From: Longimicrobium sp.
GTDB taxonomy: Bacteria; Gemmatimonadota; Gemmatimonadetes; Longimicrobiales; Longimicrobiaceae
Length of the DNA stretch: 64,000 nucleotides
Direction: 5' to 3'
Assembly: GCF_035474595.1 (NCBI RefSeq)
Contig: NZ_DATIND010000028.1
Location: forward strand, 1-64,000
Shown here piece after piece: positions 1 to 64,000 of this stretch; position 1 is the first letter of the stretch; every line of letters starts with the position of its first letter. The translations under genes were made by a program, and so were the position numbers. Under the pieces are notes generated by a model. That model had not been told where the DNA came from and searched no databases. It saw only the letters and a program-made list of their open reading frames with translations.

Positions 1-76
1 GAGGGATCCGCGCGAGGCCCGTCATCGCGCCGGAAATCGAACGCACTTCCGCACTTCCGCACTCACGCACCGCGGT
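1..76. repeat. Arm of a short-unit tandem repeat at the window edge
   Basis: Positions 41-70 hold repeats of the type CGCACTTC/CGCACTCA, the same units seen upstream of mreB (57908-58067) and accD (62180-62293). Only one arm is inside the window; by analogy the opposite arm should lie to the left. No gene is visible in this stretch. Confidence 0.5.
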
Positions 77-1174
77 TCACGGATTTCGCAGCCGCTCCGG
101 AAGCTCGGCCAGCAGCGCCTTCAGGTCCGGCGAGCGGTCGCGGTGCGCCACGAAGGTGATCCCGTTGGTGCGGACGATCACCAGGTCCTCCACGCCGAAC
201 GCAACCACCGGGCCGTCCTCGGCATAGATCGTGGTTCCCTCCGAGGCCACCGCGTACGCCTCGCCCACCAGGCAGTTGCCGGGCGATTCGATCCCCCGCG
301 TGCGCGCCACCGCGTCCCACGCGCCCACGTCGTCCCACGCGAAGGTGGCGCGCACCACGCCCACCCGCGACGAGCGCTCCAGCACCGCGTTGTCGACGGA
401 GATGTTGGGCGCCCGCGCGAAGAACTCCTCCGTTCCCCCCTCGCGGACGATGGGGACGAGCTCCGCCAGCTCGGGGGACACGCGCTCGATCTCGTCCAGC
501 AGGTCGCCCGCGCGCCAGACGAAGAGCCCCGTGTTCCACAGGTAGTCGCCCGAGGCCAGGTATCCTTCCGCCGTCGCGCGGTCCGGCTTCTCCACGAACC
601 GCGCCACCTCGCACCCCGCCTCGCCGTGCGGCGCCTCCTCGAGAGCGGCGAGCCCGGCACCCACGCGGATGTAGCCGTACCCCGTCTCGGGGCGCGTGGG
701 CACGGCGCCGATGGTGAACAGGCGGCGGTGCCCGGCGGCCAGCTCCGCCGCGCGGGTGATCAGCGCGCGGAAGGCCTCGGGCGGGTGGATCACGTGGTCG
801 GAGTGCAGCGACACCATCACCGCGTCGGGGTCGCGCCGCTCCAGCTCGGCCGCGGCCCAGGCCAGGACCGGCGCCGTTCCCCGCGCGGCGGGCTCCAGCA
901 GCAGGTTCCCCGGCCCCAGCTCGGGCAACGTCGCCAGGATCGGCTCGGCGAGGTGGGCGCCGGTGAGGATCCGCAGCCGCTCCTGGGGAACGAGCGGGAC
1001 GATGCGGTCCACCGTGTCGCGGATCAGCGCGCGCTCGGAGGCGAGCGGCAGGAGCTGCTTGGGGCGCGCGGGGGTGGAAACCGGCCAGAAGCGCGAGCCG
1101 ACCCCGCCCGCCAGGATCACCGTCCAGAGATGGGGAACCGGCGGCGGGGTGGCGGGTGTACTCGGAGTCTGCAA
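77..1174 (-). CDS. manC: Mannose-1-phosphate guanylyltransferase
   Basis: Makes GDP-mannose from mannose-1-phosphate and GTP in the cytoplasm, for polysaccharide or glycan synthesis. The N-terminus carries the nucleotidyltransferase signature LAGGVGSRFWPVS followed by PKQLLPL; FVEKPD and the segment YLWNTGLFVW are typical of the ManC/GMP family. Length (365 aa) fits the single-domain form without the isomerase domain. There is no ATG before the signature; TTG at 1174 gives a short leader, and a GTG lies inside the signature, so TTG is preferred. It is the last of three minus-strand genes, after a response regulator and a roadblock protein, but no functional link to them is obvious. Confidence 0.88.
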   Translation of the reverse strand: MQTPSTPATPPPVPHLWTVILAGGVGSRFWPVSTPARPKQLLPLASERALIRDTVDRIVPLVPQERLRILTGAHLAEPILATLPELGPGNLLLEPAARGTAPVLAWAAAELERRDPDAVMVSLHSDHVIHPPEAFRALITRAAELAAGHRRLFTIGAVPTRPETGYGYIRVGAGLAALEEAPHGEAGCEVARFVEKPDRATAEGYLASGDYLWNTGLFVWRAGDLLDEIERVSPELAELVPIVREGGTEEFFARAPNISVDNAVLERSSRVGVVRATFAWDDVGAWDAVARTRGIESPGNCLVGEAYAVASEGTTIYAEDGPVVAFGVEDLVIVRTNGITFVAHRDRSPDLKALLAELPERLRNP

Positions 1175-1200
1175 GAGGAGATCGCCTGCGGGAGGGGGTG

Positions 1201-1617
1201 CTACGCGCCGTCGGGCGCGGGGGCGCCGAACAGCTCGTCGACGCGCGCCAGCAGCTTCTTGGGGCTGAACGGCTTGGTGAAGAAGTCGGTGGCGCCCAGC
1301 TCCAGCGCCTGCCGCCGGTCGGCGTCCTGCCCCTTGGCGGTCAGGATGATGACCGGCGTGTCGCTCCGGTGCGGCATGGCCCGCAGCTGCTCCAGCACCT
1401 CGAGCCCGGTGGCGCGCGGCATCATGATGTCGAGCAGCACCACGTCGATGGGCTCGTCGCCGCGCAGCTGCTCCAGCGCCTCCTCGCCGTCGGACACCAG
1501 CACCACGGTGTAGGGGCCCTGCTCCAGCTTCAGGCGGATGATGTGGCCGATGTGCGGCTCGTCGTCGGCCACCAGCACACGGCGGAGCTGCGGGTCGGCC
1601 GCATGGGCGTCGGTCAT
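1201..1617 (-). CDS. Single-domain response regulator (CheY-like receiver)
   Basis: A 138-aa protein that is all receiver domain: the acidic pocket VADDE near residues 16-20, the phosphoacceptor Asp63 in VLLDIMMP, the switch Thr in ILTAKG and the conserved Lys in FTKPF. No output domain follows, so it would act by protein contact, as CheY or other stand-alone receivers do. It lies between a roadblock/LC7 protein and manC on the same strand. Receiver plus roadblock suggests a signalling role in polarity, motility or small-GTPase control; that is inference. The partner kinase is not certain; a histidine kinase is encoded at 4097-5446 on the other strand. Confidence 0.9.
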   Translation of the reverse strand: MTDAHAADPQLRRVLVADDEPHIGHIIRLKLEQGPYTVVLVSDGEEALEQLRGDEPIDVVLLDIMMPRATGLEVLEQLRAMPHRSDTPVIILTAKGQDADRRQALELGATDFFTKPFSPKKLLARVDELFGAPAPDGA

Positions 1618-1652
1618 CGGCGGGAGTTCGTCGGAATCCGTCAGGGGGCGGG

Positions 1653-2006
1653 TCAGACCAGCGCGGCCAGCTCGTCGCGGCTGCGGCCCAGGTCGCGCAG
1701 CAGGGGCGCGAAGCCCACGTTGCCGCGCACCAGCACGGCCAGCAGCACCTCGGGCGACAGCCCCTGCACCACGGCCACCCCCTCGTCCAGCCGGACGACC
1801 ACGGTGGAGGCGTCGCCGAGGCCCGCCGCGCCGCCCAGCGAGGCCGCGGCCTGCGCCACGCCGGGGACCATGGCCGAAACCGTGTCGGCATCCAGCGGAC
1901 GGAGCCCCGCGTGCTGGATCAGCAGCCCGTCGCGCCCCAGCACCAGCACGTGCTCCACGCCGTCGTGGCTGCGGATGCGGTCCAGCGCCTGGTCGAGCTC
2001 GGACAT
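1653..2006 (-). CDS. Roadblock/LC7 domain protein
   Basis: A 117-aa single-domain protein of the roadblock/LC7 (MglB-like) fold. Visible features are an N-terminal helix, the strand HVLVLGRDGLLIQHAG, a central helix with AMVPGVAQAAASLG, and the strands VVVRLDEGVAVVQGL and LLAVLVRGN. Such proteins bind and regulate small Ras-like GTPases (MglA type) or act as scaffolds in the cytoplasm. No GTPase gene is in the window. It is first in the minus-strand row roadblock - response regulator - manC, with short gaps. Fold assignment is good; the exact partner is unknown. Confidence 0.82.
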   Translation of the reverse strand: MSELDQALDRIRSHDGVEHVLVLGRDGLLIQHAGLRPLDADTVSAMVPGVAQAAASLGGAAGLGDASTVVVRLDEGVAVVQGLSPEVLLAVLVRGNVGFAPLLRDLGRSRDELAALV

Positions 2007-2101
2007 TCGGGTCTCCGGCGTGCGGGTCGGGGCGGGCCTGTGGCCGCAGCAACGTACCCGCCGCGCGGGCGGCGTGTCAACCCTGAAAAGCCCGCCGCCG
2101 C

Positions 2102-2131
2102 TTGACGCAACCGCGTTGGGGCGGATAAGGT
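2102..2131 (+). promoter_or_regulatory. Putative sigma-70 promoter for lipoprotein-serS
   Basis: TTGACG at 2102-2107 is followed 18 bp later by TAAGGT (2126-2131); ATAAGG or GATAAG at spacings of 17 or 16 are alternatives for the -10. It lies 60 bp before the lipoprotein start and is AT-richer than its surroundings. Predicted by eye only. Confidence 0.45.
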
Positions 2132-2191
2132 TAACCCCGCGTCCGGCGTGCCGGGCGCTTCACTTTTGGACACTGGCGAAAGAGCTTTCCC

Positions 2192-2740
2192 TTGCGTGCA
2201 GTCTTCCCCGCGTTTGGCGCCCTGATCGCGATTGCGGCCGCCGGCGCGCTCGCCGCGTGCGGCGACCCCTTCGGCGGCCTGGACGTTGCCCTGCGCACCG
2301 ACAGCGTGACGCTGGCGGCGGTCTCGTCGCCCTTCGACCTGCCCACGGCCCTCGACCTGGTCACCAACAACGCCCCGGCGCAGCCCGAGCTGCCCACCGA
2401 GGCGGGCGACTGGGACTTCCAGGTGCGCACCAGCGGCGCCGGCTTCGTGCTGCACCCCAACCCGGGGATCGCGCCGTACCGCGCGGCGGGGCTGGCGCTG
2501 ACCACGCGCGACTTCGACGACCCGGGCCCCGCGCCGCGCAGCAGCGACGCCTACACCCGCACCGACGTGGCCATCACCGCCGGGCAGACCTACTTCGTGC
2601 AGAGCCGCCAGCGCAACAACATCTGCGGCACGCTCACCAAGTTCGGCATCCTGAAGGTGCTGTCGGTCCGCGCCGACTCCGGCATCGTGCACCTGGTGGT
2701 GAAGAGCAACCAGAACTGCGACGACGAGCGGCTGGACTGA
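2192..2740 (+). CDS. Putative lipoprotein of unknown function
   Basis: A 182-aa protein with a hydrophobic N-terminal segment ending in the lipobox-like LAAC (Cys about residue 22), so it is probably a lipid-anchored envelope protein. The remainder is soluble, with a strand-rich pattern and two further Cys residues (NNICGTL, NQNCDD) that could form a disulphide. I do not recognise the family. The start is TTG at 2192, the only near start giving a complete signal peptide. Its stop overlaps the serS start by one base (TGATG), so the two are probably co-transcribed and translationally coupled, although no functional connection is evident. Confidence 0.65.
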   Translation: MRAVFPAFGALIAIAAAGALAACGDPFGGLDVALRTDSVTLAAVSSPFDLPTALDLVTNNAPAQPELPTEAGDWDFQVRTSGAGFVLHPNPGIAPYRAAGLALTTRDFDDPGPAPRSSDAYTRTDVAITAGQTYFVQSRQRNNICGTLTKFGILKVLSVRADSGIVHLVVKSNQNCDDERLD

Positions 2741-4023
2741 TGCTGGAGCTGCGCCAGGTCCGCCAGGACCCCGACGCCTTCCGCGCCGCGCTGGCCCGCC
2801 GCGGCAAGCCCGCCGAGACCGACGCGGCGATCGCCCGCGTGGTGGAGCTCGACACCGAGCGCCGCGCCCTGATCGCCGAGGGCGACGAGCTGAAGTCGCG
2901 CCGCAACGCCGTATCCGCGCAGGTGGCCGAGCGCAAGCGCGCGAAGGAGGACGCCGCCGACCTGATCGCCGAGACGCGGGGGATCGGCGACCGCATCAGG
3001 GCCATCGACGCGCGGCTGCGCGAGGTGGAGGGGGAGATCGAATCCATCCTCCTCCGCGTTCCCAACCTCGTGCACGACTCCGTGCCCGGGGGTGGGGAAG
3101 AGGCGAACACCGTGGTGCGCAGCTGGGGCGAGCCCGCGAAGCCCGCGTTCGAGCCCAGGCCGCACTGGGAGATCGCGCAGGCGCTGGGAATGCTGGACCT
3201 TCCCGGCGGGGCGCGCGTGGCGGGGAGCGGCTTTCCCGCGTACCGGGGGATGGGGGCGCGGCTGCAGCGCGCGCTGATCAACTTCTTCCTCGATCTCCAT
3301 ACCGGGAAGCACGGCTACACCGAGGTGGAGCCGCCCTTCCTGGTGACCCGCGAGTCGATGCAGGGGACGGGGCAGTACCCCAAGTTCGTGGAAGACGGGG
3401 ACGCGTACGAGCTGCCCGAGGACGGGCTCTTCCTGGTCCCCACGAGCGAAGTGCCGCTGGTGAACCTGCACCGCGACGACCTGCTGGAGGCGGACCGGCT
3501 GCCGATCGCCTTCACCGCGTACTCGCCCTGCTTCCGGCGCGAAGCCGGGGCGGCGGGAAAGGACACCCGCGGGCTGCTGCGGCTGCACCAGTTCGACAAG
3601 GTGGAGATGGTGCGCTTCGAGCGTCCCGATGCCTCGTGGGACGCGCTGGAGACCATCACCGCCCACGCGGAGGAGGCGCTGCGGCTGCTCGGCCTCCCCT
3701 ACCGCGTGCTGCTGCTGGCGGCGGGCGACACGGGGTTCAGCGCGGCGAAGACGTACGACCTGGAGGTGTGGGCGCCGGGGGTGGGGAAGTGGCTGGAGGT
3801 GAGCAGCGCGTCCAACTGCACCGACTTCCAGGCGCGCCGCGCCAACATCCGCTTTCGCCCGGAGCCGGGGGCGAAGCCGGAGTTCGTGCACACGCTGAAC
3901 GCCTCGGGGCTGGCGCTGCCGCGCACCGTGGTGGCCATCCTGGAGACGTACCAGAACGAAGACGGCTCGGTGACGGTGCCCGAGGTGCTGCGCCCCTGGA
4001 TGGGCGCGGACCGGATCGCCTGA
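2740..4023 (+). CDS. serS: Seryl-tRNA synthetase
   Basis: Charges tRNA-Ser (and tRNA-Sec) with serine. The 427-aa length is standard. Residues 1-105 form the long coiled-coil tRNA-binding arm, starting MLELRQVRQDPDAFR. The class II core follows: motif 2 around PCFRREAGAAGKDTRGLLR with HQFDKVEM, and motif 3 around SGLALPRTVVAILETYQ. VPTSEVPL (serine pocket) and SSASNCTDFQARR are also in place. The start overlaps the stop of the upstream lipoprotein gene. No T-box or other leader is seen. Confidence 0.97.
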   Translation: MLELRQVRQDPDAFRAALARRGKPAETDAAIARVVELDTERRALIAEGDELKSRRNAVSAQVAERKRAKEDAADLIAETRGIGDRIRAIDARLREVEGEIESILLRVPNLVHDSVPGGGEEANTVVRSWGEPAKPAFEPRPHWEIAQALGMLDLPGGARVAGSGFPAYRGMGARLQRALINFFLDLHTGKHGYTEVEPPFLVTRESMQGTGQYPKFVEDGDAYELPEDGLFLVPTSEVPLVNLHRDDLLEADRLPIAFTAYSPCFRREAGAAGKDTRGLLRLHQFDKVEMVRFERPDASWDALETITAHAEEALRLLGLPYRVLLLAAGDTGFSAAKTYDLEVWAPGVGKWLEVSSASNCTDFQARRANIRFRPEPGAKPEFVHTLNASGLALPRTVVAILETYQNEDGSVTVPEVLRPWMGADRIA

Positions 4024-4096
4024 CCCGCGCGCCCGCCGTGGGGACGCGCGCACCCGTGAACGCGGAAGCGCGCTTCCGCCACTCCCGCAGCCTGCC

Positions 4097-5446
4097 GTGC
4101 CGGCCTTCCGCCTGAACCGACGGCACCTGCCCACCGCGCTGGGGCTGCTGGCCGCGGCCACGCTGGCGTGGTACCTCCTCTACAGCCAGTTCCTGGTCCG
4201 CGAGATGCGCCACGAGAGCGTGGTGCACTCGCGGATCGTCGTCCGCATCCTGACCGCGCTGAACGACCCCAGCGAGGCCGCGCCCATGCGCACCCTGCTG
4301 GAGCTGTCCACCGAGGTGCAGGACCTGGACTTTCCCATCGTCTACACCGACAACGACGGCTTTCCCGCCTTCGCCACGAACCTTCCCTTCAAGGCCGACG
4401 TGAACGACTCGGCGGGGGCGGTGCGGGTGCTGGAGTACGCCGCGGAGCTCCGGCGCCACAACCCGCCCATCGTGGAGCCGGGGCTGGGGACGATCTACTA
4501 CGGCGACACGCCGACGATCCGCCGCCTGCGCTGGATTCCCTGGCTGCAGGTGAGCGCCATGGCGTGCCTGCTGATCGCGGCGGGGTGGATGATCCGCCAC
4601 AACGCCCGCACCGAGCGCGAGCGCATCTGGGCGGCAATGGCGCGCGAGAGCGCGCACCAGATGGCCACGCCGCTGTCGTCGCTCGCGGGGTGGGTGGAGA
4701 TCCTGCGCCTGCCCGAGGAGGAGCGCGAGGACATGGCCACCCTTCCCGCGGTGGCGGCGGAGATGGAGGCCGACCTGGACCGGCTGGAGAAGGTGGCGCG
4801 GCGCTTCGAGTGGATCGGGCGGCCCGTGCAGAAGCAGCCGGTGGAGGTGCGGCCGCTGCTGCGCGTGCTGGAGCGCTACGTGCGCGTGCGCCTGCCGCAG
4901 CTGCGCCGCAGCGTGGACCTGCGCCTGGACGTGCCCGAGGGGGTGCCGCCCATCGACGGCAACGCCATCCTGCTGGAGTGGGCGCTGGAGAACCTGATCA
5001 AGAACGCGCTGGACGCGCTGGCCGGCTCGGGCGGCAGCATCACCATCGAGGCGCAGGCGCCGTCGGAGCGCACCGTGGAGGTGCGGGTGGTGGACAACGG
5101 GCCGGGGGTGGCGCCCGCGGTGCGCAACACCATCTTCGACCCCGGCGTGAGCACCAAGAAGGGGGGATGGGGGGTGGGCCTCTCCCTCGCCCGGCGGATC
5201 GTGGAGGACGTGCACGGCGGGCGGCTCTACCTGGCGCCCGTGGAGAAGGGCGCGACCTTCGTGATGGTCCTCCCCGCCGCCGAGCGCCCCCCCGCATCCG
5301 AGGCGGAGAAGACCGGCCCCGGGCTGGGGATCGCCGCGCGCATCGGGCTGCCGTGGGGAGCCAAGCCGCAGGGCGCCGCTGGAGCGGATGGGGCCGGGGC
5401 GGGGGAGCAGCCGCGAGGCTCGGCAGGGTCGGCGGCGGGGGATTGA
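4097..5446 (+). CDS. Membrane sensor histidine kinase
   Basis: A 449-aa kinase with two membrane segments (about residues 11-30 and 149-168) bracketing an extracytoplasmic domain of roughly 115 aa. The dimerisation/phosphoacceptor box is RESAHQMATPLSSLAGW with His187. The ATPase domain has the N box ENLIKNALDAL, the G1 box VVDNGPGV and the G2 box GGWGVGLSLARRIV. The last 50 residues are Gly/Ala/Pro rich and probably disordered. It starts at GTG 4097. No response regulator is adjacent on this strand; the single-domain receiver at 1201-1617 is the nearest candidate partner. The signal is unknown. Confidence 0.9.
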   Translation: MPAFRLNRRHLPTALGLLAAATLAWYLLYSQFLVREMRHESVVHSRIVVRILTALNDPSEAAPMRTLLELSTEVQDLDFPIVYTDNDGFPAFATNLPFKADVNDSAGAVRVLEYAAELRRHNPPIVEPGLGTIYYGDTPTIRRLRWIPWLQVSAMACLLIAAGWMIRHNARTERERIWAAMARESAHQMATPLSSLAGWVEILRLPEEEREDMATLPAVAAEMEADLDRLEKVARRFEWIGRPVQKQPVEVRPLLRVLERYVRVRLPQLRRSVDLRLDVPEGVPPIDGNAILLEWALENLIKNALDALAGSGGSITIEAQAPSERTVEVRVVDNGPGVAPAVRNTIFDPGVSTKKGGWGVGLSLARRIVEDVHGGRLYLAPVEKGATFVMVLPAAERPPASEAEKTGPGLGIAARIGLPWGAKPQGAAGADGAGAGEQPRGSAGSAAGD

Positions 5447-5915
5447 GCGCTTCGAGCGCGGGACGGGATGCGGTGCGTGTCCTCCGCGCGGCGCCCTCTC
5501 CGGCCGGCTTAGGCCGTCCACCTCTCCCGTACCGGGAGAGGTAGCTGTCCGGCATCTGGGCCGATGGGATGTTCTTCTGCGGCCATGCTTGGGTTTGGCG
5601 CCGGTGCTGCCTTGCCACCTCCTCCCAGGAAGGGAGGAGGTGGCGCCCTCCGGCGCGGGGGGAGGGCGGCGCGAGGCTGCGGACGCGCACCTGCGCGAGG
5701 GATGCGCGCCCGAAGGGCCGGGACACCGCCGCGCCCGCATCGAAGTTGAGGAATCGCATCGCAGTCCGGCGCGGCGGGGGCCCGGCGCGGTTGGCAACAG
5801 TAGTATCGTTGCCTACCGCGCGCGCAGCCCGTTTTGGCGCCTGAGCGCCAAACACGCCCAAACCCAGCTGTTGTCCTTGCCGTTTCCGATGACTCGAAAT
5901 CACCCGGAATTCTGA
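5447..5915. other. Intergenic stretch with three inverted repeats, no gene seen
   Basis: This 469-bp gap holds a perfect 9-bp stem at 5521-5541 (CCTCTCCCG/CGGGAGAGG), a perfect 12-bp stem at 5615-5643 (CCACCTCCTCCC and its complement), and a longer palindrome at 5786-5820 (two 6-bp blocks per arm around a single T-T mismatch). The first two resemble dispersed terminator-like hairpins without T-tracts. No convincing ORF or promoter is seen; open frames here have no recognisable content. Confidence 0.55.
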
Positions 5916-8237
5916 ATGGCGGTCGATCTTTCGCATCTGAACCCCGAGCAGCGCGACGCGGCCACGCACTTCGAGGGGCCGCTGCTGGTGCTGGCGGGCG
6001 CCGGCTCCGGCAAGACGCGCGTGCTGGTGAACCGCATCGCCTGGCTGATCGACGAGATGGGGGTGGACCCGGCGGCGATCCTGGCGCTGACCTTCACCAA
6101 CAAGGCGGCGGGCGAGATGCGCGACCGCATCCGCACCCTGCTGGGCCGGGAGCCGCAGGGGATGTGGATGGGGACCTTCCACGCCATCGGCGCGCGCATC
6201 CTGCGGCGCGACGCGCCGCGGCTGGGGTGGACGCCCGGGTTCATGGTGTACGACGCGGAAGACACCGAGGCGCTGACCAAGCGCATCGTGCGCGACCACC
6301 TGAAGCTGGACCTGAAGCGCTGGCCGCCGCGCGCCATCCACCACGCCATCAGCGCCGCCAAGAACGAGCTGACCTCGCCGGAAGCCTACGCGCAGGCCGC
6401 GCAGGACGTGTTCGAGCTCACCGTGGCCGACGCCTACCCCATCTACCAGAAGGCGCTGCGCGACGCGAACGCCTTCGACTTCGACGACCTTCTCGTCAAG
6501 CCGGTGGAACTCTTCCGCACCAACGAGCGGGTGCTGCAGCGCTACCGCGAGCGCTTCCGCTTCGTCCTCGTCGACGAGTACCAGGACACCAACCGCGCGC
6601 AGTACGTCTTTCTCCGCCTGCTGGCCGAGGAGCACCAGAACCTGTTCGTGGTGGGCGACGACGACCAGTCGATCTACGGCTGGCGCGGCGCCGACATCCG
6701 CAACATCCTGGACTTCGAGAAGGACTTCCCCGGCGCGCGTACCGTGCGGCTGGAGCAGAACTACCGCTCCACTCAGACGATCCTGGACGCCGCCAACCGC
6801 GTCATCAGCGAGAACAGGAAGCGCAAGGGGAAGACGCTGCGCACCGAACACGTGGGCGGCGAGGCGCTGACGCTGGTGGAGTGCGCGGACGAGAAGGACG
6901 AGTCGGAGTGGGTGGCGGCCGAGATCAACGCGCGCATGGCCGACGACGCGCGGCTGAAGCTGAAGCACTTCGTCATCCTGTACCGTACCAACAGCCAGTC
7001 GCGCTCGCTGGAAGAGGCGCTGCGCCGCGAGGGGATGGCGTACCGGGTGATCGGCGGGATCCGCTTCTACGAGCGGCGCGAGGTAAAGGACTCGCTGGCG
7101 TACCTGCGCCTGGTCGCCAACCCCGCCGCGGACGAGGCGTTCCTGCGCATCGTGAACGTCCCCCGCCGCGGCATCGGCGACGCATCGATCGCGCGGCTGG
7201 GCGAGTACGCGACGGCCAACGGGCTCTCCCTCCTCGCCGCAGCCGAGCGCGCGGGGCAGATCGAGGAGATCCGCGGGCCGGCGTCGCGCGCGCTCCCCGA
7301 GCTGGCCTCGCTCGTCGCCAAGCACGCCGCGGTGGCCGACCGGCTGCCGCTGGACGAGGTGCTGCGGGGGATCGTGACCGAGAGCGGGCTGATCGAGTCG
7401 CTGAAGGAGGAGGGGCAGGAGGGCGAGGACCGCATCGCCAACGTGGAGTCGCTGATCGCCGGCGCGGCCGACCTGCAGGAGCGGCTGCTGGAGCAGGACC
7501 CCGAGCTGCTGCGCGAGCTGGAGGAGAGCGGCGACGTGCCCCCTCGCGCGCTGGACCGCTTCCTGGAGCACGTGGCGCTGATCGCCGACATCGACCAGCA
7601 CGACCCCGGCGCAGACGCGGTGAGCATGATGACGCTGCACAACGCCAAGGGGCTGGAGTTCCCGGTGGTCTTCATCACCGGGCTGGAGGAGGGGCTCTTT
7701 CCCCTGGTCCGCGCGATGGACGAGCCGGAGCAGCTGGAGGAGGAGCGGCGGCTGTTCTACGTGGGGATCACCCGCGCGGAGCGGAAGCTGTACCTGGCCT
7801 ACGCGCACAGGCGGAGGCGGGGACGGGACTGGATGGACACCATTCCCAGCTCGTTCCTGGAGTCGCTGCCGAAGAACACGCTGGACGTGCGCCACAGCGA
7901 GCGGACGCTGGAGCGCACCAGCAGCTACGCGCAGCCGTGGAAGAGCTTCGCGCGCGGCTTCGGCACCCGCCGCGAGCGGATGGGCCTGTCCGCGCCCGCG
8001 CCGCGCCGCGCGGAGCCCGAGGATCCGTCGTACCAGGTGGACTACAGCGACAGCCAGGACGCGCCGAGCCTCACGAAGGGCGCCCGGGTGCGCCATCCGC
8101 GCTTCGGCGCCGGAACGGTGCGCGAGCTCTCCGGCTTCGGCGGCGACGTGAAGGTGGCCATCGACTTCGACGCGGCCGACGTGGGCCGGAAGGTGGTGGT
8201 CCTGAAGTACGCGAACCTGGAGCGGGAGTACGAATGA
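5916..8237 (+). CDS. pcrA: ATP-dependent DNA helicase, UvrD/PcrA/Rep family
   Basis: A superfamily 1A 3'-5' DNA helicase (773 aa) acting in repair and replication restart. Motifs in order: Q motif (LNPEQRDAA), Walker A GAGSGKT, Ia (LTFTNKAAGEM), II (DEYQDTN), III (GDDDQSIYGWRGA), IV (LEQNYRST), V (TLHNAKGLEFPVVFITG) and VI (EERRLFYVGITRAE). The C-terminal ~60 residues (VRHPRFGAGTVRELSGFG onward) form the Tudor-like domain typical of PcrA, used to contact RNA polymerase. The downstream hydrolase start overlaps the stop by 4 nt (ATGA). Confidence 0.95.
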   Translation: MAVDLSHLNPEQRDAATHFEGPLLVLAGAGSGKTRVLVNRIAWLIDEMGVDPAAILALTFTNKAAGEMRDRIRTLLGREPQGMWMGTFHAIGARILRRDAPRLGWTPGFMVYDAEDTEALTKRIVRDHLKLDLKRWPPRAIHHAISAAKNELTSPEAYAQAAQDVFELTVADAYPIYQKALRDANAFDFDDLLVKPVELFRTNERVLQRYRERFRFVLVDEYQDTNRAQYVFLRLLAEEHQNLFVVGDDDQSIYGWRGADIRNILDFEKDFPGARTVRLEQNYRSTQTILDAANRVISENRKRKGKTLRTEHVGGEALTLVECADEKDESEWVAAEINARMADDARLKLKHFVILYRTNSQSRSLEEALRREGMAYRVIGGIRFYERREVKDSLAYLRLVANPAADEAFLRIVNVPRRGIGDASIARLGEYATANGLSLLAAAERAGQIEEIRGPASRALPELASLVAKHAAVADRLPLDEVLRGIVTESGLIESLKEEGQEGEDRIANVESLIAGAADLQERLLEQDPELLRELEESGDVPPRALDRFLEHVALIADIDQHDPGADAVSMMTLHNAKGLEFPVVFITGLEEGLFPLVRAMDEPEQLEEERRLFYVGITRAERKLYLAYAHRRRRGRDWMDTIPSSFLESLPKNTLDVRHSERTLERTSSYAQPWKSFARGFGTRRERMGLSAPAPRRAEPEDPSYQVDYSDSQDAPSLTKGARVRHPRFGAGTVRELSGFGGDVKVAIDFDAADVGRKVVVLKYANLEREYE

Positions 8238-8881
8238 GCGGCTTGCGGGACACGCGCGAGCTTGTCGTCCTTGCCCACGGTCTGGGTCGCACGCCGGCGT
8301 CGATGTGGTGGCTGGCGCGGTCGCTGCGGGCGCGCGGCTACCGCGTGCTGAACTGGGGCTACCCCAGCCACACGCTCCCCGTCTCCGCGCTCGGCGAGCG
8401 GCTGGCGCGCGACGTTGCCGCGGCATCGGGAGATGCGCCGCGGGTGCACTTCGTGGGGCACAGCCTGGGGACGGTGCTGATCCGCTGGGTGCTGGCGCAC
8501 CGTCCGCCGCCGCGCACCGGCCGCGTGGTGATGCTGGCGCCGCCCAACCGCGGCGCCAGCAAGGCCGACCGCGTGGCGCCCTACGTCGGCTGGATCCTCC
8601 CCCCGCTCGCCGACCTGCGCACCGCCGCCGAGGCGACGGCCCGCGCGCTCGCCGCGCCGGCGGGCGTGGAGGTCGGCATCATCGCCGGCGCGCGGGACCG
8701 CACCGTCCGCATCCCCGAGACTCACCTGGAGGGCGCGGCGGGCCACGTGCTGGTCCCCTGCGGCCACACCTTCATCATGCTCCGCAACGACGTGCGCCGC
8801 CTGGTGCACGGCTTCCTCGCCACGGGCACGTTCGGCGGCATAATCCCGCGCGTGACCAGTGGAAACGAGCCGGCCGCGTGA
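8234..8881 (+). CDS. Alpha/beta hydrolase (lipase/esterase-like)
   Basis: A compact 215-aa alpha/beta hydrolase. The oxyanion-hole loop is LAHGLGRTPASM, the nucleophile elbow is GHSLG, and a late His (CGHTFIM) completes a probable triad; an Asp in AGARDRTV is the likely acid. There is no signal peptide, so it is probably cytoplasmic. The short lid and the GHSLGTVLIRW context resemble lipase class 2/triacylglycerol-lipase-like proteins; the substrate is unknown. It is translationally coupled to pcrA by an ATGA overlap. Its stop codon lies inside the hairpin at 8870-8897, so the last codons form part of that structure. Confidence 0.8.
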   Translation: MSGLRDTRELVVLAHGLGRTPASMWWLARSLRARGYRVLNWGYPSHTLPVSALGERLARDVAAASGDAPRVHFVGHSLGTVLIRWVLAHRPPPRTGRVVMLAPPNRGASKADRVAPYVGWILPPLADLRTAAEATARALAAPAGVEVGIIAGARDRTVRIPETHLEGAAGHVLVPCGHTFIMLRNDVRRLVHGFLATGTFGGIIPRVTSGNEPAA

Positions 8882-8897
8882 TCGCTCACGCGGCCGG
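8870..8897. terminator. Hairpin H1, bidirectional terminator-like
   Basis: Perfect 12-bp stem CCGGCCGCGTGA / TCACGCGGCCGG around the loop TCGC. It sits between the convergent hydrolase (+) and the ParE-ParD fusion gene (-) and contains the hydrolase stop codon. Near-identical hairpins occur at 9985, 11083 and 11468. A short T-run follows on the plus side only. Confidence 0.65.
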
Positions 8898-8928
8898 TTT
8901 GCGCACTGGATGCCGGACGAGCCGGTCT

Positions 8929-9495
8929 TCACCCGGGCGGCTGTTTGCGGCTGCGGAACCGTTCGCGCACGCGTGCAGACGCACCGTCCCTGTCCGAATC
9001 CCCGGCCCGCTCGAACTGCTCCTCGGCGAGCTTCACCTGCGCTCGCCACAACTCGAAGTCGTGGGCCACGACCTCCCGCTCGACCAGCGCTTCCATGCAA
9101 GCAGTCAGAACGGCTTCCGCCGTGGCGTACTGGCCCGCGTCGACGCGTGCCCAGACGAACTGCTCGAAGTCTGGCGTGAGGGCGACCCTGCGCTGCTTCC
9201 TCGCGAATGCCCGGCGGAGATCCTGGCGCTGGTGGATGACGCGGGTGATCTCGACGTGATCCCGATGAGGACGATAGAACACGAGGTGGTTTCCCACCGA
9301 ATGACTCCTGAGCCCGCGCCCGAACTCCGGTCGCCGCGTTCCAAGGCGTGGCGTCGCGGCGATCAGGGCGAAGGAGTCGTAGAAACGCTCCAGCAGGGCG
9401 TCGCCGACCGCGACGTTGTTGGATCTCTGAGATACATATCGGGCCGCCTCGACGACTTCATGCTGCGCGGACGCCGCCACGATGTACCGGCTCAG
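8929..9495 (-). CDS. ParE toxin-ParD antitoxin fusion (cassette 1)
   Basis: One frame of 188 aa joins two halves of a type II toxin-antitoxin system. Residues 1-95 look like a ParE/RelE-fold toxin (GNHLVFYRPHRDHVEITRV, then IHQRQDL). Residues ~100-188 look like a ParD RHH antitoxin (VALTPDFEQFVWARVDAGQY, then a long charged helix). The full toxin N-terminus (SRYIVAASAQHEVVEAARYV) is obtained only from CTG at 9495-9493, which overlaps the upstream antitoxin stop as C-TGA; the first conventional start (GTG at 9480) would remove five residues. The same CTG arrangement occurs in cassette 2. ParE normally poisons gyrase; whether the fusion is self-neutralised is unknown. Confidence 0.72.
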   Translation of the reverse strand: MSRYIVAASAQHEVVEAARYVSQRSNNVAVGDALLERFYDSFALIAATPRLGTRRPEFGRGLRSHSVGNHLVFYRPHRDHVEITRVIHQRQDLRRAFARKQRRVALTPDFEQFVWARVDAGQYATAEAVLTACMEALVEREVVAHDFELWRAQVKLAEEQFERAGDSDRDGASARVRERFRSRKQPPG

Positions 9496-9791
9496 AGGCC
9501 CATCCTCCGCCGCAGTTCCGCGCGGGCCATGGCAAACGCCTGCTCGCCGGGGATCAACTCACCTCGCTCCGCCTCGTCGATTCCGACCTGGATCTCGCGC
9601 TTGAGCCATTCGTGGTCCTCCGCGAGGTCCGCTTCGAGCAGAGTCAGCGCTTCCAGGCACGCCTTCAGCACGTCCTCCGTGCTCTCGTAGGCGCCCGAGG
9701 CGACGCGCTCCAGCACGGCGCGCTCGAATTCGGGGGGAATGTTCAGGCTCATCGGGGGCCTCGGTTCTACGACGGGTGCAACGGCGCTCAT
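9492..9791 (-). CDS. ParD-like RHH antitoxin (cassette 1)
   Basis: A 99-aa antitoxin. The body starts MSLNIPPEFERAVLERVASG, with the RHH pattern G-x-Y-x-S-x-x-D-V-L-x-A-C-L-E-A-L, followed by a charged C-terminal helix that would wrap the toxin. The start at 9791 (MSAVAPVVE...) is chosen because the same first nine residues open all three cassette copies and a good Shine-Dalgarno (GGAGG) lies 6 nt upstream; an internal ATG (MSLN) is an alternative. The next gene (the ParE-ParD fusion) overlaps its stop. RHH antitoxins usually repress their own promoter, here predicted at 9876-9904. Confidence 0.82.
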   Translation of the reverse strand: MSAVAPVVEPRPPMSLNIPPEFERAVLERVASGAYESTEDVLKACLEALTLLEADLAEDHEWLKREIQVGIDEAERGELIPGEQAFAMARAELRRRMGL

Positions 9792-9875
9792 CAGAATCCT
9801 CCAAGCTACTCTGTGTGCAAGTCGCCAACCACATCGGGCACGAAAGCGGGGGCAGCCGCGAACCTCGGGCGACGG

Positions 9876-9904
9876 AATCTCACTGTCGACTGTGTATCGA
9901 TCAA
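9876..9904 (-). promoter_or_regulatory. Predicted promoter of TA cassette 1
   Basis: Read on the minus strand: TTGATC, 17 bp, GAGATT. The same hexamers at the same spacing recur upstream of the other two cassette starts (10973-11001 and 11359-11387) although the spacer bases differ, which supports function. It lies about 85 bp before the antitoxin start. Confidence 0.5.
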
Positions 9905-9984
9905 GCTTCCGTCCGATAGCGGCCAGCGGTCGCACACTTGTCCCATCGGTGCCGCGAACGGGCCGCGATGCGGCGCAAAACGAG

Positions 9985-10012
9985 CCGGCCGCATGATCGC
10001 TCACGCGGCCGG
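9985..10012. terminator. Hairpin H2, terminator-like
   Basis: Same 28-nt stem-loop as H1 with one change (GCATGA for GCGTGA on the left arm), giving one mismatch or G-T pair. It lies between the end of the cassette 2 fusion gene and the promoter of cassette 1. Confidence 0.6.
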
Positions 10013-10038
10013 TTTCACTTGCCCTGCGGCGGCTCATG

Positions 10039-10593
10039 TCAGCGACGGAACTTTCGGCGCAACTCCGCACGAGTCATCTCGATCGCCTGCTCGCCGGGTA
10101 TTTCTTGCCCGCGGTCCCTTTCCAGCCCAGCCCGGGTTGCACGCTCCAGCCATTCGTAATCATTCCCTGTTTCGACCAGTTCGAGCGCCCCCAGGCAGGC
10201 TTGCAACACCTCGTCGGTGGTGGCGTAGTCGCCAGAATCCATCCGATCCCAAACCGCGTCTTCAAACTCCGGCGTCAGCGTGATCTTCCGGCGTTTCCTG
10301 GAGAATGCGCGCTGGGCACTCTGACGCTGGTGGAGAACGCGCATCACCTCCACGTAATGGCGGTGCGGGCGATGGAAGATGATGTAGCTGCCCATCAGGT
10401 GGCTTCTCATCCCTCGACCGAAACCCGGCCTCGGAGTGCCCATTCCGGGCATCGAAGCGATCAGATCGAAGGTGGTGAGAAACTGCTCCAGCAGGGACTC
10501 CGCAGCGGCGGCATCTCCGGTATTCTTCTCGATGAAGGCCGCAGCGTCGAGCGCCTCCCGCCGAGCGGTCCGGGTGAGGGAGTAGCCACTCAG
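10039..10593 (-). CDS. ParE toxin-ParD antitoxin fusion (cassette 2)
   Basis: An open frame of 184 aa when read from CTG at 10593-10591, which overlaps the upstream antitoxin stop (C-TGA) exactly as in cassette 1. N-terminal ~95 aa: SGYSLTRTARREALDAAAFI, then GSYIIFHRPHRHYVEVMRVL, a ParE-like toxin. C-terminal ~80 aa: ITLTPEFEDAVWDRMDSGDY with TTDEVLQACLGALELVE, a ParD-like RHH antitoxin. The first ATG (10452) would delete the first 47 toxin residues, so a CTG start or reinitiation is likely. Similar in plan to the gene at 8929-9495 but well diverged in sequence, so the fusion has been kept in both copies. Confidence 0.72.
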   Translation of the reverse strand: MSGYSLTRTARREALDAAAFIEKNTGDAAAAESLLEQFLTTFDLIASMPGMGTPRPGFGRGMRSHLMGSYIIFHRPHRHYVEVMRVLHQRQSAQRAFSRKRRKITLTPEFEDAVWDRMDSGDYATTDEVLQACLGALELVETGNDYEWLERATRAGLERDRGQEIPGEQAIEMTRAELRRKFRR

Positions 10594-10889
10594 CGGGCGA
10601 TCCTCCGCTTCAACTCCGCGCGCATCGAGGCGATCGCTTCGTCGCGAGGAATGAGCTCGCCGCGGTCCGCTTCATCGATCCCGATCTGGACTTCGCGCCG
10701 CAGCCATTCATTCTCCTCCGCCATATCCGCTTCCAGCAGTTCGAGCGCCTCCAGGCACGCCTTCAGCACGTCCTCCGTGCTCTCGTAGGCGCCCGAGGCG
10801 ACGCGCTCCAGCACGGCGCGCTCGAACTCGGGGGGGATGTTCAGGCTCATCGGGGGCCTCGGCTCTACCACGGGTGCAACGGCGCTCAT
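10590..10889 (-). CDS. ParD-like RHH antitoxin (cassette 2)
   Basis: A 99-aa antitoxin, close paralogue of the protein at 9492-9791: identical over the first ~50 residues (MSAVAPVVEPRPP, then MSLNIPPEFERAVLERVASG) and diverging in the C-terminal toxin-binding helix (ADMAEENEWLRREVQIGIDE versus ADLAEDHEWLKREIQVGIDE). A conserved DNA-binding half with a changing toxin-binding half is what is expected if the paralogues keep the same operator but match different toxins. Shine-Dalgarno GGAGG; stop overlaps the CTG of the fusion gene. Confidence 0.82.
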   Translation of the reverse strand: MSAVAPVVEPRPPMSLNIPPEFERAVLERVASGAYESTEDVLKACLEALELLEADMAEENEWLRREVQIGIDEADRGELIPRDEAIASMRAELKRRIAR

Positions 10890-10972
10890 CAGAATCCTCC
10901 AAGCTACTCTGTGTGCAAGTCGCCAACCACATCGGTGTGGAAGCCGGGCCAGTCGCGCGCCTCGGGCGACGA

Positions 10973-11001
10973 AATCTCATTGTCGACTTCGTACCGATCA
11001 A
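10973..11001 (-). promoter_or_regulatory. Predicted promoter of TA cassette 2
   Basis: TTGATC-N17-GAGATT on the minus strand, matching the hexamers and spacing of the cassette 1 and cassette 3 copies. Confidence 0.5.
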
Positions 11002-11082
11002 GCTTCCGAGCGATAGCGGCCAGCGGTCGTACACTTGTCCCGTGGGTGCCGCGAACGGGTCGCGAGGCGGATGCAAAATGAA

Positions 11083-11110
11083 CCGGCCGCGTGATCGCTC
11101 ACGCGGCCGG
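11083..11110. terminator. Hairpin H3, terminator-like
   Basis: Perfect 12-bp stem identical to H1, located between the truncated antitoxin of cassette 3 and the promoter of cassette 2. Confidence 0.6.
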
Positions 11111-11131
11111 CTCGTTTGGGATGGATCACGT

Positions 11132-11308
11132 TCAGATCTTGGAGGCGGAACTTCGCGCGAGCTTCGCATGGAGCCGCGCGAACACCTCCTCGGCATGTGA
11201 GTACTCGCCGCGCTCGTATTGATCGATCGCAACCTGCACATCGCGGCGAAGCGCTTCGAGCTTTGCAGTCTCGACGTCTTCCTCTACGACAGGTGCAACG
11301 GCGCTCAT
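11132..11308 (-). CDS. Truncated ParD-like antitoxin remnant (cassette 3)
   Basis: A 58-aa frame with the same ribosome site and the same first nine residues (MSAVAPVVE) as the two full antitoxins, then directly a sequence like their C-terminal toxin-binding helix (LEALRRDVQVAIDQYERGEY, then AEEVFARLHAKLAR). The RHH DNA-binding core is missing and no toxin gene follows. It could be a decaying copy, or a small toxin-binding peptide (anti-addiction type). Expression signals are intact, so it may be translated. Confidence 0.6.
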   Translation of the reverse strand: MSAVAPVVEEDVETAKLEALRRDVQVAIDQYERGEYSHAEEVFARLHAKLARSSASKI

Positions 11309-11358
11309 TAGAATCCTCCAAGCCACTCTGTGTGCAAGTCGCGAGCATCGGGCGACGA

Positions 11359-11387
11359 AATCTCAATGCCGACTTTGTATCGATCAA
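11359..11387 (-). promoter_or_regulatory. Predicted promoter of TA cassette 3
   Basis: Third copy of TTGATC-N17-GAGATT on the minus strand. Confidence 0.5.
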
Positions 11388-11467
11388 GCTTCCGAGCGAT
11401 AGCGGCCAGCGGTCGTACACTTGTCCCGCAGGTGCCGCAAACGGGTCGCGATACGGTGAAAGAAGAA

Positions 11468-11495
11468 CCGGCCGCGTGATCGCTCACGCGGCCGG
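11468..11495. terminator. Hairpin H4, terminator-like
   Basis: Fourth copy of the 12-bp stem-loop, followed by TTTTC on the plus side. It lies between the end of the phospholipase gene (minus strand, stop at 11531) and the cassette 3 promoter, so it can end transcription entering the toxin-antitoxin array. Confidence 0.62.
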
Positions 11496-11530
11496 TTTTC
11501 ATGCCCCGACGGTTGCGGACGTGGCCCTCG

Positions 11531-12466
11531 CTACGGCTTGCCGTCGCCGTTCGTGTGCGGCGTTTCGAGCAGGTGGCCGAAGGGGATGTCGGGGAGGGGG
11601 AAGAACTCGTCGGCCATCTCGTGCAGCAGCTCCGGCCGCTCCGACGCGCCGTCCTGCAGCGCCATCCGCCGCACCTTCTTGCTGAGCTCCAGGTTGCGCT
11701 CGCCGATGGGATCCAGCGCGCGCGGCAGCGCCTCGCCGCGGCGCTGCAGGTAGTCCACGATGTAGTCGAACGAGCGGACCACGTACTGGTGCACCGTGTC
11801 GTCCGTCAGGTCCCACCGGCTCATGGTGATGAGCGTGCCGAAGATGTTCTGCCAGCGGTCGTTGTCCTGGAACCGGATCAGCCCGCGGAAGATGCGGCGG
11901 TTGGTGCGGAACGAGAACAGCGTGCCGCTCAGCACCTCGTCGAACAGCGCGTCGGCCTGCGAGTGGTCGTGCTGGGTGACGGCCTCGCGCGCCAGGCGCA
12001 TGTAGAACTCGCCCACGTGGCGGTCCATGCGCGCTTCCCAGTACGAGTGGCCCAGCCCCTTGGTGGACGAGGTCAGCAGCAGCTGCCGGGGGACGTAGAA
12101 GTTGTGCGCGATGGTGTCGGCGGCCAGGTGCGTGAGATACCCGATCCCCACCGCCTTCAGCCGCTCGCTGGCGGCGGCCTGCTCGATCTCCTCGCCCACG
12201 TGCCAGTGGTGGCAGTGGCGCCCCTCGGGCACGTACTTCTTGGCCAGCGAGATGTCGGCCGCCAGCGAGCCGTACACGAAGTCGTACGGATACGCCGCCA
12301 GGATGGTGCGGATGGCCTGGGGGAGCAGCTCCAGCTGCTGCAGCATCTGCCAGCTGAGGTAGGCGTGCGTGGCCGGGCCCCAGGCGTACGCGTGCCCCGG
12401 GGTGAGCGCCACCAGCAGCAGCGCGACTCCGGCGACCACCAGCAGGCCGCCCGCGGTGCGCTTCAT
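11531..12466 (-). CDS. Exported zinc-dependent phospholipase C family protein
   Basis: A 311-aa protein with a signal peptide (residues 1-28, ending GHAYA). The mature protein would begin WGPATH: in the bacterial zinc phospholipase C family the N-terminal Trp and nearby His residues bind the zinc cluster. Further zinc ligands are visible in GRHCHHWH, LTHLAADTIAHN and HDHSQAD. These enzymes hydrolyse phospholipid headgroups; the local substrate is unknown. The start overlaps the stop of the upstream YtxH-like gene by 4 nt (ATGA), so it is in the operon 13573-11531. Confidence 0.85.
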   Translation of the reverse strand: MKRTAGGLLVVAGVALLLVALTPGHAYAWGPATHAYLSWQMLQQLELLPQAIRTILAAYPYDFVYGSLAADISLAKKYVPEGRHCHHWHVGEEIEQAAASERLKAVGIGYLTHLAADTIAHNFYVPRQLLLTSSTKGLGHSYWEARMDRHVGEFYMRLAREAVTQHDHSQADALFDEVLSGTLFSFRTNRRIFRGLIRFQDNDRWQNIFGTLITMSRWDLTDDTVHQYVVRSFDYIVDYLQRRGEALPRALDPIGERNLELSKKVRRMALQDGASERPELLHEMADEFFPLPDIPFGHLLETPHTNGDGKP

Positions 12467-12882
12467 TGCTCGTCCGCGCTCCGCCCGAAGCGCAGCCCGC
12501 CCGCGCGGTGCCGCCGCTCGTGCTTGCGGCGCTCGGTGGACCGCCGCTCGCCCTTGCGCCGCTCCTCCAGCGCCTGCTCCATCTCCTCGCGCGCCTCGGA
12601 GAGGATGCGGCGCACCTCATCGCGGAACTCGCCCAGCAGCTCGCGGCCGGCGTCGATGGCGTCGTCGGCCACCTCGCCGGTGGCGCGGCGGGTCTGGCGC
12701 AGCCCGCGCGCCATCTGCCCCGCGCCGCGCCGCATCTTCCTGCGGTACGGCTTCAGCTCGCGCAGCAGCCGCTCCTTGGCCGTCGTCGGCCGCGACGGCC
12801 GCAGCAGCAGCGTGGCGCCGATCCCCAGCGCCGTGCCCACGGCGAAGGCGGCCAGGAACTCGGTGGTGTCGCGTCGTGCCAT
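12463..12882 (-). CDS. YtxH-like small membrane protein
   Basis: A 139-aa protein with one N-terminal membrane segment (about residues 9-27, FLAAFAVGTALGIGATLLL) and a long charged, probably helical cytoplasmic tail; the end is extremely Arg-rich (RRKGERRSTERRKHERRHR). The layout resembles the YtxH/gas-vesicle-like group of stress-associated membrane proteins, but the match is by architecture only. It lies between the DUF948-like gene (31-bp gap) and the phospholipase gene (4-nt overlap). Confidence 0.6.
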   Translation of the reverse strand: MARRDTTEFLAAFAVGTALGIGATLLLRPSRPTTAKERLLRELKPYRRKMRRGAGQMARGLRQTRRATGEVADDAIDAGRELLGEFRDEVRRILSEAREEMEQALEERRKGERRSTERRKHERRHRAGGLRFGRSADEQ

Positions 12883-12913
12883 GTATGCTCCTCGGTGTCT
12901 CCGCGCTCGTCCT

Positions 12914-13573
12914 CTAGCCGCGCCGGCCGGGGCGCCCGGGCCCGCTCCGGATCTCGTCCCCCTCGTCGTCCCCGTCCTCCCCTTCGGCGCCGTCCAGGCT
13001 GAACCCGTCGTCGTCCTCCTCCGCGCCGTACTCGTCGTCCTCGTCCAGGTAGACGTCGCCCAGGTACTCCAGCTCGCCGGTCTGGAAGCGGCGGAAGGTG
13101 TCGGCGCCCGCCTGCATGCCGCGGATGGCCGACGCGCCGCCGATGAACAGCGCCTCGGCCTCTTCCTGCACCACGCCGATCAGCGCGTTGAACTCGCCCA
13201 CGCGCTGCTGCGCCATCTCCGCCGCGGTCTTCAATTTGTCGGTCGCGGCGGTGACGCTCCGCGACAGCTTTTCCGCGTCCTTGCGCACCGTCTTGCTGAC
13301 GAAGTTCACGTTCTCCGTCACCGCGGTCACGTTGTGGATGGCGGGGGCCAGGTCCACGCGCAGCTTCTGCCCCTGCTCCTCCACCTTCTTCATCAGCGCC
13401 TTCACCTTCATGGCGGCGAAGAGAACGCCGAGGCCCACGGCGAGCAGGGCGATGGCCAGCACGATCTGGGCGATGGCCGCGAAGGCCTCGACCCAGTGCT
13501 GCCAGCCGGGCTTCTGCTGGACCACGAACACCGTGTCGTGCACGGCCTGGGCCTGGAAGAGGAGGATCGTCAA
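12914..13573 (-). CDS. DUF948-like membrane protein with acidic tail
   Basis: A 219-aa protein with a membrane segment near residues 33-55 (AQIVLAIALLAVGLGVLFAA), a long amphipathic helix with heptad-like spacing (ENVNFVSKTVRKDAEKLSRS), and a very acidic C-terminus (DEDDEYGAEEDDDG). DUF948/YtxG-like proteins share this plan and often neighbour YtxH-like genes, as here. Function is unknown; envelope stress is the usual guess. First gene of the three-gene minus-strand operon. Confidence 0.6.
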   Translation of the reverse strand: MTILLFQAQAVHDTVFVVQQKPGWQHWVEAFAAIAQIVLAIALLAVGLGVLFAAMKVKALMKKVEEQGQKLRVDLAPAIHNVTAVTENVNFVSKTVRKDAEKLSRSVTAATDKLKTAAEMAQQRVGEFNALIGVVQEEAEALFIGGASAIRGMQAGADTFRRFQTGELEYLGDVYLDEDDEYGAEEDDDGFSLDGAEGEDGDDEGDEIRSGPGRPGRRG

Positions 13574-13593
13574 ACCGTGGTCCCGGGTCAGGT

Positions 13594-13712
13594 TGTAAGT
13601 CCTAAGTGCTAAGTCCTAAGTGCTGAGTGCCGAGTGCTGAGTCCGCGGCCATCGGTCACCCGTCCCTTTTTCACTTAGGACTTGGGACTCAGGACTCAGG
13701 ACTCAGGACTTT
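13594..13712. repeat. Inverted arms of short tandem repeats (R1)
   Basis: Left arm 13594-13643 repeats AAGTCCT, AAGTGCT and GAGTGCC units; right arm 13671-13712 repeats the complement type GGACTCA. A non-repetitive spacer of about 27 bp separates them, so a long imperfect hairpin can form. It begins 20 bp upstream of the DUF948-like start codon on the minus strand. Confidence 0.7.
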
Positions 13713-13717
13713 CTTTC

Positions 13718-14356
13718 TCAGTCGAACAGATCCACGCCCAGCGTGCGTGCGCCGATCTTGGGCACGATGCGCGGATGGAGCCGCGACGGCCGCCCCGCCG
13801 CTAGCGCGCGCCGCACCGCGCTGGCGGCGTCGGATGATAGGGCGTCCAGCGCCGCGGGATCACGCGTGTCGATGGATCCGCGGAGCGCGGCGTCCAGCGC
13901 TTCGATTCCTCCGGCGGCTTCCGCGATGCGGCGGACGGGCTCCGGCGCGGACCAGCGCCCCGCGAGCGCCGCGACCTCGCTGGCCCACAGGTCGCCCAGC
14001 GGGAGGAGCGGCTCGGGCGGCAGCTCTCCGCCCAGCAGAAGCGCCGTCTTGTTCGCCGGGTGCGCGGCGATGGCGTCCACCGCCAGCCGCGCCCGCATCC
14101 GCCGCATCTCCTCCGCCCACTGCTCGCGGGAAACCTCCGGCGCGAGGTGCAAGACGGATTCCATCTCCCCGTCCGCCACCGTGATGCGGAGCACGGCGTC
14201 CGCGCCGAGGGTGGAGACGAGCATCCGCGCGGCCAGCTCCGCCTCCGGCCCGCCGTCGTCCAGCAGGGCGATGCGGCTGGCGCCGCGGTCCGCCAGCGCC
14301 TGCCGCGCGACCGCGCCGGCGATCGCGGCGATGCGGGGCTCGCGCAGGTCCGTCAT
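13718..14356 (-). CDS. Degenerate NAD synthetase-like protein
   Basis: A 212-aa protein that follows the nitrilase gene with a 4-nt overlap. HPANKTALLLGGELPPEPLL followed by PLGDLW aligns by eye with the NAD+ synthetase segment NKTE-LLLG...PIGDLYK, and RPSRLHPRIVPKIGARTLG suits its C-terminus. The PP-loop SGGxDS that binds ATP is not present; the equivalent position reads LLDDGGPEAE. It is therefore unlikely to adenylate NaAD. It may be a regulatory or scaffolding partner of the nitrilase, or a remnant. The family assignment rests on short motifs. Confidence 0.5.
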   Translation of the reverse strand: MTDLREPRIAAIAGAVARQALADRGASRIALLDDGGPEAELAARMLVSTLGADAVLRITVADGEMESVLHLAPEVSREQWAEEMRRMRARLAVDAIAAHPANKTALLLGGELPPEPLLPLGDLWASEVAALAGRWSAPEPVRRIAEAAGGIEALDAALRGSIDTRDPAALDALSSDAASAVRRALAAGRPSRLHPRIVPKIGARTLGVDLFD

Positions 14357-15228
14357 CCCCGCTCCCCGATGATGCGCGCCAGCTCCGCGTGGACGAGGCG
14401 CGGGTCGTCGTCGCGGGCGTGGGCGTACGGCCGCCGCGCGCGGGCGACCGCGTCGAGCGAGAGGTCGGCCGTGACGCGGTCCTCGGCCAGGTCGTCGCCG
14501 CGCGCCAGGATGTCGCCGCCGGGGCCGGCGACCATCGAGCCGCCGGCGTAGACGCACGGGCCCTCCGTCCCCACGCGGTTGGCGACGACCACGTAGATGC
14601 CGTACGCGACCGCCGCGGCGCGCGCCAGGTGCTCCCACGCGGGCCAGCTCGCGAACCGCCCGCCGCCCTCGCCGCCGGCCCAGCTTCCGCGCCCGGCCGC
14701 AGCGGCCTGCACGACGACGAGGTGCGCGCCGTCCGCCGCGAGGAGGTACATCAGCGCGGGGTGCCACAGGTCCTCGCAGACCAGCACACCCATGCGCCAT
14801 CCGCCGCCCGCGTCGTAGGCCCGCGCGCGGTCGCCGCGGCCGAACCATCGCCCCTCGTCGAACATCCCGTACGTGGGGAGATACACCTTGCGGTGGCGAT
14901 GGAGCACGCGCCCGCCGCGCAGGTGCAGGGCCGCGTTGAAGGGCACGAACGCCGCGTCGCGCTCGATCCCGCCGACGATCACGTCCGGCCCGTCGGCGAG
15001 ACCGGGATACGGCACGTCGCCCTCGGGGACGGCGAGCGCGTGCACCCGGTCGCGCACGTCGTATCCAGTCACCGAAAGCTCGGGGGTGACGACGAGGTCG
15101 ACGCCCTCCGCCGCCGCGTCCGCCTGCGCGCGGGCGATGCGCGCGAGGTTCGCCTCCGCATCCCCCAGCGCTGGCGCGAACTGCTCGATCCGCAGCCGCA
15201 GCCGCTCCGCCCGGAAGCCGTCCATCAC
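14353..15228 (-). CDS. Carbon-nitrogen hydrolase (nitrilase superfamily amidase)
   Basis: A 291-aa nitrilase-fold enzyme with the complete catalytic triad: Glu50 (VTPELSVTGYD), Lys114 (HRKVYLPTYGMFDE) and Cys151 (VLVCEDLWHP). These segments closely resemble the glutaminase domain of glutamine-dependent NAD+ synthetases, which supplies ammonia from glutamine. With the overlapping downstream gene it looks like a split NadE, but that partner lacks the ATP loop, so the actual amide substrate is open. It is divergent from murA, with a ~400-bp gap between. Confidence 0.85.
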   Translation of the reverse strand: MMDGFRAERLRLRIEQFAPALGDAEANLARIARAQADAAAEGVDLVVTPELSVTGYDVRDRVHALAVPEGDVPYPGLADGPDVIVGGIERDAAFVPFNAALHLRGGRVLHRHRKVYLPTYGMFDEGRWFGRGDRARAYDAGGGWRMGVLVCEDLWHPALMYLLAADGAHLVVVQAAAAGRGSWAGGEGGGRFASWPAWEHLARAAAVAYGIYVVVANRVGTEGPCVYAGGSMVAGPGGDILARGDDLAEDRVTADLSLDAVARARRPYAHARDDDPRLVHAELARIIGERG

Positions 15229-15630
15229 CCTCTCCCGATCCCCCGCGCCGGACCGATCTCCATCTCCCGCTTCGAATCTCCAGACGCTGCTCCGGGAGAG
15301 TTGGAGAGGTCGCGTAAACGCAAGGCGCGGCGCGGTTCGGGAGGCCTGGAGCGGCCTCGATGTCCGGGGTGCGGGAGACGAGCCATCTTACGCCCGGCGC
15401 GAGCGGCGTGTCAAGCAAAGTCAAGGCGCCGCCTGCGTTCCCGTGCGCTTTTGCGTCCGCCCGGCCGCCACGCTAGGTTGCCCGTCCCCCGCGCGGGACG
15501 GGGAGCCCGGGAAGGGTGCCGCGCACGACTCTTGCGCCCTGCCCGCCCGCTCCACGAAAGCCCGGCGCACGCCGACTCCGGACCCCCCGGAGACGCCGTG
15601 CGCTCCCACGTTCAGGTCCGGAGACCCGAG
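15229..15630. other. Divergent intergenic region upstream of murA
   Basis: Apart from a predicted murA promoter (15451-15479) I see only GC-rich sequence without a recognisable gene. A GTG at 15598, preceded by GGAG, would extend murA by 11 codons. Confidence 0.5.
15451..15479 (+). promoter_or_regulatory. Putative murA promoter
   Basis: TTGCGT (15451-15456), 17 bp, TAGGTT (15474-15479). Weak match to consensus, judged by eye. Confidence 0.35.
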
Positions 15631-16920
15631 TTGCCCAAGTTCGTAGTCCAGGGGGGGAAGCGCCTGAAAGGGTCGATTCGCCCGGCCGGGAACAAGAACG
15701 CGGCCCTGCCCATGCTGGCCGCCACGCTGCTGACCGAAGAGGACGTGTTCCTGGAGAACGTCCCGCGGATCCGCGACGTGCTGACGCTGCTGGACCTGCT
15801 GGAGGCGCTGGGCGCCGAGACCGAGTGGGTGGGCGACAACGAGGTGCGCGTGCGCGCCGCCGACGTGGGGCACACGCAGCTCGACGCCGAGGCCGCCGCG
15901 CGCATCCGCGCCTCGATCCTGCTGGCCGGGCCCATGCTGGCGCGCACCGGGGGGATGAACCTGCCCCCGCCGGGTGGCGACGTGATCGGCCGCCGCCGCG
16001 TGGACACGCACTTCCTGGCCTTCCAGAAGCTGGGCGCGCGCTTCGAGCACGACGCGAAGAGCTTCCGCGTGAAGAGCGACGGGCTGGTGGGCGGCGACAT
16101 GTTCCTGGACGAGCCCAGCGTGACGGGAACCGAGAACGCGGTGATGGCCGCGGCGCTGGCGCGCGGCACCACGCGCATCCGCAACGCCGCCGCCGAGCCG
16201 CACGTCCAGGACCTGTGCCACATGCTGGTGGGGATGGGCGCGCCCATCGAGGGGATCGGCACCGGCACGCTGCACATCCAGGGCGCCGAGAAGCTGCGCG
16301 GCGGCCGCTTCCGCATCACCTCGGACCACATCGAGGTGGGCAGCTTCATCGGGCTGGCGGCGGTCACGCGCTCGGAGCTGACCATCCTGGACGCGGCGCC
16401 GGAGCACCTGGACAGCACGCTGATCGGCTTCGAGCGGCTGGGGGTGACGGTGGAGATCCGCGGGCAGGACCTGTACATCCCCGGCAACCAGGAAATGAGG
16501 GTCCACGCCGACATCGGCGGGCACATCCCCAAGGTCGACGACGGGCCGTGGCCGGCGTTTCCCGCGGACTGCACCTCCATCGCGCTGGTGACGGCCACCC
16601 AGTGCGAGGGGAACATCCTGATCCACGAGAAGATGTTCGAGTCGCGGATGTTCTTCGCCGACAAGCTCATCGCCATGGGCGCGCGGCTGGTGCTCTGCGA
16701 TCCGCACCGGGTGCTGGTGATCGGCCCGAGCAAGCTGCGCGGCGGCCTGGTGGAGAGCCCCGACATCCGCGCGGGGATGGCGCTGCTGATCGCCGCGCTG
16801 GGCGCCGAGGGGCAGAGCGAGATCTTCAACATCGGCCAGATCGAGCGCGGCTACGAGCGCATCGACGAGCGCCTGCGCGCGCTGGGGGCCGACATCCAGA
16901 AGATGGATTCGCGGACCTGA
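15631..16920 (+). CDS. murA: UDP-N-acetylglucosamine 1-carboxyvinyltransferase
   Basis: First committed step of peptidoglycan synthesis: transfers enolpyruvate from PEP to UDP-GlcNAc. 429 aa from TTG 15631 (GGAG 7 nt upstream), giving the usual N-terminus MPKFVVQGGKRLKGSIRPAG with NKNAALPML; GTG at 15598 is an alternative. The catalytic-loop position normally Cys (E. coli Cys115 in PGGCAIG) is Asp117 here (PGGDVIGRRRVDTH). Asp at this site is known from naturally fosfomycin-resistant MurA enzymes such as that of Mycobacterium, so resistance is predicted. Other landmarks are EPSVTGTENAVMAAALA and FPADCTS. Confidence 0.96.
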   Translation: MPKFVVQGGKRLKGSIRPAGNKNAALPMLAATLLTEEDVFLENVPRIRDVLTLLDLLEALGAETEWVGDNEVRVRAADVGHTQLDAEAAARIRASILLAGPMLARTGGMNLPPPGGDVIGRRRVDTHFLAFQKLGARFEHDAKSFRVKSDGLVGGDMFLDEPSVTGTENAVMAAALARGTTRIRNAAAEPHVQDLCHMLVGMGAPIEGIGTGTLHIQGAEKLRGGRFRITSDHIEVGSFIGLAAVTRSELTILDAAPEHLDSTLIGFERLGVTVEIRGQDLYIPGNQEMRVHADIGGHIPKVDDGPWPAFPADCTSIALVTATQCEGNILIHEKMFESRMFFADKLIAMGARLVLCDPHRVLVIGPSKLRGGLVESPDIRAGMALLIAALGAEGQSEIFNIGQIERGYERIDERLRALGADIQKMDSRT

Positions 16921-16970
16921 GGTCGGGGGGGCCACCCGGCGCTCCCCGGCTCTCACCCGGCATTCTCCCG

Positions 16971-17031
16971 GCGGTTGAAACCGCGGCAACAACGGCCCGA
17001 AGTCCGCCTTCGCGGACTCGCTGTCCGGCAT
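16971..17031. repeat. Two-hairpin intergenic element, copy A
   Basis: Stem 1 GCGGTT-GA-AACCGC (16971-16984), linker GCAACAAC (16986-16993), stem 2 AGTCCGC/GCGGACT (17001-17018), then CCGGCAT. Copies B (40298) and C (63188) keep the T-GA-A tip, the linker and the end motif while both stems differ by compensating changes. Confidence 0.7.
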
Positions 17032-17061
17032 CGCCGCGGCGCACGGACATTCTCGCACCCA

Positions 17062-17087
17062 ACCCTCTCCGGTTATGGGGAGAGGGT
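17062..17087. repeat. Short hairpin ACCCTCTCC/GGAGAGGGT
   Basis: Perfect 9-bp stem with an 8-nt loop in the gap between murA and the UbiK-like gene; similar G/C-rich stems occur at 5521-5541 and after pnp. There is no T-tract. Confidence 0.45.
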
Positions 17088-17195
17088 GGCGAGCCTGGGC
17101 GAGCCGGGTGAGGGCTGGATGCGGCGGTGACGCACCGCCGCCGCTTTCGCATCGGTCATCTCCGACCGCCGATCATCTCCATCGCCGAGCATCCA

Positions 17196-17558
17196 ATGAG
17201 CGACGAACAGCCCAGGGCGCCGCGCCCCGCCGGCATCGGCGAGGGGATCCGCGCGGGGATCGGGATCCTGACGGCCTTCAAGGAGGCCATCGAGGAGACG
17301 ATCAACGAGGCCGTCGAATCCAACGACCTGAGCCCCGAGCGCGCGAAGGGCGCCCTGAGCGGCGCGCTGGACCGGGCGCAGGGCGTGATCGGCGACGTGC
17401 GCGAGCGGCTGGACGTGGTTCCGCGCCGCGAGTTCGACGCGCTCCGCGCCGAGGTCGAGGAGCTGCGCCGCCGCCTGGACCGGCTGGACGGCGGCGGCGG
17501 GCACGTCCGCTTCCTGGAGGCCGGCTCCGGCCCGCCGGACGAGGGGGCGGGCGCGTGA
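17196..17558 (+). CDS. UbiK/BMFP-like coiled-coil protein
   Basis: A 120-aa protein. The C-terminal part VVPRREFDALRAEVEELRRR with LDRLD resembles the membrane-fusogenic (BMFP/DUF526/UbiK) family, which ends in a coiled coil after an xxRxEFD motif; the N-terminal half is an amphipathic region (GILTAFKEAIEETINEAVES). UbiK acts as an accessory factor in ubiquinone synthesis in proteobacteria; the role here is inference. The ATG at 17196 was chosen over an upstream GTG-type extension. The stop overlaps the next start (GTGA). Confidence 0.55.
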   Translation: MSDEQPRAPRPAGIGEGIRAGIGILTAFKEAIEETINEAVESNDLSPERAKGALSGALDRAQGVIGDVRERLDVVPRREFDALRAEVEELRRRLDRLDGGGGHVRFLEAGSGPPDEGAGA

Positions 17559-18346
17559 CGGAGGCCGTGCACGCCGCCGCGCGCGGGGTCGCGGAGACGC
17601 TGCGCCCGGGTGACATCCCGCTCTGGATCCAGCCCGAGTGGGCGGAGCGCTTCCCCTGGCTGGTGCAGGGGACCACGGGGCGGGGGAGCGGCGACGAGCC
17701 GTTCGACCTGGGCCTCTCCGGCGCGCAGCCGGTGGGGAAGGTGCTGGACCGCTGGCGCGCGATGGCCGCCGCGACCGGGATGGCGACCGCCGTGCATTCG
17801 CGGCAGGTGCACGGCGCGGAGATCTACGTCCACGCCGAGCGTGGCGCGCCGGGGATCTCGGTGATGCACGGCTACGATGGGCACGCCACGGAGCGCGCCG
17901 GGCTGCTGCTGAGCGCCGGCGTGGCGGACTGCGTCCCCGTCTTCGTCGTCGATCCCCAGCATCGCCGCATCGCGATGGTGCACAGCGGCTGGCGCGGCAC
18001 CGCGCAGGGGATCGGCGAGCGCGCGATCGAGCTGCTCGCGCGCCTCGGCTCATCATCCCCCACCGATTTGTGGCTGCACTGCGGCCCGGCGATCTGCGGC
18101 GCGTGCTACGAGGTGGGGCCGGAGGTGCACGCCGCCATTCACCCCCATCGCGAGCCGCCGCCGGGGCGCGCGAACATCGACGTGCGCGCGGCCATCGCGG
18201 AGCGCGCGCTGGCCGCGGGGGTGCGGGCGGAGCGGATCACCGTTTCCACGCACTGCACGCGCTGCGGGCCGCCGGACTTCTTCTCGCACCGCGGCGGCTC
18301 GGCGGGGCGGCAGATGGGGGTGATGGGGATCAGGGAAGACGGGTAG
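17555..18346 (+). CDS. PgeF/YfiH family multicopper-type oxidoreductase
   Basis: A 263-aa protein of the former DUF152 (laccase-domain) family, now associated with peptidoglycan editing (removing L-Ser-containing UDP-MurNAc errors) and purine nucleoside activity. Visible motifs: HSRQVHGAEI, ADCVPVFVVD, VHSGWRGTAQGIGERAI, CGPAICGACYEVGPEV and STHCTRC, which supply the zinc-binding His and two Cys. Starts at GTG 17555, overlapping the preceding stop by 4 nt. Proximity to murA fits a cell-wall quality-control role. Confidence 0.88.
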   Translation: MTEAVHAAARGVAETLRPGDIPLWIQPEWAERFPWLVQGTTGRGSGDEPFDLGLSGAQPVGKVLDRWRAMAAATGMATAVHSRQVHGAEIYVHAERGAPGISVMHGYDGHATERAGLLLSAGVADCVPVFVVDPQHRRIAMVHSGWRGTAQGIGERAIELLARLGSSSPTDLWLHCGPAICGACYEVGPEVHAAIHPHREPPPGRANIDVRAAIAERALAAGVRAERITVSTHCTRCGPPDFFSHRGGSAGRQMGVMGIREDG

Positions 18347-18621
18347 AGGTGGAGCGGATCGGTGCACATCGAGGTAAGGATGCACAGGATCCGGTCATCT
18401 CCCGGTGCGACGGAGATCGTCCCCAGATGCGCGCACCGCGGCAGAAACGCTGGCGCGCGCTCGTGTTTTCGGACATCTTCAATCCGTCGCGCGCGGTGAT
18501 GCGGAACCATCGCCGCGCGGCATGCGTACTGCCATCGACGCTGGCGTGGGGAATCTCCCCGCGACGCGCATCTCCTGTTGCCTGATTTCGTCCGGACCTC
18601 ACGAGGGCCATCTTCCGCCGC
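18347..18621 (+). other. Gap upstream of the metal-related cassette, no gene seen
   Basis: 275 bp without a credible ORF. No clear promoter, riboswitch or terminator could be recognised by eye. Confidence 0.4.
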
Positions 18622-19035
18622 GTGAAAGCGACCGTGTTCCCGCCCGTGCAGCGCACCTTCGCGCAACGCCTTACGGCCCTGCTGGCCGTGGCGCTCTTCC
18701 TGTTCACGTGGACAGGGGAAGCGCTGGGCATGCACGCGTGTCCGCACCACGACGCGGTGGCGCACGGAGCGGTGGCGCACGGAGCAGCGCACGCGGGCCA
18801 CCACGCGGCCCAGCACGACGCCCCCGCGCCCGAGCACGGCGACCGACACGCGTGCACCTGCCAGGGCACCTGCCCGTCCGCTACCGGCGGCGCGCTCCCC
18901 GCCACCGCCGAGGCGGCCGTCCGCGTCGCCCCGGCGTCGGTCGCGGCGGAGATGGTGCCGGACGCGGGCACCATCATCCCCCGGCTCGTCCCCTTCTTCC
19001 TTCCGTACGGCCAGGGTCCTCCCCTGCTCGGCTGA
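18622..19035 (+). CDS. His-rich exported protein of unknown function
   Basis: A 137-aa protein with an N-terminal signal or membrane segment (LTALLAVALFLFTWTGEALG) and then a His-rich region with two Cys clusters (MHACPHHDAVAHG; AHAGHHAAQHD; HACTCQGTC). Such density of His and Cys implies metal binding, probably copper, nickel or cobalt. Starts at GTG 18622. It is followed 92 bp later by a TonB-dependent receptor gene; similar short His-rich proteins often precede copper-related outer-membrane receptors. No family name can be assigned. Confidence 0.6.
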   Translation: MKATVFPPVQRTFAQRLTALLAVALFLFTWTGEALGMHACPHHDAVAHGAVAHGAAHAGHHAAQHDAPAPEHGDRHACTCQGTCPSATGGALPATAEAAVRVAPASVAAEMVPDAGTIIPRLVPFFLPYGQGPPLLG

Positions 19036-19127
19036 ACCCCCAGACATCGCGGCACGCGGGAAGGCCACGGGTACCATCGCCCGGGGCGCCGCGTGCACGT
19101 ACACACCTGGATCAGCCGAGGTGAAGC

Positions 19128-21455
19128 GTGTCCGTCCCAGCTTCGTCCGTACTCCGTTTCCGCCGCGCGGTGGCCGCACTCGCCGCGCTCGCCATCTCCC
19201 TGCTCGCCCGTCCCGCGCTCGCGCAGGGCGCCGGCTCCGTCGAGGGCACCGTGACCGCGCATGCGGGCGGCGCGCCGCTGGCCGGCGTGCGCATCGCCGT
19301 GGACGGCGCGGCGCCGGTCGTGACCGACGGGGCGGGGCACTTCCGCATCGCCCGCGTCGCCGCCGGGTCGCACACGCTGGTCGCCACCCGGCTGGGGCTG
19401 GCGGCCGCGACGCAGCCCATCTCCATCGCCGAGGGGCAGACCGCGCGCGCCGACCTGGCGATGCGCGACGAGAGCACCGTCCTCCCCTCCATCGTGGTCA
19501 GCACCACGCGCGAGGTCCAGCGGCTGGGCGAGACGCCGGCCACGGTGGGCGTCGTCTCTTCCGCGCAGCTTCGCGAGCAGCGCCCCACGCACCCGTCCGA
19601 GGTGATGAGCCAGGTTCCCGGCGTGTGGGTGAGCGTCACCGGCGGCGAGGGGCACACCACCTCCATCCGCCAGCCGAACACCACGAACCCCGTCTACCTC
19701 TACCTGGAAGACGGCGTCCCCACGCGCTCGACGGGCTTCTTCAACCACAACGCGCTGTACGAGGTGAACATTCCCGCGGCGGACCGCATCGAGGTGCTGA
19801 AGGGGCCGTCCAGCGCTCTCTACGGCAGCGACGCGATCGGCGGGGTGGTGAACGTGGAGACGCGCGCGCCGGGCCAGCACTCCGGCTTCGAGGCGTACGG
19901 CGAGGGCGGCGCGTACGGGTGGGGCCGGCTTCTGCTGGGCGCGACGGGAACGCGCGGCCACGACGGCTTCCGCGCCGACGTGAACGTCACGCGCACCAGC
20001 GGCTGGCGCGAGGGGACCGACTACACGCGGCAGAGCGGGACGCTGCGGTGGGACCGGCAGCTGGCCGGCGGCGCGTCGCTGAAGACGGTGCTGGCGGTGA
20101 GCCACATCGACCAGCAGACCGCGGGCGCGTCCACGCTGCTGTCGGCCGACTACGCGGCGAACCCCACGCTGAACTACACGCCGATCTCCTTCCGCCGCGT
20201 GAGCGCGCTGCGGCTGTCGGCAGACTACGAGCGGCCGGGGCGGGGGACGCTGCTGAGCATCATCCCCTTCTTCCGCGACAACTCGATGGACCTGCTCCCC
20301 AACTGGAGCCTGACGTACGACCCCACCGTGTACTCCACCGGCCACCACTCCTTCGGCGTGCTGGCCAAGTACCGTGTGGACGTCGACGCGCTGCGCACGC
20401 GGCTGATCGGCGGCGTGGACGTGGACTACAGCCCGGGCGGCCGGGTGGAGGACCTGATCCAGCCCACCCGCAACGGGCAGGTGTTCACCACCTACGAGAA
20501 GGTGGCGCGCGTCTACGACTACGACGTGACTTTCCGCGGCGTCAGTCCGTACCTGCAGGCCGAGGCGGCGGCCACCGAGCGGCTGCACTTCACCGGCGGC
20601 GTGCGGCTGGACCGGATCGGCTTCCGCTACGACAACCACCTCGACGCCGTCGCCACCGGCAAGTACCGCCGCCCGGCCGACGCCTCCGTCGACTACACGC
20701 ATCTCTCCCCCAAGCTCGGGGCGACGTACGAAGCCGGCCGCGGCCTGGCCGTCTTCGCCAGCTACACCACGGGCTTCCGCTCGCCCAGCGAGGGGCAGCT
20801 CTTCCGGCAGGGGCAGGCCGACAACACGGTGGGCCTGAAGCCGGTCGAGGCGGTGAGCTGGGAGGGCGGCGCGCGCGGCGAGGTGCTGGGGCGCGTGGGC
20901 TACCAGCTGAGCGCGTACACGATGACGATGACCGACGACATCCTCACGCTCGTGAACCCCGACGGCACGCGCGAGACGGTGAACGCCGGAAAGACGCTGC
21001 ACCGCGGCGTCGAGGCGGGGCTCGGCATCCGCCTTCCCGCCGGCTTCCGGGCGGACGTGAGCTGGAGCCGCGCGCTGCACCGCTACGAGGAGTGGTCGCC
21101 CCGCGCGGGGCTGGACTACGCGGGGAAGGAGATGGAGAGCGCGCCGCGCACCATCTTCGACGCGCGGCTGGGGTACTCGCTGGCGGACGCGCGCTTCTCG
21201 GCCGAGTGGCAGCGCATCGGCGGCTACTGGATGGACGCGGACAACACCCACCGCTACCCCGGGCACGCGCTGCTGAACCTGCACGCCACCGTACCCGTCG
21301 CGCGCCAGGTGGAGCTGGTGGGGCGGATGAACAACGTGCTGGACCGGCGCTATGCCGAGGCCGCGCAGTACACCGCCGCCCGCGGCGACGAGTTCGCGCC
21401 GGGGATGCCGCGGTCGATGTACCTGGGCGTGCAGTACCGCGTGGGCCAGCGCTGA
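19128..21455 (+). CDS. TonB-dependent outer-membrane receptor
   Basis: A 775-aa receptor: signal peptide 1-32 (ending ARPALA-Q), a carboxypeptidase-regulatory-like domain (~36-110), a plug domain with ETPATVGVVSSAQLREQRP, VYLYLEDGVPTRS and the hallmark IEVLKGPSSALYGSDAIGGV, then a 22-strand-type barrel ending in an aromatic/basic terminus (MYLGVQYRVGQR). Substrate not determined from sequence. Neighbours (a His-rich exported protein before, a CPCC-containing protein after) favour a metal or metal chelate over sugars or vitamin B12. Start GTG 19128. Confidence 0.92.
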   Translation: MSVPASSVLRFRRAVAALAALAISLLARPALAQGAGSVEGTVTAHAGGAPLAGVRIAVDGAAPVVTDGAGHFRIARVAAGSHTLVATRLGLAAATQPISIAEGQTARADLAMRDESTVLPSIVVSTTREVQRLGETPATVGVVSSAQLREQRPTHPSEVMSQVPGVWVSVTGGEGHTTSIRQPNTTNPVYLYLEDGVPTRSTGFFNHNALYEVNIPAADRIEVLKGPSSALYGSDAIGGVVNVETRAPGQHSGFEAYGEGGAYGWGRLLLGATGTRGHDGFRADVNVTRTSGWREGTDYTRQSGTLRWDRQLAGGASLKTVLAVSHIDQQTAGASTLLSADYAANPTLNYTPISFRRVSALRLSADYERPGRGTLLSIIPFFRDNSMDLLPNWSLTYDPTVYSTGHHSFGVLAKYRVDVDALRTRLIGGVDVDYSPGGRVEDLIQPTRNGQVFTTYEKVARVYDYDVTFRGVSPYLQAEAAATERLHFTGGVRLDRIGFRYDNHLDAVATGKYRRPADASVDYTHLSPKLGATYEAGRGLAVFASYTTGFRSPSEGQLFRQGQADNTVGLKPVEAVSWEGGARGEVLGRVGYQLSAYTMTMTDDILTLVNPDGTRETVNAGKTLHRGVEAGLGIRLPAGFRADVSWSRALHRYEEWSPRAGLDYAGKEMESAPRTIFDARLGYSLADARFSAEWQRIGGYWMDADNTHRYPGHALLNLHATVPVARQVELVGRMNNVLDRRYAEAAQYTAARGDEFAPGMPRSMYLGVQYRVGQR

Positions 21456-21469
21456 AAGGGAGAATGGGG

Positions 21470-22780
21470 ATGAAGAAGAATCGCGCGATGATGGGCGGAG
21501 TGGCGGCGCTCGCCGCCGCCGTGGCCGCCGCGGCCGCCACGACGATGGCCCGCTCCGGCTCCGCGCTGGCCCCCGCGGCCACGCTCGCGGCGGCGAACGC
21601 GTCGAACCCCACCGCCGCGGCGGACGCGCGCGGCGCCCGCTACGTCGCCTGGATCGCGACGTCGGGAGGCGCGTCCGACGTCTGGCTCGCCCGCGCGGAC
21701 GGCGATGCGTTCGCCGCGCCCGTGCGCGTGAACGACCGCCTGGGCGACGCGGCGCCGCACGAGCAGGCGCCGGCGCAGGTGGCCGTGGCGCCGGACGGCG
21801 GCGTCTATGTGGTCTGGCAAAACAACCGCGCCATCCCCGGCCGCCGCTTCCCCGCGAGCGACCTGCGCTTCGCCCGCTCCTCGGACGGCGGCCGCACCTT
21901 CGCGCCCGCGGTGACGGTGAACGACGATGCGGCCGGCCCGCCGTCGTCCCACACCTTCCACAACATCGTCGTCGGGAAGGACGGCACGGTGTGGGTCGCG
22001 TGGCTGGACTCGCGCGTCCGCGACGCCGAGCGCGCCCGCCGCCACCCGCATCCCGCGCCCGCCGCCGCGAAGCCGCAGGGCGATTCGACGATGGGGATGC
22101 ACGGCCACGGCGGCATGGCCGAGGACCCCACGCTCCCCGGCTCCGAGATCCGCGTGGCGAAGTCCACGGACGGCGGGAAGACGTTCGGGCCGAGCATGGT
22201 GGTGGACGGCAACGTCTGCCCCTGCTGCCGGACCTCGCTCGCCACCGCGCCGGACGGCTCCGTCTACGTGGCCTGGCGCAAGGTGTACGCGGGCGACGTG
22301 CGCGACGTGGTGGTCGCCCGCCTTGCCCCCGGCGCGTCGGCCTTCGCGGCGCCGGTGCGGGTGCACGCGGACGGCTGGGTGTTCCCCGGCTGCCCGCACG
22401 CCGGCCCGTCCGTCGCCGTGGACGCGCGCGGCCGTCTGCATGTGGCCTGGTACACGGGGAAGGAGGGCCGGCAGGGGCTGTGGTACGCCTCGTCGGCGGA
22501 CGGCGGCCGCACCTTCGGCGCCGCCGCCGCGCTGCTCACCGGCGCGTGGGTCCCCCCCTCGCAGGTCGCGCTCGCCGCGGATGGCGATCACCTCTGGGCG
22601 ATGTGGGACGACCGCCGCGAGCAGGAGGGCCGCGTCACCCTCGCCCGCCTGGACGATGGCACGCCGCACGTGGTCGCGCGCGAGCCTGCCGGCCGCTCCC
22701 CCGCGCTGGCGGCGGGGCCGCGCGGCCTGCTCGTCGCCTGGCACCAGGGCCAGTCCGTCCGCGCCAGTAGCTTGCGGTGA
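21470..22780 (+). CDS. Exported BNR/sialidase-fold protein with CPCC motif
   Basis: A 436-aa protein with a signal-like N-terminus (GGVAALAAAVAAAAATT) and repeated Asp-box-type motifs (SSDGGRTFAP, STDGGKTFGP, SADGGRTFGA) typical of a sialidase-like beta-propeller. A CPCC motif (GNVCPCCRTSLATAPDGS) and CPHAGPSVAVD lie in blade loops; a His/Met-rich stretch (MGMHGHGGM) is also present. True sialidase arginines are not evident, so enzymatic sialidase activity is doubtful; metal binding is more likely. ATG at 21470 is preferred over 21464 for spacing from GGGAG. It lies 14 bp after the TonB receptor and is probably co-transcribed. Confidence 0.7.
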   Translation: MKKNRAMMGGVAALAAAVAAAAATTMARSGSALAPAATLAAANASNPTAAADARGARYVAWIATSGGASDVWLARADGDAFAAPVRVNDRLGDAAPHEQAPAQVAVAPDGGVYVVWQNNRAIPGRRFPASDLRFARSSDGGRTFAPAVTVNDDAAGPPSSHTFHNIVVGKDGTVWVAWLDSRVRDAERARRHPHPAPAAAKPQGDSTMGMHGHGGMAEDPTLPGSEIRVAKSTDGGKTFGPSMVVDGNVCPCCRTSLATAPDGSVYVAWRKVYAGDVRDVVVARLAPGASAFAAPVRVHADGWVFPGCPHAGPSVAVDARGRLHVAWYTGKEGRQGLWYASSADGGRTFGAAAALLTGAWVPPSQVALAADGDHLWAMWDDRREQEGRVTLARLDDGTPHVVAREPAGRSPALAAGPRGLLVAWHQGQSVRASSLR

Positions 22781-22831
22781 CCGCCGATCAGGGGCCTTGG
22801 AAGTGTCGCATCCCCGGCGTAGTTTTGGCGG

Positions 22832-23113
22832 ATGCCATTGACATTCGAATGGGATCCGGAGAAGGCCCAGGAGAACCTTGCGAAGCACGGCGTCTCTTTC
22901 GAGGAGGCCACGAGTGTATTTGGCGATCCTCTCTCTCGGGTTATCGACGACCCGGACCACTCGACGTACGAGATCCGGCTTCTGCTGTTCGGGCGTTCCA
23001 ATGCCGGCCGGCTGCTCACGGTGTGCTTTACGGAAACCGCCGACGCGATGCAGATCATCACCGCACGCAAACTGACTCGGCGGGAAGCACGGGAGTACGA
23101 AAACAGTCTCTGA
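22832..23113 (+). CDS. brnT: BrnT family toxin
   Basis: A 93-aa type II toxin of the BrnT family (RelE-like ribonuclease fold). Signature features are FEWDPEKAQENLAKHGVSFE at the N-terminus, DPDHSTYEIR, LLTVCFTE and the C-terminal ITARKLTRREAREYE. Expected to cleave RNA and arrest growth unless bound by its antitoxin. The partner follows 13 bp later. In BrnTA the toxin gene comes first, as here. Confidence 0.92.
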   Translation: MPLTFEWDPEKAQENLAKHGVSFEEATSVFGDPLSRVIDDPDHSTYEIRLLLFGRSNAGRLLTVCFTETADAMQIITARKLTRREAREYENSL

Positions 23114-23126
23114 CACTGGAGCTACG

Positions 23127-23327
23127 ATGCGTGACGAATACGATTTCACGGCGGAGGACTTCAGAAAGGCGGAGCGCGGGAAGTACGCGGCCCGGTACGC
23201 CGAGGGTGTGAACATCGTGAAGATCGATGCGGATCTCGCGAAGATCTTTCCCGATTCTATCGCCGTGAATCAGGCACTGCGCGCGCTCGCGAGCGTGATT
23301 GAGGCACGCCGCAAGGACGCGGCGTAA
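23127..23327 (+). CDS. BrnA-like antitoxin
   Basis: A 66-aa small protein beginning MRDEYDFTAEDFRKAERGKY, with a C-terminal RHH-like segment (PDSIAVNQALRALASVI). Position directly after BrnT and the MRDEYDFS-type N-terminus are typical of antitoxins in this family; sequence similarity to classical BrnA is limited, so the family name is tentative. Likely binds the toxin and represses the operon. A strong terminator follows. Confidence 0.75.
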   Translation: MRDEYDFTAEDFRKAERGKYAARYAEGVNIVKIDADLAKIFPDSIAVNQALRALASVIEARRKDAA

Positions 23328-23345
23328 TCCTTCCCTCGCCACATC

Positions 23346-23379
23346 GCGTGCGGCCCTTCCCGGGGCCGCACGCTTTTTT
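23346..23379 (+). terminator. Rho-independent terminator after brnTA
   Basis: Perfect 11-bp stem GCGTGCGGCCC/GGGCCGCACGC with a 6-nt loop, followed by TTTTTT (23374-23379). The clearest intrinsic terminator in the window. Confidence 0.92.
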
Positions 23380-23440
23380 GCTTCTCCGCCGGAACGGATC
23401 TTTCGATTCCCCATCTCCTTCCCGCACCGATGGACGGAGC

Positions 23441-24322
23441 ATGGCGACGAAGGGATTCGACGATATCGAGGAGATCCGGGTCGAGAGCCTGGGGCAGCTG
23501 CTGGACCTGGTGACGCCCGACGAGCACGACCCGGCGAGCGGCCGGATCCGCGACACCTCGGTGTACCGCGGCTCCGGGCACGCCGAGTGGCCGCTGCTCA
23601 CCAGCCTGGACCGGCTGGGCGGCACGAACCCGCCGCATACCAAGGCGCACCTGGAGGAGCACATCCTCCGCAACTTCATCCGCTATTCGCGCCCGTTCCT
23701 GGCCACGCAGCCGGCCAACGAGTGGGAGCTGCTGGTGGCCGCGCAGCACCACGGCGTGCCCACGCGGCTGCTGGACTGGAGCTACTCGCCGCTCATCGCC
23801 GCGCACTTCGCCACGCTGGCGGGGCCGGCGGACACCGACAAGGTGGTGTGGCGGCTGAACTGGCGGCACGTGCACGAGCACTTCGAGCTGCCGCCGTTCG
23901 CGTTCCTGGTGCAGGACCTGGACGCCATGCTGCACGCCCGCGGCATCCGCTCGCTCGGCGAGCTGATGGGGCGGCCGCACGTGGACGACCGGGCGCGGTT
24001 CATCTGCATGCTCGACCCGCCCGCGCTGGACGACCGCATCATCGCGCAGGCGGCCACCTTCACCATCTGCACCGACAAGACCCGCTCGTTCGAGCAGACG
24101 CTGCGCGACGAGGGGCTGGCCTGCGCCCTCACGCGCTACCTGATCCCGAAGGAGCGGGTGAACTACCTGCGCGACCAGCTGGACCTGTGCGCGCTGGACG
24201 AGCGCAAGCTCTTCCCCGACCTCGACGGCGTGGCCGCCCAGCTCCGCCGCTACTACTCCCCCTCCGGCGAAGACGCCGAATCCTCCGACCCCAGCCTCCG
24301 CCGCGCCTCGGTGGAGGATTGA
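23441..24322 (+). CDS. FRG domain protein
   Basis: A 293-aa protein with the FRG domain: VYRGSGHAEWPLLTSLDR near residues 41-58 and HHGVPTRLLDWSYSPLIAAH near 104-123, the Arg-Gly and T-R-L-L-D-W motifs that define the family. FRG proteins are uncharacterised enzymatically but occur among toxin-like and phage-defence genes. It starts at ATG 23441 after the brnTA terminator and ends 119 bp before a three-copy gene module with HEPN-like members, so it may belong to the same accessory system; that is inference. Confidence 0.88.
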   Translation: MATKGFDDIEEIRVESLGQLLDLVTPDEHDPASGRIRDTSVYRGSGHAEWPLLTSLDRLGGTNPPHTKAHLEEHILRNFIRYSRPFLATQPANEWELLVAAQHHGVPTRLLDWSYSPLIAAHFATLAGPADTDKVVWRLNWRHVHEHFELPPFAFLVQDLDAMLHARGIRSLGELMGRPHVDDRARFICMLDPPALDDRIIAQAATFTICTDKTRSFEQTLRDEGLACALTRYLIPKERVNYLRDQLDLCALDERKLFPDLDGVAAQLRRYYSPSGEDAESSDPSLRRASVED

Positions 24323-24441
24323 CGCGACACGTTGCGGCAATGTGTCCCGCCGGTGGCCGCTTTGTACGGAACTCTGTAGGGCACGTCCGGAGACGGGTTA
24401 GATTCAGGGATCAGCCACGCACCGTTCCCACGAGGGGTGAC

Positions 24442-24762
24442 ATGGTATCGATCACGCACGCCGACATCGACGAGCTCACCGACGACGAAGTCCGCATCCC
24501 CGCCGGCGGGCGGTGGATGGGGATGGACTGGGAGTGCGTCGCCCGTGCGTTCGACGGCGCGGCAGAGCAGCTGGGTTGGGACGTGGAGATCCGGTTGACG
24601 CCTGAGCGGCAGCACGCGCTGGTGCTGTTCCCGTCCGGGCAGGTCGACCTTCTCGCCGCAACGACGGACGCGTTCTACCGCCTTGTGGAGGAGCAGATCG
24701 GAGCCGAGCGCTTCATGTCGATCTGGATCGATTTCGGTTCGAAGCGGCTCTACGATGTTTGA
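24442..24762 (+). CDS. Module protein A, copy 1 (unknown family)
   Basis: A 106-aa acidic protein, first of three paralogues (also at 25244 and 26001). Conserved parts: MVSITHADIDELTDDEVRIP, AGGRWMGMDWECVARAF, LTPERQHALVLFP and FMSIWIDF at the end. I do not recognise the family. Each copy is directly followed by, and here overlaps by 8 nt, a HEPN-like gene, the layout of an antitoxin-toxin or regulator-effector pair. A role as the antitoxin or partner of the HEPN protein is inference; it does not look like an MNT nucleotidyltransferase, the usual HEPN partner. Confidence 0.7.
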   Translation: MVSITHADIDELTDDEVRIPAGGRWMGMDWECVARAFDGAAEQLGWDVEIRLTPERQHALVLFPSGQVDLLAATTDAFYRLVEEQIGAERFMSIWIDFGSKRLYDV

Positions 24763-25180
24763 GCCTCTCCGCTTCGTTCAGCTCGGGCAGGAGCTCGCTC
24801 GCGATGCCGCCGGATTGCAGGCGCAAGCGCGAGAGGCGCGGATTCGGAACGCGTATGGCCGGCTGTACTACGGGCTGTTCCTCTCCGTGCGGGAGGTGCT
24901 CCTCCGCCGCCATCGCCTGCCGAGCCGCAGGATCGACCACGGCAAGATTTACACGCACCTCCAGAACTCCCGTCTCGCGAACGAGGCTCGGGTTCTGGGG
25001 CGCGAGATGCAGCGGCTCTACAATCTGCGCCGGACGGCGGACTACGACCTTGCGCCACCTCCCGCGGTTCTGAAGCAGCTCGAAGACTTCGAGAATGCGC
25101 AGATCCTTGCGGCTCGTGCTCTCGCGTGGGTGCCGAGGATTCCGCACCTCGACCTCACTCCCGTGGTCCATCTGTTCTGA
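24755..25180 (+). CDS. HEPN-like protein B, copy 1
   Basis: A 141-aa helical protein resembling the UPF0332/COG1895 HEPN group: RNAYGRLYYGLFLSVREVLL (compare the family pattern R-AYYA-FH-AR-LL) and later LYNLRRTADYDL (family pattern LR-ADYD). HEPN proteins are often RNases in toxin-antitoxin, CRISPR and phage-defence systems. A canonical Rx4-6H catalytic motif is not obvious, so activity is unproven. The start overlaps the end of protein A (ATG at 24755, TGA at 24760), implying translational coupling. Confidence 0.72.
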   Translation: MFEPLRFVQLGQELARDAAGLQAQAREARIRNAYGRLYYGLFLSVREVLLRRHRLPSRRIDHGKIYTHLQNSRLANEARVLGREMQRLYNLRRTADYDLAPPPAVLKQLEDFENAQILAARALAWVPRIPHLDLTPVVHLF

Positions 25181-25243
25181 GGCACCGCATCAGCGGTCGC
25201 AACGGATCCGAGCGGCTTTTCAGTGTTCCTGGACGAGGACGCG

Positions 25244-25552
25244 ATGGTATCGATCACGCACGCGGACATCGATGAGCTGACGGAGGACGAGGTCCGCATC
25301 CCCGCCGGCGGCCGGTGGATGGAGATGGACTGGGACTGCGTCGCCCGTGCCTTCCAGGCCGCCAGCGAGAAGGCCGGCTGGGACGCCGACATCGTGCTGA
25401 CGCCCGAGCGGCAGCACGCGCTGGTCCTGTTTCCGCGCGAGCATGGCGATCAGGTCGCACTTACGATGGACGCGTTCTACGATGCGGTAGAGGAGCAGAT
25501 CGGCGTCGAGAGGTTCATGTCGATCTGGATTGACTACGGCTTCAAAGGCTGA
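25244..25552 (+). CDS. Module protein A, copy 2
   Basis: 102 aa, paralogue of 24442-24762. The first ~60 residues are almost identical between copies 2 and 3 (ADIDELTEDEVRIPAGGRWM, then CVARAFQAASEK), while the C-terminal third differs (GDQVALTMDAFYDAVEEQIG here). It starts at ATG 25244; an in-frame ATG 21 nt upstream exists, but the conserved start across copies is MVSITHAD. Followed 5 bp later by HEPN-like copy 2. The variable C-terminus may confer partner specificity. Confidence 0.7.
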   Translation: MVSITHADIDELTEDEVRIPAGGRWMEMDWDCVARAFQAASEKAGWDADIVLTPERQHALVLFPREHGDQVALTMDAFYDAVEEQIGVERFMSIWIDYGFKG

Positions 25553-25557
25553 TCTTC

Positions 25558-25977
25558 ATGTTCGAACCGTCCGAGTTCATGGAGATGGCGCACGAGCTTG
25601 CGCGTGGAGAACTCCGTGCCGTGAGCCCGGCGGTGCGCGCGCGGACCGCCTGTGGCCGGATGTACTACGGACTGTACCTGATCGTCCGGCGCATCCTGAT
25701 GGAGCGCCACGGCCTGTCGTCAAGGCAGCTGCGGCATGGACCGCTGTACAACCGGCTGCAGCACTCTTCCGTTCACGGCGCGCTCCGGAACCTCGGGCGT
25801 GACATGGAGCGTCTGTACTCGCTCCGGCAGAAGGCCGATTACGAATTGGACCCGGGTTCCGCGTGGCTGGAGGAGATCGAAACCCCCGCTCTTGCGCGGG
25901 TACACGCAACCCGAGTGGCCGACCTGGCGCGGAAAGTACCCGCGCTGGACTTCACCGAAGTAGTCTCCCTCCTCTGA
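25558..25977 (+). CDS. HEPN-like protein B, copy 2
   Basis: 139 aa, paralogue of copy 1. Conserved landmarks: MFEP at the start, ACGRMYYGLYLIVRRILMER, LRHGPLYNRLQ, GRDMERLYSLRQKADYELDP, and the hydrophobic end PALDFTEVVSLL. Same fold prediction and caveats as copy 1. Protein-level divergence between B copies is clearly greater than between A copies over their N-terminal parts. Confidence 0.72.
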   Translation: MFEPSEFMEMAHELARGELRAVSPAVRARTACGRMYYGLYLIVRRILMERHGLSSRQLRHGPLYNRLQHSSVHGALRNLGRDMERLYSLRQKADYELDPGSAWLEEIETPALARVHATRVADLARKVPALDFTEVVSLL

Positions 25978-26000
25978 CGTTCAATCCGGACGAGGACTCA

Positions 26001-26309
26001 ATGGTATCAATCACGCACGCCGACATCGACGAGCTGACCGAAGACGAGGTCCGCATCCCCGCCGGCGGGCGGTGGATGGAGATGGACTGGGAGTGCGTTG
26101 CCCGTGCCTTCCAGGCCGCCAGCGAGAAGGTCGGCTGGGACGCCGACATCGTGCTGACGCCCGAGCGGCAGCACGCGCTGGTGCGATTCCCACGCGAGCG
26201 CGCGGAGCTCGTCGGGAGCACGACGCTGGAGTTCTACTGCGAAGTCGAAAGGTGCATCGGAGTCGAGGCATTCATGTCGATCTGGATCGACTTCCTCTCC
26301 AAAGCCTAG
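26001..26309 (+). CDS. Module protein A, copy 3
   Basis: 102 aa, third paralogue. N-terminal two thirds nearly identical to copy 2; the C-terminal part diverges (ERAELVGSTTLEFYCEVERC, then FMSIWIDFLSKA). Starts 23 bp after HEPN copy 2 and ends 8 bp before HEPN copy 3. Its reading frame is intact even though its HEPN partner is damaged, which is what would be expected if A protects against B. Confidence 0.7.
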   Translation: MVSITHADIDELTEDEVRIPAGGRWMEMDWECVARAFQAASEKVGWDADIVLTPERQHALVRFPRERAELVGSTTLEFYCEVERCIGVEAFMSIWIDFLSKA

Positions 26310-26317
26310 CCACAGAG

Positions 26318-26755
26318 ATGTTCGCGCCAACGGACTTCTTCGACCTTGCCCATGAGCTCTCGTCGACCGGGCAGAATCCGGTGACGAGTCGGCTGCGGAA
26401 CGCGCGAGTGCGGACTGCGTTCGGGCGCACATACTACGGGCTCTACCTTCTGGTCCGGGCCGCGATCGCGGCCCGGCACGGCACGGCATCCCGATGCGCA
26501 GGCTCCGGCACGGCGACATCTACACGCATCTCCAGAGCTCGAAACTGCGGGTGGATGCGCGGGCGCTTGGGCGTCATCTCCAGCATCTGTACGAACTTCG
26601 CAGGCAAGCGGGATTACGAGATGGAGCCTCGCGGCGTATGGGAGGAGAAGCTCGCCGATTCGGCGCTCGCCACCATGACGGTCGCGGAGGCGCGGCGCTT
26701 CGCCAACACCATCCCCGCCCTGGACTTCACCCCCGTTGTCCACCTCTTCCGGTAG
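26318..26755 (+). pseudogene. HEPN-like protein B, copy 3, scrambled by two compensating frameshifts
   Basis: The frame is open for 145 codons, but residues ~55-97 do not match the paralogues. The expected sequence (MRRLRHGDIYTHLQ, then GRHLQHLYELRRQAD) is present in another frame between two indels. The first is a tandem duplication of GGCAC at 26475-26484 (+5); the second is one extra G in the GGG at 26610-26612 (+1). Together they add 6 bases and restore the frame. N-terminus (MFAPTDFFDLAHELS, TAFGRTYYGLYLLVR) and C-terminus (RDYEMEP, PALDFTPVVHLF) are normal. The core helices of the HEPN fold are replaced, so the product is probably inactive. Confidence 0.75.
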
Positions 26756-26839
26756 CTCCGCCGCCGCGGCCGCATAGCCGGACGGAGACTTGCATTACCC
26801 TCCACGGACGCTCCAAGGGTGCGCGGGCGGGGCGCAGGG

Positions 26840-26868
26840 TTGCCCCCGCGCGTGCATCCGCCTATATT
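26840..26868 (+). promoter_or_regulatory. Predicted promoter of the rimP-nusA-infB operon
   Basis: TTGCCC (26840-26845), 17 bp, TATATT (26863-26868); a rare AT-rich block in this GC-rich context, about 115 bp before rimP. Confidence 0.6.
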
Positions 26869-26925
26869 TGGGCTTCGTTCGGAGGTTGACGGGCGCCCTG
26901 GGCGGACCGTCGTTCTGAAGTGGGG

Positions 26926-26947
26926 AGCGGTTGCCCCCGCTTTTTTT
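26926..26947 (+). terminator. Possible attenuator in the rimP leader
   Basis: Short stem AGCGG/CCGCT with loop TTGCCC followed by a seven-T run (26941-26947), between the predicted promoter and the rimP start. The 5-bp stem is weak, but placement in a 5' leader suggests control of the operon by attenuation, plausible because NusA, made by the operon, modulates termination. Confidence 0.35.
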
Positions 26948-26984
26948 GTTGCCGTATTCACCCCGGACCTCGCGGCGCGCGCGG

Positions 26985-27521
26985 ATGGCGGAGCCACTGA
27001 ACGGCGGCCTGGCCGCCGACATCGAGCGCAGGGTGGACGAGCTGGGCTTCGAGCTGGTGGAGCTGGAGGTGGCGGGGCACCGCGCCCGGCCCATCCTCCG
27101 CGTCTACATCGACCGGCCCGACTCGGTTCCCGGGCAGCCCTCGGTGACGTTGGACGACTGCACCGGCGTGTCGCGGGCGCTGGAGCCCATGCTCGACGCC
27201 CGCGAGGACCTGTCCGACCGCTACGTGCTGGAGGTCAGCTCGCCCGGCGTGGAGCGCCCGCTGGTGCGCCCGCGCGACTGGGCCCGCTTCGCCGGCCAGC
27301 CGGTGTCGGTGCGCGGCAGGGGCACGCTGGCGGGCAAGGCGCGGCGCCTGGACGGCGAGCTGCTGGGGGTGAAGGGCGGCGAAGGCGAGGAAACGGTGGG
27401 CCTCAGGCTGGCCGGCGGCGAGGAGGTGGAGTTCCCGCTGGCCGAGGTCGAGAAGGCCAACCTGGTGTTCCGGTGGGGCGCGAAGCAGGAGCAATCGCGC
27501 GGATCATCAAAACCCGATTGA
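26985..27521 (+). CDS. rimP: Ribosome maturation factor RimP
   Basis: A 178-aa protein needed for 30S subunit maturation. N-terminal domain: LAADIERRVDELGFELVELE and RPILRVYIDRPD; the conserved SRALEPMLDA and YVLEVSSPGVERPL (the SPG-ERPL signature) are clear; the C-terminal SH3-like domain follows. ATG 26985 is used because upstream in-frame codons lie in the leader next to the T-run. First gene of the operon, 4 bp before nusA. Confidence 0.93.
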   Translation: MAEPLNGGLAADIERRVDELGFELVELEVAGHRARPILRVYIDRPDSVPGQPSVTLDDCTGVSRALEPMLDAREDLSDRYVLEVSSPGVERPLVRPRDWARFAGQPVSVRGRGTLAGKARRLDGELLGVKGGEGEETVGLRLAGGEEVEFPLAEVEKANLVFRWGAKQEQSRGSSKPD

Positions 27522-27525
27522 GGCC

Positions 27526-28923
27526 ATGAACAACGCGACGCAGATCCTGGCGGCGTTCCGCGAGATGACCGCCAACAAGGCCATCTCCCGCGACGAGCTG
27601 CACGATCTGATCAAGGACGGCATCCTGGCCGCGCTGGCCAAGCGCTACGGCCCCAACGTGGAAGCCGAGATCGAGATCGACGAGGCCACCGGCGGCATCA
27701 ACATCACCGTGCTGCGCGAGGTGGTGGCCGAGGTCGAGGACCCGTCGCGGCAGATCTCGCTGGAAGAGGCGCGCTGGGACGACCCGGACTTCGAGGTCGG
27801 CGACATCATGGAGGTGCCGGTCGAGTTCGCGCAGTTCGGGCGCAACGCGGTGATGGCCGCCAAGCAGCGCATTTTGCAGCGCGTGCGCGAGGGCGAGCGC
27901 CAGAAGATCCGCGACGAGTACGAGCACCGCGTGGGCGAGCTCCTGTCGGGCGAGGTGCAGCAGGTGGAGCGGGGCAAGCTGGTCGTCCTCCTCAACCGCG
28001 CCCGCGAGGCCGACGCCATCGTGCCGTGGAAGGAGCAGAACCCGCGCGAGCGCTTCCGCCAGGGCGAGACCATCCGCGCCGTGCTGAAGAAGGTGGAGGA
28101 GACGCCCAAGGGCCCGCGCCTCATCCTTTCGCGCGCCGACCCGCTCTTCGTGGCCGCGCTCTTCAAGCTCGAGGTTCCCGAGATCCAGCAGGGGATCGTG
28201 GACATCCGCGCCGTTTCCCGCGAGGTGGGCGGTCGGACCAAGCTGGCGGTCAGCAGCCGCGACGAGTCGATCGACCCCGTGGGCGCCTGCGTGGGCCTCA
28301 AGGGCTCGCGCGTCCGCGCGGTGGTGCAGGAGCTGGGCGGCGAGCGCATCGACATCGTGCCCTGGCACCCGGACCCCGAGGTGTTCGCCAAGCGCGCGCT
28401 GGCCCCGGCCAAGGTGGCCAAGGTGATCAGCGACTACGACGCGCGCACCATGACGGCCATCGTGGACGAGGACCAGCTGTCGCTGGCCATCGGCCGCAAC
28501 GGGCAGAACGTGCGCCTGGCCAGCCAGCTCATCGGCTGGCAGCTGGACCTGTACGGCTCGCGCGAGTGGCTGGAGCACGGCGCCGAACGCGCGCTGTTCG
28601 GCGGCAGCGGCGACGCCGAGGAGTCGGCCGACTTCCCCGTGAGCGAGCTGGACCTGCCCCCGGCCACGCTGGCGGCGCTGCAGGCGGCAGGCTACAACAC
28701 CTTCTACGACATCATCGACCTGGAGCGCGAGGACCTGATGCGCATCCCGGCGATCGGCCAGGCCGAGGCGGAGCGCATCGCCCAGCTGATCGAGGAGATG
28801 ACGGTGGAAGAGGAAGAGGCGGAGCCGCAGCCCGTACCCGAGGGTGGCGGCGAGGCGGTGGAAGGCGGTGTGGAAGAGGGAGATGCGGGCGCGGAGGGGT
28901 TGACACCCGGCGGCGCGGCCTAG
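27526..28923 (+). CDS. nusA: Transcription termination/antitermination factor NusA
   Basis: A 465-aa RNA polymerase-binding factor. N-terminal polymerase-binding domain (residues 1-~130), S1 domain (LLSGEVQQVERGKLVVLL and following), then KH1 and KH2 with IDPVGACVGLKGSRVRAVV, IDIVPWHPDPEVFAKRAL and LAIGRNGQNVRLASQLIGW. A C-terminal helix-hairpin-helix-like segment (GYNTFYDIIDLEREDLMRI) and a Glu-rich tail complete it. Second gene in the rimP operon. Confidence 0.97.
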   Translation: MNNATQILAAFREMTANKAISRDELHDLIKDGILAALAKRYGPNVEAEIEIDEATGGINITVLREVVAEVEDPSRQISLEEARWDDPDFEVGDIMEVPVEFAQFGRNAVMAAKQRILQRVREGERQKIRDEYEHRVGELLSGEVQQVERGKLVVLLNRAREADAIVPWKEQNPRERFRQGETIRAVLKKVEETPKGPRLILSRADPLFVAALFKLEVPEIQQGIVDIRAVSREVGGRTKLAVSSRDESIDPVGACVGLKGSRVRAVVQELGGERIDIVPWHPDPEVFAKRALAPAKVAKVISDYDARTMTAIVDEDQLSLAIGRNGQNVRLASQLIGWQLDLYGSREWLEHGAERALFGGSGDAEESADFPVSELDLPPATLAALQAAGYNTFYDIIDLEREDLMRIPAIGQAEAERIAQLIEEMTVEEEEAEPQPVPEGGGEAVEGGVEEGDAGAEGLTPGGAA

Positions 28924-28952
28924 AACTTGGCGTACCCGGACTGATTCGCCGC

Positions 28953-29303
28953 ATGGAGCCCGCCGGAGCCCCCACGCCGGAGCGCGCGCTGCTGGACCTG
29001 CTGGGTCTGGCGGCCCGCGCGCGGGCGTTCGTGCACGGCACCGACGCCACCCGGCACGGGGTCCGCGACGGCGAGGTCGCGGGCGTCCTCCTCGCCACGG
29101 ACACATCTCCCACCCAGAGCAAGAAGCTGGTCCCGCTTCTCCAGGCGCGCGGCGTTCCGTACGCCGCCTGCCTGACCCGCGCCCAGATCGGCGCGGCGGC
29201 GGGGCTGGGCGCCATCTCGGCGCTGGGCTTCACGGACAGGAATTTCGCGCGGCGGGCCCTGGAGCTCGCCGCCGCGCTGGACAACCCGCGGGATCCGGTT
29301 TGA
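28953..29303 (+). CDS. ylxQ: L7Ae/L30e-like RNA-binding protein (YlxQ)
   Basis: A 116-aa protein of the L7Ae/L30e fold, which binds kink-turn RNA. Features are LLDLLGLAARARAFVHGTDA, VAGVLLATDTSPTQSKKLVP, and RGVPYAACLTRAQIGAA. In many bacteria ylxR and ylxQ lie between nusA and infB; here ylxR is absent and only ylxQ remains. Length beyond ~95 aa is a short extension. Start ATG 28953, 29 bp after nusA. Confidence 0.8.
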   Translation: MEPAGAPTPERALLDLLGLAARARAFVHGTDATRHGVRDGEVAGVLLATDTSPTQSKKLVPLLQARGVPYAACLTRAQIGAAAGLGAISALGFTDRNFARRALELAAALDNPRDPV

Positions 29304-29328
29304 CGAGTCACGGAGGAAAGCTTCACTG

Positions 29329-32319
29329 ATGCGTGTATTCGAAGTCGCCAAGGAGCTGAGCGTTCCGGCTGAGGCCTTGGTGCACCTCCTGCGGGAGATG
29401 GACATTCCCGTACGCAGCCACATGTCGGAGATCACCGACGAGCATGCGGCGCGCGTGCGTACCCGGATCGAGCGCGAGATCCGCCTGGGCCACCGCGACG
29501 TGGGCGAGGCGGTGGAAGCGGCGATCGGCGAGGTGGCCAGCGCCCCGCGCCGCCGCCGCCGCAAGGCCGAGGCGGGCGCCGAGGGCGACAGCACTGCGTC
29601 GCCCACCGCCGACGCGGCCGAGGCGCTGGAGGCCGAGGCCGCCGGGGCCGCGGCCGAGCGCGGCGCCGAGCTGGTGACCACCGGCGGGCACGAGCCCACC
29701 GGCGGCACCGTGATCGTCGACACCTCCGAGCCCCCGGCCGACCTGGAGCCGGTGGCCGAGGCCGCGCCCGCAGCCCCCGCCGCCGAGGAAGCGGCGCCGG
29801 AGCCCGCGGCCGCCCCCGAGCCGGTGGCCGCCGAGCCCGAGGCCCCCGCGCCGGTGGCCGAGGCGCATCCCGAGCCGGCCCGTCCGGAGCCCGCGCGCCC
29901 CGAGCCGCCGCGTGCGGGTCCCATCTCTGCGCGCCCCGACGGCGGGCGGCAGCTGCGCCCCGAGTTCAAGCGCCCCGAGCGCCGCGGCGAGGATTTCCGC
30001 CCGGCCGCGTCGGCCACGCCCGGCGCGCCCCCGCGCGACCGCGGCCCCACGCCGCCGCCGTCGGTGCGCCCCGCGCGCCCCGGCGCGCCCGGCGAGCCGC
30101 GCCGCGAAGGCAGCGGCGGCGGCGAGCCCCCGCGCCCCGCACGCACCGGCGAGCCGCCGCGCCCCGCGCGGGCCGATGGCTTCCCGGCGCGCTCCTTCGG
30201 GCCGCCGGCGCCGGCGCGCGCCGGCTTCCCGGCCGCGGGCGGGCAGGGCGGCGCGCCCCGCCCCGCCGGTGGCCAGGGCCAGGGCGGCGGGCAGCGTCCC
30301 GCGGCCGGTGCCGGCGCCAGTGCGGGCGGCGCCGGGCGCAAGGACAAGAAGAAGGGAAAGAAGGGGAAGGGGTGGGTCGACCAGGAGGCGGTGGACCAGA
30401 CCTTCCGCAAGACCATGGCGGCGATGGAGTCCGGCGGGCGCAAGAAGCGCCGCGGGCCCCAGCGCGACATGGGCGCCATCCGCGAGGAGCGGGCGCAGGC
30501 CGAGCGGGCGCGCCGCGCCGAGGAGGCCAGCACCGTCCGCGTGAACGAGTTCCTGACCGTGGCCGAGCTGGCCGAGCTCATCGACGTGCCGGCCACGCAG
30601 ATCATCGGCTCCGCGTTCAAGAACCTGGGGCTGATGGTCACCATCAACCAGCGGCTGGACTTCGACCAGATCGAGCTGCTGCTGGACGAGTTCGGCTTCA
30701 AGGCGGTCCGCGAGGAGGAGTACGGCGGCGAGACCGAGGAGGAGCTCGAGCCCGACGCCGAGGAGGACCTGCGCCCGCGCCCGCCGGTGGTCACGGTGAT
30801 GGGCCACGTGGACCACGGCAAGACCTCGCTGCTGGACTACATCCGCAAGACCAACGTCATCGCGGGCGAGGCGGGCGGCATCACCCAGCACATCGGCGCG
30901 TACCACGTGGCGCTGCCCGACGGGCGGGCGATCTCCTTCCTCGACACCCCCGGCCACGCGGCCTTCACCGCCATGCGTGCGCGCGGCGCCGAGGTGACCG
31001 ACGTGGTCATCCTCGTCGTGGCCGCCGACGACTCGGTGATGCCGCAGACGGTGGAGGCCATCAGCCACGCCCGGAACGCGGGCGTGCCGCTCGTCGTTGC
31101 GGTCAACAAGGTGGATCTGCCCGACGCCAACCCCATGCGGGTGAAGCAGGACCTGCTGCAGCACGGGGTGGTGCTCGAGGACTTCGGCGGCGACGTGCAG
31201 AGCGCCGAGGTGTCGGCCAAGAAGGGCGACGGGATCGACGACCTGCTGGAGAAGGTGCTGCTGCAGGCCGAGTTCCGCGGGCTGCGCGCCAACCCGGCCC
31301 GCGAGGCGGTGGGCACGGTGATCGAGGCGCAGCTGGACGTGGGGAAGGGCCCCGTGGCCACGGTGCTGGTGACCAACGGCACGCTGCACGTGGGCGACCA
31401 CGTGGTGGTGGGGCTGCAGCACGGCCGCGTGCGCGCCATGCTCGACGAGCGCGGGCGCCCGGTGAAGGCGGCGGGCCCGGCCATCCCCGTGCAGATCCTG
31501 GGGCTCTCGGGCGTGCCCGGGGCGGGCGACCAGATGCTGGTGATGGACGCCGAGCGCGCGACCGACGTGGCGCAGACGCGCCAGCGGCTGGACCGCGAGA
31601 AGCGGATGCGGCTGCGCAGCGGCGGCGTGAAGCTGACCGACATCGGCAAGCTGCTGGCCCGCGGCGACAACGCCACGCTGAACCTGGTGATCAAGGGCGA
31701 CGTGGACGGCTCGGTGCAGGCGCTTTCGGACTCGCTGGAGCAGCTGTCGACCAACGAGGTGCGCGTGCAGGTGATCCACCGCGGCGTGGGCGCCATCAAC
31801 GAGAGCGACGTGCTGCTGGCGTCGACCTCCAACGCCATCGTGGTCGGCTTCCACGTGCGCCCCACGGGCGAGGCGCGGGCGGTGGCCGAGCGCGAGGACG
31901 TGGACATCCGCCTGTACAACATCATCTACGAGGCGGTGGAAGAGGTGAAGAGCGCCATGGAGGGGCTGCTGGCGCCCGAGCAGCGCGAGGTGCTGCTGGG
32001 CACGGCGCAGGTCCGCCAGCTCTTCAAGGTGCCGCGCGTGGGCACGGTGGCCGGCTGCATGGTCACCAGCGGCGTGCTGGACCGCCGCGGCCGCATCCGC
32101 GTCATCCGCGACGCGGTGCAGGTGTACGAGGGCGAGCTGGAGAGCCTGAAGCGCTTCAAGGACGACGCGCGCGAGGTCCGCGAGGGCTTCGAGTGCGGCC
32201 TGAACATCCGCAACTTCAACGACGTGAAGGTGGGCGACGTGCTGGAGTGCTATCGCGTGGAGGAAGTGGCGCGGACGCTGGCCGGGGCCGCCGCCGACGC
32301 GGAGCGGGAAGGGCGGTAG
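29329..32319 (+). CDS. infB: Translation initiation factor IF-2
   Basis: A 996-aa GTPase that places initiator tRNA on the 30S subunit. Residues 1-50 form the first IF2N domain ([20 protein letters not shown]). About 80-350 is a Pro/Ala/Arg/Gly-rich linker, longer than in E. coli IF-2 and typical of high-GC genomes. A second IF2N domain ([20 protein letters not shown]) precedes the G domain at ~490 ([25 protein letters not shown]), then domains II-IV with [16 protein letters not shown] near the end. A GGAGG site precedes the ATG. Confidence 0.97.
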
Positions 32320-32321
32320 GG

Positions 32322-32414
32322 AAGTGCTGAGTGCCGAGTGCTGAGTGCAAGGAGCAACAGCACTCGGCACCCGGCACGCAGACCTTCGCACTCAGCACTC
32401 GGCACTCAGCACTC
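32322..32414. repeat. Inverted arms of short tandem repeats (R2)
   Basis: Left arm AGTGCTGAGTGCCGAGTGCT (32322-32348 in full); right arm with GCACTCAGCACTCGGCACTC (32389-32414). The right arm ends 4 bp before the ylxP start codon, so no ordinary Shine-Dalgarno fits there. Confidence 0.75.
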
Positions 32415-32418
32415 TTCC

Positions 32419-32700
32419 ATGGTCGTTGGCGTTGCGGTTTGGGAGCTGATGCTTCCCGGGTGCGAGTCGCTGAAGGACAAGCGCCAGGTGGTGAAGGGGC
32501 TCAAGGACCGGCTGCACGCGCGCTTCAACGTGTCCGCGGCCGAGACGGCGCACCAGGACGCGCACGGCCGCGCGGAGATCGCGGTCTGCGTGGTGAGCAA
32601 CGACCGCAAGCACGCGCAGTCGGTGCTCCAGTCGGCAGACCGGCTGGTGGAGGAAGAGGGCCGCGCGCGGATCCTCGACTCGTACACGACATTCTACTGA
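32419..32700 (+). CDS. ylxP: DUF503 protein (YlxP)
   Basis: A 93-aa member of the DUF503/YlxP family: N-terminal VVGVAVWELMLPGCESLKDK followed by RQVVKGLKDRLHARFNVS and AEIAVCVVSNDRKHAQSVL. The family is ferredoxin-like in fold and almost always found next to rbfA, as here; linked to ribosome assembly. No clear ribosome-binding site: a repeat arm runs to within 4 bp of the ATG. Confidence 0.88.
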   Translation: MVVGVAVWELMLPGCESLKDKRQVVKGLKDRLHARFNVSAAETAHQDAHGRAEIAVCVVSNDRKHAQSVLQSADRLVEEEGRARILDSYTTFY

Positions 32701-32708
32701 ACGGAACG

Positions 32709-32880
32709 AGGGGACAGGGAACAGGGGACAGGGGACAGCCTGCAACTGCTGGTGGCGTGGCTGACTCCGGATCCCCATCTCCCTGTCCCCCTTTCTTTTT
32801 TCGATCGATGGGGATGACGGGAACAGCGTGTGCAGCCTGGTTGCCGCCCTGTACCCAGTCCCCTGTACCCTGTCCCCTGG
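32709..32880. repeat. Inverted arms of short tandem repeats (R3)
   Basis: Left arm of GGGGACAG/GGGAACAG units (32709-32738), right arm of CCTGTACC/CTGTCCCC units (32848-32880), spacer about 110 bp. Ends 9 bp before the rbfA start. Same repeat units as R4 before dut. Confidence 0.75.
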
Positions 32881-32889
32881 GGTTTGAAG

Positions 32890-33363
32890 ATGCCGCAGTA
32901 CCGACGGACCGACCGGCTGAACGAGCAGCTCCGGCAGGAGATCACCCTGCTGGTGCGCGACGAGGTGCGCGACCCGCGGGTGGGGCTGGCCACGATCACC
33001 GCGGTGCAGACCAGCCCGGAGCTGGACCACGCAAAGGTCTACTTCACCACGCTGGGCGAGGAGGACGAGCGCCAGGAGGTGCTGGCCGGCCTGCGCAGCG
33101 CAGCCCCCTTCCTCCGCCGCGAGCTGGGAAAGCGCATCCACATCCGCCGCGTTCCCGAGCTGCACTTCGAGATCGACCGCGTGCTCGAGGAGGCCCAGCG
33201 CATCGAGCGCCTGCTGCACGAGGCGCTTCCGCGCGAGGTCCCGGCGCCGGTGGACGACGAGGATGACGGCGAGACCGCCGGCGCGGATGCGGCCGATTCG
33301 CCGTCCGGTGACGACGAGACCTCCGGGGCCGGCGCCGCCGACTCGCCGCGCGCGGAAAACTGA
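32890..33363 (+). CDS. rbfA: Ribosome-binding factor A
   Basis: A 157-aa 30S maturation and cold-adaptation factor with the KH-like RbfA domain: RRTDRLNEQLRQEITLLVRD, VGLATITAVQTSPELDHAKV, FLRRELGKRIHIRRVPELHF. After residue 120 an acidic, repetitive tail (AADSPSGDDETSGAGAADSP) extends the protein beyond the usual ~120 aa. Position after ylxP and before truB is the conserved order. Confidence 0.95.
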   Translation: MPQYRRTDRLNEQLRQEITLLVRDEVRDPRVGLATITAVQTSPELDHAKVYFTTLGEEDERQEVLAGLRSAAPFLRRELGKRIHIRRVPELHFEIDRVLEEAQRIERLLHEALPREVPAPVDDEDDGETAGADAADSPSGDDETSGAGAADSPRAEN

Positions 33364-33375
33364 ACCATCCCTCCC

Positions 33376-33402
33376 GCCCGGCGCGACTCTTTCGCGCCGG
33401 GC
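33376..33402. terminator. Hairpin after rbfA
   Basis: Perfect 10-bp stem GCCCGGCGCG/CGCGCCGGGC with a 7-nt loop, 12 bp after the rbfA stop. No T-tract follows, so it may only partially terminate before the downstream genes. Confidence 0.5.
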
Positions 33403-33435
33403 GATCTCCATCCCCCCCCGCGACCCCTCCCGCCA

Positions 33436-34290
33436 ATGCAGACGCCGCCCTCTCCCGCCGATCCCCCGTCGTTTCCGCAGCAGCCGTACGCGGACAGGCC
33501 GCCGCAGCGCATCGTGGTGTCGCCATCCGCCGCGCCGCCGCGCCGGTCCAGCGCGCGGGTGGTGCGCGACATCGTGCAGGCGTTCGCGCTGATCGTGGCG
33601 GCCATGTGGGGCGCGTACACCTTCATCTACCGCGAGATCGTGATCCCTGCGCGGCGGCCGGCGGCGCTGGTGGTGACGCCCACGCTGGAGGCGATCGGGC
33701 GGCGCGGCGACACGGTGCTGGCGCGCGCCACCTTCCAGATCGTGAACCGCAGCGACACCAAGGTCTACGCGCCGGCCATCTGGTACGCGGTGCGCGGGCT
33801 GAAGCTGGAGCCGGTGGCCACCGACGACAGCACCTACCTGCGCCAGAACCGCGAGAACGCGCAGCTGCCGTACGCCACCACGCGCTTCTCGCAGTTCACC
33901 GCGGTGGAGGTGATCGGGCTGGGGAAGGTGAACAGCGAGGTGGAGTACTGGTTCGAGCCGCAGCAGGAGCAGCGCGTGGAGCAGATCCTGTACATCCCCG
34001 CCGACCGCTACGATGCCGCGCAGCTCCAGGTGCAGTACCTTATCGCCAAGGACGTCCACGAGGTGAAGGAGATCCGCTGGCGCACCACCGACGAGGGCGA
34101 CCTGGAGCCGCGGCTGGTGTTCGCGGCCGAGTCGCCGTACGCGGGCGCCGCCGCCGCGCTCTCCGACACCGTGCCGCGCTACGTGCGCTGGCTGCGCGCC
34201 AACCAGGGAGGAGTGAGCTACGTGACCGCCACGATGTCGCTCTGGCGCGGCGCGCCCGCCGCGGCGCCCGCTCCGCAGCCCGCGCCCTGA
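33436..34290 (+). CDS. Membrane-anchored protein of unknown function
   Basis: A 284-aa protein: Pro-rich cytoplasmic N-terminus (1-45), one membrane segment (AFALIVAAMWGAYTFIY, ~50-66), and a large extracytoplasmic domain with beta-strand pattern (LARATFQIVNRSDTKVYAPA; VNSEVEYWFEPQQEQRVEQI). A Pro/Ala tail ends it. I do not recognise the family. It sits between rbfA and truB in an otherwise translation-related operon, 3 bp before truB. Confidence 0.6.
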   Translation: MQTPPSPADPPSFPQQPYADRPPQRIVVSPSAAPPRRSSARVVRDIVQAFALIVAAMWGAYTFIYREIVIPARRPAALVVTPTLEAIGRRGDTVLARATFQIVNRSDTKVYAPAIWYAVRGLKLEPVATDDSTYLRQNRENAQLPYATTRFSQFTAVEVIGLGKVNSEVEYWFEPQQEQRVEQILYIPADRYDAAQLQVQYLIAKDVHEVKEIRWRTTDEGDLEPRLVFAAESPYAGAAAALSDTVPRYVRWLRANQGGVSYVTATMSLWRGAPAAAPAPQPAP

Positions 34291-34293
34291 TCC

Positions 34294-35202
34294 GTGGCGC
34301 GAACCAGCAGCGGCGATCCGGTGGCCGGCGGGGTGCTGCCGGTGGACAAGCCGGCGGGCCCCACCTCGCACGACGCGGTCGCGGCGGTGCGGCGCGCGCT
34401 CCGGACGCGCCAGGTGGGGCACACGGGCACGCTGGACCCGTTCGCGTCCGGCCTCCTCCTCGTCTGCGTGGGCCCGGCGACGCGCCTGGCGGAGTATCTC
34501 ACGGGGATGCCGAAGACGTATCTGGCGACGATGCGCCTGGGCGTGGCGACGGATACGGACGACCTGACGGGGGATATGATCGCGTCGTCGGATGACTGGC
34601 GCTCCATCTCCCGCGAGCAGGTGGAGGCGGCGCTCGCGACGCAGGTGGGGACGATCCAGCAGCTTCCGCCGCTCTACTCCGCCAAGAAGGTGGCCGGCGA
34701 GCGGATGTACGCCGCGGCGCGGCGCGGCGAGGAGGTCGAGCGCACGCCGTCGGCGGTGACGATCTACACGATCCGGCTGACGTCGTTCGACCTTCCCGAC
34801 GTGGAGTTCGAGGTGGAGTGCGGCGCGGGAACGTACATCCGCGCCATCGCGCGCGACGTGGGCGACGCGCTGGGGGTGGGCGGGCACCTGCGCACGCTCC
34901 GCCGCACGGCCGTGGGCCCGCACTCGGTCGACGGCGCCGTGCCGCTGTCGGAGCTGGGGGACGCGGAGCGCGTGGCCGCGGCGATGCTGGCGCCGCTGGA
35001 GGCGGTCGCGCAGATGCCGCGCGTCGTGGTGGACGAGGCCGGGCTCGCGCTGCTGCGCCACGGCCGCGCCGTCCCCGCATCTCCCGAAACGCCGTCCGGC
35101 GCCGCGGTCGCGCTGGCCTCCGAGGGCGGCGAGCTGCTGGCGGTGGGCGAGCGCCACGGCGACGTCGTGCGCCCCCGCAAGGTCTTCATCCCCACCGCTT
35201 GA
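34294..35202 (+). CDS. truB: tRNA pseudouridine-55 synthase
   Basis: Makes pseudouridine 55 in the T-loop of tRNAs. A 302-aa TruB with LPVDKPAGPTSHDAV, the catalytic GHTGTLDPFASGLL (Asp48), YLATMRLGVATDTDDLTG, QLPPLYSAKKVAGERMY and the ECGAGTYIRAIARDVGDALG motif. The PUA-like C-terminal region is present in short form (EGGELLAVGERHGDVVRPRK). Start is GTG 34294; the stop overlaps the ribF start by 1 nt. Confidence 0.96.
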   Translation: MARTSSGDPVAGGVLPVDKPAGPTSHDAVAAVRRALRTRQVGHTGTLDPFASGLLLVCVGPATRLAEYLTGMPKTYLATMRLGVATDTDDLTGDMIASSDDWRSISREQVEAALATQVGTIQQLPPLYSAKKVAGERMYAAARRGEEVERTPSAVTIYTIRLTSFDLPDVEFEVECGAGTYIRAIARDVGDALGVGGHLRTLRRTAVGPHSVDGAVPLSELGDAERVAAAMLAPLEAVAQMPRVVVDEAGLALLRHGRAVPASPETPSGAAVALASEGGELLAVGERHGDVVRPRKVFIPTA

Positions 35203-36176
35203 TGCAGCCCCCGCGCTACCTCTGGCCCGCGCCGTACGCCATCGACCCCGCGCTCCCGCCCGCGCTGCCGTACGACGGGCGCCCGGCCATCGTCACCGTG
35301 GGCACCTTCGACGGCGTGCACCGCGGGCACTGGGAGGTGCTGCAGGAGATCCGGCGCCGCGCGGACCGCACCGGCGGGCGCAGCATCCTGGTCACCTTCC
35401 ATCCCCATCCGCTCCGTATCGTGCGGCCCGACGTGGCGCCGCCGCTGCTGACCACGCCGGGGGAGAAGCGCGAGATCCTGGCGGAGAGCGGCCTGGAGTA
35501 CGTGGTCTTCCTCCCCTTCACCCGCACGCTGCAGCGGTACCCGGCGCGGCGCTTCGTGGAGGAGATCCTGCTGGGCCGCATGCACATGGACGAGCTGGTG
35601 ATCGGCTACGACCACGGCTTCGGGCGCGACCGCGAGGGCTCGGTGCAGACGCTGCGGGCCATCGGGCGCGAGCTGGGCTTCGGCGTGGACGTGGTCGACG
35701 CGTTCGAGGTCGGCGGCGCCAACGTCTCGTCCAGCCGCGTCCGGCACCTGCTGGCCGAGGGCGACGTTTCCGGCGCCGTGCCGCTGCTGGGGCGCTGCTA
35801 TTCCGTCGAGGGGATCGTGGTGCAGGGCGAGCGGAAGGGGCGCGAGCTGGGCTTCCCGACCGCCAACATCGAGGTGGGCGACCCCGAGAAGATGGTGCCG
35901 AAGGAAGGCATCTACGCCGTGTACGGCTGGGTGGACGGCCAGCGGCTCCCCGGGCTGCTGCACCTGGGCCCGCGCCCGACCTTCGCCGGGTTCGCGCCCA
36001 CGGTGGAGCTGTGGCTGATGGACTGGAGCGGCGACCTGTACGGCCGCCGCGTGCGCGTGGAGTTCGTCCAGCGCCTCCGCGACATCCTCCCCTTCACCAG
36101 CGTAGACGCGCTGATTGCGGCGATGAAGGAAGACGCACGACGGGGGAGGCAGATTTTGGGGATGGGAGCATCATGA
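35202..36176 (+). CDS. ribF: Bifunctional riboflavin kinase/FAD synthetase
   Basis: Converts riboflavin to FMN and then FAD. 324 aa: N-terminal FAD synthetase (nucleotidyltransferase) domain with VTVGTFDGVHRGHWEVL and VTFHPHPLRIV, a VSSSRVRHLLAEGDV signature, then the riboflavin kinase domain with GRELGFPTANIE and the GIYAVYGWVDGQ segment. Start ATG overlaps the truB stop. An HTH gene overlaps its own stop (ATGA). Confidence 0.96.
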   Translation: MQPPRYLWPAPYAIDPALPPALPYDGRPAIVTVGTFDGVHRGHWEVLQEIRRRADRTGGRSILVTFHPHPLRIVRPDVAPPLLTTPGEKREILAESGLEYVVFLPFTRTLQRYPARRFVEEILLGRMHMDELVIGYDHGFGRDREGSVQTLRAIGRELGFGVDVVDAFEVGGANVSSSRVRHLLAEGDVSGAVPLLGRCYSVEGIVVQGERKGRELGFPTANIEVGDPEKMVPKEGIYAVYGWVDGQRLPGLLHLGPRPTFAGFAPTVELWLMDWSGDLYGRRVRVEFVQRLRDILPFTSVDALIAAMKEDARRGRQILGMGAS

Positions 36177-36427
36177 CGCAGATCGATCTCACCCCAAGCA
36201 GCGGAAACATCTTCGCGGATCTCGGTTTTCCCGATGCCGAGGAACTCTACGCGAAGTCTTTCCTATCGATTGTGATCGCTCGCACGATCCGAGAGCGACG
36301 GCTGAGCGAGGCTGAGGTCGAGAAGATTCTCGGCACGACGCTGCCTGCGGTTCAAGAACTCATCCGGGGCAGGCTTTCTGGCTTCTCCGTCGAGCAGCTT
36401 TCTGCAGCTGCCGAAAAGCTCGGATAA
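36173..36427 (+). CDS. Solitary XRE/HigA-type HTH protein
   Basis: An 84-aa HTH protein of the type seen as antitoxin in HigBA-like pairs: GNIFADLGFPDAEELYAKSF, IVIARTIRERRLSEAEVEKI with a turn and recognition helix (GTTLPAVQELIRGRLSGFSV). These normally follow a RelE/HigB-type toxin, but the gene upstream is ribF, with which it overlaps by 4 nt, and no toxin is present. It could be an orphan antitoxin captured by the operon, giving it constitutive expression. Confidence 0.75.
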   Translation: MTQIDLTPSSGNIFADLGFPDAEELYAKSFLSIVIARTIRERRLSEAEVEKILGTTLPAVQELIRGRLSGFSVEQLSAAAEKLG

Positions 36428-36466
36428 TGTGTGTCACGGCAGCCGCGGGCCATCTCTCCCGAAGCG

Positions 36467-38179
<1,713 letters not shown>

Positions 38180-38233
38180 GGGCGTCTCGGGTGGATGGAG
38201 ATGGACTGCGTGCTGCGCTGGACACGAAAGCTA

Positions 38234-38270
38234 CGGCGCCCGCCCCGATGCGAAAGCGGGGCGGGCGCCG
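38234..38270 (-). terminator. Terminator-like hairpin after the barrel-protein gene
   Basis: Perfect 13-bp stem CGGCGCCCGCCCC/GGGGCGGGCGCCG with an 11-nt loop, located between the stop of the outer-membrane gene (38300) and the start of the acyl-CoA synthetase gene on the minus strand. Confidence 0.65.
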
Positions 38271-38299
38271 TTCCCGTGATGCGGGGCTCGCGCCGCGGC

Positions 38300-38860
38300 T
38301 CAGATACGGATGCGGACGCCGATGTCTGCTCGGATGTAGCTCGCGGTCTGGTCTTCGTCCGTGTTCGTGTCGTACGTGTGGCGCACGTAGGTGAAGCCGG
38401 GCGCGAGCGAGACGCGTCCCAGCGACAGGGCCACGCCGGCGTTGATCTGGAACCCGGGGCTGGAATCGCTGAAGTCCTGCGCTCCCGCGCCGGTCAGCTC
38501 CAGCCGGTTCCATACGAGTCCAGCCCTCACGTACGGATCGAGCGGAACGTCCGGCGTGGGGATGTCCAGGCGCAGCCCGACCTCGGGCCCGGTCTCGGTG
38601 TAGTGGCCGGCACCGGGCCGCCCGAACCGCGTGTAGTAGTATCCGGCGTAGATCCCCAGCGTCGGGATGACGTACGCCGTGACGTTGCCGTTCAGCGTGA
38701 CGCCCGTGTTCGCCACGTCGTTGAAGTCGCCGGTGGGAAACGCGGCCCCGACGCGAGCCTCGACCGCGAAGGGCGTAACGTGCGGGATCTGCGCCCGCGC
38801 GGGTCCGGAAAGCACGGCCGTGGCCGCTACAGCGAACAGCCCGGCGATGAGCTTGTTCAT
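38300..38860 (-). CDS. Outer-membrane beta-barrel protein
   Basis: A 186-aa protein with a signal peptide (residues 1-23, ending GPARA-Q) and alternating amphipathic strands with aromatic girdles (GIYAGYYYTRFGRPGAGHYT, VSLAPGFTYVRHTYDT), ending IRADIGVRIRI. This suggests an 8-stranded OmpA/OmpX-like barrel. Function not assignable. GGAGG precedes the ATG. Confidence 0.75.
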   Translation of the reverse strand: MNKLIAGLFAVAATAVLSGPARAQIPHVTPFAVEARVGAAFPTGDFNDVANTGVTLNGNVTAYVIPTLGIYAGYYYTRFGRPGAGHYTETGPEVGLRLDIPTPDVPLDPYVRAGLVWNRLELTGAGAQDFSDSSPGFQINAGVALSLGRVSLAPGFTYVRHTYDTNTDEDQTASYIRADIGVRIRI

Positions 38861-39262
38861 CGTTCCTCCCGGAATTTTCGGGGGTGGATGGATGCGGCCG
38901 TGGCGTGAATGGCGCGGGTCAGGGCGACGGGAGATGAGCCGCGGTTCGGGGATGGAGATGCAAGAAGGGAACGCGCCCGTTCCGCGCGCGGATGCGCGGA
39001 ATTCCGAAGACAACGCCGCCGTGCGGGTCGCCACCTGTGGGGATGCCGCAACACATCGGGGTGTATGATACCGGCTCTGGCAATCACCTGTGCATTACAA
39101 ACGTACAGAGAGACGTCATCCTGAGGCCGGCCACACCGTCATCGCCCCGCACGAGCGGTTGCAGGCCGAAGGATCTATGGGCGAGGTCGCACGTGCGCTG
39201 CCGGACCGCACGATCGATCTCGATTTCGGTGTGAGGCACGGTGTAATCGCCTCGAACTCTCC
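38861..39262. other. 402-bp intergenic stretch, no gene seen
   Basis: Contains the segment GTCATCCTGAGGCCGGCCAC (39117 onward) and GGCCGAAGGATCTATGG (39163 onward), which look like the two ends of a dispersed intergenic repeat. Base composition is less GC-biased than in the flanking genes. Open frames here have no recognisable content. Confidence 0.4.
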
Positions 39263-40279
39263 TCACGCCTCCAGGGCCAGCAGCGCGAAGGTGGCCAGCC
39301 AGTGCTCGCCCATGTAGTCGCCGGCGACGTGGGGCAGGCTGGCGGCGAGGTGCGCGTCCGCGGCGGCTTCGGCGCGGGCGCGGCGCGGGTCGCTCGCGGG
39401 CCAGGTGCGCGCGAGCGAGCGCCAGCACCAGGCGCGGCTCAGGTTCACCCCGTCCAGATGGGCGATCTTGCCGTCGCTGCGGTCGCTCACGGTCGCGGGG
39501 CGGAAGAGCGTCGCCGGCTCGTCGCGGGCAATGCGGGGGAGGAAGCGGTCCATCCACGGCGCGAACTCGCCGGGCGGCAGGATGCGGCGCATGCACTCCG
39601 CCTCCATCAGCGCGGAGGAGAGAAAGTCGTCGCCGCTGGGCTCCCACGCCTGGCAATCCTCATCTCCCCCGTACCAGGCCACCGCGCGGTCGCGAAGCAT
39701 CTCCCGAAGATCCCCATCCCCCGTCCCATCCCCATATTCCAGCGCCAGAGCGACAGCGAACGCGGTGTTGTAGTGCGTGCCGACGCGAACGGGATACGTC
39801 GCCTTCGGCAGGAAGTCGCGGAAGCGCTGCGCGAACGCCTCCGCCAGCGGCGCGAGCGCTTCCGATCTGCGCCGCCCCGCGTCGCTTGCGTCGCGCGCGA
39901 GCTCGGCGGCGAGCATCAGCAGCCACGCCCAGCCGTACGGGCGCTCGAAGCCCTTCCGCAGTGGATCTTCGTGGAGATACGACACTTCGGCGGCGACCAG
40001 CTCCGGCGTGAGCTGCGCGTCCAGCAGCGCGGCGATGCGCGGCGCCTCGGGGAGATCGGGGAAGCGGCGGAGCAGGCGCGCGAGCAGCCAGCAGCCGTGC
40101 ACGCACGAATGCCAGTCGAAGCTGCCGTAGAAGACGGGATGCAGCTCGCGCGGGCCGCGCACGTCGCCGGGTCCGCGCATCACGTGGTCGAGCTTGTTGG
40201 GGTACTCGCGCGTGACGTGCGCCAGCGCGAGGCCGGCGAACTTCGACGCGATCTCGGGGGTGAGGGTGAAGCCGCTCAT
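39263..40279 (-). CDS. DUF2891 family protein
   Basis: A 338-aa protein of the DUF2891 family, predicted all-helical like an (alpha/alpha) toroid. Landmarks: HPVFYGSFDWHSCVHGCWLL, PYGWAWLLMLAAELA, RVGTHYNTAFAVALALEYG, LSRAWCWRSLARTW and HVAGDYMGEHWLATFALLAL. Biochemical role unknown. It lies downstream of the DUF979 and DUF969 membrane genes on the same strand; from memory these three families co-occur in many genomes, suggesting a transporter-enzyme set. Confidence 0.85.
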   Translation of the reverse strand: MSGFTLTPEIASKFAGLALAHVTREYPNKLDHVMRGPGDVRGPRELHPVFYGSFDWHSCVHGCWLLARLLRRFPDLPEAPRIAALLDAQLTPELVAAEVSYLHEDPLRKGFERPYGWAWLLMLAAELARDASDAGRRRSEALAPLAEAFAQRFRDFLPKATYPVRVGTHYNTAFAVALALEYGDGTGDGDLREMLRDRAVAWYGGDEDCQAWEPSGDDFLSSALMEAECMRRILPPGEFAPWMDRFLPRIARDEPATLFRPATVSDRSDGKIAHLDGVNLSRAWCWRSLARTWPASDPRRARAEAAADAHLAASLPHVAGDYMGEHWLATFALLALEA

Positions 40280-40297
40280 CGGACCCGGCGTGCACCG

Positions 40298-40357
40298 GCG
40301 ACTGAAGTCGCAGCAACAACTACGGGAAGCCTCGCGAACTGCGCGAGGCTGCTGGGC
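40298..40357. repeat. Two-hairpin intergenic element, copy B
   Basis: Stem 1 GCGACT-GA-AGTCGC (40298-40311), linker GCAACAAC (40313-40320), stem 2 AGCCTCGCG/CGCGAGGCT (40328-40350), then GGGCAT. Same architecture as copies A and C with different paired bases. Confidence 0.7.
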
Positions 40358-40415
40358 ATGCTCCGGAGCGCTTCGTCTGCTACGGTGGATGGGCGGACGC
40401 TGGAGAGCTTCGGCA

Positions 40416-41372
40416 TCATCGGCGGAAGGCGAGGAAGTAGATGAGGAGCGTGTTGACGGCAAGCAGGATGAGCGCCGTCGGCACCTGCACGCGGATGACC
40501 GACTTCTCGTCCGGCAGCTCCAGCAGGGCGACGGGGACGATGTTGAAGTTGGCGGCCATCGGCGTCATCAGCGTGCCGCAGAACCCCGCCAGCATCCCGA
40601 TCGCCGACACCACCGCCGGGTCGCCGCCGAAGCGCCCGACGATGAGCGGAAGCCCGATCCCCGCCGCCATCACCGGGAACGCGGCGAAGGCGTTCCCCAT
40701 CAGCATGGTGAACAGCGCCATCCCCAGCGCGTAGACGACCACGGCCGCGAACGGCGTGGTCAGCGGGATCCACCGCGTCGTCACCTCGCTGACCACCTTC
40801 CCCACGCCGGCCAGCGCGAAGAGCGCGCCGAGCGCCGCCAGCATCTGCGGCAGCACCGCCGCCCAGCCCACGGTGTCCATCAGCCGCCGCGCCTCGCGGA
40901 CCGGCGTCGCCGCGCGCGGCCGCAGCAGCGCCACCGCGGCGGCCAGCGCCACCAGCGTGGCGATGCCGAGCGAGATCACCGTCACCTGCTTGGGGTCGAC
41001 CAGCGGCGTGCCGCGCAGCGTCGCCTTCTTCAGCGTCAGCGTGCCCAGCAGCGCCAGCCCGGGAATCAGCAGCGCGGGGATGTACAGCCGGTTCCGCAGC
41101 CGCCCCGCGCTCTCCACCCGCTCGGCCTGCGTGGTGGTGTCCGGATCGCCCTTCCCCAGACCGCCGAACCCCGCCACCGCCGCCATCGCGATCACCATCG
41201 CGCCGCTCGCCAGGTGCGGAAGGTAGCTGCCGAAGAGGAAGGTGACGGCGTACATCCCCCAGAACGCCGTGTTCTTCCAGCGCTTGCGGTTCGTGCGGTC
41301 GCGCGCGGAGACCAGCGTGATGCCGGCCAGCAGCAGCCCCATCAGCACGTAGATGAACTCGAGGGTGATCAT
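40416..41372 (-). CDS. DUF979 family membrane protein
   Basis: A 318-aa polytopic membrane protein with about 9-10 hydrophobic helices (EFIYVLMGLLLAGITLVS, VTVISLGIATLVALAAAVAL, FPVMAAGIGLPLIVGRFGGD, ALILLAVNTLLIYFLAF). Conserved polar segments GNAFAAFPVMAAG and GTLMTPMAANFNIVPVALLE mark DUF979. It is coupled to the DUF969 gene by a 4-nt overlap; together they are probably a two-subunit permease. The substrate is unknown. Confidence 0.87.
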   Translation of the reverse strand: MITLEFIYVLMGLLLAGITLVSARDRTNRKRWKNTAFWGMYAVTFLFGSYLPHLASGAMVIAMAAVAGFGGLGKGDPDTTTQAERVESAGRLRNRLYIPALLIPGLALLGTLTLKKATLRGTPLVDPKQVTVISLGIATLVALAAAVALLRPRAATPVREARRLMDTVGWAAVLPQMLAALGALFALAGVGKVVSEVTTRWIPLTTPFAAVVVYALGMALFTMLMGNAFAAFPVMAAGIGLPLIVGRFGGDPAVVSAIGMLAGFCGTLMTPMAANFNIVPVALLELPDEKSVIRVQVPTALILLAVNTLLIYFLAFRR

Positions 41373-42061
41373 CGCTCCTCCGCCCGCGCGGCCTCGACCT
41401 GCGCGGCCAGCCGCCGGTCGAGCAGGAGCAGCCGCGCGCCGTGCACCAGGAACGCGGCGATGGCGGTGGGGATGGCCCACAGCGCCAGGTGGATGGGCTC
41501 GATGGTGATGCCGTTCTGCTCCAGGAACCCGCGGATCAGCAGGATGGAGCCGATGGCGATGAAGATGTCCTCGCCGAAGAAGAGGCCCACGTTGTCGGTG
41601 GCCGCCGCGTAGGCGCGGATGCGCTCGCGCACGGTGAGCGGGAGGTCGCCGTGCTTCGTCTCCGCCGCGGCCTCGGCCATCGGCGCGATCAGCGGCCGCA
41701 CCATCTGCGCGTGCCCGCCCAGCGAGGTAAGCCCCAGCGCCGCCGTGATCTGCCGCACGGCCAGGTAGGAGAGGAGCACGCGCCCGGTGGTCGCCGCGTG
41801 GACGCGGGAGACGAGCTCGCGGGTGCGCTCCTGCAGCCCGTAGCGCTCCAGCAGCCCGATCACCGGCAGCACCAGCCAGACGATGGCCACGTAGCGGTTC
41901 TCGATGAACGACTTCCCGAACGCCTCCACCACGGCGACGAGGTCGAGTCCCCCCGCCAGCCCGGTGGCGATCCCCGCCACCGTCACCACCAGCAGCGGGT
42001 TCAGCCGCAGCACGAACCCGACGATCACGATCACCACGCCGACGAGAACGAACCAGTGCAT
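41369..42061 (-). CDS. DUF969 family membrane protein
   Basis: A 230-aa membrane protein with ~6 helices (FVLVGVVIVIVGFVLRLNPL and others). Conserved segments: GKSFIENRYVAIVWLVLPVI, GLLERYGLQERTRELV, LGLTSLGGHAQMVRPLIAPM and AATDNVGLFFGEDIFIAIGS. First gene of the DUF969-DUF979 pair; the layout resembles split ion-transporter-superfamily permeases. Substrate unknown. Confidence 0.87.
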   Translation of the reverse strand: MHWFVLVGVVIVIVGFVLRLNPLLVVTVAGIATGLAGGLDLVAVVEAFGKSFIENRYVAIVWLVLPVIGLLERYGLQERTRELVSRVHAATTGRVLLSYLAVRQITAALGLTSLGGHAQMVRPLIAPMAEAAAETKHGDLPLTVRERIRAYAAATDNVGLFFGEDIFIAIGSILLIRGFLEQNGITIEPIHLALWAIPTAIAAFLVHGARLLLLDRRLAAQVEAARAEER

Positions 42062-42224
42062 GGGCGGTAGCGGGGAAGGAAGGGAGTGGATGTGAGGCGG
42101 CGATTCCCCAGATGGCGGGCCTCAGCCGCCACCGCAAGTTACCGGTGCACGACCGGCGGCGCACGGCGGATAGGCACCGTTGGTAACCGCTTCCGGCGCG
42201 GCAGTCTCAGTTTTAGCGTGGCGA

Positions 42225-42653
42225 ATGACTCCGCTCGACGTCGTGCTCGATACGAACGTGATCATCTCCGGTTTGCGGTCTGACGCTGGGGCTTCGTTCA
42301 TGGTGCTGCGCCTTCTCGGCGATCCGAGGATGCGCGTGCACCTCTCCGTACCGCTGGTGTACGAATACGAAGAGGTCGCGAAACGCCCGTGGATAGGCGT
42401 GCCCTTCTCGCACGAGGAAATCGACGACTTCCTGGATTCGCTCTGCGCGGTTGGGCGCCACCACGAGATCTACTATGTTTGGCGGCCGCAGCTGCCCGAT
42501 CCAGATGACGAGCTTGTGCTGGAAGCTGCGATCGCCGGTGGGTGCCGGTACATCCTTACGCACAACGTGAGAGACTTCGCCGGCGCCGAACGGTTCGGAG
42601 TCCGCGCGATCCCGCCTGGGCAGTTCCTGCGCATTCTTGGAGAGGTGCCATGA
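42225..42653 (+). CDS. PIN domain toxin
   Basis: A 142-aa PIN-domain ribonuclease-type toxin. Acidic metal-binding residues are visible in VVLDTNVIISGL (first Asp), VPLVYEYEEVAKRP (Glu) and LPDPDDELVLEAAIAGGCRY (Asp/Glu), ending with ILTHNVRDF. Expected to cleave RNA. The start at 42225 gives the usual MTPLDVVLDTN N-terminus. Unlike most VapBC loci the toxin precedes the antitoxin; the stop overlaps the antitoxin start (ATGA). Confidence 0.88.
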   Translation: MTPLDVVLDTNVIISGLRSDAGASFMVLRLLGDPRMRVHLSVPLVYEYEEVAKRPWIGVPFSHEEIDDFLDSLCAVGRHHEIYYVWRPQLPDPDDELVLEAAIAGGCRYILTHNVRDFAGAERFGVRAIPPGQFLRILGEVP

Positions 42654-42883
42654 GTACGGTCAGCGTCCACCTGCCGGATGCGGTGCACGAAAAGATCAAG
42701 GAACTGGCGGACAGGGAAGGGGTTTCCGTCGACCAGTTCCTCGCAGCCGCCGCGGAGCGGCTGGCATCCGGGCCCGGGGTGGAGTACCTCGAGCGGCGTG
42801 CGGCACGTGGCAGCATGGAGAAGCTGCACGGCATTCTAGACCGCGTGCCGCATGTGCCGCCCGACCCGGGCGACGAGCTCTAG
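42650..42883 (+). CDS. RHH/HicB-like antitoxin of the PIN toxin
   Basis: A 77-aa protein with an N-terminal RHH: STVSVHLPDAVHEKIKELAD, then REGVSVDQFLAAAAERLAS, followed by a short toxin-binding tail (YLERRAARGSMEKLHGIL). It overlaps the PIN toxin by 4 nt. It ends one base before the stop of the convergent RES toxin gene, so the two systems are packed tail to tail without a terminator. Confidence 0.85.
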   Translation: MSTVSVHLPDAVHEKIKELADREGVSVDQFLAAAAERLASGPGVEYLERRAARGSMEKLHGILDRVPHVPPDPGDEL

Positions 42884-42884
42884 T

Positions 42885-43493
42885 TCAGCTGCGCGGATCG
42901 AAGCTCACGCGGTAGCGCCACAGCAGCCGCGGCAGCAGCACGCCAGAGAGCACTCGCTCGCTCCGCTCGTGGTAGATGGCGTTCGAAGCGCGGTCGAAGA
43001 GAGCGAGGCAGAGCTCGTCGTCGTCATGCCGGGACTTGTAGAGGATGCCGTCCGGGGCCGAAGGATGCGACCAGATGGCGAGCGACCATGCACGGGCGAC
43101 ATCGTAGGTAGGTCCGTGGCTTACCTCGGCCGTCGCGCCGGGCCGTGCCAGCCCGGGGCCGTAGAGGCGCACGACGGAAAGCGCCCGGCGATTCTTCAGG
43201 ACGGTGAGTGCACGCGAACCGAGCAGGGTGCGGTCCACCATCCGGCGGCCGGGATTGCGCAGGAACGTTTCCGCGAAGCCCGCTTCGGGCGACAGGCCGA
43301 CGTAGCAGACGCGGAACTCGCCCGCCGGCGCGTCGAAGCGGCTGCGCGGCGCCACCCCCGGCGCGGGTCCGAACCAGATCGGGTCGCGCCGGTCGTCGTG
43401 TATGCGCCATAGCGGCGTTGCCTCCGGAATCGCCCTGAGCGGCAGCCGGCGGGAGTGGAGGTCGGACGGGGCAGCGGGAGCGCCCGGTGTCAC
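42885..43493 (-). CDS. RES domain toxin (NAD+-degrading type)
   Basis: A 202-aa RES-domain protein. LWRIHDDRRDPIWFGPAPG, SRFDAPAGEFRVCYVGLSPE and AGFAETFLR contain the Arg, Tyr and Glu of the family's active site; GILYKSRHDDDELCLALFDR carries the later S/R region. RES toxins paired with Xre antitoxins phosphorolyse NAD+ and arrest growth. The start is GTG 43493, overlapping the antitoxin stop by 4 nt. Confidence 0.9.
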   Translation of the reverse strand: MTPGAPAAPSDLHSRRLPLRAIPEATPLWRIHDDRRDPIWFGPAPGVAPRSRFDAPAGEFRVCYVGLSPEAGFAETFLRNPGRRMVDRTLLGSRALTVLKNRRALSVVRLYGPGLARPGATAEVSHGPTYDVARAWSLAIWSHPSAPDGILYKSRHDDDELCLALFDRASNAIYHERSERVLSGVLLPRLLWRYRVSFDPRS

Positions 43494-44128
43494 TCGTCCG
43501 CGTCCGCCGGCCCGCCCTGTTCGCCGAACATGGAGGCGACGAGAACCGCCGCCTCCGCGTCTCCGCGCCGCAATGCATCGAGCGGGGAGATCCCGCCGAT
43601 CTCCTCCGCGGGAGTGAGCAGCACGTCGAGCCGAGTCCACCCGCCGCTGGGCGGGCACGCGGCCAGGAACCGGTCGATCCCGGCGATCACCCCGTCGTCG
43701 GTGAACTGGCAGACGGGGTACAGGTAATCGCCGTGGCCGCTCTGCAGCGCGAGCAGCTTGCCGGCCCGCCTCCGCTTGTCCACCCCCTGCCGCGTCATCT
43801 TCAGGTGAGCGGCCACGCGGGTGCTGCTCCAGCCTCCCCCCGCATCGCGAAGCAGCTCCTGCTTGGCCTCGGCTCCGCGCGCGATCGCCTCGGCCAGCGG
43901 GTCGACGCTCTGCAGCTCGATCCCGAGCGGGGCCATGTCCGACAGCAGGCGCGCGAGCCCGCCCACGTCGGACGGAGCCTCGAGCGCGGCCGCGATGGTC
44001 TCGTCGGACGCCTGGTCGGCCAGTCGTTCGATCAGCGCTTCCGTGCGGCGCCGGAAGATCGACCGCAGGTCCGGTTCCGGCGGCCGGGCCGCGGCGCGGC
44101 GGGCGGGGGAACGTGCGATGCGGGCCAT
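43490..44128 (-). CDS. Xre/MbcA/ParS-type antitoxin of the RES toxin
   Basis: A 212-aa antitoxin, longer than usual because of an N-terminal helical domain (DLRSIFRRRTEALIERLADQ). A DNA-binding segment is visible (RVAAHLKMTRQGVDKRRRAG), and the C-terminal toxin-binding part (WTRLDVLLTPAEEIGGISPL, then DALRRGDAEAAVLVASMFGE) matches the MbcA/ParS toxin-binding pattern of G-x-P-x-D-A-L-R-x-G. Coupled to the toxin gene, antitoxin first, as in classical Xre-RES loci. Confidence 0.85.
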   Translation of the reverse strand: MARIARSPARRAAARPPEPDLRSIFRRRTEALIERLADQASDETIAAALEAPSDVGGLARLLSDMAPLGIELQSVDPLAEAIARGAEAKQELLRDAGGGWSSTRVAAHLKMTRQGVDKRRRAGKLLALQSGHGDYLYPVCQFTDDGVIAGIDRFLAACPPSGGWTRLDVLLTPAEEIGGISPLDALRRGDAEAAVLVASMFGEQGGPADADE

Positions 44129-44388
44129 GGATCTCCATCGTGCTGGTTTACCGTGTCCAATCTAGGTGGGATTGTGCACGAGAGCAACCGATCCGTGGCA
44201 GCCGCGGGATTTCGCAGGATTGCGAGGCGGGCCGGGGCAGGGAAGCCGCTCGCCGGGTTGTGTGATCGTCCGCATGCTGTTACTTTCCACGGCTTGCAAG
44301 TTGTTTGATCCGCATGAAGTTTCTTCCCGAGATTTCAACGGGTCGGTAACTCCCTGACCAGCAACTGACTCTTCAGGAGGTCCGATCG

Positions 44389-44658
44389 ATGGCGATGACC
44401 GCCGAGAACCGGAACGAGATCATCACGAAGTACCAGATGCACGAGGGCGACCGCGGCTCCGCCAAGGTGCAGGTGGCGCTCCTCACCGCGCGCATCAACG
44501 GCCTTACCGGGCACTTCCGCGCGCACAAGAAGGACCATCACTCGCGCCGCGGCCTGCTGAAGATGGTGGGCCAGCGCCGGCGCCTGCTGGACTACCTGCG
44601 CCGCAACGACCTGGAGGGCTACCGCGCCCTCATCGCCGACCTGGGGCTGCGCCACTGA
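44389..44658 (+). CDS. rpsO: 30S ribosomal protein S15
   Basis: An 89-aa primary rRNA-binding protein of the 30S platform: [40 protein letters not shown] and [20 protein letters not shown]. Strong ribosome site AGGAGG precedes the ATG. Followed by pnp in the conserved order; a hairpin in the gap (44784-44814) may be the processing site used for PNPase autocontrol in other bacteria. Confidence 0.97.
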
Positions 44659-44783
44659 TCGGAAAGCGGATGCGGGCGGGAAGCGGTTCGGCCGCGAATT
44701 CGGCCACGGCGCGACGGATCGCGCCGGGCCTTCGCGTCGCCACGACCCGGCCGCGGCGGGAACGGATGTAGACGGACGGCGGC

Positions 44784-44814
44784 GGGGCCGCACGGGCATG
44801 GACCGTGCGGCCCC
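44784..44814 (+). promoter_or_regulatory. rpsO-pnp intercistronic hairpin
   Basis: Perfect 12-bp stem GGGGCCGCACGG/CCGTGCGGCCCC with a 7-nt loop, 144 bp before the pnp start. In E. coli a hairpin in this position is cut by RNase III and mediates PNPase autoregulation; a similar role here is inference. A weak T-containing stretch follows, so partial termination is possible too. No other feature is evident in the ~300-bp gap 44659-44957. Confidence 0.5.
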
Positions 44815-44957
44815 TTCGCGCGTTTTCGCGCCCGCACGAAAAGCGCGCGGAAGCGGCAGGAGCAAAGACGAAAAACAATCGCGGGGTCCGCGTCTCGGGG
44901 GAGCGCGGACACCCTTCGCGGCCCTCCCCCGGCAACCAAAGAGAACGGAATTCGGAA

Positions 44958-47066
44958 ATGGCAAAGCTGGTTCGGCAGTTCGCGGGTCGCCCGCTCACCA
45001 TCGAGACGGGGAAGATGGCCCGTCAGGCCGACGGGAGCTGCACCGTGATGTTCGGCGAGACGATGGTGCTTTGCGCCGCGACCGCCCAGGACAACCCCAC
45101 GCACCTCCCCTTCTTCCCCCTGACCGTCGAGTACCGCGAGCGCACCTACGCCGCGGGCAAGTTCCCCGGCGGCTTCATCAAGCGCGAGGGGCGCCCGTCG
45201 GACAAGGAGATCCTGTCGGCGCGCCTGGTGGACCGGCCGCTGCGGCCGCTCTTCCCCGACGGCTTCGCCAACGAGACGCAGGTCTTCGTCACCGTCGTCA
45301 GCGCCGACCAGGAGAACGACGCCGACGTGCTGGGGATCACCGGCGCCAGCATGTCGCTGATGCTGTCGCGCATCCCCTTCGCCGGCCCGATCGCGGCCGT
45401 GCGCATCGGCCGCATCCAGGGGCAGTGGGTGCTGAACCCCACCTTCCAGCAGCTGGAGTACAGCGAGGTCGACATCATCGTGGCCGGCAGCGAGGACGCC
45501 ATCATGATGGTGGAGGGCGGCGCGCTGGAGGTTTCCGAGGCCGACATCGCCGAGGGGCTGTCGGTTGCCCACGCGGGGATCAGGGAGCTGGTGCAGATCC
45601 AGCGCGACGTGATGGCGCAGGTCGAGATCCCGGCGCCGATGGAGTGGACGCCCAAGCAGGTGGACCCGGCGTTCCGCGCCCGCGTGGAGGAGATCGCCGG
45701 CGACCGCGTGCGCCAGGCGCTGCGCGTCGGCGACAAGCAGGAGCGCAACGACGCCGTGCGGCAGGCCAAGGCCGACGTCATCGCCCAGCTGGGCGAGGAG
45801 TTCGAGACGGCCGACAAGGACACCGGCGAGGTGATCAAGGACATCGAGAAGCGCGCGATGCGCGAGATGATCCTGGCCGAGGGCGTGCGCAGCGACGGGC
45901 GCGACACCGACACGGTGCGCCCCATCACCATCGAGGTGGGCGTCCTGCCGCGCACGCACGGCTCGGCGCTCTTCACCCGCGGGCAGACGCAGGCGCTGGG
46001 CACGGCCACGCTGGGCACGCAGGACGACGTGCAGAACTACGACACCATCGACTTCGCGCAGCAGCAGAACAAGTCGTTCATGCTGCACTACAACTTCCCG
46101 CCGTACTCCACCGGCGAGGTGCGGCCGGTGCGCGGCACCAGCCGCCGCGAGATCGGGCACGGGGCGCTGGCCGAGCGGGCGCTGGAGCCCATGCTGCCGC
46201 CGTTCGAGGAGTTCCCGTACACGCTGCGCGTGGTGAGTGACGTGCTGGAGAGCAACGGCAGCTCGTCGATGGCCTCGGTGTGCGCCGGCAGCCTGGCGCT
46301 GTTCGACGCCGCGGTGCCGATGCGCGCGCACGTGGCGGGCGTGGCCATGGGGCTGATCAAGGAGGGCGACCGCGTCGCCGTCCTGACGGACATCCTGGGC
46401 TCCGAGGACGCGCTGGGCGATATGGACTTCAAGGTGGCCGGCACCCGCGAGGGCGTGACCTCGATCCAGATGGACATCAAGATCGCGGGGCTGACCCTGG
46501 AGATCATGCGCGAGGCGCTGGAGAAGGCGCACCGCGCGCGGCTGCACATCCTGGGGCTGATGGAAGAGGCGCTGCCGGAGCCGCGCAAGGAGCTCAGTCA
46601 GTACGCGCCGCGCATCATCACCATGAAGATCAACCCCGCCAAGATCGGCGAGGTGATCGGGCCCAAGGGGAAGACGATCCGCGGGCTGCAGGAGGCCACG
46701 GGCGCCAGCATCAACATCGACGACGACGGGACCATCACCATCGCCAGCGTGAACGGCGAGGGGGGCGAGCGGGCCCGGCGGATGATCGCGGGGATGGTGG
46801 AGGAGCCCGAGGTGGGCCGCATCTACGAGGGGGTGGTGAAGAGCACCACCGCGTTCGGCGCGTTCGTGGAGATCACGCCGGGGACCGAGGGGCTGCTGCA
46901 CATCTCCGAGATCCAGGACGCCCGCGTGGACAAGACCGAGGACGTGGTGAAGAAGGGCGACACCGTGCAGGTGAAGCTCCTTTCCATCGACGAGAAGGGG
47001 CGCCTGCGCCTGTCGCGCAAGGCCGCGCTGAAGGAGCTGGCGGAGCAGGGCCAGCCCGCGAGCTGA
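44958..47066 (+). CDS. pnp: Polyribonucleotide nucleotidyltransferase (PNPase)
   Basis: A 702-aa 3'-5' phosphorolytic exoribonuclease of the RNA degradosome. Two RNase PH domains (DGSCTVMFGETMVLCAATAQ; RTHGSALFTRGQTQALGTAT; FPPYSTGEVRPVRGTSRREI), a linking helical domain, a KH domain (IGEVIGPKGKTIRGLQEATG) and a C-terminal S1 domain (GRIYEGVVKSTTAFGAFVEI). ATG 44958 gives the normal N-terminus; upstream in-frame codons have no family support. A strong hairpin terminator follows. Confidence 0.97.
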   Translation: MAKLVRQFAGRPLTIETGKMARQADGSCTVMFGETMVLCAATAQDNPTHLPFFPLTVEYRERTYAAGKFPGGFIKREGRPSDKEILSARLVDRPLRPLFPDGFANETQVFVTVVSADQENDADVLGITGASMSLMLSRIPFAGPIAAVRIGRIQGQWVLNPTFQQLEYSEVDIIVAGSEDAIMMVEGGALEVSEADIAEGLSVAHAGIRELVQIQRDVMAQVEIPAPMEWTPKQVDPAFRARVEEIAGDRVRQALRVGDKQERNDAVRQAKADVIAQLGEEFETADKDTGEVIKDIEKRAMREMILAEGVRSDGRDTDTVRPITIEVGVLPRTHGSALFTRGQTQALGTATLGTQDDVQNYDTIDFAQQQNKSFMLHYNFPPYSTGEVRPVRGTSRREIGHGALAERALEPMLPPFEEFPYTLRVVSDVLESNGSSSMASVCAGSLALFDAAVPMRAHVAGVAMGLIKEGDRVAVLTDILGSEDALGDMDFKVAGTREGVTSIQMDIKIAGLTLEIMREALEKAHRARLHILGLMEEALPEPRKELSQYAPRIITMKINPAKIGEVIGPKGKTIRGLQEATGASINIDDDGTITIASVNGEGGERARRMIAGMVEEPEVGRIYEGVVKSTTAFGAFVEITPGTEGLLHISEIQDARVDKTEDVVKKGDTVQVKLLSIDEKGRLRLSRKAALKELAEQGQPAS

Positions 47067-47097
47067 GCCCTCGGCTCGGCTGGTACGAGGCTCGACG

Positions 47098-47143
47098 ACG
47101 AAGCCCCTCTCCCGCCTCGGCGGGAGAGGGGCTTCGTCCTTTT
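47098..47143 (+). terminator. Terminator after pnp
   Basis: Perfect 19-bp stem (ACGAAGCCCCTCTCCCGCC and its complement) with a 2-nt spacer at the tip, followed by CCTTTT. Ends the rpsO-pnp unit. Confidence 0.85.
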
Positions 47144-47320
47144 CTGCGCAGTGGATGAAGCGTCGTTATCGGAGTGAACAAAGGTGGACGAGGAGCTTGT
47201 GTTTCCCAAGGGGTTCAATCAGTTTAGAGCCTTTCGGGACACTCGCGGCCCCGAAGACGGGGCAAGTCCACCCACCGCTCTGGCACCTCGCAGCCTCCCC
47301 CCCCGCCAACCGGCCGTTCC

Positions 47321-50300
47321 ATGAACAACCTGATCGCTCGCGTTTCGTCTCGGATTTTTGCGCGGATCACCCGCGCACGCGCGTTGGTGCCCGTCGGCGC
47401 GGTCGCCGTCGCCGCAGTCGCGGCCGTGGTGGTGGTTTCGTGCGACCGCGGCTCGACGCCGCTGGTGCGGCAGATCGCCGCTCGCGGATTGCCCCGACCC
47501 TACGGCCCGCGGATCTCGATCGCAAAGAGGTTCCGCGCCTGCGCTCCAAACGCGAAACAGGAGATCCCTGTATCCGACTGCGCCGAGCGTGTCAGGATCG
47601 ACGCGGATGAGCGGCTGCACGAGCTGCAGGTCCGGGCAAGGACCGAAGCAGAGTCCGGTGACCCGGAAGGAATCCACGCTGACGCGATGCTGGACCTGAT
47701 GTGGGCCGACACCGGCGTGGCCAGCGTCTCGCGTGCCATCGAGCGTCTTCTGGAACTGGCCAGCGCGGACGAAGCGTCCGCGGACGTGCTCTCGGACCTG
47801 TCTGCCATGCTGCTGGTGCGTGCCGGGTGGAAGCAGTCCTACCTCGACCTGCTCGCGGCCGCCGAAGCGAGCGAGAAGGCCGTCGAACAGGACTCCACGC
47901 TCGAAGAAGCGCTGTTCAATCGCGCTTTCGCACTCGAGCAGCTCCGGTTCGAGACGGAGGCTGCCGAGGCTTGGAAGGCGTACCTGGCGGTCGACTCGGA
48001 AAGCGAGTGGGCAGAAGAGGCACGCCGGCACGTTGCCGCACTGCGCTGGACGCCCCCGCCGCCGCCAAATCCGCAGGCAAGCGACTCGGCGCTGAAGGCC
48101 CTGGCCAGGACGTCGCCTCAGGAAGCGCGAGAGTTCGCCTGGGACACGCTGCTCCGCGAGTGGGGCCGCGCCGTTCTGGCCCAGGAGGGCAGGTCGGCGG
48201 AAGGATCGCTGCACCGAGCCGAGATCGTGGGGCGCGAGTTGGAGGAGCAGGGCCTGGACGCATCGACCGCGGATGCGGTGCGTGCGATCCGCTCCGGGCC
48301 TCCGGCGGTGATCCGCCGGCTGGCACGCGGGCACCAGTCCTTTGGAGAGGCGCGGAAAGCATCCAACTCCCTGCGGAACGAAGACGCCGAGCGCCTGTTC
48401 GCGATCGCACGCGATTCGGGTGCTGTGTCGCTTCCGTTGCGCGCGTGGGCGGCCGTTCATCTCGCACCCGTCGCGAGTGGTCGAGAGCCGGCCGACCGCG
48501 TTCTGAGTGAGGTGCTCGCGAGCATCGATACCCTGCGCTACCCGGCGCTTGCCGGGAAGGCGAACTGGACCCTTGGCATGTTCTACGTAAGGAGGGACTC
48601 CGCGAAAAAGGGGTTGAGCCCGAACCGGGCCGCGGTTTCGATGTTCCAGCGCAGCCGCGAAATCGAGAATCTCGCGGGCGCGCAGGGGGGCTGTGCCGAT
48701 GCGGAACACATGACGGGCGACAGGCTGGGCGCGTACAACGACGCCAACCGGGCCGTGGCGATGTTGGGGGAGTACGGAGATTCTCGGGCCTTCAGCCGCA
48801 TCTGGCCGTTGCTGGCGACTTGGCTGTCGGAGGACGGCTACACGAAGACGGCGCTTCGTGTCAGCGCCGAAAATGTCGCAGCAGCGCAACGTTCGGGCGT
48901 GGACCTGCTGATGGCCGAAGCCCACGATTTCTACTCGGAGGCCCTCGCGCAGGAGGGAGATACCGCAGCGGCGTTGGCGGAGCTCGCGGCCGCCGCGCCC
49001 CGCGTCCAGCGCCTCGACGGCCGGGCTCGTGAGTATTTCACGGCCGTACTCGGAGCCACGGATGGAGCGATCGGCCTGCAGCACGATCCTGACGGCGCCG
49101 TTTCGAAGCTGACCAAGGCGCTGGCGTATCTCGACCGGCCGAGCACCGGCGTTCCACTCCGCCTGATCCACGTCCTGCTTGCTCGTGCGGATGCCTGGGC
49201 GGCACTCGGTGAAGCCGATTCCGCACGGGCCGACACAGAGTACGTTTTGAAGAGGATCACCGACGCCCGGGGGGGGCCCACTGGCTGGCGGATGAACCGC
49301 GAGCTCAGCCAGCGGGTGCGATCCACACTCAACAGCGTTGTCCTCCGCCTCGTGGCGAAGCAGAAGCCCGGGGAAGCCCTGAAGCTGCTGGAGACCGGGC
49401 TGGCGTCGCTGGGCCCGAACGGCACGAGCGCGCTCCCTTCGAGCATGCCTGCCGGACAGGTCGCCGTGCGTTACGCAGTGATCGGGGACACGCTGCTCGC
49501 CTGGACGCTGACCAGCGGCGGCCTTCAGGTCGCGAAGACACCGGTCCGCGGGCGCGACCTGGCCCAGCGCGCCAAGCACGCGCGCGACGCGCTGCAGCAC
49601 CGGGATGACAACGCTGCCGGCCCGGATCTGGAGATTCTGTACGACTGGCTGATCCGTCCCATCGAGGCGAGGCTGGCCGCGCCCGACACCTCCCTCGTCA
49701 TCATCCCGGACGGCGCGGTGGCCGGAGCGCCTTTCCTGGCGTTGAGGGACCGGCAGACGGGCGAGTACTTCATCCAACGTCATGCGGTCCGCCTCGCCGC
49801 AACGATAGCGCAGGCGGGCGAAGCCGCTCCCGACTCATCATCCGGCGACACCGTGGTGGTCGTGCTGGATCCCGCGTTCGACCGGCAGCTGTATCCCCGG
49901 CTGCGCCTGCTTCCCGGTGCGCGGCAGGAATCGGCGGCCGTCCGCGGCTGGGCAGCCGGGCGCCCGCTCGTCTCGCTGGCGGCGGCCAATGCCAGCGCGA
50001 GCGCCCTCTCCGCCCTGCTGCCGCGCGCGTCGGTGCTGCACTTCGCGGGGCACGCCATCTCCAACGAGGACGAGCCGGGCAGCTCGTTCCTCGTGCTCGC
50101 GTCGGGCCGGGGGGAGCCGGATGCCGGCCGGCTCACCGCTGCGCAGATCGCCGGGATGAAGCTCGACGGCCTTGACCTCGTCGTGCTCTCCGCCTGCTCC
50201 ACGCTGAACGACGCGAGGGGCGGAGCGGCCGGGTTCACCGGCCTCGGAGGGGCATTCCTCAGCGCGGGGGCGCGTGGAGTGATCGGGAGTCTGTGGCAGG

Positions 50301-50470
50301 TGAACGACGATCGGACCAGCCTGCTGATGCAGGAGTTCTATGCGAAGTACCGCACGAACCGCGATGCTTCATCGGCACTGCGCCAGGCGCAGATCGAGAT
50401 GCTGAGATCCAACGACGCGCGGAAGAACTCGCCGGCGTCGTGGGGCGGATTCGAGTACGCGGGGCGCTGA
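47321..50470 (+). CDS. CHAT-domain protease-like protein with helical repeats
   Basis: A 1049-aa protein. N-terminus: basic residues, a hydrophobic segment (AVAVAAVAAVVVVSC, ~26-41) ending in a lipobox-like Cys, so membrane or lipid anchored. Residues ~90-650 are TPR-like helical repeats (DVLSDLSAMLLVRAGWKQSY; LFNRAFALEQLRFETEAAEA). The C-terminal CHAT (caspase HetF-associated) domain has His911 in VLHFAGHAISNED and Cys959 in LVVLSACSTLNDARGG, the clan CD dyad, plus GARGVIGSLWQVND. CHAT proteins act in protease-signalling and cell-death pathways. An ECF-like sigma/anti-sigma pair and a caspase gene lie within 4 kb downstream. Confidence 0.88.
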   Translation: MNNLIARVSSRIFARITRARALVPVGAVAVAAVAAVVVVSCDRGSTPLVRQIAARGLPRPYGPRISIAKRFRACAPNAKQEIPVSDCAERVRIDADERLHELQVRARTEAESGDPEGIHADAMLDLMWADTGVASVSRAIERLLELASADEASADVLSDLSAMLLVRAGWKQSYLDLLAAAEASEKAVEQDSTLEEALFNRAFALEQLRFETEAAEAWKAYLAVDSESEWAEEARRHVAALRWTPPPPPNPQASDSALKALARTSPQEAREFAWDTLLREWGRAVLAQEGRSAEGSLHRAEIVGRELEEQGLDASTADAVRAIRSGPPAVIRRLARGHQSFGEARKASNSLRNEDAERLFAIARDSGAVSLPLRAWAAVHLAPVASGREPADRVLSEVLASIDTLRYPALAGKANWTLGMFYVRRDSAKKGLSPNRAAVSMFQRSREIENLAGAQGGCADAEHMTGDRLGAYNDANRAVAMLGEYGDSRAFSRIWPLLATWLSEDGYTKTALRVSAENVAAAQRSGVDLLMAEAHDFYSEALAQEGDTAAALAELAAAAPRVQRLDGRAREYFTAVLGATDGAIGLQHDPDGAVSKLTKALAYLDRPSTGVPLRLIHVLLARADAWAALGEADSARADTEYVLKRITDARGGPTGWRMNRELSQRVRSTLNSVVLRLVAKQKPGEALKLLETGLASLGPNGTSALPSSMPAGQVAVRYAVIGDTLLAWTLTSGGLQVAKTPVRGRDLAQRAKHARDALQHRDDNAAGPDLEILYDWLIRPIEARLAAPDTSLVIIPDGAVAGAPFLALRDRQTGEYFIQRHAVRLAATIAQAGEAAPDSSSGDTVVVVLDPAFDRQLYPRLRLLPGARQESAAVRGWAAGRPLVSLAAANASASALSALLPRASVLHFAGHAISNEDEPGSSFLVLASGRGEPDAGRLTAAQIAGMKLDGLDLVVLSACSTLNDARGGAAGFTGLGGAFLSAGARGVIGSLWQVNDDRTSLLMQEFYAKYRTNRDASSALRQAQIEMLRSNDARKNSPASWGGFEYAGR

Positions 50471-50495
50471 CCTCCCGCAGGCTCAAAACGAAAAA

Positions 50496-50524
50496 GGGGC
50501 GATCCCGGCACGGATCGCCCCTTT
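50496..50524. terminator. Terminator after the CHAT gene
   Basis: Perfect 10-bp stem GGGGCGATCC/GGATCGCCCC, 6-nt loop, followed by TTTC and preceded by AAAAA, so it can work on either strand. Confidence 0.8.
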
Positions 50525-50638
50525 CAGCGTCCACTAGAGGAAACGGAAAAGCAGAGTCCCGGTCCGTCGAAGTACTGCGACGCCAGACGGAGGCAGTTCG
50601 GCGGATCGCGGATCATCCCCATGACTGCGGAGGAATCA

Positions 50639-51436
50639 ATGTCGTTCACCCTGAGAGTGTCGTTCCACGGCATGTGCCTGTTCGTACGCGACGGAACGCA
50701 GGCGCTGCACGTGCTGATGCCCGCCACGGGCGGCGCGGAAGAAGGCGACGGCTGCGGCTGCGTGGAGCAGCACTCGCCGCGGCTGATCTTCGACAGCGCG
50801 TACCTCCGCCCGCAGCAGACGGGGCTGGATGACGCGCTGGTGCACTGCTCGATGCTGAACAAGGCGCTGGAGTTTCCGCAGGCGGGGAACGCGCTCGACA
50901 ACACGCTCCCGGCGGGGCTCGCGAAGGTGGGGGAGGTACGCGCGGACGTACTCGACGGCACGAACACCGACCTCGTGTCCGCGCGCGTGCTGCTGCGCAA
51001 CGGCAGCCTGAGCGACTACGCGAAGGGCGACTGCTGGACTTGGCAGGGGCAGCTCCAGCGCCTGAGCCACATCATCGAGTGGAGCATCACGGACGTGCCG
51101 GGCGACTCGCTCTCACTGTCGCTGCAGGGGCTGAGCGGCGCGTTCGCCGGGAGCGTGCCGACGCTTCACCCCGTCGACGGCGTGGTGGAGGTCGAGGTGT
51201 GGCACGCACCGCATACCGAGCTGCCGCCGGACTACATCATCCCGCCTCCGCCCGCCGCGCGCGGCGGCGCCCAGCACTTCTCCAGCTACGGCAAGCTGCT
51301 GCAGGCTGGCACGGTCGATCTTCCGGAGTACGAGCCGGATGCCTGCCTTCCCATCACCAATCCCGGGAAGTACGACGACGGGCCGAAGAGTTCCGTGACC
51401 TACTCGTGCGTGAGCGCCGAGGGGTTCAAGCCCTGA
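50639..51436 (+). CDS. Conserved-looking protein of unknown function
   Basis: A 265-aa soluble protein with no signal peptide. It opens MSFTLRVSFHGMCLFVRDGT, with a Cys cluster (EEGDGCGCVEQHSPRLIFDS), a middle part predicted beta-rich (GDSLSLSLQGLSGAFAGSVP), and Cys residues near the end (DACLPITN, VTYSCVSAEG). I do not recognise a family. ATG 50639 has GGAGG at proper distance and is preferred over 50621. It lies between the CHAT gene (after a terminator) and the convergent anti-sigma-like gene, 4 bp from the latter's stop. Confidence 0.6.
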   Translation: MSFTLRVSFHGMCLFVRDGTQALHVLMPATGGAEEGDGCGCVEQHSPRLIFDSAYLRPQQTGLDDALVHCSMLNKALEFPQAGNALDNTLPAGLAKVGEVRADVLDGTNTDLVSARVLLRNGSLSDYAKGDCWTWQGQLQRLSHIIEWSITDVPGDSLSLSLQGLSGAFAGSVPTLHPVDGVVEVEVWHAPHTELPPDYIIPPPPAARGGAQHFSSYGKLLQAGTVDLPEYEPDACLPITNPGKYDDGPKSSVTYSCVSAEGFKP

Positions 51437-51440
51437 GCGC

Positions 51441-52343
51441 TCACCCCACCTCGCTCAGGAGATCGTCGAGGGCCTTCTGAAGCGCGGGCCAGTCCGGGGT
51501 GCGCTTGTCGCGGAGCGCCCCCCGGGCACGGCCGATCGCATCGTGAGCCGGCCCGTTCAACCCGTCACCCGCATCTCCCTCCAGGTACTTCCGCATCCGG
51601 CGGTTGGAGAAGAATGCCGCGTCCTGCTCTTTCGCCGCGACGCGTGCGGTCTCGATCCACCGGCCCAGTACCACCCTGTCCCGCTGAAGTAGATCCTCCG
51701 CACGCGCGATGCGCTGCTGCACCAGCGCGAGCGACGCCGTATCCTGTCGTCGCGCCAGCGTTCGAAACGTCTCTGCCTCACTGGGGGCGCCGTCCGGTCC
51801 CTCGAGCACGCCCGCCACGCTATCGGCGAATGCGGAGATTCGCGTGCGATCTCCGGCGCGCGCGGAAAGCTCCAGGTCCGCCGCGAACACGCCGAAGCGG
51901 ACCGACGTCGCCCCGGGCCCGAGCGCGGTTTCGTCGCCACGGGTGAGCGATCCCGCCGCCACCAGGCCCACAGGCACACCGCGCTCCGGGTGCGAGAGCG
52001 CCGCGACGGGTGAAAACTCTTCCGACCCGCGCGTGAGCAGCAGCCCGCCGCCGATCGCCAGCACGGCCACCGCGGCCGCGGAAAGCACGGCCGGGCGGCG
52101 CCACACCGGCGGCCGGTGGAACTTCCGCGGCTCGGCCTCGGCCGGTCGCGGCGTGGTGATGGGGATCACACCGGCGGCGCGGTCCTCCTCCTCCAGCTCG
52201 GCGGTGATCCCGGCGGAGTCCAGGAGGAGCTCGAGATCGTCCCGCGAAAGTCCCAGCTCCGCCAGCAGCGCGGCACGCTCCTCCTCGCCGAGTTTTCCAT
52301 CGAGGAGGGCCGCGATCCTCTCATCGTTCGTCAGGGGTTCCAT
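51441..52343 (-). CDS. Membrane-anchored anti-sigma-like protein
   Basis: A 300-aa protein: cytoplasmic N-terminus (~80 aa) beginning EPLTNDERIAALLDGKLGEE, one membrane helix (~84-104, AVLSAAAVAVLAIGGGLLLT), and a periplasmic helical domain rich in charged residues. It directly follows the sigma-factor gene on the same strand, the usual place for an anti-sigma factor. There is no ZAS zinc motif (H-x3-C-x2-C), so it would be of a different anti-sigma type. Role is inferred from position and topology. Confidence 0.6.
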   Translation of the reverse strand: MEPLTNDERIAALLDGKLGEEERAALLAELGLSRDDLELLLDSAGITAELEEEDRAAGVIPITTPRPAEAEPRKFHRPPVWRRPAVLSAAAVAVLAIGGGLLLTRGSEEFSPVAALSHPERGVPVGLVAAGSLTRGDETALGPGATSVRFGVFAADLELSARAGDRTRISAFADSVAGVLEGPDGAPSEAETFRTLARRQDTASLALVQQRIARAEDLLQRDRVVLGRWIETARVAAKEQDAAFFSNRRMRKYLEGDAGDGLNGPAHDAIGRARGALRDKRTPDWPALQKALDDLLSEVG

Positions 52344-52415
52344 CCATCCCTCCGGTCGTGGGGCTTTACGAGGTTGGACGGGCACGTCCGACGATTGTCG
52401 CACCCGGGACGGTTT

Positions 52416-53195
52416 TCATTCGTCGTCATCGATGAGCCCGGGAAGCCGGTCCTTCGAGATTCCTGAGGCTTCGAGCGAACGTCTCAGGTGCGCGTGGATC
52501 CGGTCGAGACGGCGGTACAGCGGCTTCTGCTCGATGCGCAGCGCTCGCGCGATGTCCGCAACCGTGGAGCCTGCCCAGTACCGCATCTTCACGATCTCCC
52601 GGTCCTCCTCGGGAAGCCCTTCCATCGCGGTGGCGAGCAGCGCCCAGACCGCGTCGCGCTCGTGTTGTGCTTCCGCCTCCAGCAGCGTGCCGTCGGCCCG
52701 CTCGGACGAAGTCGCCGTCGCGAGCGGGGCATCGCCCACGGCCCTGGGACGGCCCCGTTCCGCCGACGGAAGCTCGCCCAGCAACTTCAGGGCATCGCGG
52801 TCGGAGAGGTCCGGCTCGCCGCGCGCTCGCAGCGTTTCGGCCGCCTGCAACGGTGTGAGCCGGTCGCGGCGCACCAGCCGTTCCAGGCTGATTGCCACCG
52901 GGCCTTTGCGGCGCGCGGCCGCAGACGGGCGCCAGCGCCCCAGCTGCGACACGCGGTAGTCCTGATACAGCCGGTTGATGACGACCGTGAGATAGGTGGT
53001 GATCAGGCTTTCGCCCCGGAACTTCCGCAGCGTGGCGTAGTCGTCCTCGATGAGCTTGAGCTTCACCCACGACGCGAACTCGTCGGCCTCGTCGGAGCTC
53101 AGCCCCTGCCGCCGGGCGATGGCGGCCGTGACCCGGTCGATCCAGGCGAGGTGGCTCACGAGGAGCTCTGAGTAGTCGTCCTGCCGTTCGGGCAT
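52416..53195 (-). CDS. ECF-like RNA polymerase sigma factor
   Basis: A 259-aa sigma factor with region 2 (LAWIDRVTAAIARRQGLSSD, KFRGESLITTYLTVVINRLY, QDYRVSQ) and region 4 (MEGLPEEDREIVKMRYWAGS, VADIARALRIEQKPLYRRLD), separated by a long (~90 aa) charged linker that most ECF sigmas lack. The region 4 helix-turn-helix is well formed. ATG 53195 is used; a GTG at 53207 is the alternative. Divergent from the caspase gene (53383) with a 187-bp gap and followed by the anti-sigma-like gene, so it may control both. Confidence 0.85.
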   Translation of the reverse strand: MPERQDDYSELLVSHLAWIDRVTAAIARRQGLSSDEADEFASWVKLKLIEDDYATLRKFRGESLITTYLTVVINRLYQDYRVSQLGRWRPSAAARRKGPVAISLERLVRRDRLTPLQAAETLRARGEPDLSDRDALKLLGELPSAERGRPRAVGDAPLATATSSERADGTLLEAEAQHERDAVWALLATAMEGLPEEDREIVKMRYWAGSTVADIARALRIEQKPLYRRLDRIHAHLRRSLEASGISKDRLPGLIDDDE

Positions 53196-53382
53196 CGTCG
53201 TGGGCACGCCGGAGCGGGGAGCGCGGTGAACTTCTGCGCGCGGGGATCTGTCCGGGACAGTTCGCGTAACGTATCACCACGTCGAAGTGGCATCAAGCCA
53301 ACGGGTTTGCGAATTTCCGCGCCCACGGCCGTCCAACCGGTGCCGCACGGTATTCGCCAACTCCCGAACCGGAATCCGGACC

Positions 53383-54234
53383 ATGGCCGCTCGAGGCATC
53401 TCCCTGCACATCGGCGTGAACCACCCCGACCCGAAGCTCTTCCGCGAACTCCGCCCGCTGCGCGCGTGCGAGAACGACGCGCACGCGATGGAGGCGCTCG
53501 CCCGCGAGCAGCGGTTCGACACACGGTGGACCCTCACCGGCGAGGCGGCGACGGAACCGCAGGCGAAAGAGAAGATCCGCGACGCGGCGGGTCTGGTCGG
53601 GAGCGACGGGCTCTTCCTGCTCACCTTCTCCGGCCACGGGAGCCGCGTGGCCGACCAGGACGGCGACGAGGGCGACGGCTACGACGAGACGTGGTGCCTG
53701 TTCGACGGGGAGCTGGTGGACGACGACCTGTTCCGCCTCTGGGGCGAGTTTCCGCGTGGTGCGCGCATCGTCGTCCTCTCCGACAGCTGCCACAGCGGAA
53801 CGGTGATCCGGACGGGCGAACGGAAGGACGGGGCGGCCGCGCGCGACCGCGCGCCCGTGCTCCGCGGCGGCCAGCGTCGGGAAATGCCCGAGGCCCGCTG
53901 CCGTCCACCCGGCGTGGGCCGGCGCTTCGCGGACGGGACGGTGGCGGAGGTCGGCGCGAGCGTGCTCCTTCTTTCCGCCGCGCTTGACAGCCAGACGGCG
54001 GCGGACGGCCCACGCTACGGCGCGTTCACCGGGGCGCTGCTGGAGGCGTGGGATGGAGGCGGTTTCACCGGGACGTACGGCGACCTGCAGGCCCGCATCT
54101 ACCAGGGCGTGAGGCGGCGGCGTCTCACGCAGGAGCCGGGGCTGGAGCGGGCGGGGGTGCGCAACGACGACTTCGAGGCGCAGCGGCCCTTCACCATCGA
54201 GCCGCCGCCGGCCGGGATCGTGCGCCACGGGTGA
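53383..54234 (+). CDS. Caspase family (C14, metacaspase-like) protease
   Basis: A 283-aa clan CD cysteine protease. N-terminal ISLHIGVNHPDPKLFRELRP then LRACENDAHAMEALAREQRF; catalytic His85 in LLTFSGHGSRVAD; acidic segment DQDGDEGDGYDETWCLFDGE; catalytic Cys136 in IVVLSDSCHSGTVIR. LLLSAALDSQTAADGPRYGA and FTGALLEAW complete the fold. No signal peptide, no extra domain. Acidic residues around the active site suggest Arg/Lys specificity as in metacaspases. Head-to-head with the sigma-factor gene and near a second clan CD protein (CHAT). Confidence 0.9.
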   Translation: MAARGISLHIGVNHPDPKLFRELRPLRACENDAHAMEALAREQRFDTRWTLTGEAATEPQAKEKIRDAAGLVGSDGLFLLTFSGHGSRVADQDGDEGDGYDETWCLFDGELVDDDLFRLWGEFPRGARIVVLSDSCHSGTVIRTGERKDGAAARDRAPVLRGGQRREMPEARCRPPGVGRRFADGTVAEVGASVLLLSAALDSQTAADGPRYGAFTGALLEAWDGGGFTGTYGDLQARIYQGVRRRRLTQEPGLERAGVRNDDFEAQRPFTIEPPPAGIVRHG

Positions 54235-54274
54235 GCCCGGTTCACCCCTCCCTCGCCAAACGCGGGCGGGCGTG

Positions 54275-54280
54275 TATATT
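54275..54280 (+). promoter_or_regulatory. Putative -10 element of the ald promoter
   Basis: TATATT in an otherwise GC-rich gap, about 62 bp before the ald start; no good -35 at 17 bp. The same hexamer forms the predicted rimP promoter. Confidence 0.4.
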
Positions 54281-54341
54281 GTGCGCCCGCCCGCTCGTTG
54301 TCCCGCGGGCCCTCAATCAACAGCCTGAACGAAGACCGACG

Positions 54342-55460
54342 ATGATCATCGGGGTCCCGAAGGAAATCAAGACGAACGAGAACCGCATCGCCCTTGTCCC
54401 GGCGGGCGCCGAGGCGCTGGTGCAGGCCGGCCACACCGTGCTGGTGGAGCGCGGCGGCGGGGTGGGAAGCGGCTTCGAGGACGAGCAGTACGTGGCCGCC
54501 GGCGCGCAGATGCTGGACGTGGAAGACGTCTGGGCGCGCGCCGAGATGATCATGAAGGTGAAGGAGCCGATCCCGGTGGAGTACCCGCGGATCCGCGAGA
54601 ACCAGGTGCTCTTCACCTACTTCCACTTCGCCGCCGACGAGACGCTGACGCGCGCCATCATCGACACCAAGTGCGTGGCCATCGCCTACGAGACGGTGCA
54701 GCTGCCCAGCAACGAGCTGCCGCTGCTGACGCCCATGAGCGAGGTGGCGGGGCGCATGGCCATCCAGGCCGGCGCCAAGTACCTGGAAAAGTACTACGGC
54801 GGCCGGGGGATGCTGCTGGGCGGGGTTCCCGGCGTGGCGCCCGCCAACGTGCTGATCATCGGCGGCGGGGTGGTGGGGATCAACGCGGCCAAGATGGCGG
54901 CGGGCTTCGGCGCGCGCGTCACCATCCTGGACCTGTCGCTGGAGCGGCTGCGCTACCTGAGCGACGTGATGCCGGCGAACGTGGAGATGATCTACAGCAA
55001 CCGGCACAACCTGCTGGAGCGGCTGGAGCACGCCGATCTCGTCGTCGGTGCCGTGCTCCTCCCCGGCGCCAAGGCGCCCAAGCTGGTGAAGCGCGAGGAC
55101 CTGAAGCTGATGAAGAAGGGCTCGGTGATCGTGGACGTGGCGGTGGACCAGGGCGGCTGCGTGGAAACGATCCGCCCGACCACGCACGAGAACCCGATCT
55201 ACGAGATCGACGGCGTGATCCACTACGGCGTGGCCAACATGCCGGGGGGCGTGCCGCGCACCTCCACGCTGGCGCTGACCAACGCGACGTTCCCGTACGC
55301 CGCGCGCCTGGCCAGGCTGGGCTGGGAGCAGGCGTGCCGGCAGGACCACTCGCTGCTGCTGGGGCTGAACATCGTCGGCGGCAAGGTGGTGTACCCGGCC
55401 GTTGCCGAGGCCTTCGGGCTGCCCATCTCGCAGGTCGACGAGGTCCTGCGGACGAGCTGA
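54342..55460 (+). CDS. ald: Alanine dehydrogenase
   Basis: A 372-aa NAD-dependent enzyme interconverting L-alanine and pyruvate plus ammonia. N-terminal [19 protein letters not shown], the [11 protein letters not shown] segment, substrate-binding [10 protein letters not shown], the nucleotide-binding glycine motif [19 protein letters not shown], and the C-terminal [20 protein letters not shown] with [15 protein letters not shown] are all standard. Likely single-gene unit with its own promoter. Confidence 0.96.
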
Positions 55461-55464
55461 ACCG

Positions 55465-55641
55465 CGGGGGACAGGTTACAGGAGACAGGGGACAGGAACA
55501 GCCGCGGCATTCGCGCTGGCCTGTCCCCGCTCCGTTTCCATGGGTTGCACGCAAGCCCGACCGTTGCCGCGGCATCGGCCAGCCCGGACCTTCCTGCTGT
55601 CCCCTGTCCCCTGTCCCCTGTCCCCTGTCCCCTGTCCCCTG
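55465..55641. repeat. Inverted arms of short tandem repeats (R4), abutting dut
   Basis: Left arm of GGGGACAG-type units (55465-55500); right arm of perfect CTGTCCC-type units (55597-55641) running directly into the dut ATG. Spacer about 95 bp. Same units as R3 before rbfA. Confidence 0.78.
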
Positions 55642-56079
55642 ATGTTCGTCCGCTTTCGCCGCCTGCCGAGCAATCCCGACCTTCCGCTCCCCGCGCGAGC
55701 CACGCCCGGCTCGGCCGGCTTCGACGTGGCCAGCTGCGAGCCGGACTTCGTGCTGCAGCCGGGGGAGCGGCGGCTGGTGCACACGGGGCTGGAGATGGAG
55801 CTGCCGCACGACGTGGAGTGCCAGGTGCGGCCGCGCTCCGGGCTGGCGCTGAAGCACGGCATCATGCTTCCCAACTCGCCCGCGACCATCGACCCGGATT
55901 ACCGCGGCGAGCTGCGGGTGATCGTGTGGAACTCGGGCGCGGAGCCGGTGCCGGTGCCGCGCGGGATGCGCATCGCCCAGCTGGTGTTCGCGCGCTTCGA
56001 GGTGCCGGAGATCGTGGAAGCCGACGACCTCAGCGACAGCGGGCGGGGGACGGCGGGATTCGGCTCGACGGGTCACTGA
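55642..56079 (+). CDS. dut: dUTP diphosphatase
   Basis: Hydrolyses dUTP to dUMP, keeping uracil out of DNA. A 145-aa trimeric dUTPase with motif 1 ATPGSAGFDVA, motif 2 VRPRSGLALKHGI, motif 3 TIDPDYRGELRVIVWN, motif 4 RIAQLVF and motif 5 GRGTAGFGSTG. The start codon is fused to the repeat arm R4, leaving no Shine-Dalgarno; translation may be leaderless or depend on the hairpin. Followed by a perfect 38-bp palindromic terminator. Confidence 0.96.
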   Translation: MFVRFRRLPSNPDLPLPARATPGSAGFDVASCEPDFVLQPGERRLVHTGLEMELPHDVECQVRPRSGLALKHGIMLPNSPATIDPDYRGELRVIVWNSGAEPVPVPRGMRIAQLVFARFEVPEIVEADDLSDSGRGTAGFGSTGH

Positions 56080-56101
56080 CGGCGGGTCGATCCGGAGGAT
56101 G

Positions 56102-56139
56102 CGAAAGGGCCGGCACCCGCGCGGGTGCCGGCCCTTTCG
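56102..56139. terminator. Bidirectional terminator between dut and the peptide genes
   Basis: A 38-bp perfect palindrome: CGAAAGGGCCGGCACCCGC followed by its exact complement. It serves the convergent dut (+) and the last peptide gene (-). Confidence 0.8.
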
Positions 56140-56159
56140 TTCGATGCGATGCGGCACCG

Positions 56160-56336
56160 TCAGGGCGTGCAGGGGCAGCAGGTCGGGTTGGTGGCCAGCG
56201 TGCCGATGGTGCAGACGACCTTCAGCGTCTGCTGCTCCTCGCGCGCGTGCACCGTGCCGATCCCGTGCGTCACCTCGGGCGAGGTGGGGAAGGAATCCAC
56301 GGCCAGGCGGTCCAGATCGAGCTTCAGCTTCGGCAT
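56160..56336 (-). CDS. RiPP precursor-like peptide 1
   Basis: 58 aa. Leader MPKLKLDLDRLAVDSF, then a spacer with GIGTVHA, then a Thr/Cys core VCTIGTLATNPTCCPCTP. The leader is shared with five neighbouring small genes (consensus K-L-x-L-D-x-D-x-L-x-V-x-S-F). Short gene, conserved leader and variable Cys/Ser/Thr-rich end are what is expected of a ribosomally made, modified peptide; the leader recalls those of pinensin-type lanthipeptides (from memory). The core ending NPTCCPCTP is shared with peptide 2. No modifying enzyme is in the window. Confidence 0.75.
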   Translation of the reverse strand: MPKLKLDLDRLAVDSFPTSPEVTHGIGTVHAREEQQTLKVVCTIGTLATNPTCCPCTP

Positions 56337-56338
56337 GT

Positions 56339-56527
56339 TCAGGGCTCCGGGTAGCGGGGAGTGCAGGGGCAGCAGGTGGGGTTCGACTCCAGCCAGGTGC
56401 TGCCGCAGACGGTCTTCAGCGTGGGCTGCAGCTCGCGCCCGGCGACGGTGCCCGCGCCCGCGGCCACGCCGAAGGCGGTGAAGGAGTCGACGGACAGCGC
56501 GTCCAGGTCCAGCTTCAGCTTCTTCAT
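56339..56527 (-). CDS. RiPP precursor-like peptide 2
   Basis: 62 aa. Leader MKKLKLDLDALSVDSFTAFG, spacer GAGTVAG, core TVCGSTWLESNPTCCPCTPR and a short PEP tail. Closest to peptide 1, with the same NPTCCPCTP motif but a different first half of the core. Lies 2 bp upstream of peptide 1 on the minus strand; own ribosome site GGAGG. Confidence 0.75.
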   Translation of the reverse strand: MKKLKLDLDALSVDSFTAFGVAAGAGTVAGRELQPTLKTVCGSTWLESNPTCCPCTPRYPEP

Positions 56528-56541
56528 CTCGCGGCCTCCGT

Positions 56542-56745
56542 TCAGCAGCGGCAGAGGGTGGTGGCGCTCGTGGGGCAGTCGCCCGTTGGGCACGCCTCGG
56601 TCGGGCAGAGGTTGAGCGAGGGGCAGCTCGGGATCGTGGGCCCGGCCTCCTGCCCCCGCACCGTCCCGTAGCCCGCCACCTGGCGCGGCAGCGTGGAAAA
56701 GGATTCGACGGCGAGGTGCTCCATCTCCAGCGCGAGCTTCTTCAT
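56542..56745 (-). CDS. RiPP precursor-like peptide 3
   Basis: 67 aa. Leader MKKLALEMEHLAVESFSTLP, spacer GYGTVRG, and a core with six Cys in regular array (SCPSLNLCPTEACPTGDCPT, then LCRC). The C-P-x-x-x-C-P spacing suggests repeated thioether or disulphide rings; core unlike those of its neighbours. 14 bp upstream of peptide 2. Confidence 0.75.
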   Translation of the reverse strand: MKKLALEMEHLAVESFSTLPRQVAGYGTVRGQEAGPTIPSCPSLNLCPTEACPTGDCPTSATTLCRC

Positions 56746-57040
56746 CGCCTTCTCCGGATTGGAAGGCATGGGCCCGGGTGCTCGACGAAGGGACTCGCCG
56801 CCGCACGACCGTTCCGGGCTGAAAGGAACGCCCGCAGGAACGCACGGTGGATGCCGGTGAGGCCGTCCGCGCCGGGCGGCGGAGGATGGAGGTGAAATCG
56901 AGGCGGGATGCGGATTTCCGCCGCATGGGACAAGCGAGCGGGCGGCGGAGCGAGTGGTTCGCTCCGCCGCCCGCACCGTTTCGATGAACGGGGCTGCCCC
57001 GAAATTCAGAATCGCCTCGTCTCCGCGCCGGGCGGATCGC
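56746..57040 (-). other. Gap inside the peptide array with a strong hairpin
   Basis: 295 bp without a recognisable gene. Contains a perfect 15-bp stem (CGGGCGGCGGAGCGA and complement) at 56939-56973 with loop GTGGT, just downstream of peptide 4 on the minus strand, probably separating peptides 4-6 from 1-3 as two transcription units. The remaining sequence may hold a promoter for peptides 1-3, but none is clear by eye. Confidence 0.5.
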
Positions 57041-57247
57041 TCAGCTCGCCTGCTCGACGCAGGTGGTGGCAGTCGAGGCCGGCGGGCAGAACGCCTCCAG
57101 GTACGACGCACCGGTGGTGCAGCCGCAGGACGCGTAGGGAGGCGTGGGCGCGTCGTACGCCTGCACGGTGCCCTCCTCCCGCTCGGGGGCGGCGATCGCG
57201 AACGACTCCACGGACAGCGTGTCGAGCTCGAGCTTCACCTTCTTCAT
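57041..57247 (-). CDS. RiPP precursor-like peptide 4
   Basis: 68 aa. Leader MKKVKLELDTLSVESFAIAA, junction EEGTVQAYDAPTPPYASC, core CGCTTGASYLEAFCPP and a tail STATTCVEQAS. Nearly the same as peptide 5 from GTV through FCPP, with a longer C-terminus carrying one more Cys. Ribosome site CCGGAGG 6 nt before ATG. Confidence 0.78.
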   Translation of the reverse strand: MKKVKLELDTLSVESFAIAAPEREEGTVQAYDAPTPPYASCGCTTGASYLEAFCPPASTATTCVEQAS

Positions 57248-57308
57248 CCATGCCTCCGGATCAGGGCGAGACGCGGGGACGGCGGCGCGCCGCCCCCGCA
57301 CTGCGGGC

Positions 57309-57494
57309 TCAGTCCACCAGCTGCGGCGGTGGGCAGAACGCCTCGAGGTACGACGCGCCCGTGGTGCAGCTGCAGGTCTTGTACGGCGGCGTCGGCGCGT
57401 CGTACGCCTCCACCGTGCCCAGGTCGCTTCCACCCGCCGCGGTGGGGAACGACTCCACGTCCAGCATGTCGAGATCGAGCTTCACCTTCTTCAT
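57309..57494 (-). CDS. RiPP precursor-like peptide 5
   Basis: 61 aa. Leader MKKVKLDLDMLDVESFPTAA, junction DLGTVEAYDAPTPPYKTC, core CSCTTGASYLEAFCPPPQLV. Sister of peptide 4; substitutions cluster in the spacer between leader and GTV and at the C-terminus, while the ring-forming candidates (CxCTTGASYLEAFC) are unchanged, as under purifying selection on the mature product. Confidence 0.78.
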   Translation of the reverse strand: MKKVKLDLDMLDVESFPTAAGGSDLGTVEAYDAPTPPYKTCSCTTGASYLEAFCPPPQLVD

Positions 57495-57555
57495 CCGTGC
57501 CTCCGGTCTGGTGGGATGGAGATGCCGGGGCCGGTCTGCGCCGATCCCGGACGTG

Positions 57556-57595
57556 CGCACGCCCGGCGGGAGGTGATCTCCACGCCGGGCGTGCG
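57556..57595 (-). promoter_or_regulatory. Intercistronic hairpin between peptides 6 and 5
   Basis: Perfect 13-bp stem CGCACGCCCGGCG/CGCCGGGCGTGCG with a 14-nt loop. It may stabilise the transcript or lower expression of the downstream peptides. Confidence 0.5.
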
Positions 57596-57603
57596 GTCGT
57601 GCT

Positions 57604-57753
57604 TCAGCGCTGCCCGCCCAGGGCGCAGGCCGCCACGCAGCTGATCAGCGAACACCCCCAGGTCCGGGTGTCGCGCTCGCTCTCGCGCGCCTGGGGCGCG
57701 GTGGTCCACGAGACGACGGCCAGGGAATCCACGTCGAGCTTGAGCTTGCCCAT
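57604..57753 (-). CDS. RiPP precursor-like peptide 6
   Basis: 49 aa, the first gene of the array in transcription order. Leader MGKLKLDVDSLAVVSWTTAP matches the family with S-W for S-F; the GTV junction is missing and the core TWGCSLISCVAACALGGQR has three Cys and is hydrophobic, unlike the others. Ribosome site GGAGG 5 nt from ATG. It is the most divergent member and could be a different product class. Confidence 0.68.
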   Translation of the reverse strand: MGKLKLDVDSLAVVSWTTAPQARESERDTRTWGCSLISCVAACALGGQR

Positions 57754-58254
57754 CCTGACCTCCGGAAAGGGTGGCGGCACAGCGCTGGTGATGATCGGGA
57801 GGATGAACAGTGGTGGAAAACCGCTGGTGACGCAAGACGCCCAATCTGTTCTCCTGATGGCCGTAGAAGATCGGTACAACGACAATCCGGCACCACTTCC
57901 AGAACGGCAGTGCGAAAGTGCGAGAGGGCGAAAGTGCGTGGGCTTCGGCGCGGGACAGCTTCCGGCCCGAGATCCCGACCCATTACCGTGACTGACGCAC
58001 TCACGCACTCACGCACTCACGCACTCACGCACTCACGCACTCACGCACTCACGCACTCACGCACTTCCTCCCGGCATGGCCCGTGCATCGGGCCGGGCTC
58101 GCGACGCGGCGAAACCGCGGCGCTCGGGTTGCGTGCACCGGGGGGCGGGCGTAGCTTTTTCGGGTTCCGCAAGTCCTTCGTACACTTGGGGCTCACTACC
58201 CGAACGTGTCCGGCGCGCCAGTTCCGCGCTCCGGCGGAAAGTCTCGGTCCGCAC
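57754..58254. other. Divergent region between peptide array and mreB, with repeat R5
   Basis: Divergent 501-bp gap. Inverted repeat R5 occupies 57908-58067: left arm of AGTGCGAAAGTGCG-type units (57908-57941) and right arm with eight perfect tandem copies of CGCACTCA (57997-58060). The last ~190 bp before mreB contain no clear promoter by eye. No gene seen. Confidence 0.65.
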
Positions 58255-59292
58255 ATGGCATTGGGCTGGTTCAAGAAGGGGAGCTTTCTCCCGGTCAACG
58301 ACATCGCCGTTGACCTGGGAACCGCGAACACCCTGATCTACGTGAAGGGCGAGGGGATCGTCCTGAACGAGCCGTCGGTGGTGGCGCTGGACAAGGCGAG
58401 CGGCAAGCCCAAGGGGATCGGGCTGGAAGCCAAGCGGATGCTGGGACGCACCCCCGAGGGGATCCTGGCCGTGCGGCCGCTGAAGGACGGCGTGATCGCA
58501 GACGTGGACGTGACGGAGATCATGCTCCGCTACTTCCTGCAGAGCGTGACCTCCAAGCGCTTCCTGAAGCTGAAGCCCACCGTGGTGGTGGGGGTGCCCT
58601 CGGGCATCACCGAGCTGGAGCGGCGCGCGGTGCGGCAGAGCGCGGCCGCCGCCGGGGCCAAGGAAGTGTACATGGTGGCCGAGCCCATGGCGGCGGCCAT
58701 CGGCGTGGGGCTGCCGGTAGAGACGCCGACCGGGAACATGGTGATCGACATCGGCGGCGGGACCACCGAGATCGCCGTGATCGCGCTGTCCGGCATCGTG
58801 TGCGACACCAGCATCCGCGTTGGCGGCGACGAGATCGACATCGCCATCGTCACCTTCCTGCGCAAGAACTACAACCTGATGATCGGCGAGGCCACGGCCG
58901 AGGCGGTCAAGATCCAGATCGGCAGCGCCTTCAGCACCGGCGAGGAGCGGGAGATGGACGTGAAGGGGCGCGACCTGGTGTCGGGCATCCCCAAGACGGT
59001 GCGGGTGCACTCGCAGGAGATCCGCGAGTGCATCCAGGAGCCCATCCAGGCCATCGTCGAGGCGGTGCGCCGCGCGCTGGAGATCACCCCGCCGGAGCTG
59101 GCCAGCGACATCGTGGACCGGGGGATCGTGATGACCGGCGGCGGCGCGCTGATCCGCGGGCTGGACGTGCTGATCGCGCGGGAGACCAACCTGCCGATCC
59201 ACGTGGACGAGGAGCCGCTCACCTGCGTGGTCCGCGGGGCCGGGCGGATCCTGGACGACATCGCCAAGTTCAGAGGAGTCCTGGCCTCGTGA
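58255..59292 (+). CDS. mreB: Rod shape-determining protein MreB
   Basis: A 345-aa bacterial actin that guides lateral cell-wall synthesis. Phosphate-1 motif IAVDLGTANTLIYVKGEGIV, connect-1 and phosphate-2 (MVIDIGGGTTEIAVIALSGI), adenosine motif (GIVMTGGGALIRGLDVLI). The N-terminal amphipathic start (MALGWFKKGSF) would bind the membrane. First gene of mreBCD-rodA. Confidence 0.97.
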   Translation: MALGWFKKGSFLPVNDIAVDLGTANTLIYVKGEGIVLNEPSVVALDKASGKPKGIGLEAKRMLGRTPEGILAVRPLKDGVIADVDVTEIMLRYFLQSVTSKRFLKLKPTVVVGVPSGITELERRAVRQSAAAAGAKEVYMVAEPMAAAIGVGLPVETPTGNMVIDIGGGTTEIAVIALSGIVCDTSIRVGGDEIDIAIVTFLRKNYNLMIGEATAEAVKIQIGSAFSTGEEREMDVKGRDLVSGIPKTVRVHSQEIRECIQEPIQAIVEAVRRALEITPPELASDIVDRGIVMTGGGALIRGLDVLIARETNLPIHVDEEPLTCVVRGAGRILDDIAKFRGVLAS

Positions 59293-59302
59293 GGGGCGGC
59301 CG

Positions 59303-60394
59303 ATGAGCACCTTCAGACCCTACCTGCGCGGCAGCGGCGAGCGGGCGCGCAAGCGCGACCTGGCCTCGGCCGCGGGCTTCGCGGCGCTGGGCGCGCTGCT
59401 GCTGGTGATCCCGGCCGCGTACCGCGACGCCGTGGGCCACGCCGTGCGCACCACCGTGCTGTACCCGGTGATGGCCATGCAGCACGGCTCCAGCGACCGC
59501 GAGGGGCGCTACGCCGACGCCGCGCGCATCCGCGCCGAGCGCGACTCGCTGGCCGGCGTGCTGGTGGGGCAGAGCAACCTGGCGGCCGAGAACCGCGAGC
59601 TGCGCTCCCTGCTGGCCTTCCGCCCGCGGCTGACCTACTCGTTCACCAGCGCCGAGGCCGACCGCCTGTCCGGCCCGGGGTCGGCGGGGACGCTGCGCCT
59701 CTCGGTGGGCAGCCGCGACTCGGTGAAGCCCGACGCGCCGCTGGTGACCGCCAACGGGCTGGTGGGGAAGGTGTGGAAGCTGGGCGAGGCATCGTCCGTC
59801 GCGATCGACTGGACGCACGACAAGTTCGCGGTGGCGGTGATGACGGTGGACGGCGAGACGTACGGGATCGCCACGCCGGCCAACGACCCGCAGGGCGAGC
59901 GGGTGCTGGCGCTCACGCCGGTGGCCTTCCACACCGTGCCCGACACGGGGTCGATCGTGGTGACCAGCGGCGACGGCGCGCTCTTCCCCCGCGGCATCCC
60001 GGTGGGCAAGGTGATCGGCGAGGGGAAGCAGCCGGGCGGGTGGCAGCGCACCTACTTCATCCGCCCGCTGGTGAACCCGTCGCAGATGTCGCACGTGCTG
60101 GTGCTGGGAAGCCCGACCACGGCGGCCAGCGACCAGAACCTGGCGGCGGCGTGGGGGGTGCGGCTGACCACCACCGAGGTGGCCGACACCAGCGCCCGCG
60201 CGGTGGCCCCCGACGCGGCCACGCCCATGGCGCCCACCATCCGCACGCAGCAGCCCGCCACGCCGCGCCCGCGCCCCAGGCCGCGGCCGGCGCGGCGCGA
60301 CCCCACGCCCGAGCTGCCGGGGAAGCCGGTGTTCCCGGGCGAGCCGCGCGTGCCGCCGGGGTTCCGGCCGCCGCCGCCCACCCCCCGACGGTGA
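59303..60394 (+). CDS. mreC: Rod shape-determining protein MreC
   Basis: A 363-aa bitopic protein of the elongasome: membrane helix ~25-43 (AAGFAALGALLLVIPAAYRD), a coiled coil (~65-105, ARIRAERDSLAGVLVGQSNL), and the two beta-barrel domains (VTANGLVGKVWKLGEASSVA; GDGALFPRGIPVGKVIGEGK). A Pro/Arg-rich periplasmic tail of ~75 aa (PRPRPRPRPARRDPTPELPG) extends past the usual end. 10 bp after mreB. Confidence 0.93.
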   Translation: MSTFRPYLRGSGERARKRDLASAAGFAALGALLLVIPAAYRDAVGHAVRTTVLYPVMAMQHGSSDREGRYADAARIRAERDSLAGVLVGQSNLAAENRELRSLLAFRPRLTYSFTSAEADRLSGPGSAGTLRLSVGSRDSVKPDAPLVTANGLVGKVWKLGEASSVAIDWTHDKFAVAVMTVDGETYGIATPANDPQGERVLALTPVAFHTVPDTGSIVVTSGDGALFPRGIPVGKVIGEGKQPGGWQRTYFIRPLVNPSQMSHVLVLGSPTTAASDQNLAAAWGVRLTTTEVADTSARAVAPDAATPMAPTIRTQQPATPRPRPRPRPARRDPTPELPGKPVFPGEPRVPPGFRPPPPTPRR

Positions 60395-60407
60395 ACAGGA
60401 GCGAGGG

Positions 60408-60884
60408 ATGACGGAGGGGACGCGGTGGAAGTTCGCGGTGTTCATCGTGGTGCTGGTCGCGCTGCACTTCATCCTGCGGGTGGGGCTGGGCCTGGGCGTG
60501 CTGGCTCCCGACCTGCTGGTGGTGGCGCTGCTCCTGGCGTCGCGCCGGCTGCGCCCGGGAACGGCGGCGGGGCTGGGCTTCCTGCTGGGGCTGCTGGAGG
60601 GCTCGGCCAACCCGTTCGTGTTCGGGGTGGCCTCGCTGGCGCTGGCCATCCTGGGCTACCTGGGCTCGCGCTCGCGCGAGTGGCTGGCGGGCGACGACCC
60701 GCTGAACATGGTGGCGTTCTTCTTCGCCGGAACGCTGCTGTACGAGCTCCTGCTGTACGTGATGCTGGCGGTGGGCGGCGTGGGCGGCTCGGTGATGGCG
60801 CTGCTGATCCCCGCGCTGCTGGCCTCGGTGTACGCGGCCGCCGTGGGGCTGGGCGCGTCCACGCTCTACCGGTCGCTGGCATGA
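60408..60884 (+). CDS. mreD: Rod shape-determining protein MreD
   Basis: A 158-aa membrane protein with about five helices (FAVFIVVLVALHFILRVGLG; DLLVVALLLASRRLRPGTAA; AAGLGFLLGLLEGSANPFVF). Low sequence conservation is normal for MreD; identity rests on size, topology, the GLLxG motif and position right after mreC. Confidence 0.85.
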   Translation: MTEGTRWKFAVFIVVLVALHFILRVGLGLGVLAPDLLVVALLLASRRLRPGTAAGLGFLLGLLEGSANPFVFGVASLALAILGYLGSRSREWLAGDDPLNMVAFFFAGTLLYELLLYVMLAVGGVGGSVMALLIPALLASVYAAAVGLGASTLYRSLA

Positions 60885-60933
60885 GGGTTGATGATGCTGC
60901 GGCGCATGCACCTGCCGCTGCCGAGGTGACCGC

Positions 60934-62175
60934 GTGAGGCGCTACCGCTCGTTCGTGCTGGGAGACCCCATCCTCTTCGGCCTGGTGGTGGGGCTGGCGA
61001 TGTTCGGCATCGCCATGATCTACAGCGCCGGGGTGCTCGACGTACCCGACAAGACGGTGACCGGGGCGTGGCGCCAGCAGCTGATCTGGTTCATGCTGGC
61101 GCTGATGATCGTGCCCTTCATCCTGCGCGTGCCCATCGGCTGGCTGGAGTGGGCGGCGCAGCCGGCGTACGCCGTGGCGCTGCTGATGCTGGTGGCCACC
61201 CTCTTCTTCGGCGGCGGCGAGGGCACGGCGGCCAGCACCAAGAGCTGGCTGACGGTGGGGCCGCTGCACCTGCAGCCCAGCGAGGTGGCCAAGATCGCCA
61301 CGGCGCTGATGCTGGCGCGGGTGCTGGGCGAGTGGCGCGAGCCGCCCAAGACGCTGTGGGGGCTGTGGAAGCCCATCGTGGTGGTGATGCTGCCCATGGG
61401 GCTGGTGATGCTGCAGCCGGACCTGGGGTCGGCGCTGGTGTTCGCCTCGATCCTGGTGTGGTGCCTGTTCTGGGCGGGCACGCCGCTGTCCACCATCTTC
61501 TTCCTGGTCTCGCCCATCCTCAGCCTGTTCCTGTCCATCAGCTGGCAGGTATGGGGCGTCTACATCGTCCTGATGCTGGTGCTGCTGCTCAGGCGCGACG
61601 CGTTCATCTCCGAGAAGGCCACCATCTGGCTGGCCAACGCCATGGCGGGCGCCGCGGCGCTGCCGCTGTGGAACAAGCTGCAGCCGTACCAGAAGAACCG
61701 CTTCATGGTGTTCCTGGACCCCATGATCGATCCGCGGGGCGCCGGGTACAACCTGATCCAGAGCCGCGTGGCCATCGGCAGCGGCGGGTGGCTGGGGCGC
61801 GGGTGGCTGCACGGCCCGCAGAAGCGGCTGGCCTTCCTCCCCGAGCAGCACACCGACTTCATCTTCTCGGTGATCGGCGAGGAGTTGGGCTTCATCGGGG
61901 TGCTGGCGGTGCTGGGCTGCTTCGGCTTCATCTTCTGGCGCCTGGTGAAGATCGCCGAGCGCAGCAACGACCCGTTCGCGTCGCTGGTGCCCATCGGCAT
62001 CTTCGGGAGCTGGTTCGCGCACGTGCTGATCAACGTGGGGATGACGGTGGGGATCATGCCGGTCACCGGCATCCCGCTCCCCTTCATCAGCTACGGGGGC
62101 TCGTTCCTGCTGGTGAACCTGCTGGCGATGGCGGTCATCCAGCGCGTGGCGGCGGAGACCGGCCGGGCCAGATAA
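60934..62175 (+). CDS. rodA: Rod shape-determining SEDS glycosyltransferase RodA
   Basis: A 413-aa polytopic SEDS protein that polymerises glycan strands with a class B PBP partner. Visible SEDS features: GIAMIYSAGVLDVP, LQPSEVAKIATALMLARVL, DLGSALVFASILVWCLFWAG, the catalytic-loop region FLDPMIDPRGAGYNLIQSRV, AIGSGGWLGRGWLHGPQKRL, LPEQHTDFIFSVIGEELGFI, and GIPLPFISYGGSFLLVNLLA. Start GTG 60934. The cognate PBP2 gene (mrdA), usually between mreD and rodA, is not here: only 49 bp separate them. Confidence 0.95.
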   Translation: MRRYRSFVLGDPILFGLVVGLAMFGIAMIYSAGVLDVPDKTVTGAWRQQLIWFMLALMIVPFILRVPIGWLEWAAQPAYAVALLMLVATLFFGGGEGTAASTKSWLTVGPLHLQPSEVAKIATALMLARVLGEWREPPKTLWGLWKPIVVVMLPMGLVMLQPDLGSALVFASILVWCLFWAGTPLSTIFFLVSPILSLFLSISWQVWGVYIVLMLVLLLRRDAFISEKATIWLANAMAGAAALPLWNKLQPYQKNRFMVFLDPMIDPRGAGYNLIQSRVAIGSGGWLGRGWLHGPQKRLAFLPEQHTDFIFSVIGEELGFIGVLAVLGCFGFIFWRLVKIAERSNDPFASLVPIGIFGSWFAHVLINVGMTVGIMPVTGIPLPFISYGGSFLLVNLLAMAVIQRVAAETGRAR

Positions 62176-62179
62176 ACCG

Positions 62180-62293
62180 AAGTGCGGGAGTGCGGAAGTG
62201 CGTGAGTGCGTTGGATTCTCCGGAGTCCGGCGCACTGGCGCATGTCGTTGCACCGTTCCCCGCGCACTTTCGCACTCACGCACTTCCGCACTT
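62180..62293. repeat. Inverted arms of short tandem repeats (R6)
   Basis: Left arm AGTGCGGGAGTGCGGAAGTG (62180-62210 in full), right arm with CGCACTTTCGCACTCACGCA (62262-62293), spacer ~50 bp. Ends 8 bp before the accD start. Units match R5 and the window-edge repeat. Confidence 0.75.
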
Positions 62294-62301
62294 TCTTCGA
62301 T

Positions 62302-63177
62302 ATGGCCTGGTTCAAGAAGCCCAAGACGCGGCTGCAGGCGTCCGACAAGCGCGACCTGCCCGGCGACGTCTGGGAGAAGTGCCCCAGCTGCGGCGAGATC
62401 CTGTACCGCGAGAAGCTGAAGGAGAACTGGCAGGTGTGCCCCAACTGCGGGCACCACCACCGGCTCTCGGCGGGCGGCTACGTGGCGCTGCTGATCGACG
62501 ACGGCACCTTCCGCGAAACCGACCGCGACCTGCGCTCGGGCGACCCGCTCCAGTTCGTGGACCTGAAGCCCTACCGCGAGCGCCTGGCCCAGGCCGAGCG
62601 CAAGAACCCGCACGGCGAGGCGGTGATCACCGGCACCGGGGCGCTCGAGGGGATCCCCGTTTCCATCGGGGTGATGGACTTCTCCTTCATCGGCGGGTCG
62701 ATGGGCTCCGTGGTGGGCGAGAAGCTGGCCCGCGCCGGGATGCGCGCGCTGGAGAAGCGCACTCCGCTCCTCATCGTTTCGGCCAGCGGCGGCGCGCGGA
62801 TGATGGAGGGGATCTTCTCTCTGATGCAGATGGCCAAGACGTCGGCCGTCCTCGCGCGGCTGAACGAAGCGGGGCTGCCGTACGTCTCCATCCTGACGGA
62901 TCCCACGACGGGCGGGGTGACGGCGAGCTACGCCATGCTGGGCGACGTGAACGTGGCCGAGCCCGAGGCGCTGATCGGCTTCGCGGGGCCGCGGGTGATC
63001 GAGCAGACGATCAAGCAGGAGCTTCCCGAGGGCTTCCAGCGCTCCGAGTTCCTGCTGGAGCACGGGATGCTGGACCTGATCGTCGACCGCCGGAAGATGA
63101 AGGCGGAGATCGCCCGCGTGCTGCGCCACATGCTGGGCCAGCCGGCGCCCGAGGAGTTCGCGGGGGCGGAGGCCTGA
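62302..63177 (+). CDS. accD: Acetyl-CoA carboxylase carboxyltransferase subunit beta
   Basis: A 291-aa subunit transferring the carboxyl group from biotin to acetyl-CoA, first step of fatty-acid synthesis. N-terminal zinc ribbon WEKCPSCGEILYREKL with CPNCGHHHRLS (four Cys); crotonase-like core with VMDFSFIGGSMGSVVGEKLA, SASGGARMMEGIFSLMQMAK and LTDPTTGGVTASYAMLGDVN. The partner accA is not in the window. The ATG lies just after repeat R6, with no clear Shine-Dalgarno. Confidence 0.97.
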   Translation: MAWFKKPKTRLQASDKRDLPGDVWEKCPSCGEILYREKLKENWQVCPNCGHHHRLSAGGYVALLIDDGTFRETDRDLRSGDPLQFVDLKPYRERLAQAERKNPHGEAVITGTGALEGIPVSIGVMDFSFIGGSMGSVVGEKLARAGMRALEKRTPLLIVSASGGARMMEGIFSLMQMAKTSAVLARLNEAGLPYVSILTDPTTGGVTASYAMLGDVNVAEPEALIGFAGPRVIEQTIKQELPEGFQRSEFLLEHGMLDLIVDRRKMKAEIARVLRHMLGQPAPEEFAGAEA

Positions 63178-63187
63178 TCTCCCATCT

Positions 63188-63247
63188 CCCGCCAATGAAT
63201 TGGCGGGCAACAACAGCACAAAGTCCCTGCGGGACTGCTCCCCGGCA
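63188..63247. repeat. Two-hairpin intergenic element, copy C
   Basis: Stem 1 CCCGCCAAT-GA-ATTGGCGGG (63188-63207), linker GCAACAAC (63207-63214), stem 2 AGTCCC/GGGACT (63222-63236), then CCGGCAT. Third copy of the element; lies 11 bp after the accD stop. Confidence 0.7.
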
Positions 63248-63384
63248 TTCGGGCCATGCACCAGCATTGGTGTTGCCGCCGGGTTCTCCCCCTCCCCCGC
63301 GGAGCGGGCGGAGGGGGCTGCCTGGCGGGCAGGATGCTTTCGCGGCGCACTGATTCTATCTCGAACTGTCGGAACTGACGGGTG

Positions 63385-64000
63385 ATGAAGGACGACCAGC
63401 CGGGCGCATGGCTGTTCGCGCGGCCGACCGGCGGGATTCGCTGGGGGCTGGAACGGACGCAGGAGCTGCTCGCCGGTGTGGGGGACCCGCACCGGCGCTT
63501 TCGTTCGCTCCACGTGGGCGGCACCAACGGCAAGGGCTCGGTTTCCGCGCTCTGCGACGCGGCGCTGCGCGCGGCCGATCCGTCGCGCGTGGTGGGGCTC
63601 TACACCTCGCCGCACCTGGTGTCGTTCGACGAGCGCATCCGCATCGGCGGGCGGCCGGTGGAGCGCGAACTGCTGCTGGCCTGCGAGGCGCGCCTGCGTC
63701 CCGCCATCGAGCGCACCGGCGCCACCTTCTTCGAGGCGACCACCGCCATCGCCTTCCTCTGCTTCGCGGAAGCGGGGGTGGAGATGGCCGTCGTCGAGGT
63801 CGGGCTGGGCGGGCGGCTGGACTCGACCAACGTGATCACCCCCGAGGCCTGCGCGGTCACCAACATCACCCGCGACCACACCGAGTACCTGGGCGAGGCG
63901 CTGGAGGAGATCGCATTCGAGAAGGCGGGGATCTTCAAGCCCGGCATCCCCGCGGTCGTCGCGGAGACGGAGCCGCGGGCGCTGGACGTGCTGCGGCGGC
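63385..64000 (+). CDS. folC: Folylpolyglutamate/dihydrofolate synthase, 5' part
   Basis: The gene runs off the window; 205 codons are seen. It adds glutamate to folates (and possibly to dihydropteroate). Features: RWGLERTQELLAGVGDPHRR, Walker A-type P-loop LHVGGTNGKGSVSAL, YTSPHLVSFDERIRI, EVGLGGRLDSTNVI and NITRDHTEYLGEALEEIAFE followed by KAGIFKPG. ATG 63385 is used; a GTG immediately upstream is possible. In other genomes folC often follows accD, as here. Confidence 0.93.
   Translation, partial: MKDDQPGAWLFARPTGGIRWGLERTQELLAGVGDPHRRFRSLHVGGTNGKGSVSALCDAALRAADPSRVVGLYTSPHLVSFDERIRIGGRPVERELLLACEARLRPAIERTGATFFEATTAIAFLCFAEAGVEMAVVEVGLGGRLDSTNVITPEACAVTNITRDHTEYLGEALEEIAFEKAGIFKPGIPAVVAETEPRALDVLRR

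Follow-up and report, generated by a model that had tools for sequence, protein, structure and literature searches.

A six-gene array in a Longimicrobium genome belongs to a genome-wide family of probable class I lanthipeptide precursors

The prochlorosins and synechococsins of marine picocyanobacteria combine a conserved leader with hypervariable cores, are encoded by scattered genes, and are modified by one promiscuous enzyme system (ProcM or SyncM); the highest count given for prochlorosins assigns 83 scattered precursors to a single LanM (PMC10783134). Prochlorosins belong to class II, with a single LanM and a Nif11-type leader that carries a Gly-Gly site (PMC10783134). Pinensins, class I lanthipeptides of Chitinophaga, have been reported as clusters from six strains of Bacteroidetes in an account that mentions no dispersed precursors (PMC9248904), and a LanC related to LanM cyclase domains has been described for the pinensin group (PMC7268733). 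Within Gemmatimonadota, antiSMASH called three lanthipeptide-type clusters in Longimicrobium terrae; that study describes clusters alone, without mention of dispersed precursors (PMC7291104). A literature search that reached few subscription journals returned no description of the precursor family presented here.

We analyzed an array of six small genes in a 64,000-nucleotide stretch of a Longimicrobium sp. genome (hereafter, the window), together with the genome-wide family to which it belongs. The family resembles the prochlorosins in that numerous genes scattered over the genome share a leader but encode diverse cores. Unlike them, it is paired with a class I split LanB and a LanC rather than a ProcM-type LanM, has a pinensin-like leader with a GTV junction, occurs in Gemmatimonadota, and tracks LanB rather than LANC_like domains alone. 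It shares with pinensins the resemblance of its leader to the NF038180 model, the split LanB, and a LanM-like LanC, but differs in that its precursors are dispersed and very numerous, a comparison made through NF038180 and published descriptions.

The interval between dut and mreB at 56160-57753 holds six minus-strand ORFs of 49-68 aa that share one leader and fall into four core types (Table 1), in the gene order ald, dut, array, mreB. The original prediction had described this set, and all six ORFs were recovered at the predicted positions. The GTV junction it ascribed to five genes was seen in five of the six, and the claim that each has its own ribosome site was borne out by GGAGG before four genes, GGAGA before the third, and GGAGC before the first. 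A leader profile scored the six ORFs at 25.7-49.8 bits and the rest of the window at no more than 4.3 bits, and reached at most 6.7 bits in a reversed-sequence control covering 370 kb of host genome stretches; this gap and the low control scores argue that the ORFs are not products of chance. The palindrome between the array and dut, read from the sequence, is likely a shared transcription terminator. Two tandem repeats also lie in this part of the window, one between the array and mreB and the other upstream of dut. LanB, LanC, and LanM, which the original prediction had noted as missing from the window, were not found anywhere on the contig.

Table 1. Coordinates of the array, of neighboring features in the window, and of lanthipeptide enzyme genes in the host (G000) and related genomes.
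Feature	Location	Strand	Description
Precursor gene 1	56160..56336	-	58 aa; core end NPTCCPCTP; leader profile 49.8 bits; G008 orthologue syntenic, its NPTCCPCTP end identical
Precursor gene 2	56339..56527	-	62 aa; core NPTCCPCTPRYPEP; leader profile 49.6 bits; core dN/dS 0.40 against G008 orthologue
Precursor gene 3	56542..56745	-	67 aa; Cys-Pro repeat core; leader profile 44.8 bits; two homologues within the G001 array
Precursor gene 4	57041..57247	-	68 aa; core CGCTTGASYLEAFC; leader profile 49.7 bits; orthologue in G008; NF038180 pinensin leader match 19 bits (cut-off 24)
Precursor gene 5	57309..57494	-	61 aa; core CSCTTGASYLEAFC; leader profile 48.3 bits; orthologue in G008
Precursor gene 6	57604..57753	-	49 aa; hydrophobic three-Cys core, without GTV junction; leader profile 25.7 bits; syntenic orthologue in G008 likewise without GTV, all three Cys kept
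Palindrome	56103..56138	.	perfect, 36 bases, GAAAGGGCCGGCACCCGC/GCGGGTGCCGGCCCTTTC; between array and dut
Tandem repeat	57991-58065		ACTCACGC x 9.4
Tandem repeat	55597-55641		CTGTCCC x 6.4
LanB-N gene, contig C4	L046:7969-10374		broken by contig end
LanB-N gene, contig C23	L045:10215-11690		broken by contig end
LanM gene and upstream ORF, contig C25	L047:4460-8374		upstream ORF of 249 aa; 55% GC island in 71% GC genome
LanM gene, contig C136	L048:297-4231		accompanied by two candidate precursors, near-identical and 71 aa long, whose leader is of another type and contains GG
Class III LanKC gene, contig C87	L049:5190-8714		two short candidate precursors flanking the gene
Second LanB subtype, G008	L203:6825-7400		precursor cores of CxxC repeats (CSNCSDCSNC...)
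Second LanB subtype, G006	L208:11000-11242		CxxC-repeat precursor, the only one in this genome

The evidence supports the array being one cassette (6 of at least 186 genes) of a genome-wide precursor family. A first profile, built from the six array genes, gave at least 150 matches in the host genome; a leader profile made from these sites found 176 genes on rescanning the first 370 kb, and a second search added sites, bringing the total to at least 186 genes with the array's leader, distributed over 104 sites and 55 contigs. The original prediction had taken the leader as that of a RiPP precursor family, and the scale proved larger than it had claimed. Single genes make up 74 of the sites and arrays of two to nine the remainder. 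Family members stand well apart in leader score (17.4 bits or more, against no more than 5.6 for non-members), begin with ATG (181 genes) or GTG (5), and have a median length of about 70 aa. Members were selected on the leader only, ignoring the core, and Cys nonetheless occurs in every one of the 186 cores (1 to 19 per core) and Ser or Thr in 185. Cys makes up 15.2% of core residues compared to 0.2% of leader residues. At a loose similarity threshold about 152 dissimilar core types can be distinguished, and among paralogues the cores have diverged far faster than the leaders. A Shine-Dalgarno-like site precedes 169 of 185 precursors; at a control position the figure is 19 of 185. No neighboring gene is common to more than four precursor loci, the upstream sequences showed no strong common motif but became richer in A+T around -100 to -80, and no Pfam family covers the precursors.

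The leader consensus is M-x-K-L-x-L-D/N...L-x-V-E/D-S-F...G-T-V-x-A/G-H, and 138 of 186 leaders contain its L-x-L-D/N stretch, an LxLD-type motif; FxLD/LxLD has been described as a recognition sequence in lanthipeptides (PMC12710340). The predicted cleavage site lies near GTV-x-A/G-H. The leader had been predicted to be pinensin-like, and the resemblance held, with 41 of 104 members matching NF038180, the NCBIfam pinensin leader model, at E<=0.01; membership of the pinensin family did not follow, as most matches lie below the model's cut-off of 24 bits. Among ten members scored singly, one reached 25.6 bits and the others gave 11.9-20.3 bits or no match, and members in the window scored at most 19 bits. 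Because the matches fall mostly below the cut-off, we call the leader pinensin-type rather than pinensin. No match to a Nif11-type leader was obtained.

The host genome encodes four LanC-like and two LanB-N proteins. On contig C23 the genes follow one another, in order of transcription, as LanB-N, an elimination protein, LanC, six family precursors, an ABC exporter, HlyD, and a subtilase; the enzymes match PF04738, PF14028, and PF05147, and the six precursors carry the array's leader. The prediction that modifying enzymes would act from elsewhere in the genome thus finds its counterpart in a split LanB, LanC, exporter, and protease on another contig, beside precursors with the same leader. LanB is split in that PF04738 and PF14028 lie on separate genes, and a second PF04738 gene is found on C4. 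Because the contig ends cut both LanB-N genes, the enzyme set is incomplete in this assembly; the two are 86% identical where they overlap and possibly belong to two enzyme loci whose presence misled the assembly. In relatives, complete genes for LanB-N, the elimination protein, and LanC stand side by side, for example on contig C103 of G008. Scanning a named genome collection for this LanB returned no more than three matches: two close relatives, each a Gemmatimonadetes MAG, and a distant one. Other lanthipeptide synthetases are encoded on C25, C136, and C87 (Table 1), and the base composition around the C25 LanM suggests a recent import.

The host LanC scores 194.8 bits with PF05147, carries AWCHG and LCHG motifs (Cys/Cys/His zinc ligands), and is related to LanM cyclase domains, with TIGR03897 as its best NCBIfam match. 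A C-terminal domain is common to all eight LanC orthologues; for this domain two tested sequences gave weak PqqD matches (12.7 and 13.3 bits, cut-off 23.4) and a profile search against PDB sequences gave no significant match. Because the full-length model was poor (pLDDT 57), we compared folds with the C-terminal domain alone, modeled from two sequences at pLDDT 76. The closest folds were those of RRE proteins from lasso peptide systems with bound leader; Foldseek gave E 0.087, and VIA aligned 75 residues with TbiB1 at Z 8.4 and rmsd 2.8. This PqqD-like domain is probably a leader-binding RRE, a lead rather than proof given the sub-threshold sequence matches and the two-sequence model.

The leader is present in 10 of 21 genomes of the same family, with at least 134 copies each in the host, G001, and G008, 84 in G009, 83 in G014, 50 in G015, and 21, 11, 6, and 1 in the four remaining carriers. 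PF04738 and PF14028 occur in precisely these ten genomes and neither occurs in the other eleven (10/10 versus 0/11, Fisher p 2.8e-6, uncorrected for relatedness). A LANC_like domain by itself is no predictor of the leader, being present in three genomes (G003-G005) that lack both LanB and leader. No leader was found in forty genomes of the same order, and it is otherwise nearly absent among 395 genomes of the phylum. G008 and G006 also contain a second LanB subtype, associated with precursors whose cores consist of CxxC repeats (Table 1).

Conservation of the array itself was assessed in related genomes. Synteny of the dut-side array was seen with G008, which has seven genes there, G001, which has six, and G007, which has one; in G003, G006, and G020 the dut-mreB gap is only ~320-580 bases and holds no precursors. 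The leader conservation that the original prediction had set as a test was found, and its test of neutral evolution came out likewise: in ten orthologous or closely homologous pairs dN/dS is 0.51 for cores (bootstrap 0.37-0.71), not near neutral, and 0.51 for leaders. All 46 core Cys are kept, compared to 206 of 299 other residues (p 3e-7), and in eight of the ten pairs Ser/Thr are kept as Ser/Thr at 50 of 53 positions, while other residues are kept at 113 of 157 (p 5e-4). By these sequence comparisons, the array cores are under purifying selection.

These observations were weighed against other readings. Only the precursors adjacent to enzymes might be modified, leaving the dispersed copies as relics or fast-decaying leader duplicates, as the predominance of single-copy sites, the absence of a shared neighboring gene, and the rapid divergence of cores among paralogues could suggest; we consider this very improbable, however, because Cys is present in all cores and a ribosome site before nearly all genes, the dut-mreB cassette keeps its reading frames, Cys, and Ser/Thr in relatives with a core dN/dS of 0.51, and there are no precursors where LanB is absent. 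It is equally hard to credit that the leader is served by the LanM enzymes on C25 and C136 or the LanKC on C87 instead of the split LanB. These synthetases do exist, and one family precursor lies ~5 kb from the C25 LanM, but those on C136 and C87 adjoin short candidate precursors whose leaders differ from this one, the C25 LanM is preceded by a different ORF and sits in an island of deviating GC content, and genomes with LANC_like domains and no LanB have no such leaders.

With up to 19 Cys per core and CxxC-like spacing in several cores, the products could also be exported peptides that act through disulfides or metal binding, the association with LanB being incidental. The exact co-occurrence with LanB and PF14028, the precursors within the enzyme locus, and the retention of Ser/Thr as Ser/Thr alongside conserved Cys make this most unlikely. 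Spurious ORFs abound in high-GC DNA and the assembly is estimated to be 3.95% contaminated, so chance ORFs, an assembly artefact, or contamination were considered as well; we rejected such an origin and assign it next to no probability, since the reversed-sequence control was negative, the arrays are syntenic, and independent genomes contain many copies, among them G009, which is 1% contaminated.

We conclude that the array is very probably a cassette of genome-wide class I lanthipeptide precursors matured by one shared enzyme set located elsewhere. The original prediction, in which a single enzyme set acting in trans matures lanthipeptide precursors with several different cores, is supported, none of its three refuting tests having gone against it. 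The family, its numbers, its enzyme locus, the strict co-occurrence with LanB, and the conservation of core Cys and Ser/Thr can be read directly from the genomes; from these we infer the modification chemistry, action in trans, export, and a biological role. Each gene would combine a constant leader with a variable Cys-, Thr-, and Ser-rich core, and the shared enzymes (the C23 set, with the second LanB-N at the end of C4) would recognize the leader through its LxLD-type motif. LanB-N is predicted to glutamylate core Ser/Thr using glutamyl-tRNA, the separate elimination protein (PF14028) to remove the glutamate, and LanC, with its PqqD-like domain, to close thioethers with Cys. The ABC exporter/HlyD pair would export the product, and the subtilase is a candidate leader protease. 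A constant leader would thereby allow one enzyme set to produce well over a hundred different cyclic peptides, in the manner of ProcM and the prochlorosins. Several genomes carry further lanthipeptide enzymes, so service by a single enzyme set is a presumption.

In its logic the system is closest to the prochlorosins, as a class I counterpart of pinensin type with more than double the published number of precursors, and it would be the largest one-enzyme peptide library that we found on record. More specifically, a split-LanB class I system with a leader-binding domain fused to LanC likely underlies a genome-wide library of ~190 unlinked precursors, which would exceed every other known natural substrate set of a single RiPP enzyme system and would have grown as leader and core were repeatedly duplicated into new sites. 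If this is true, the prochlorosin strategy arose separately in class I lanthipeptides, in an unrelated phylum and at more than twice the published scale. Because the genes sit far from modifying enzymes, cluster-based genome mining would miss most of the family. The ~190 cores form a natural substrate set for studying the sequence tolerance of LanB and LanC, and the ten carriers and eleven non-carriers among these relatives provide a system for probing what such libraries are for.
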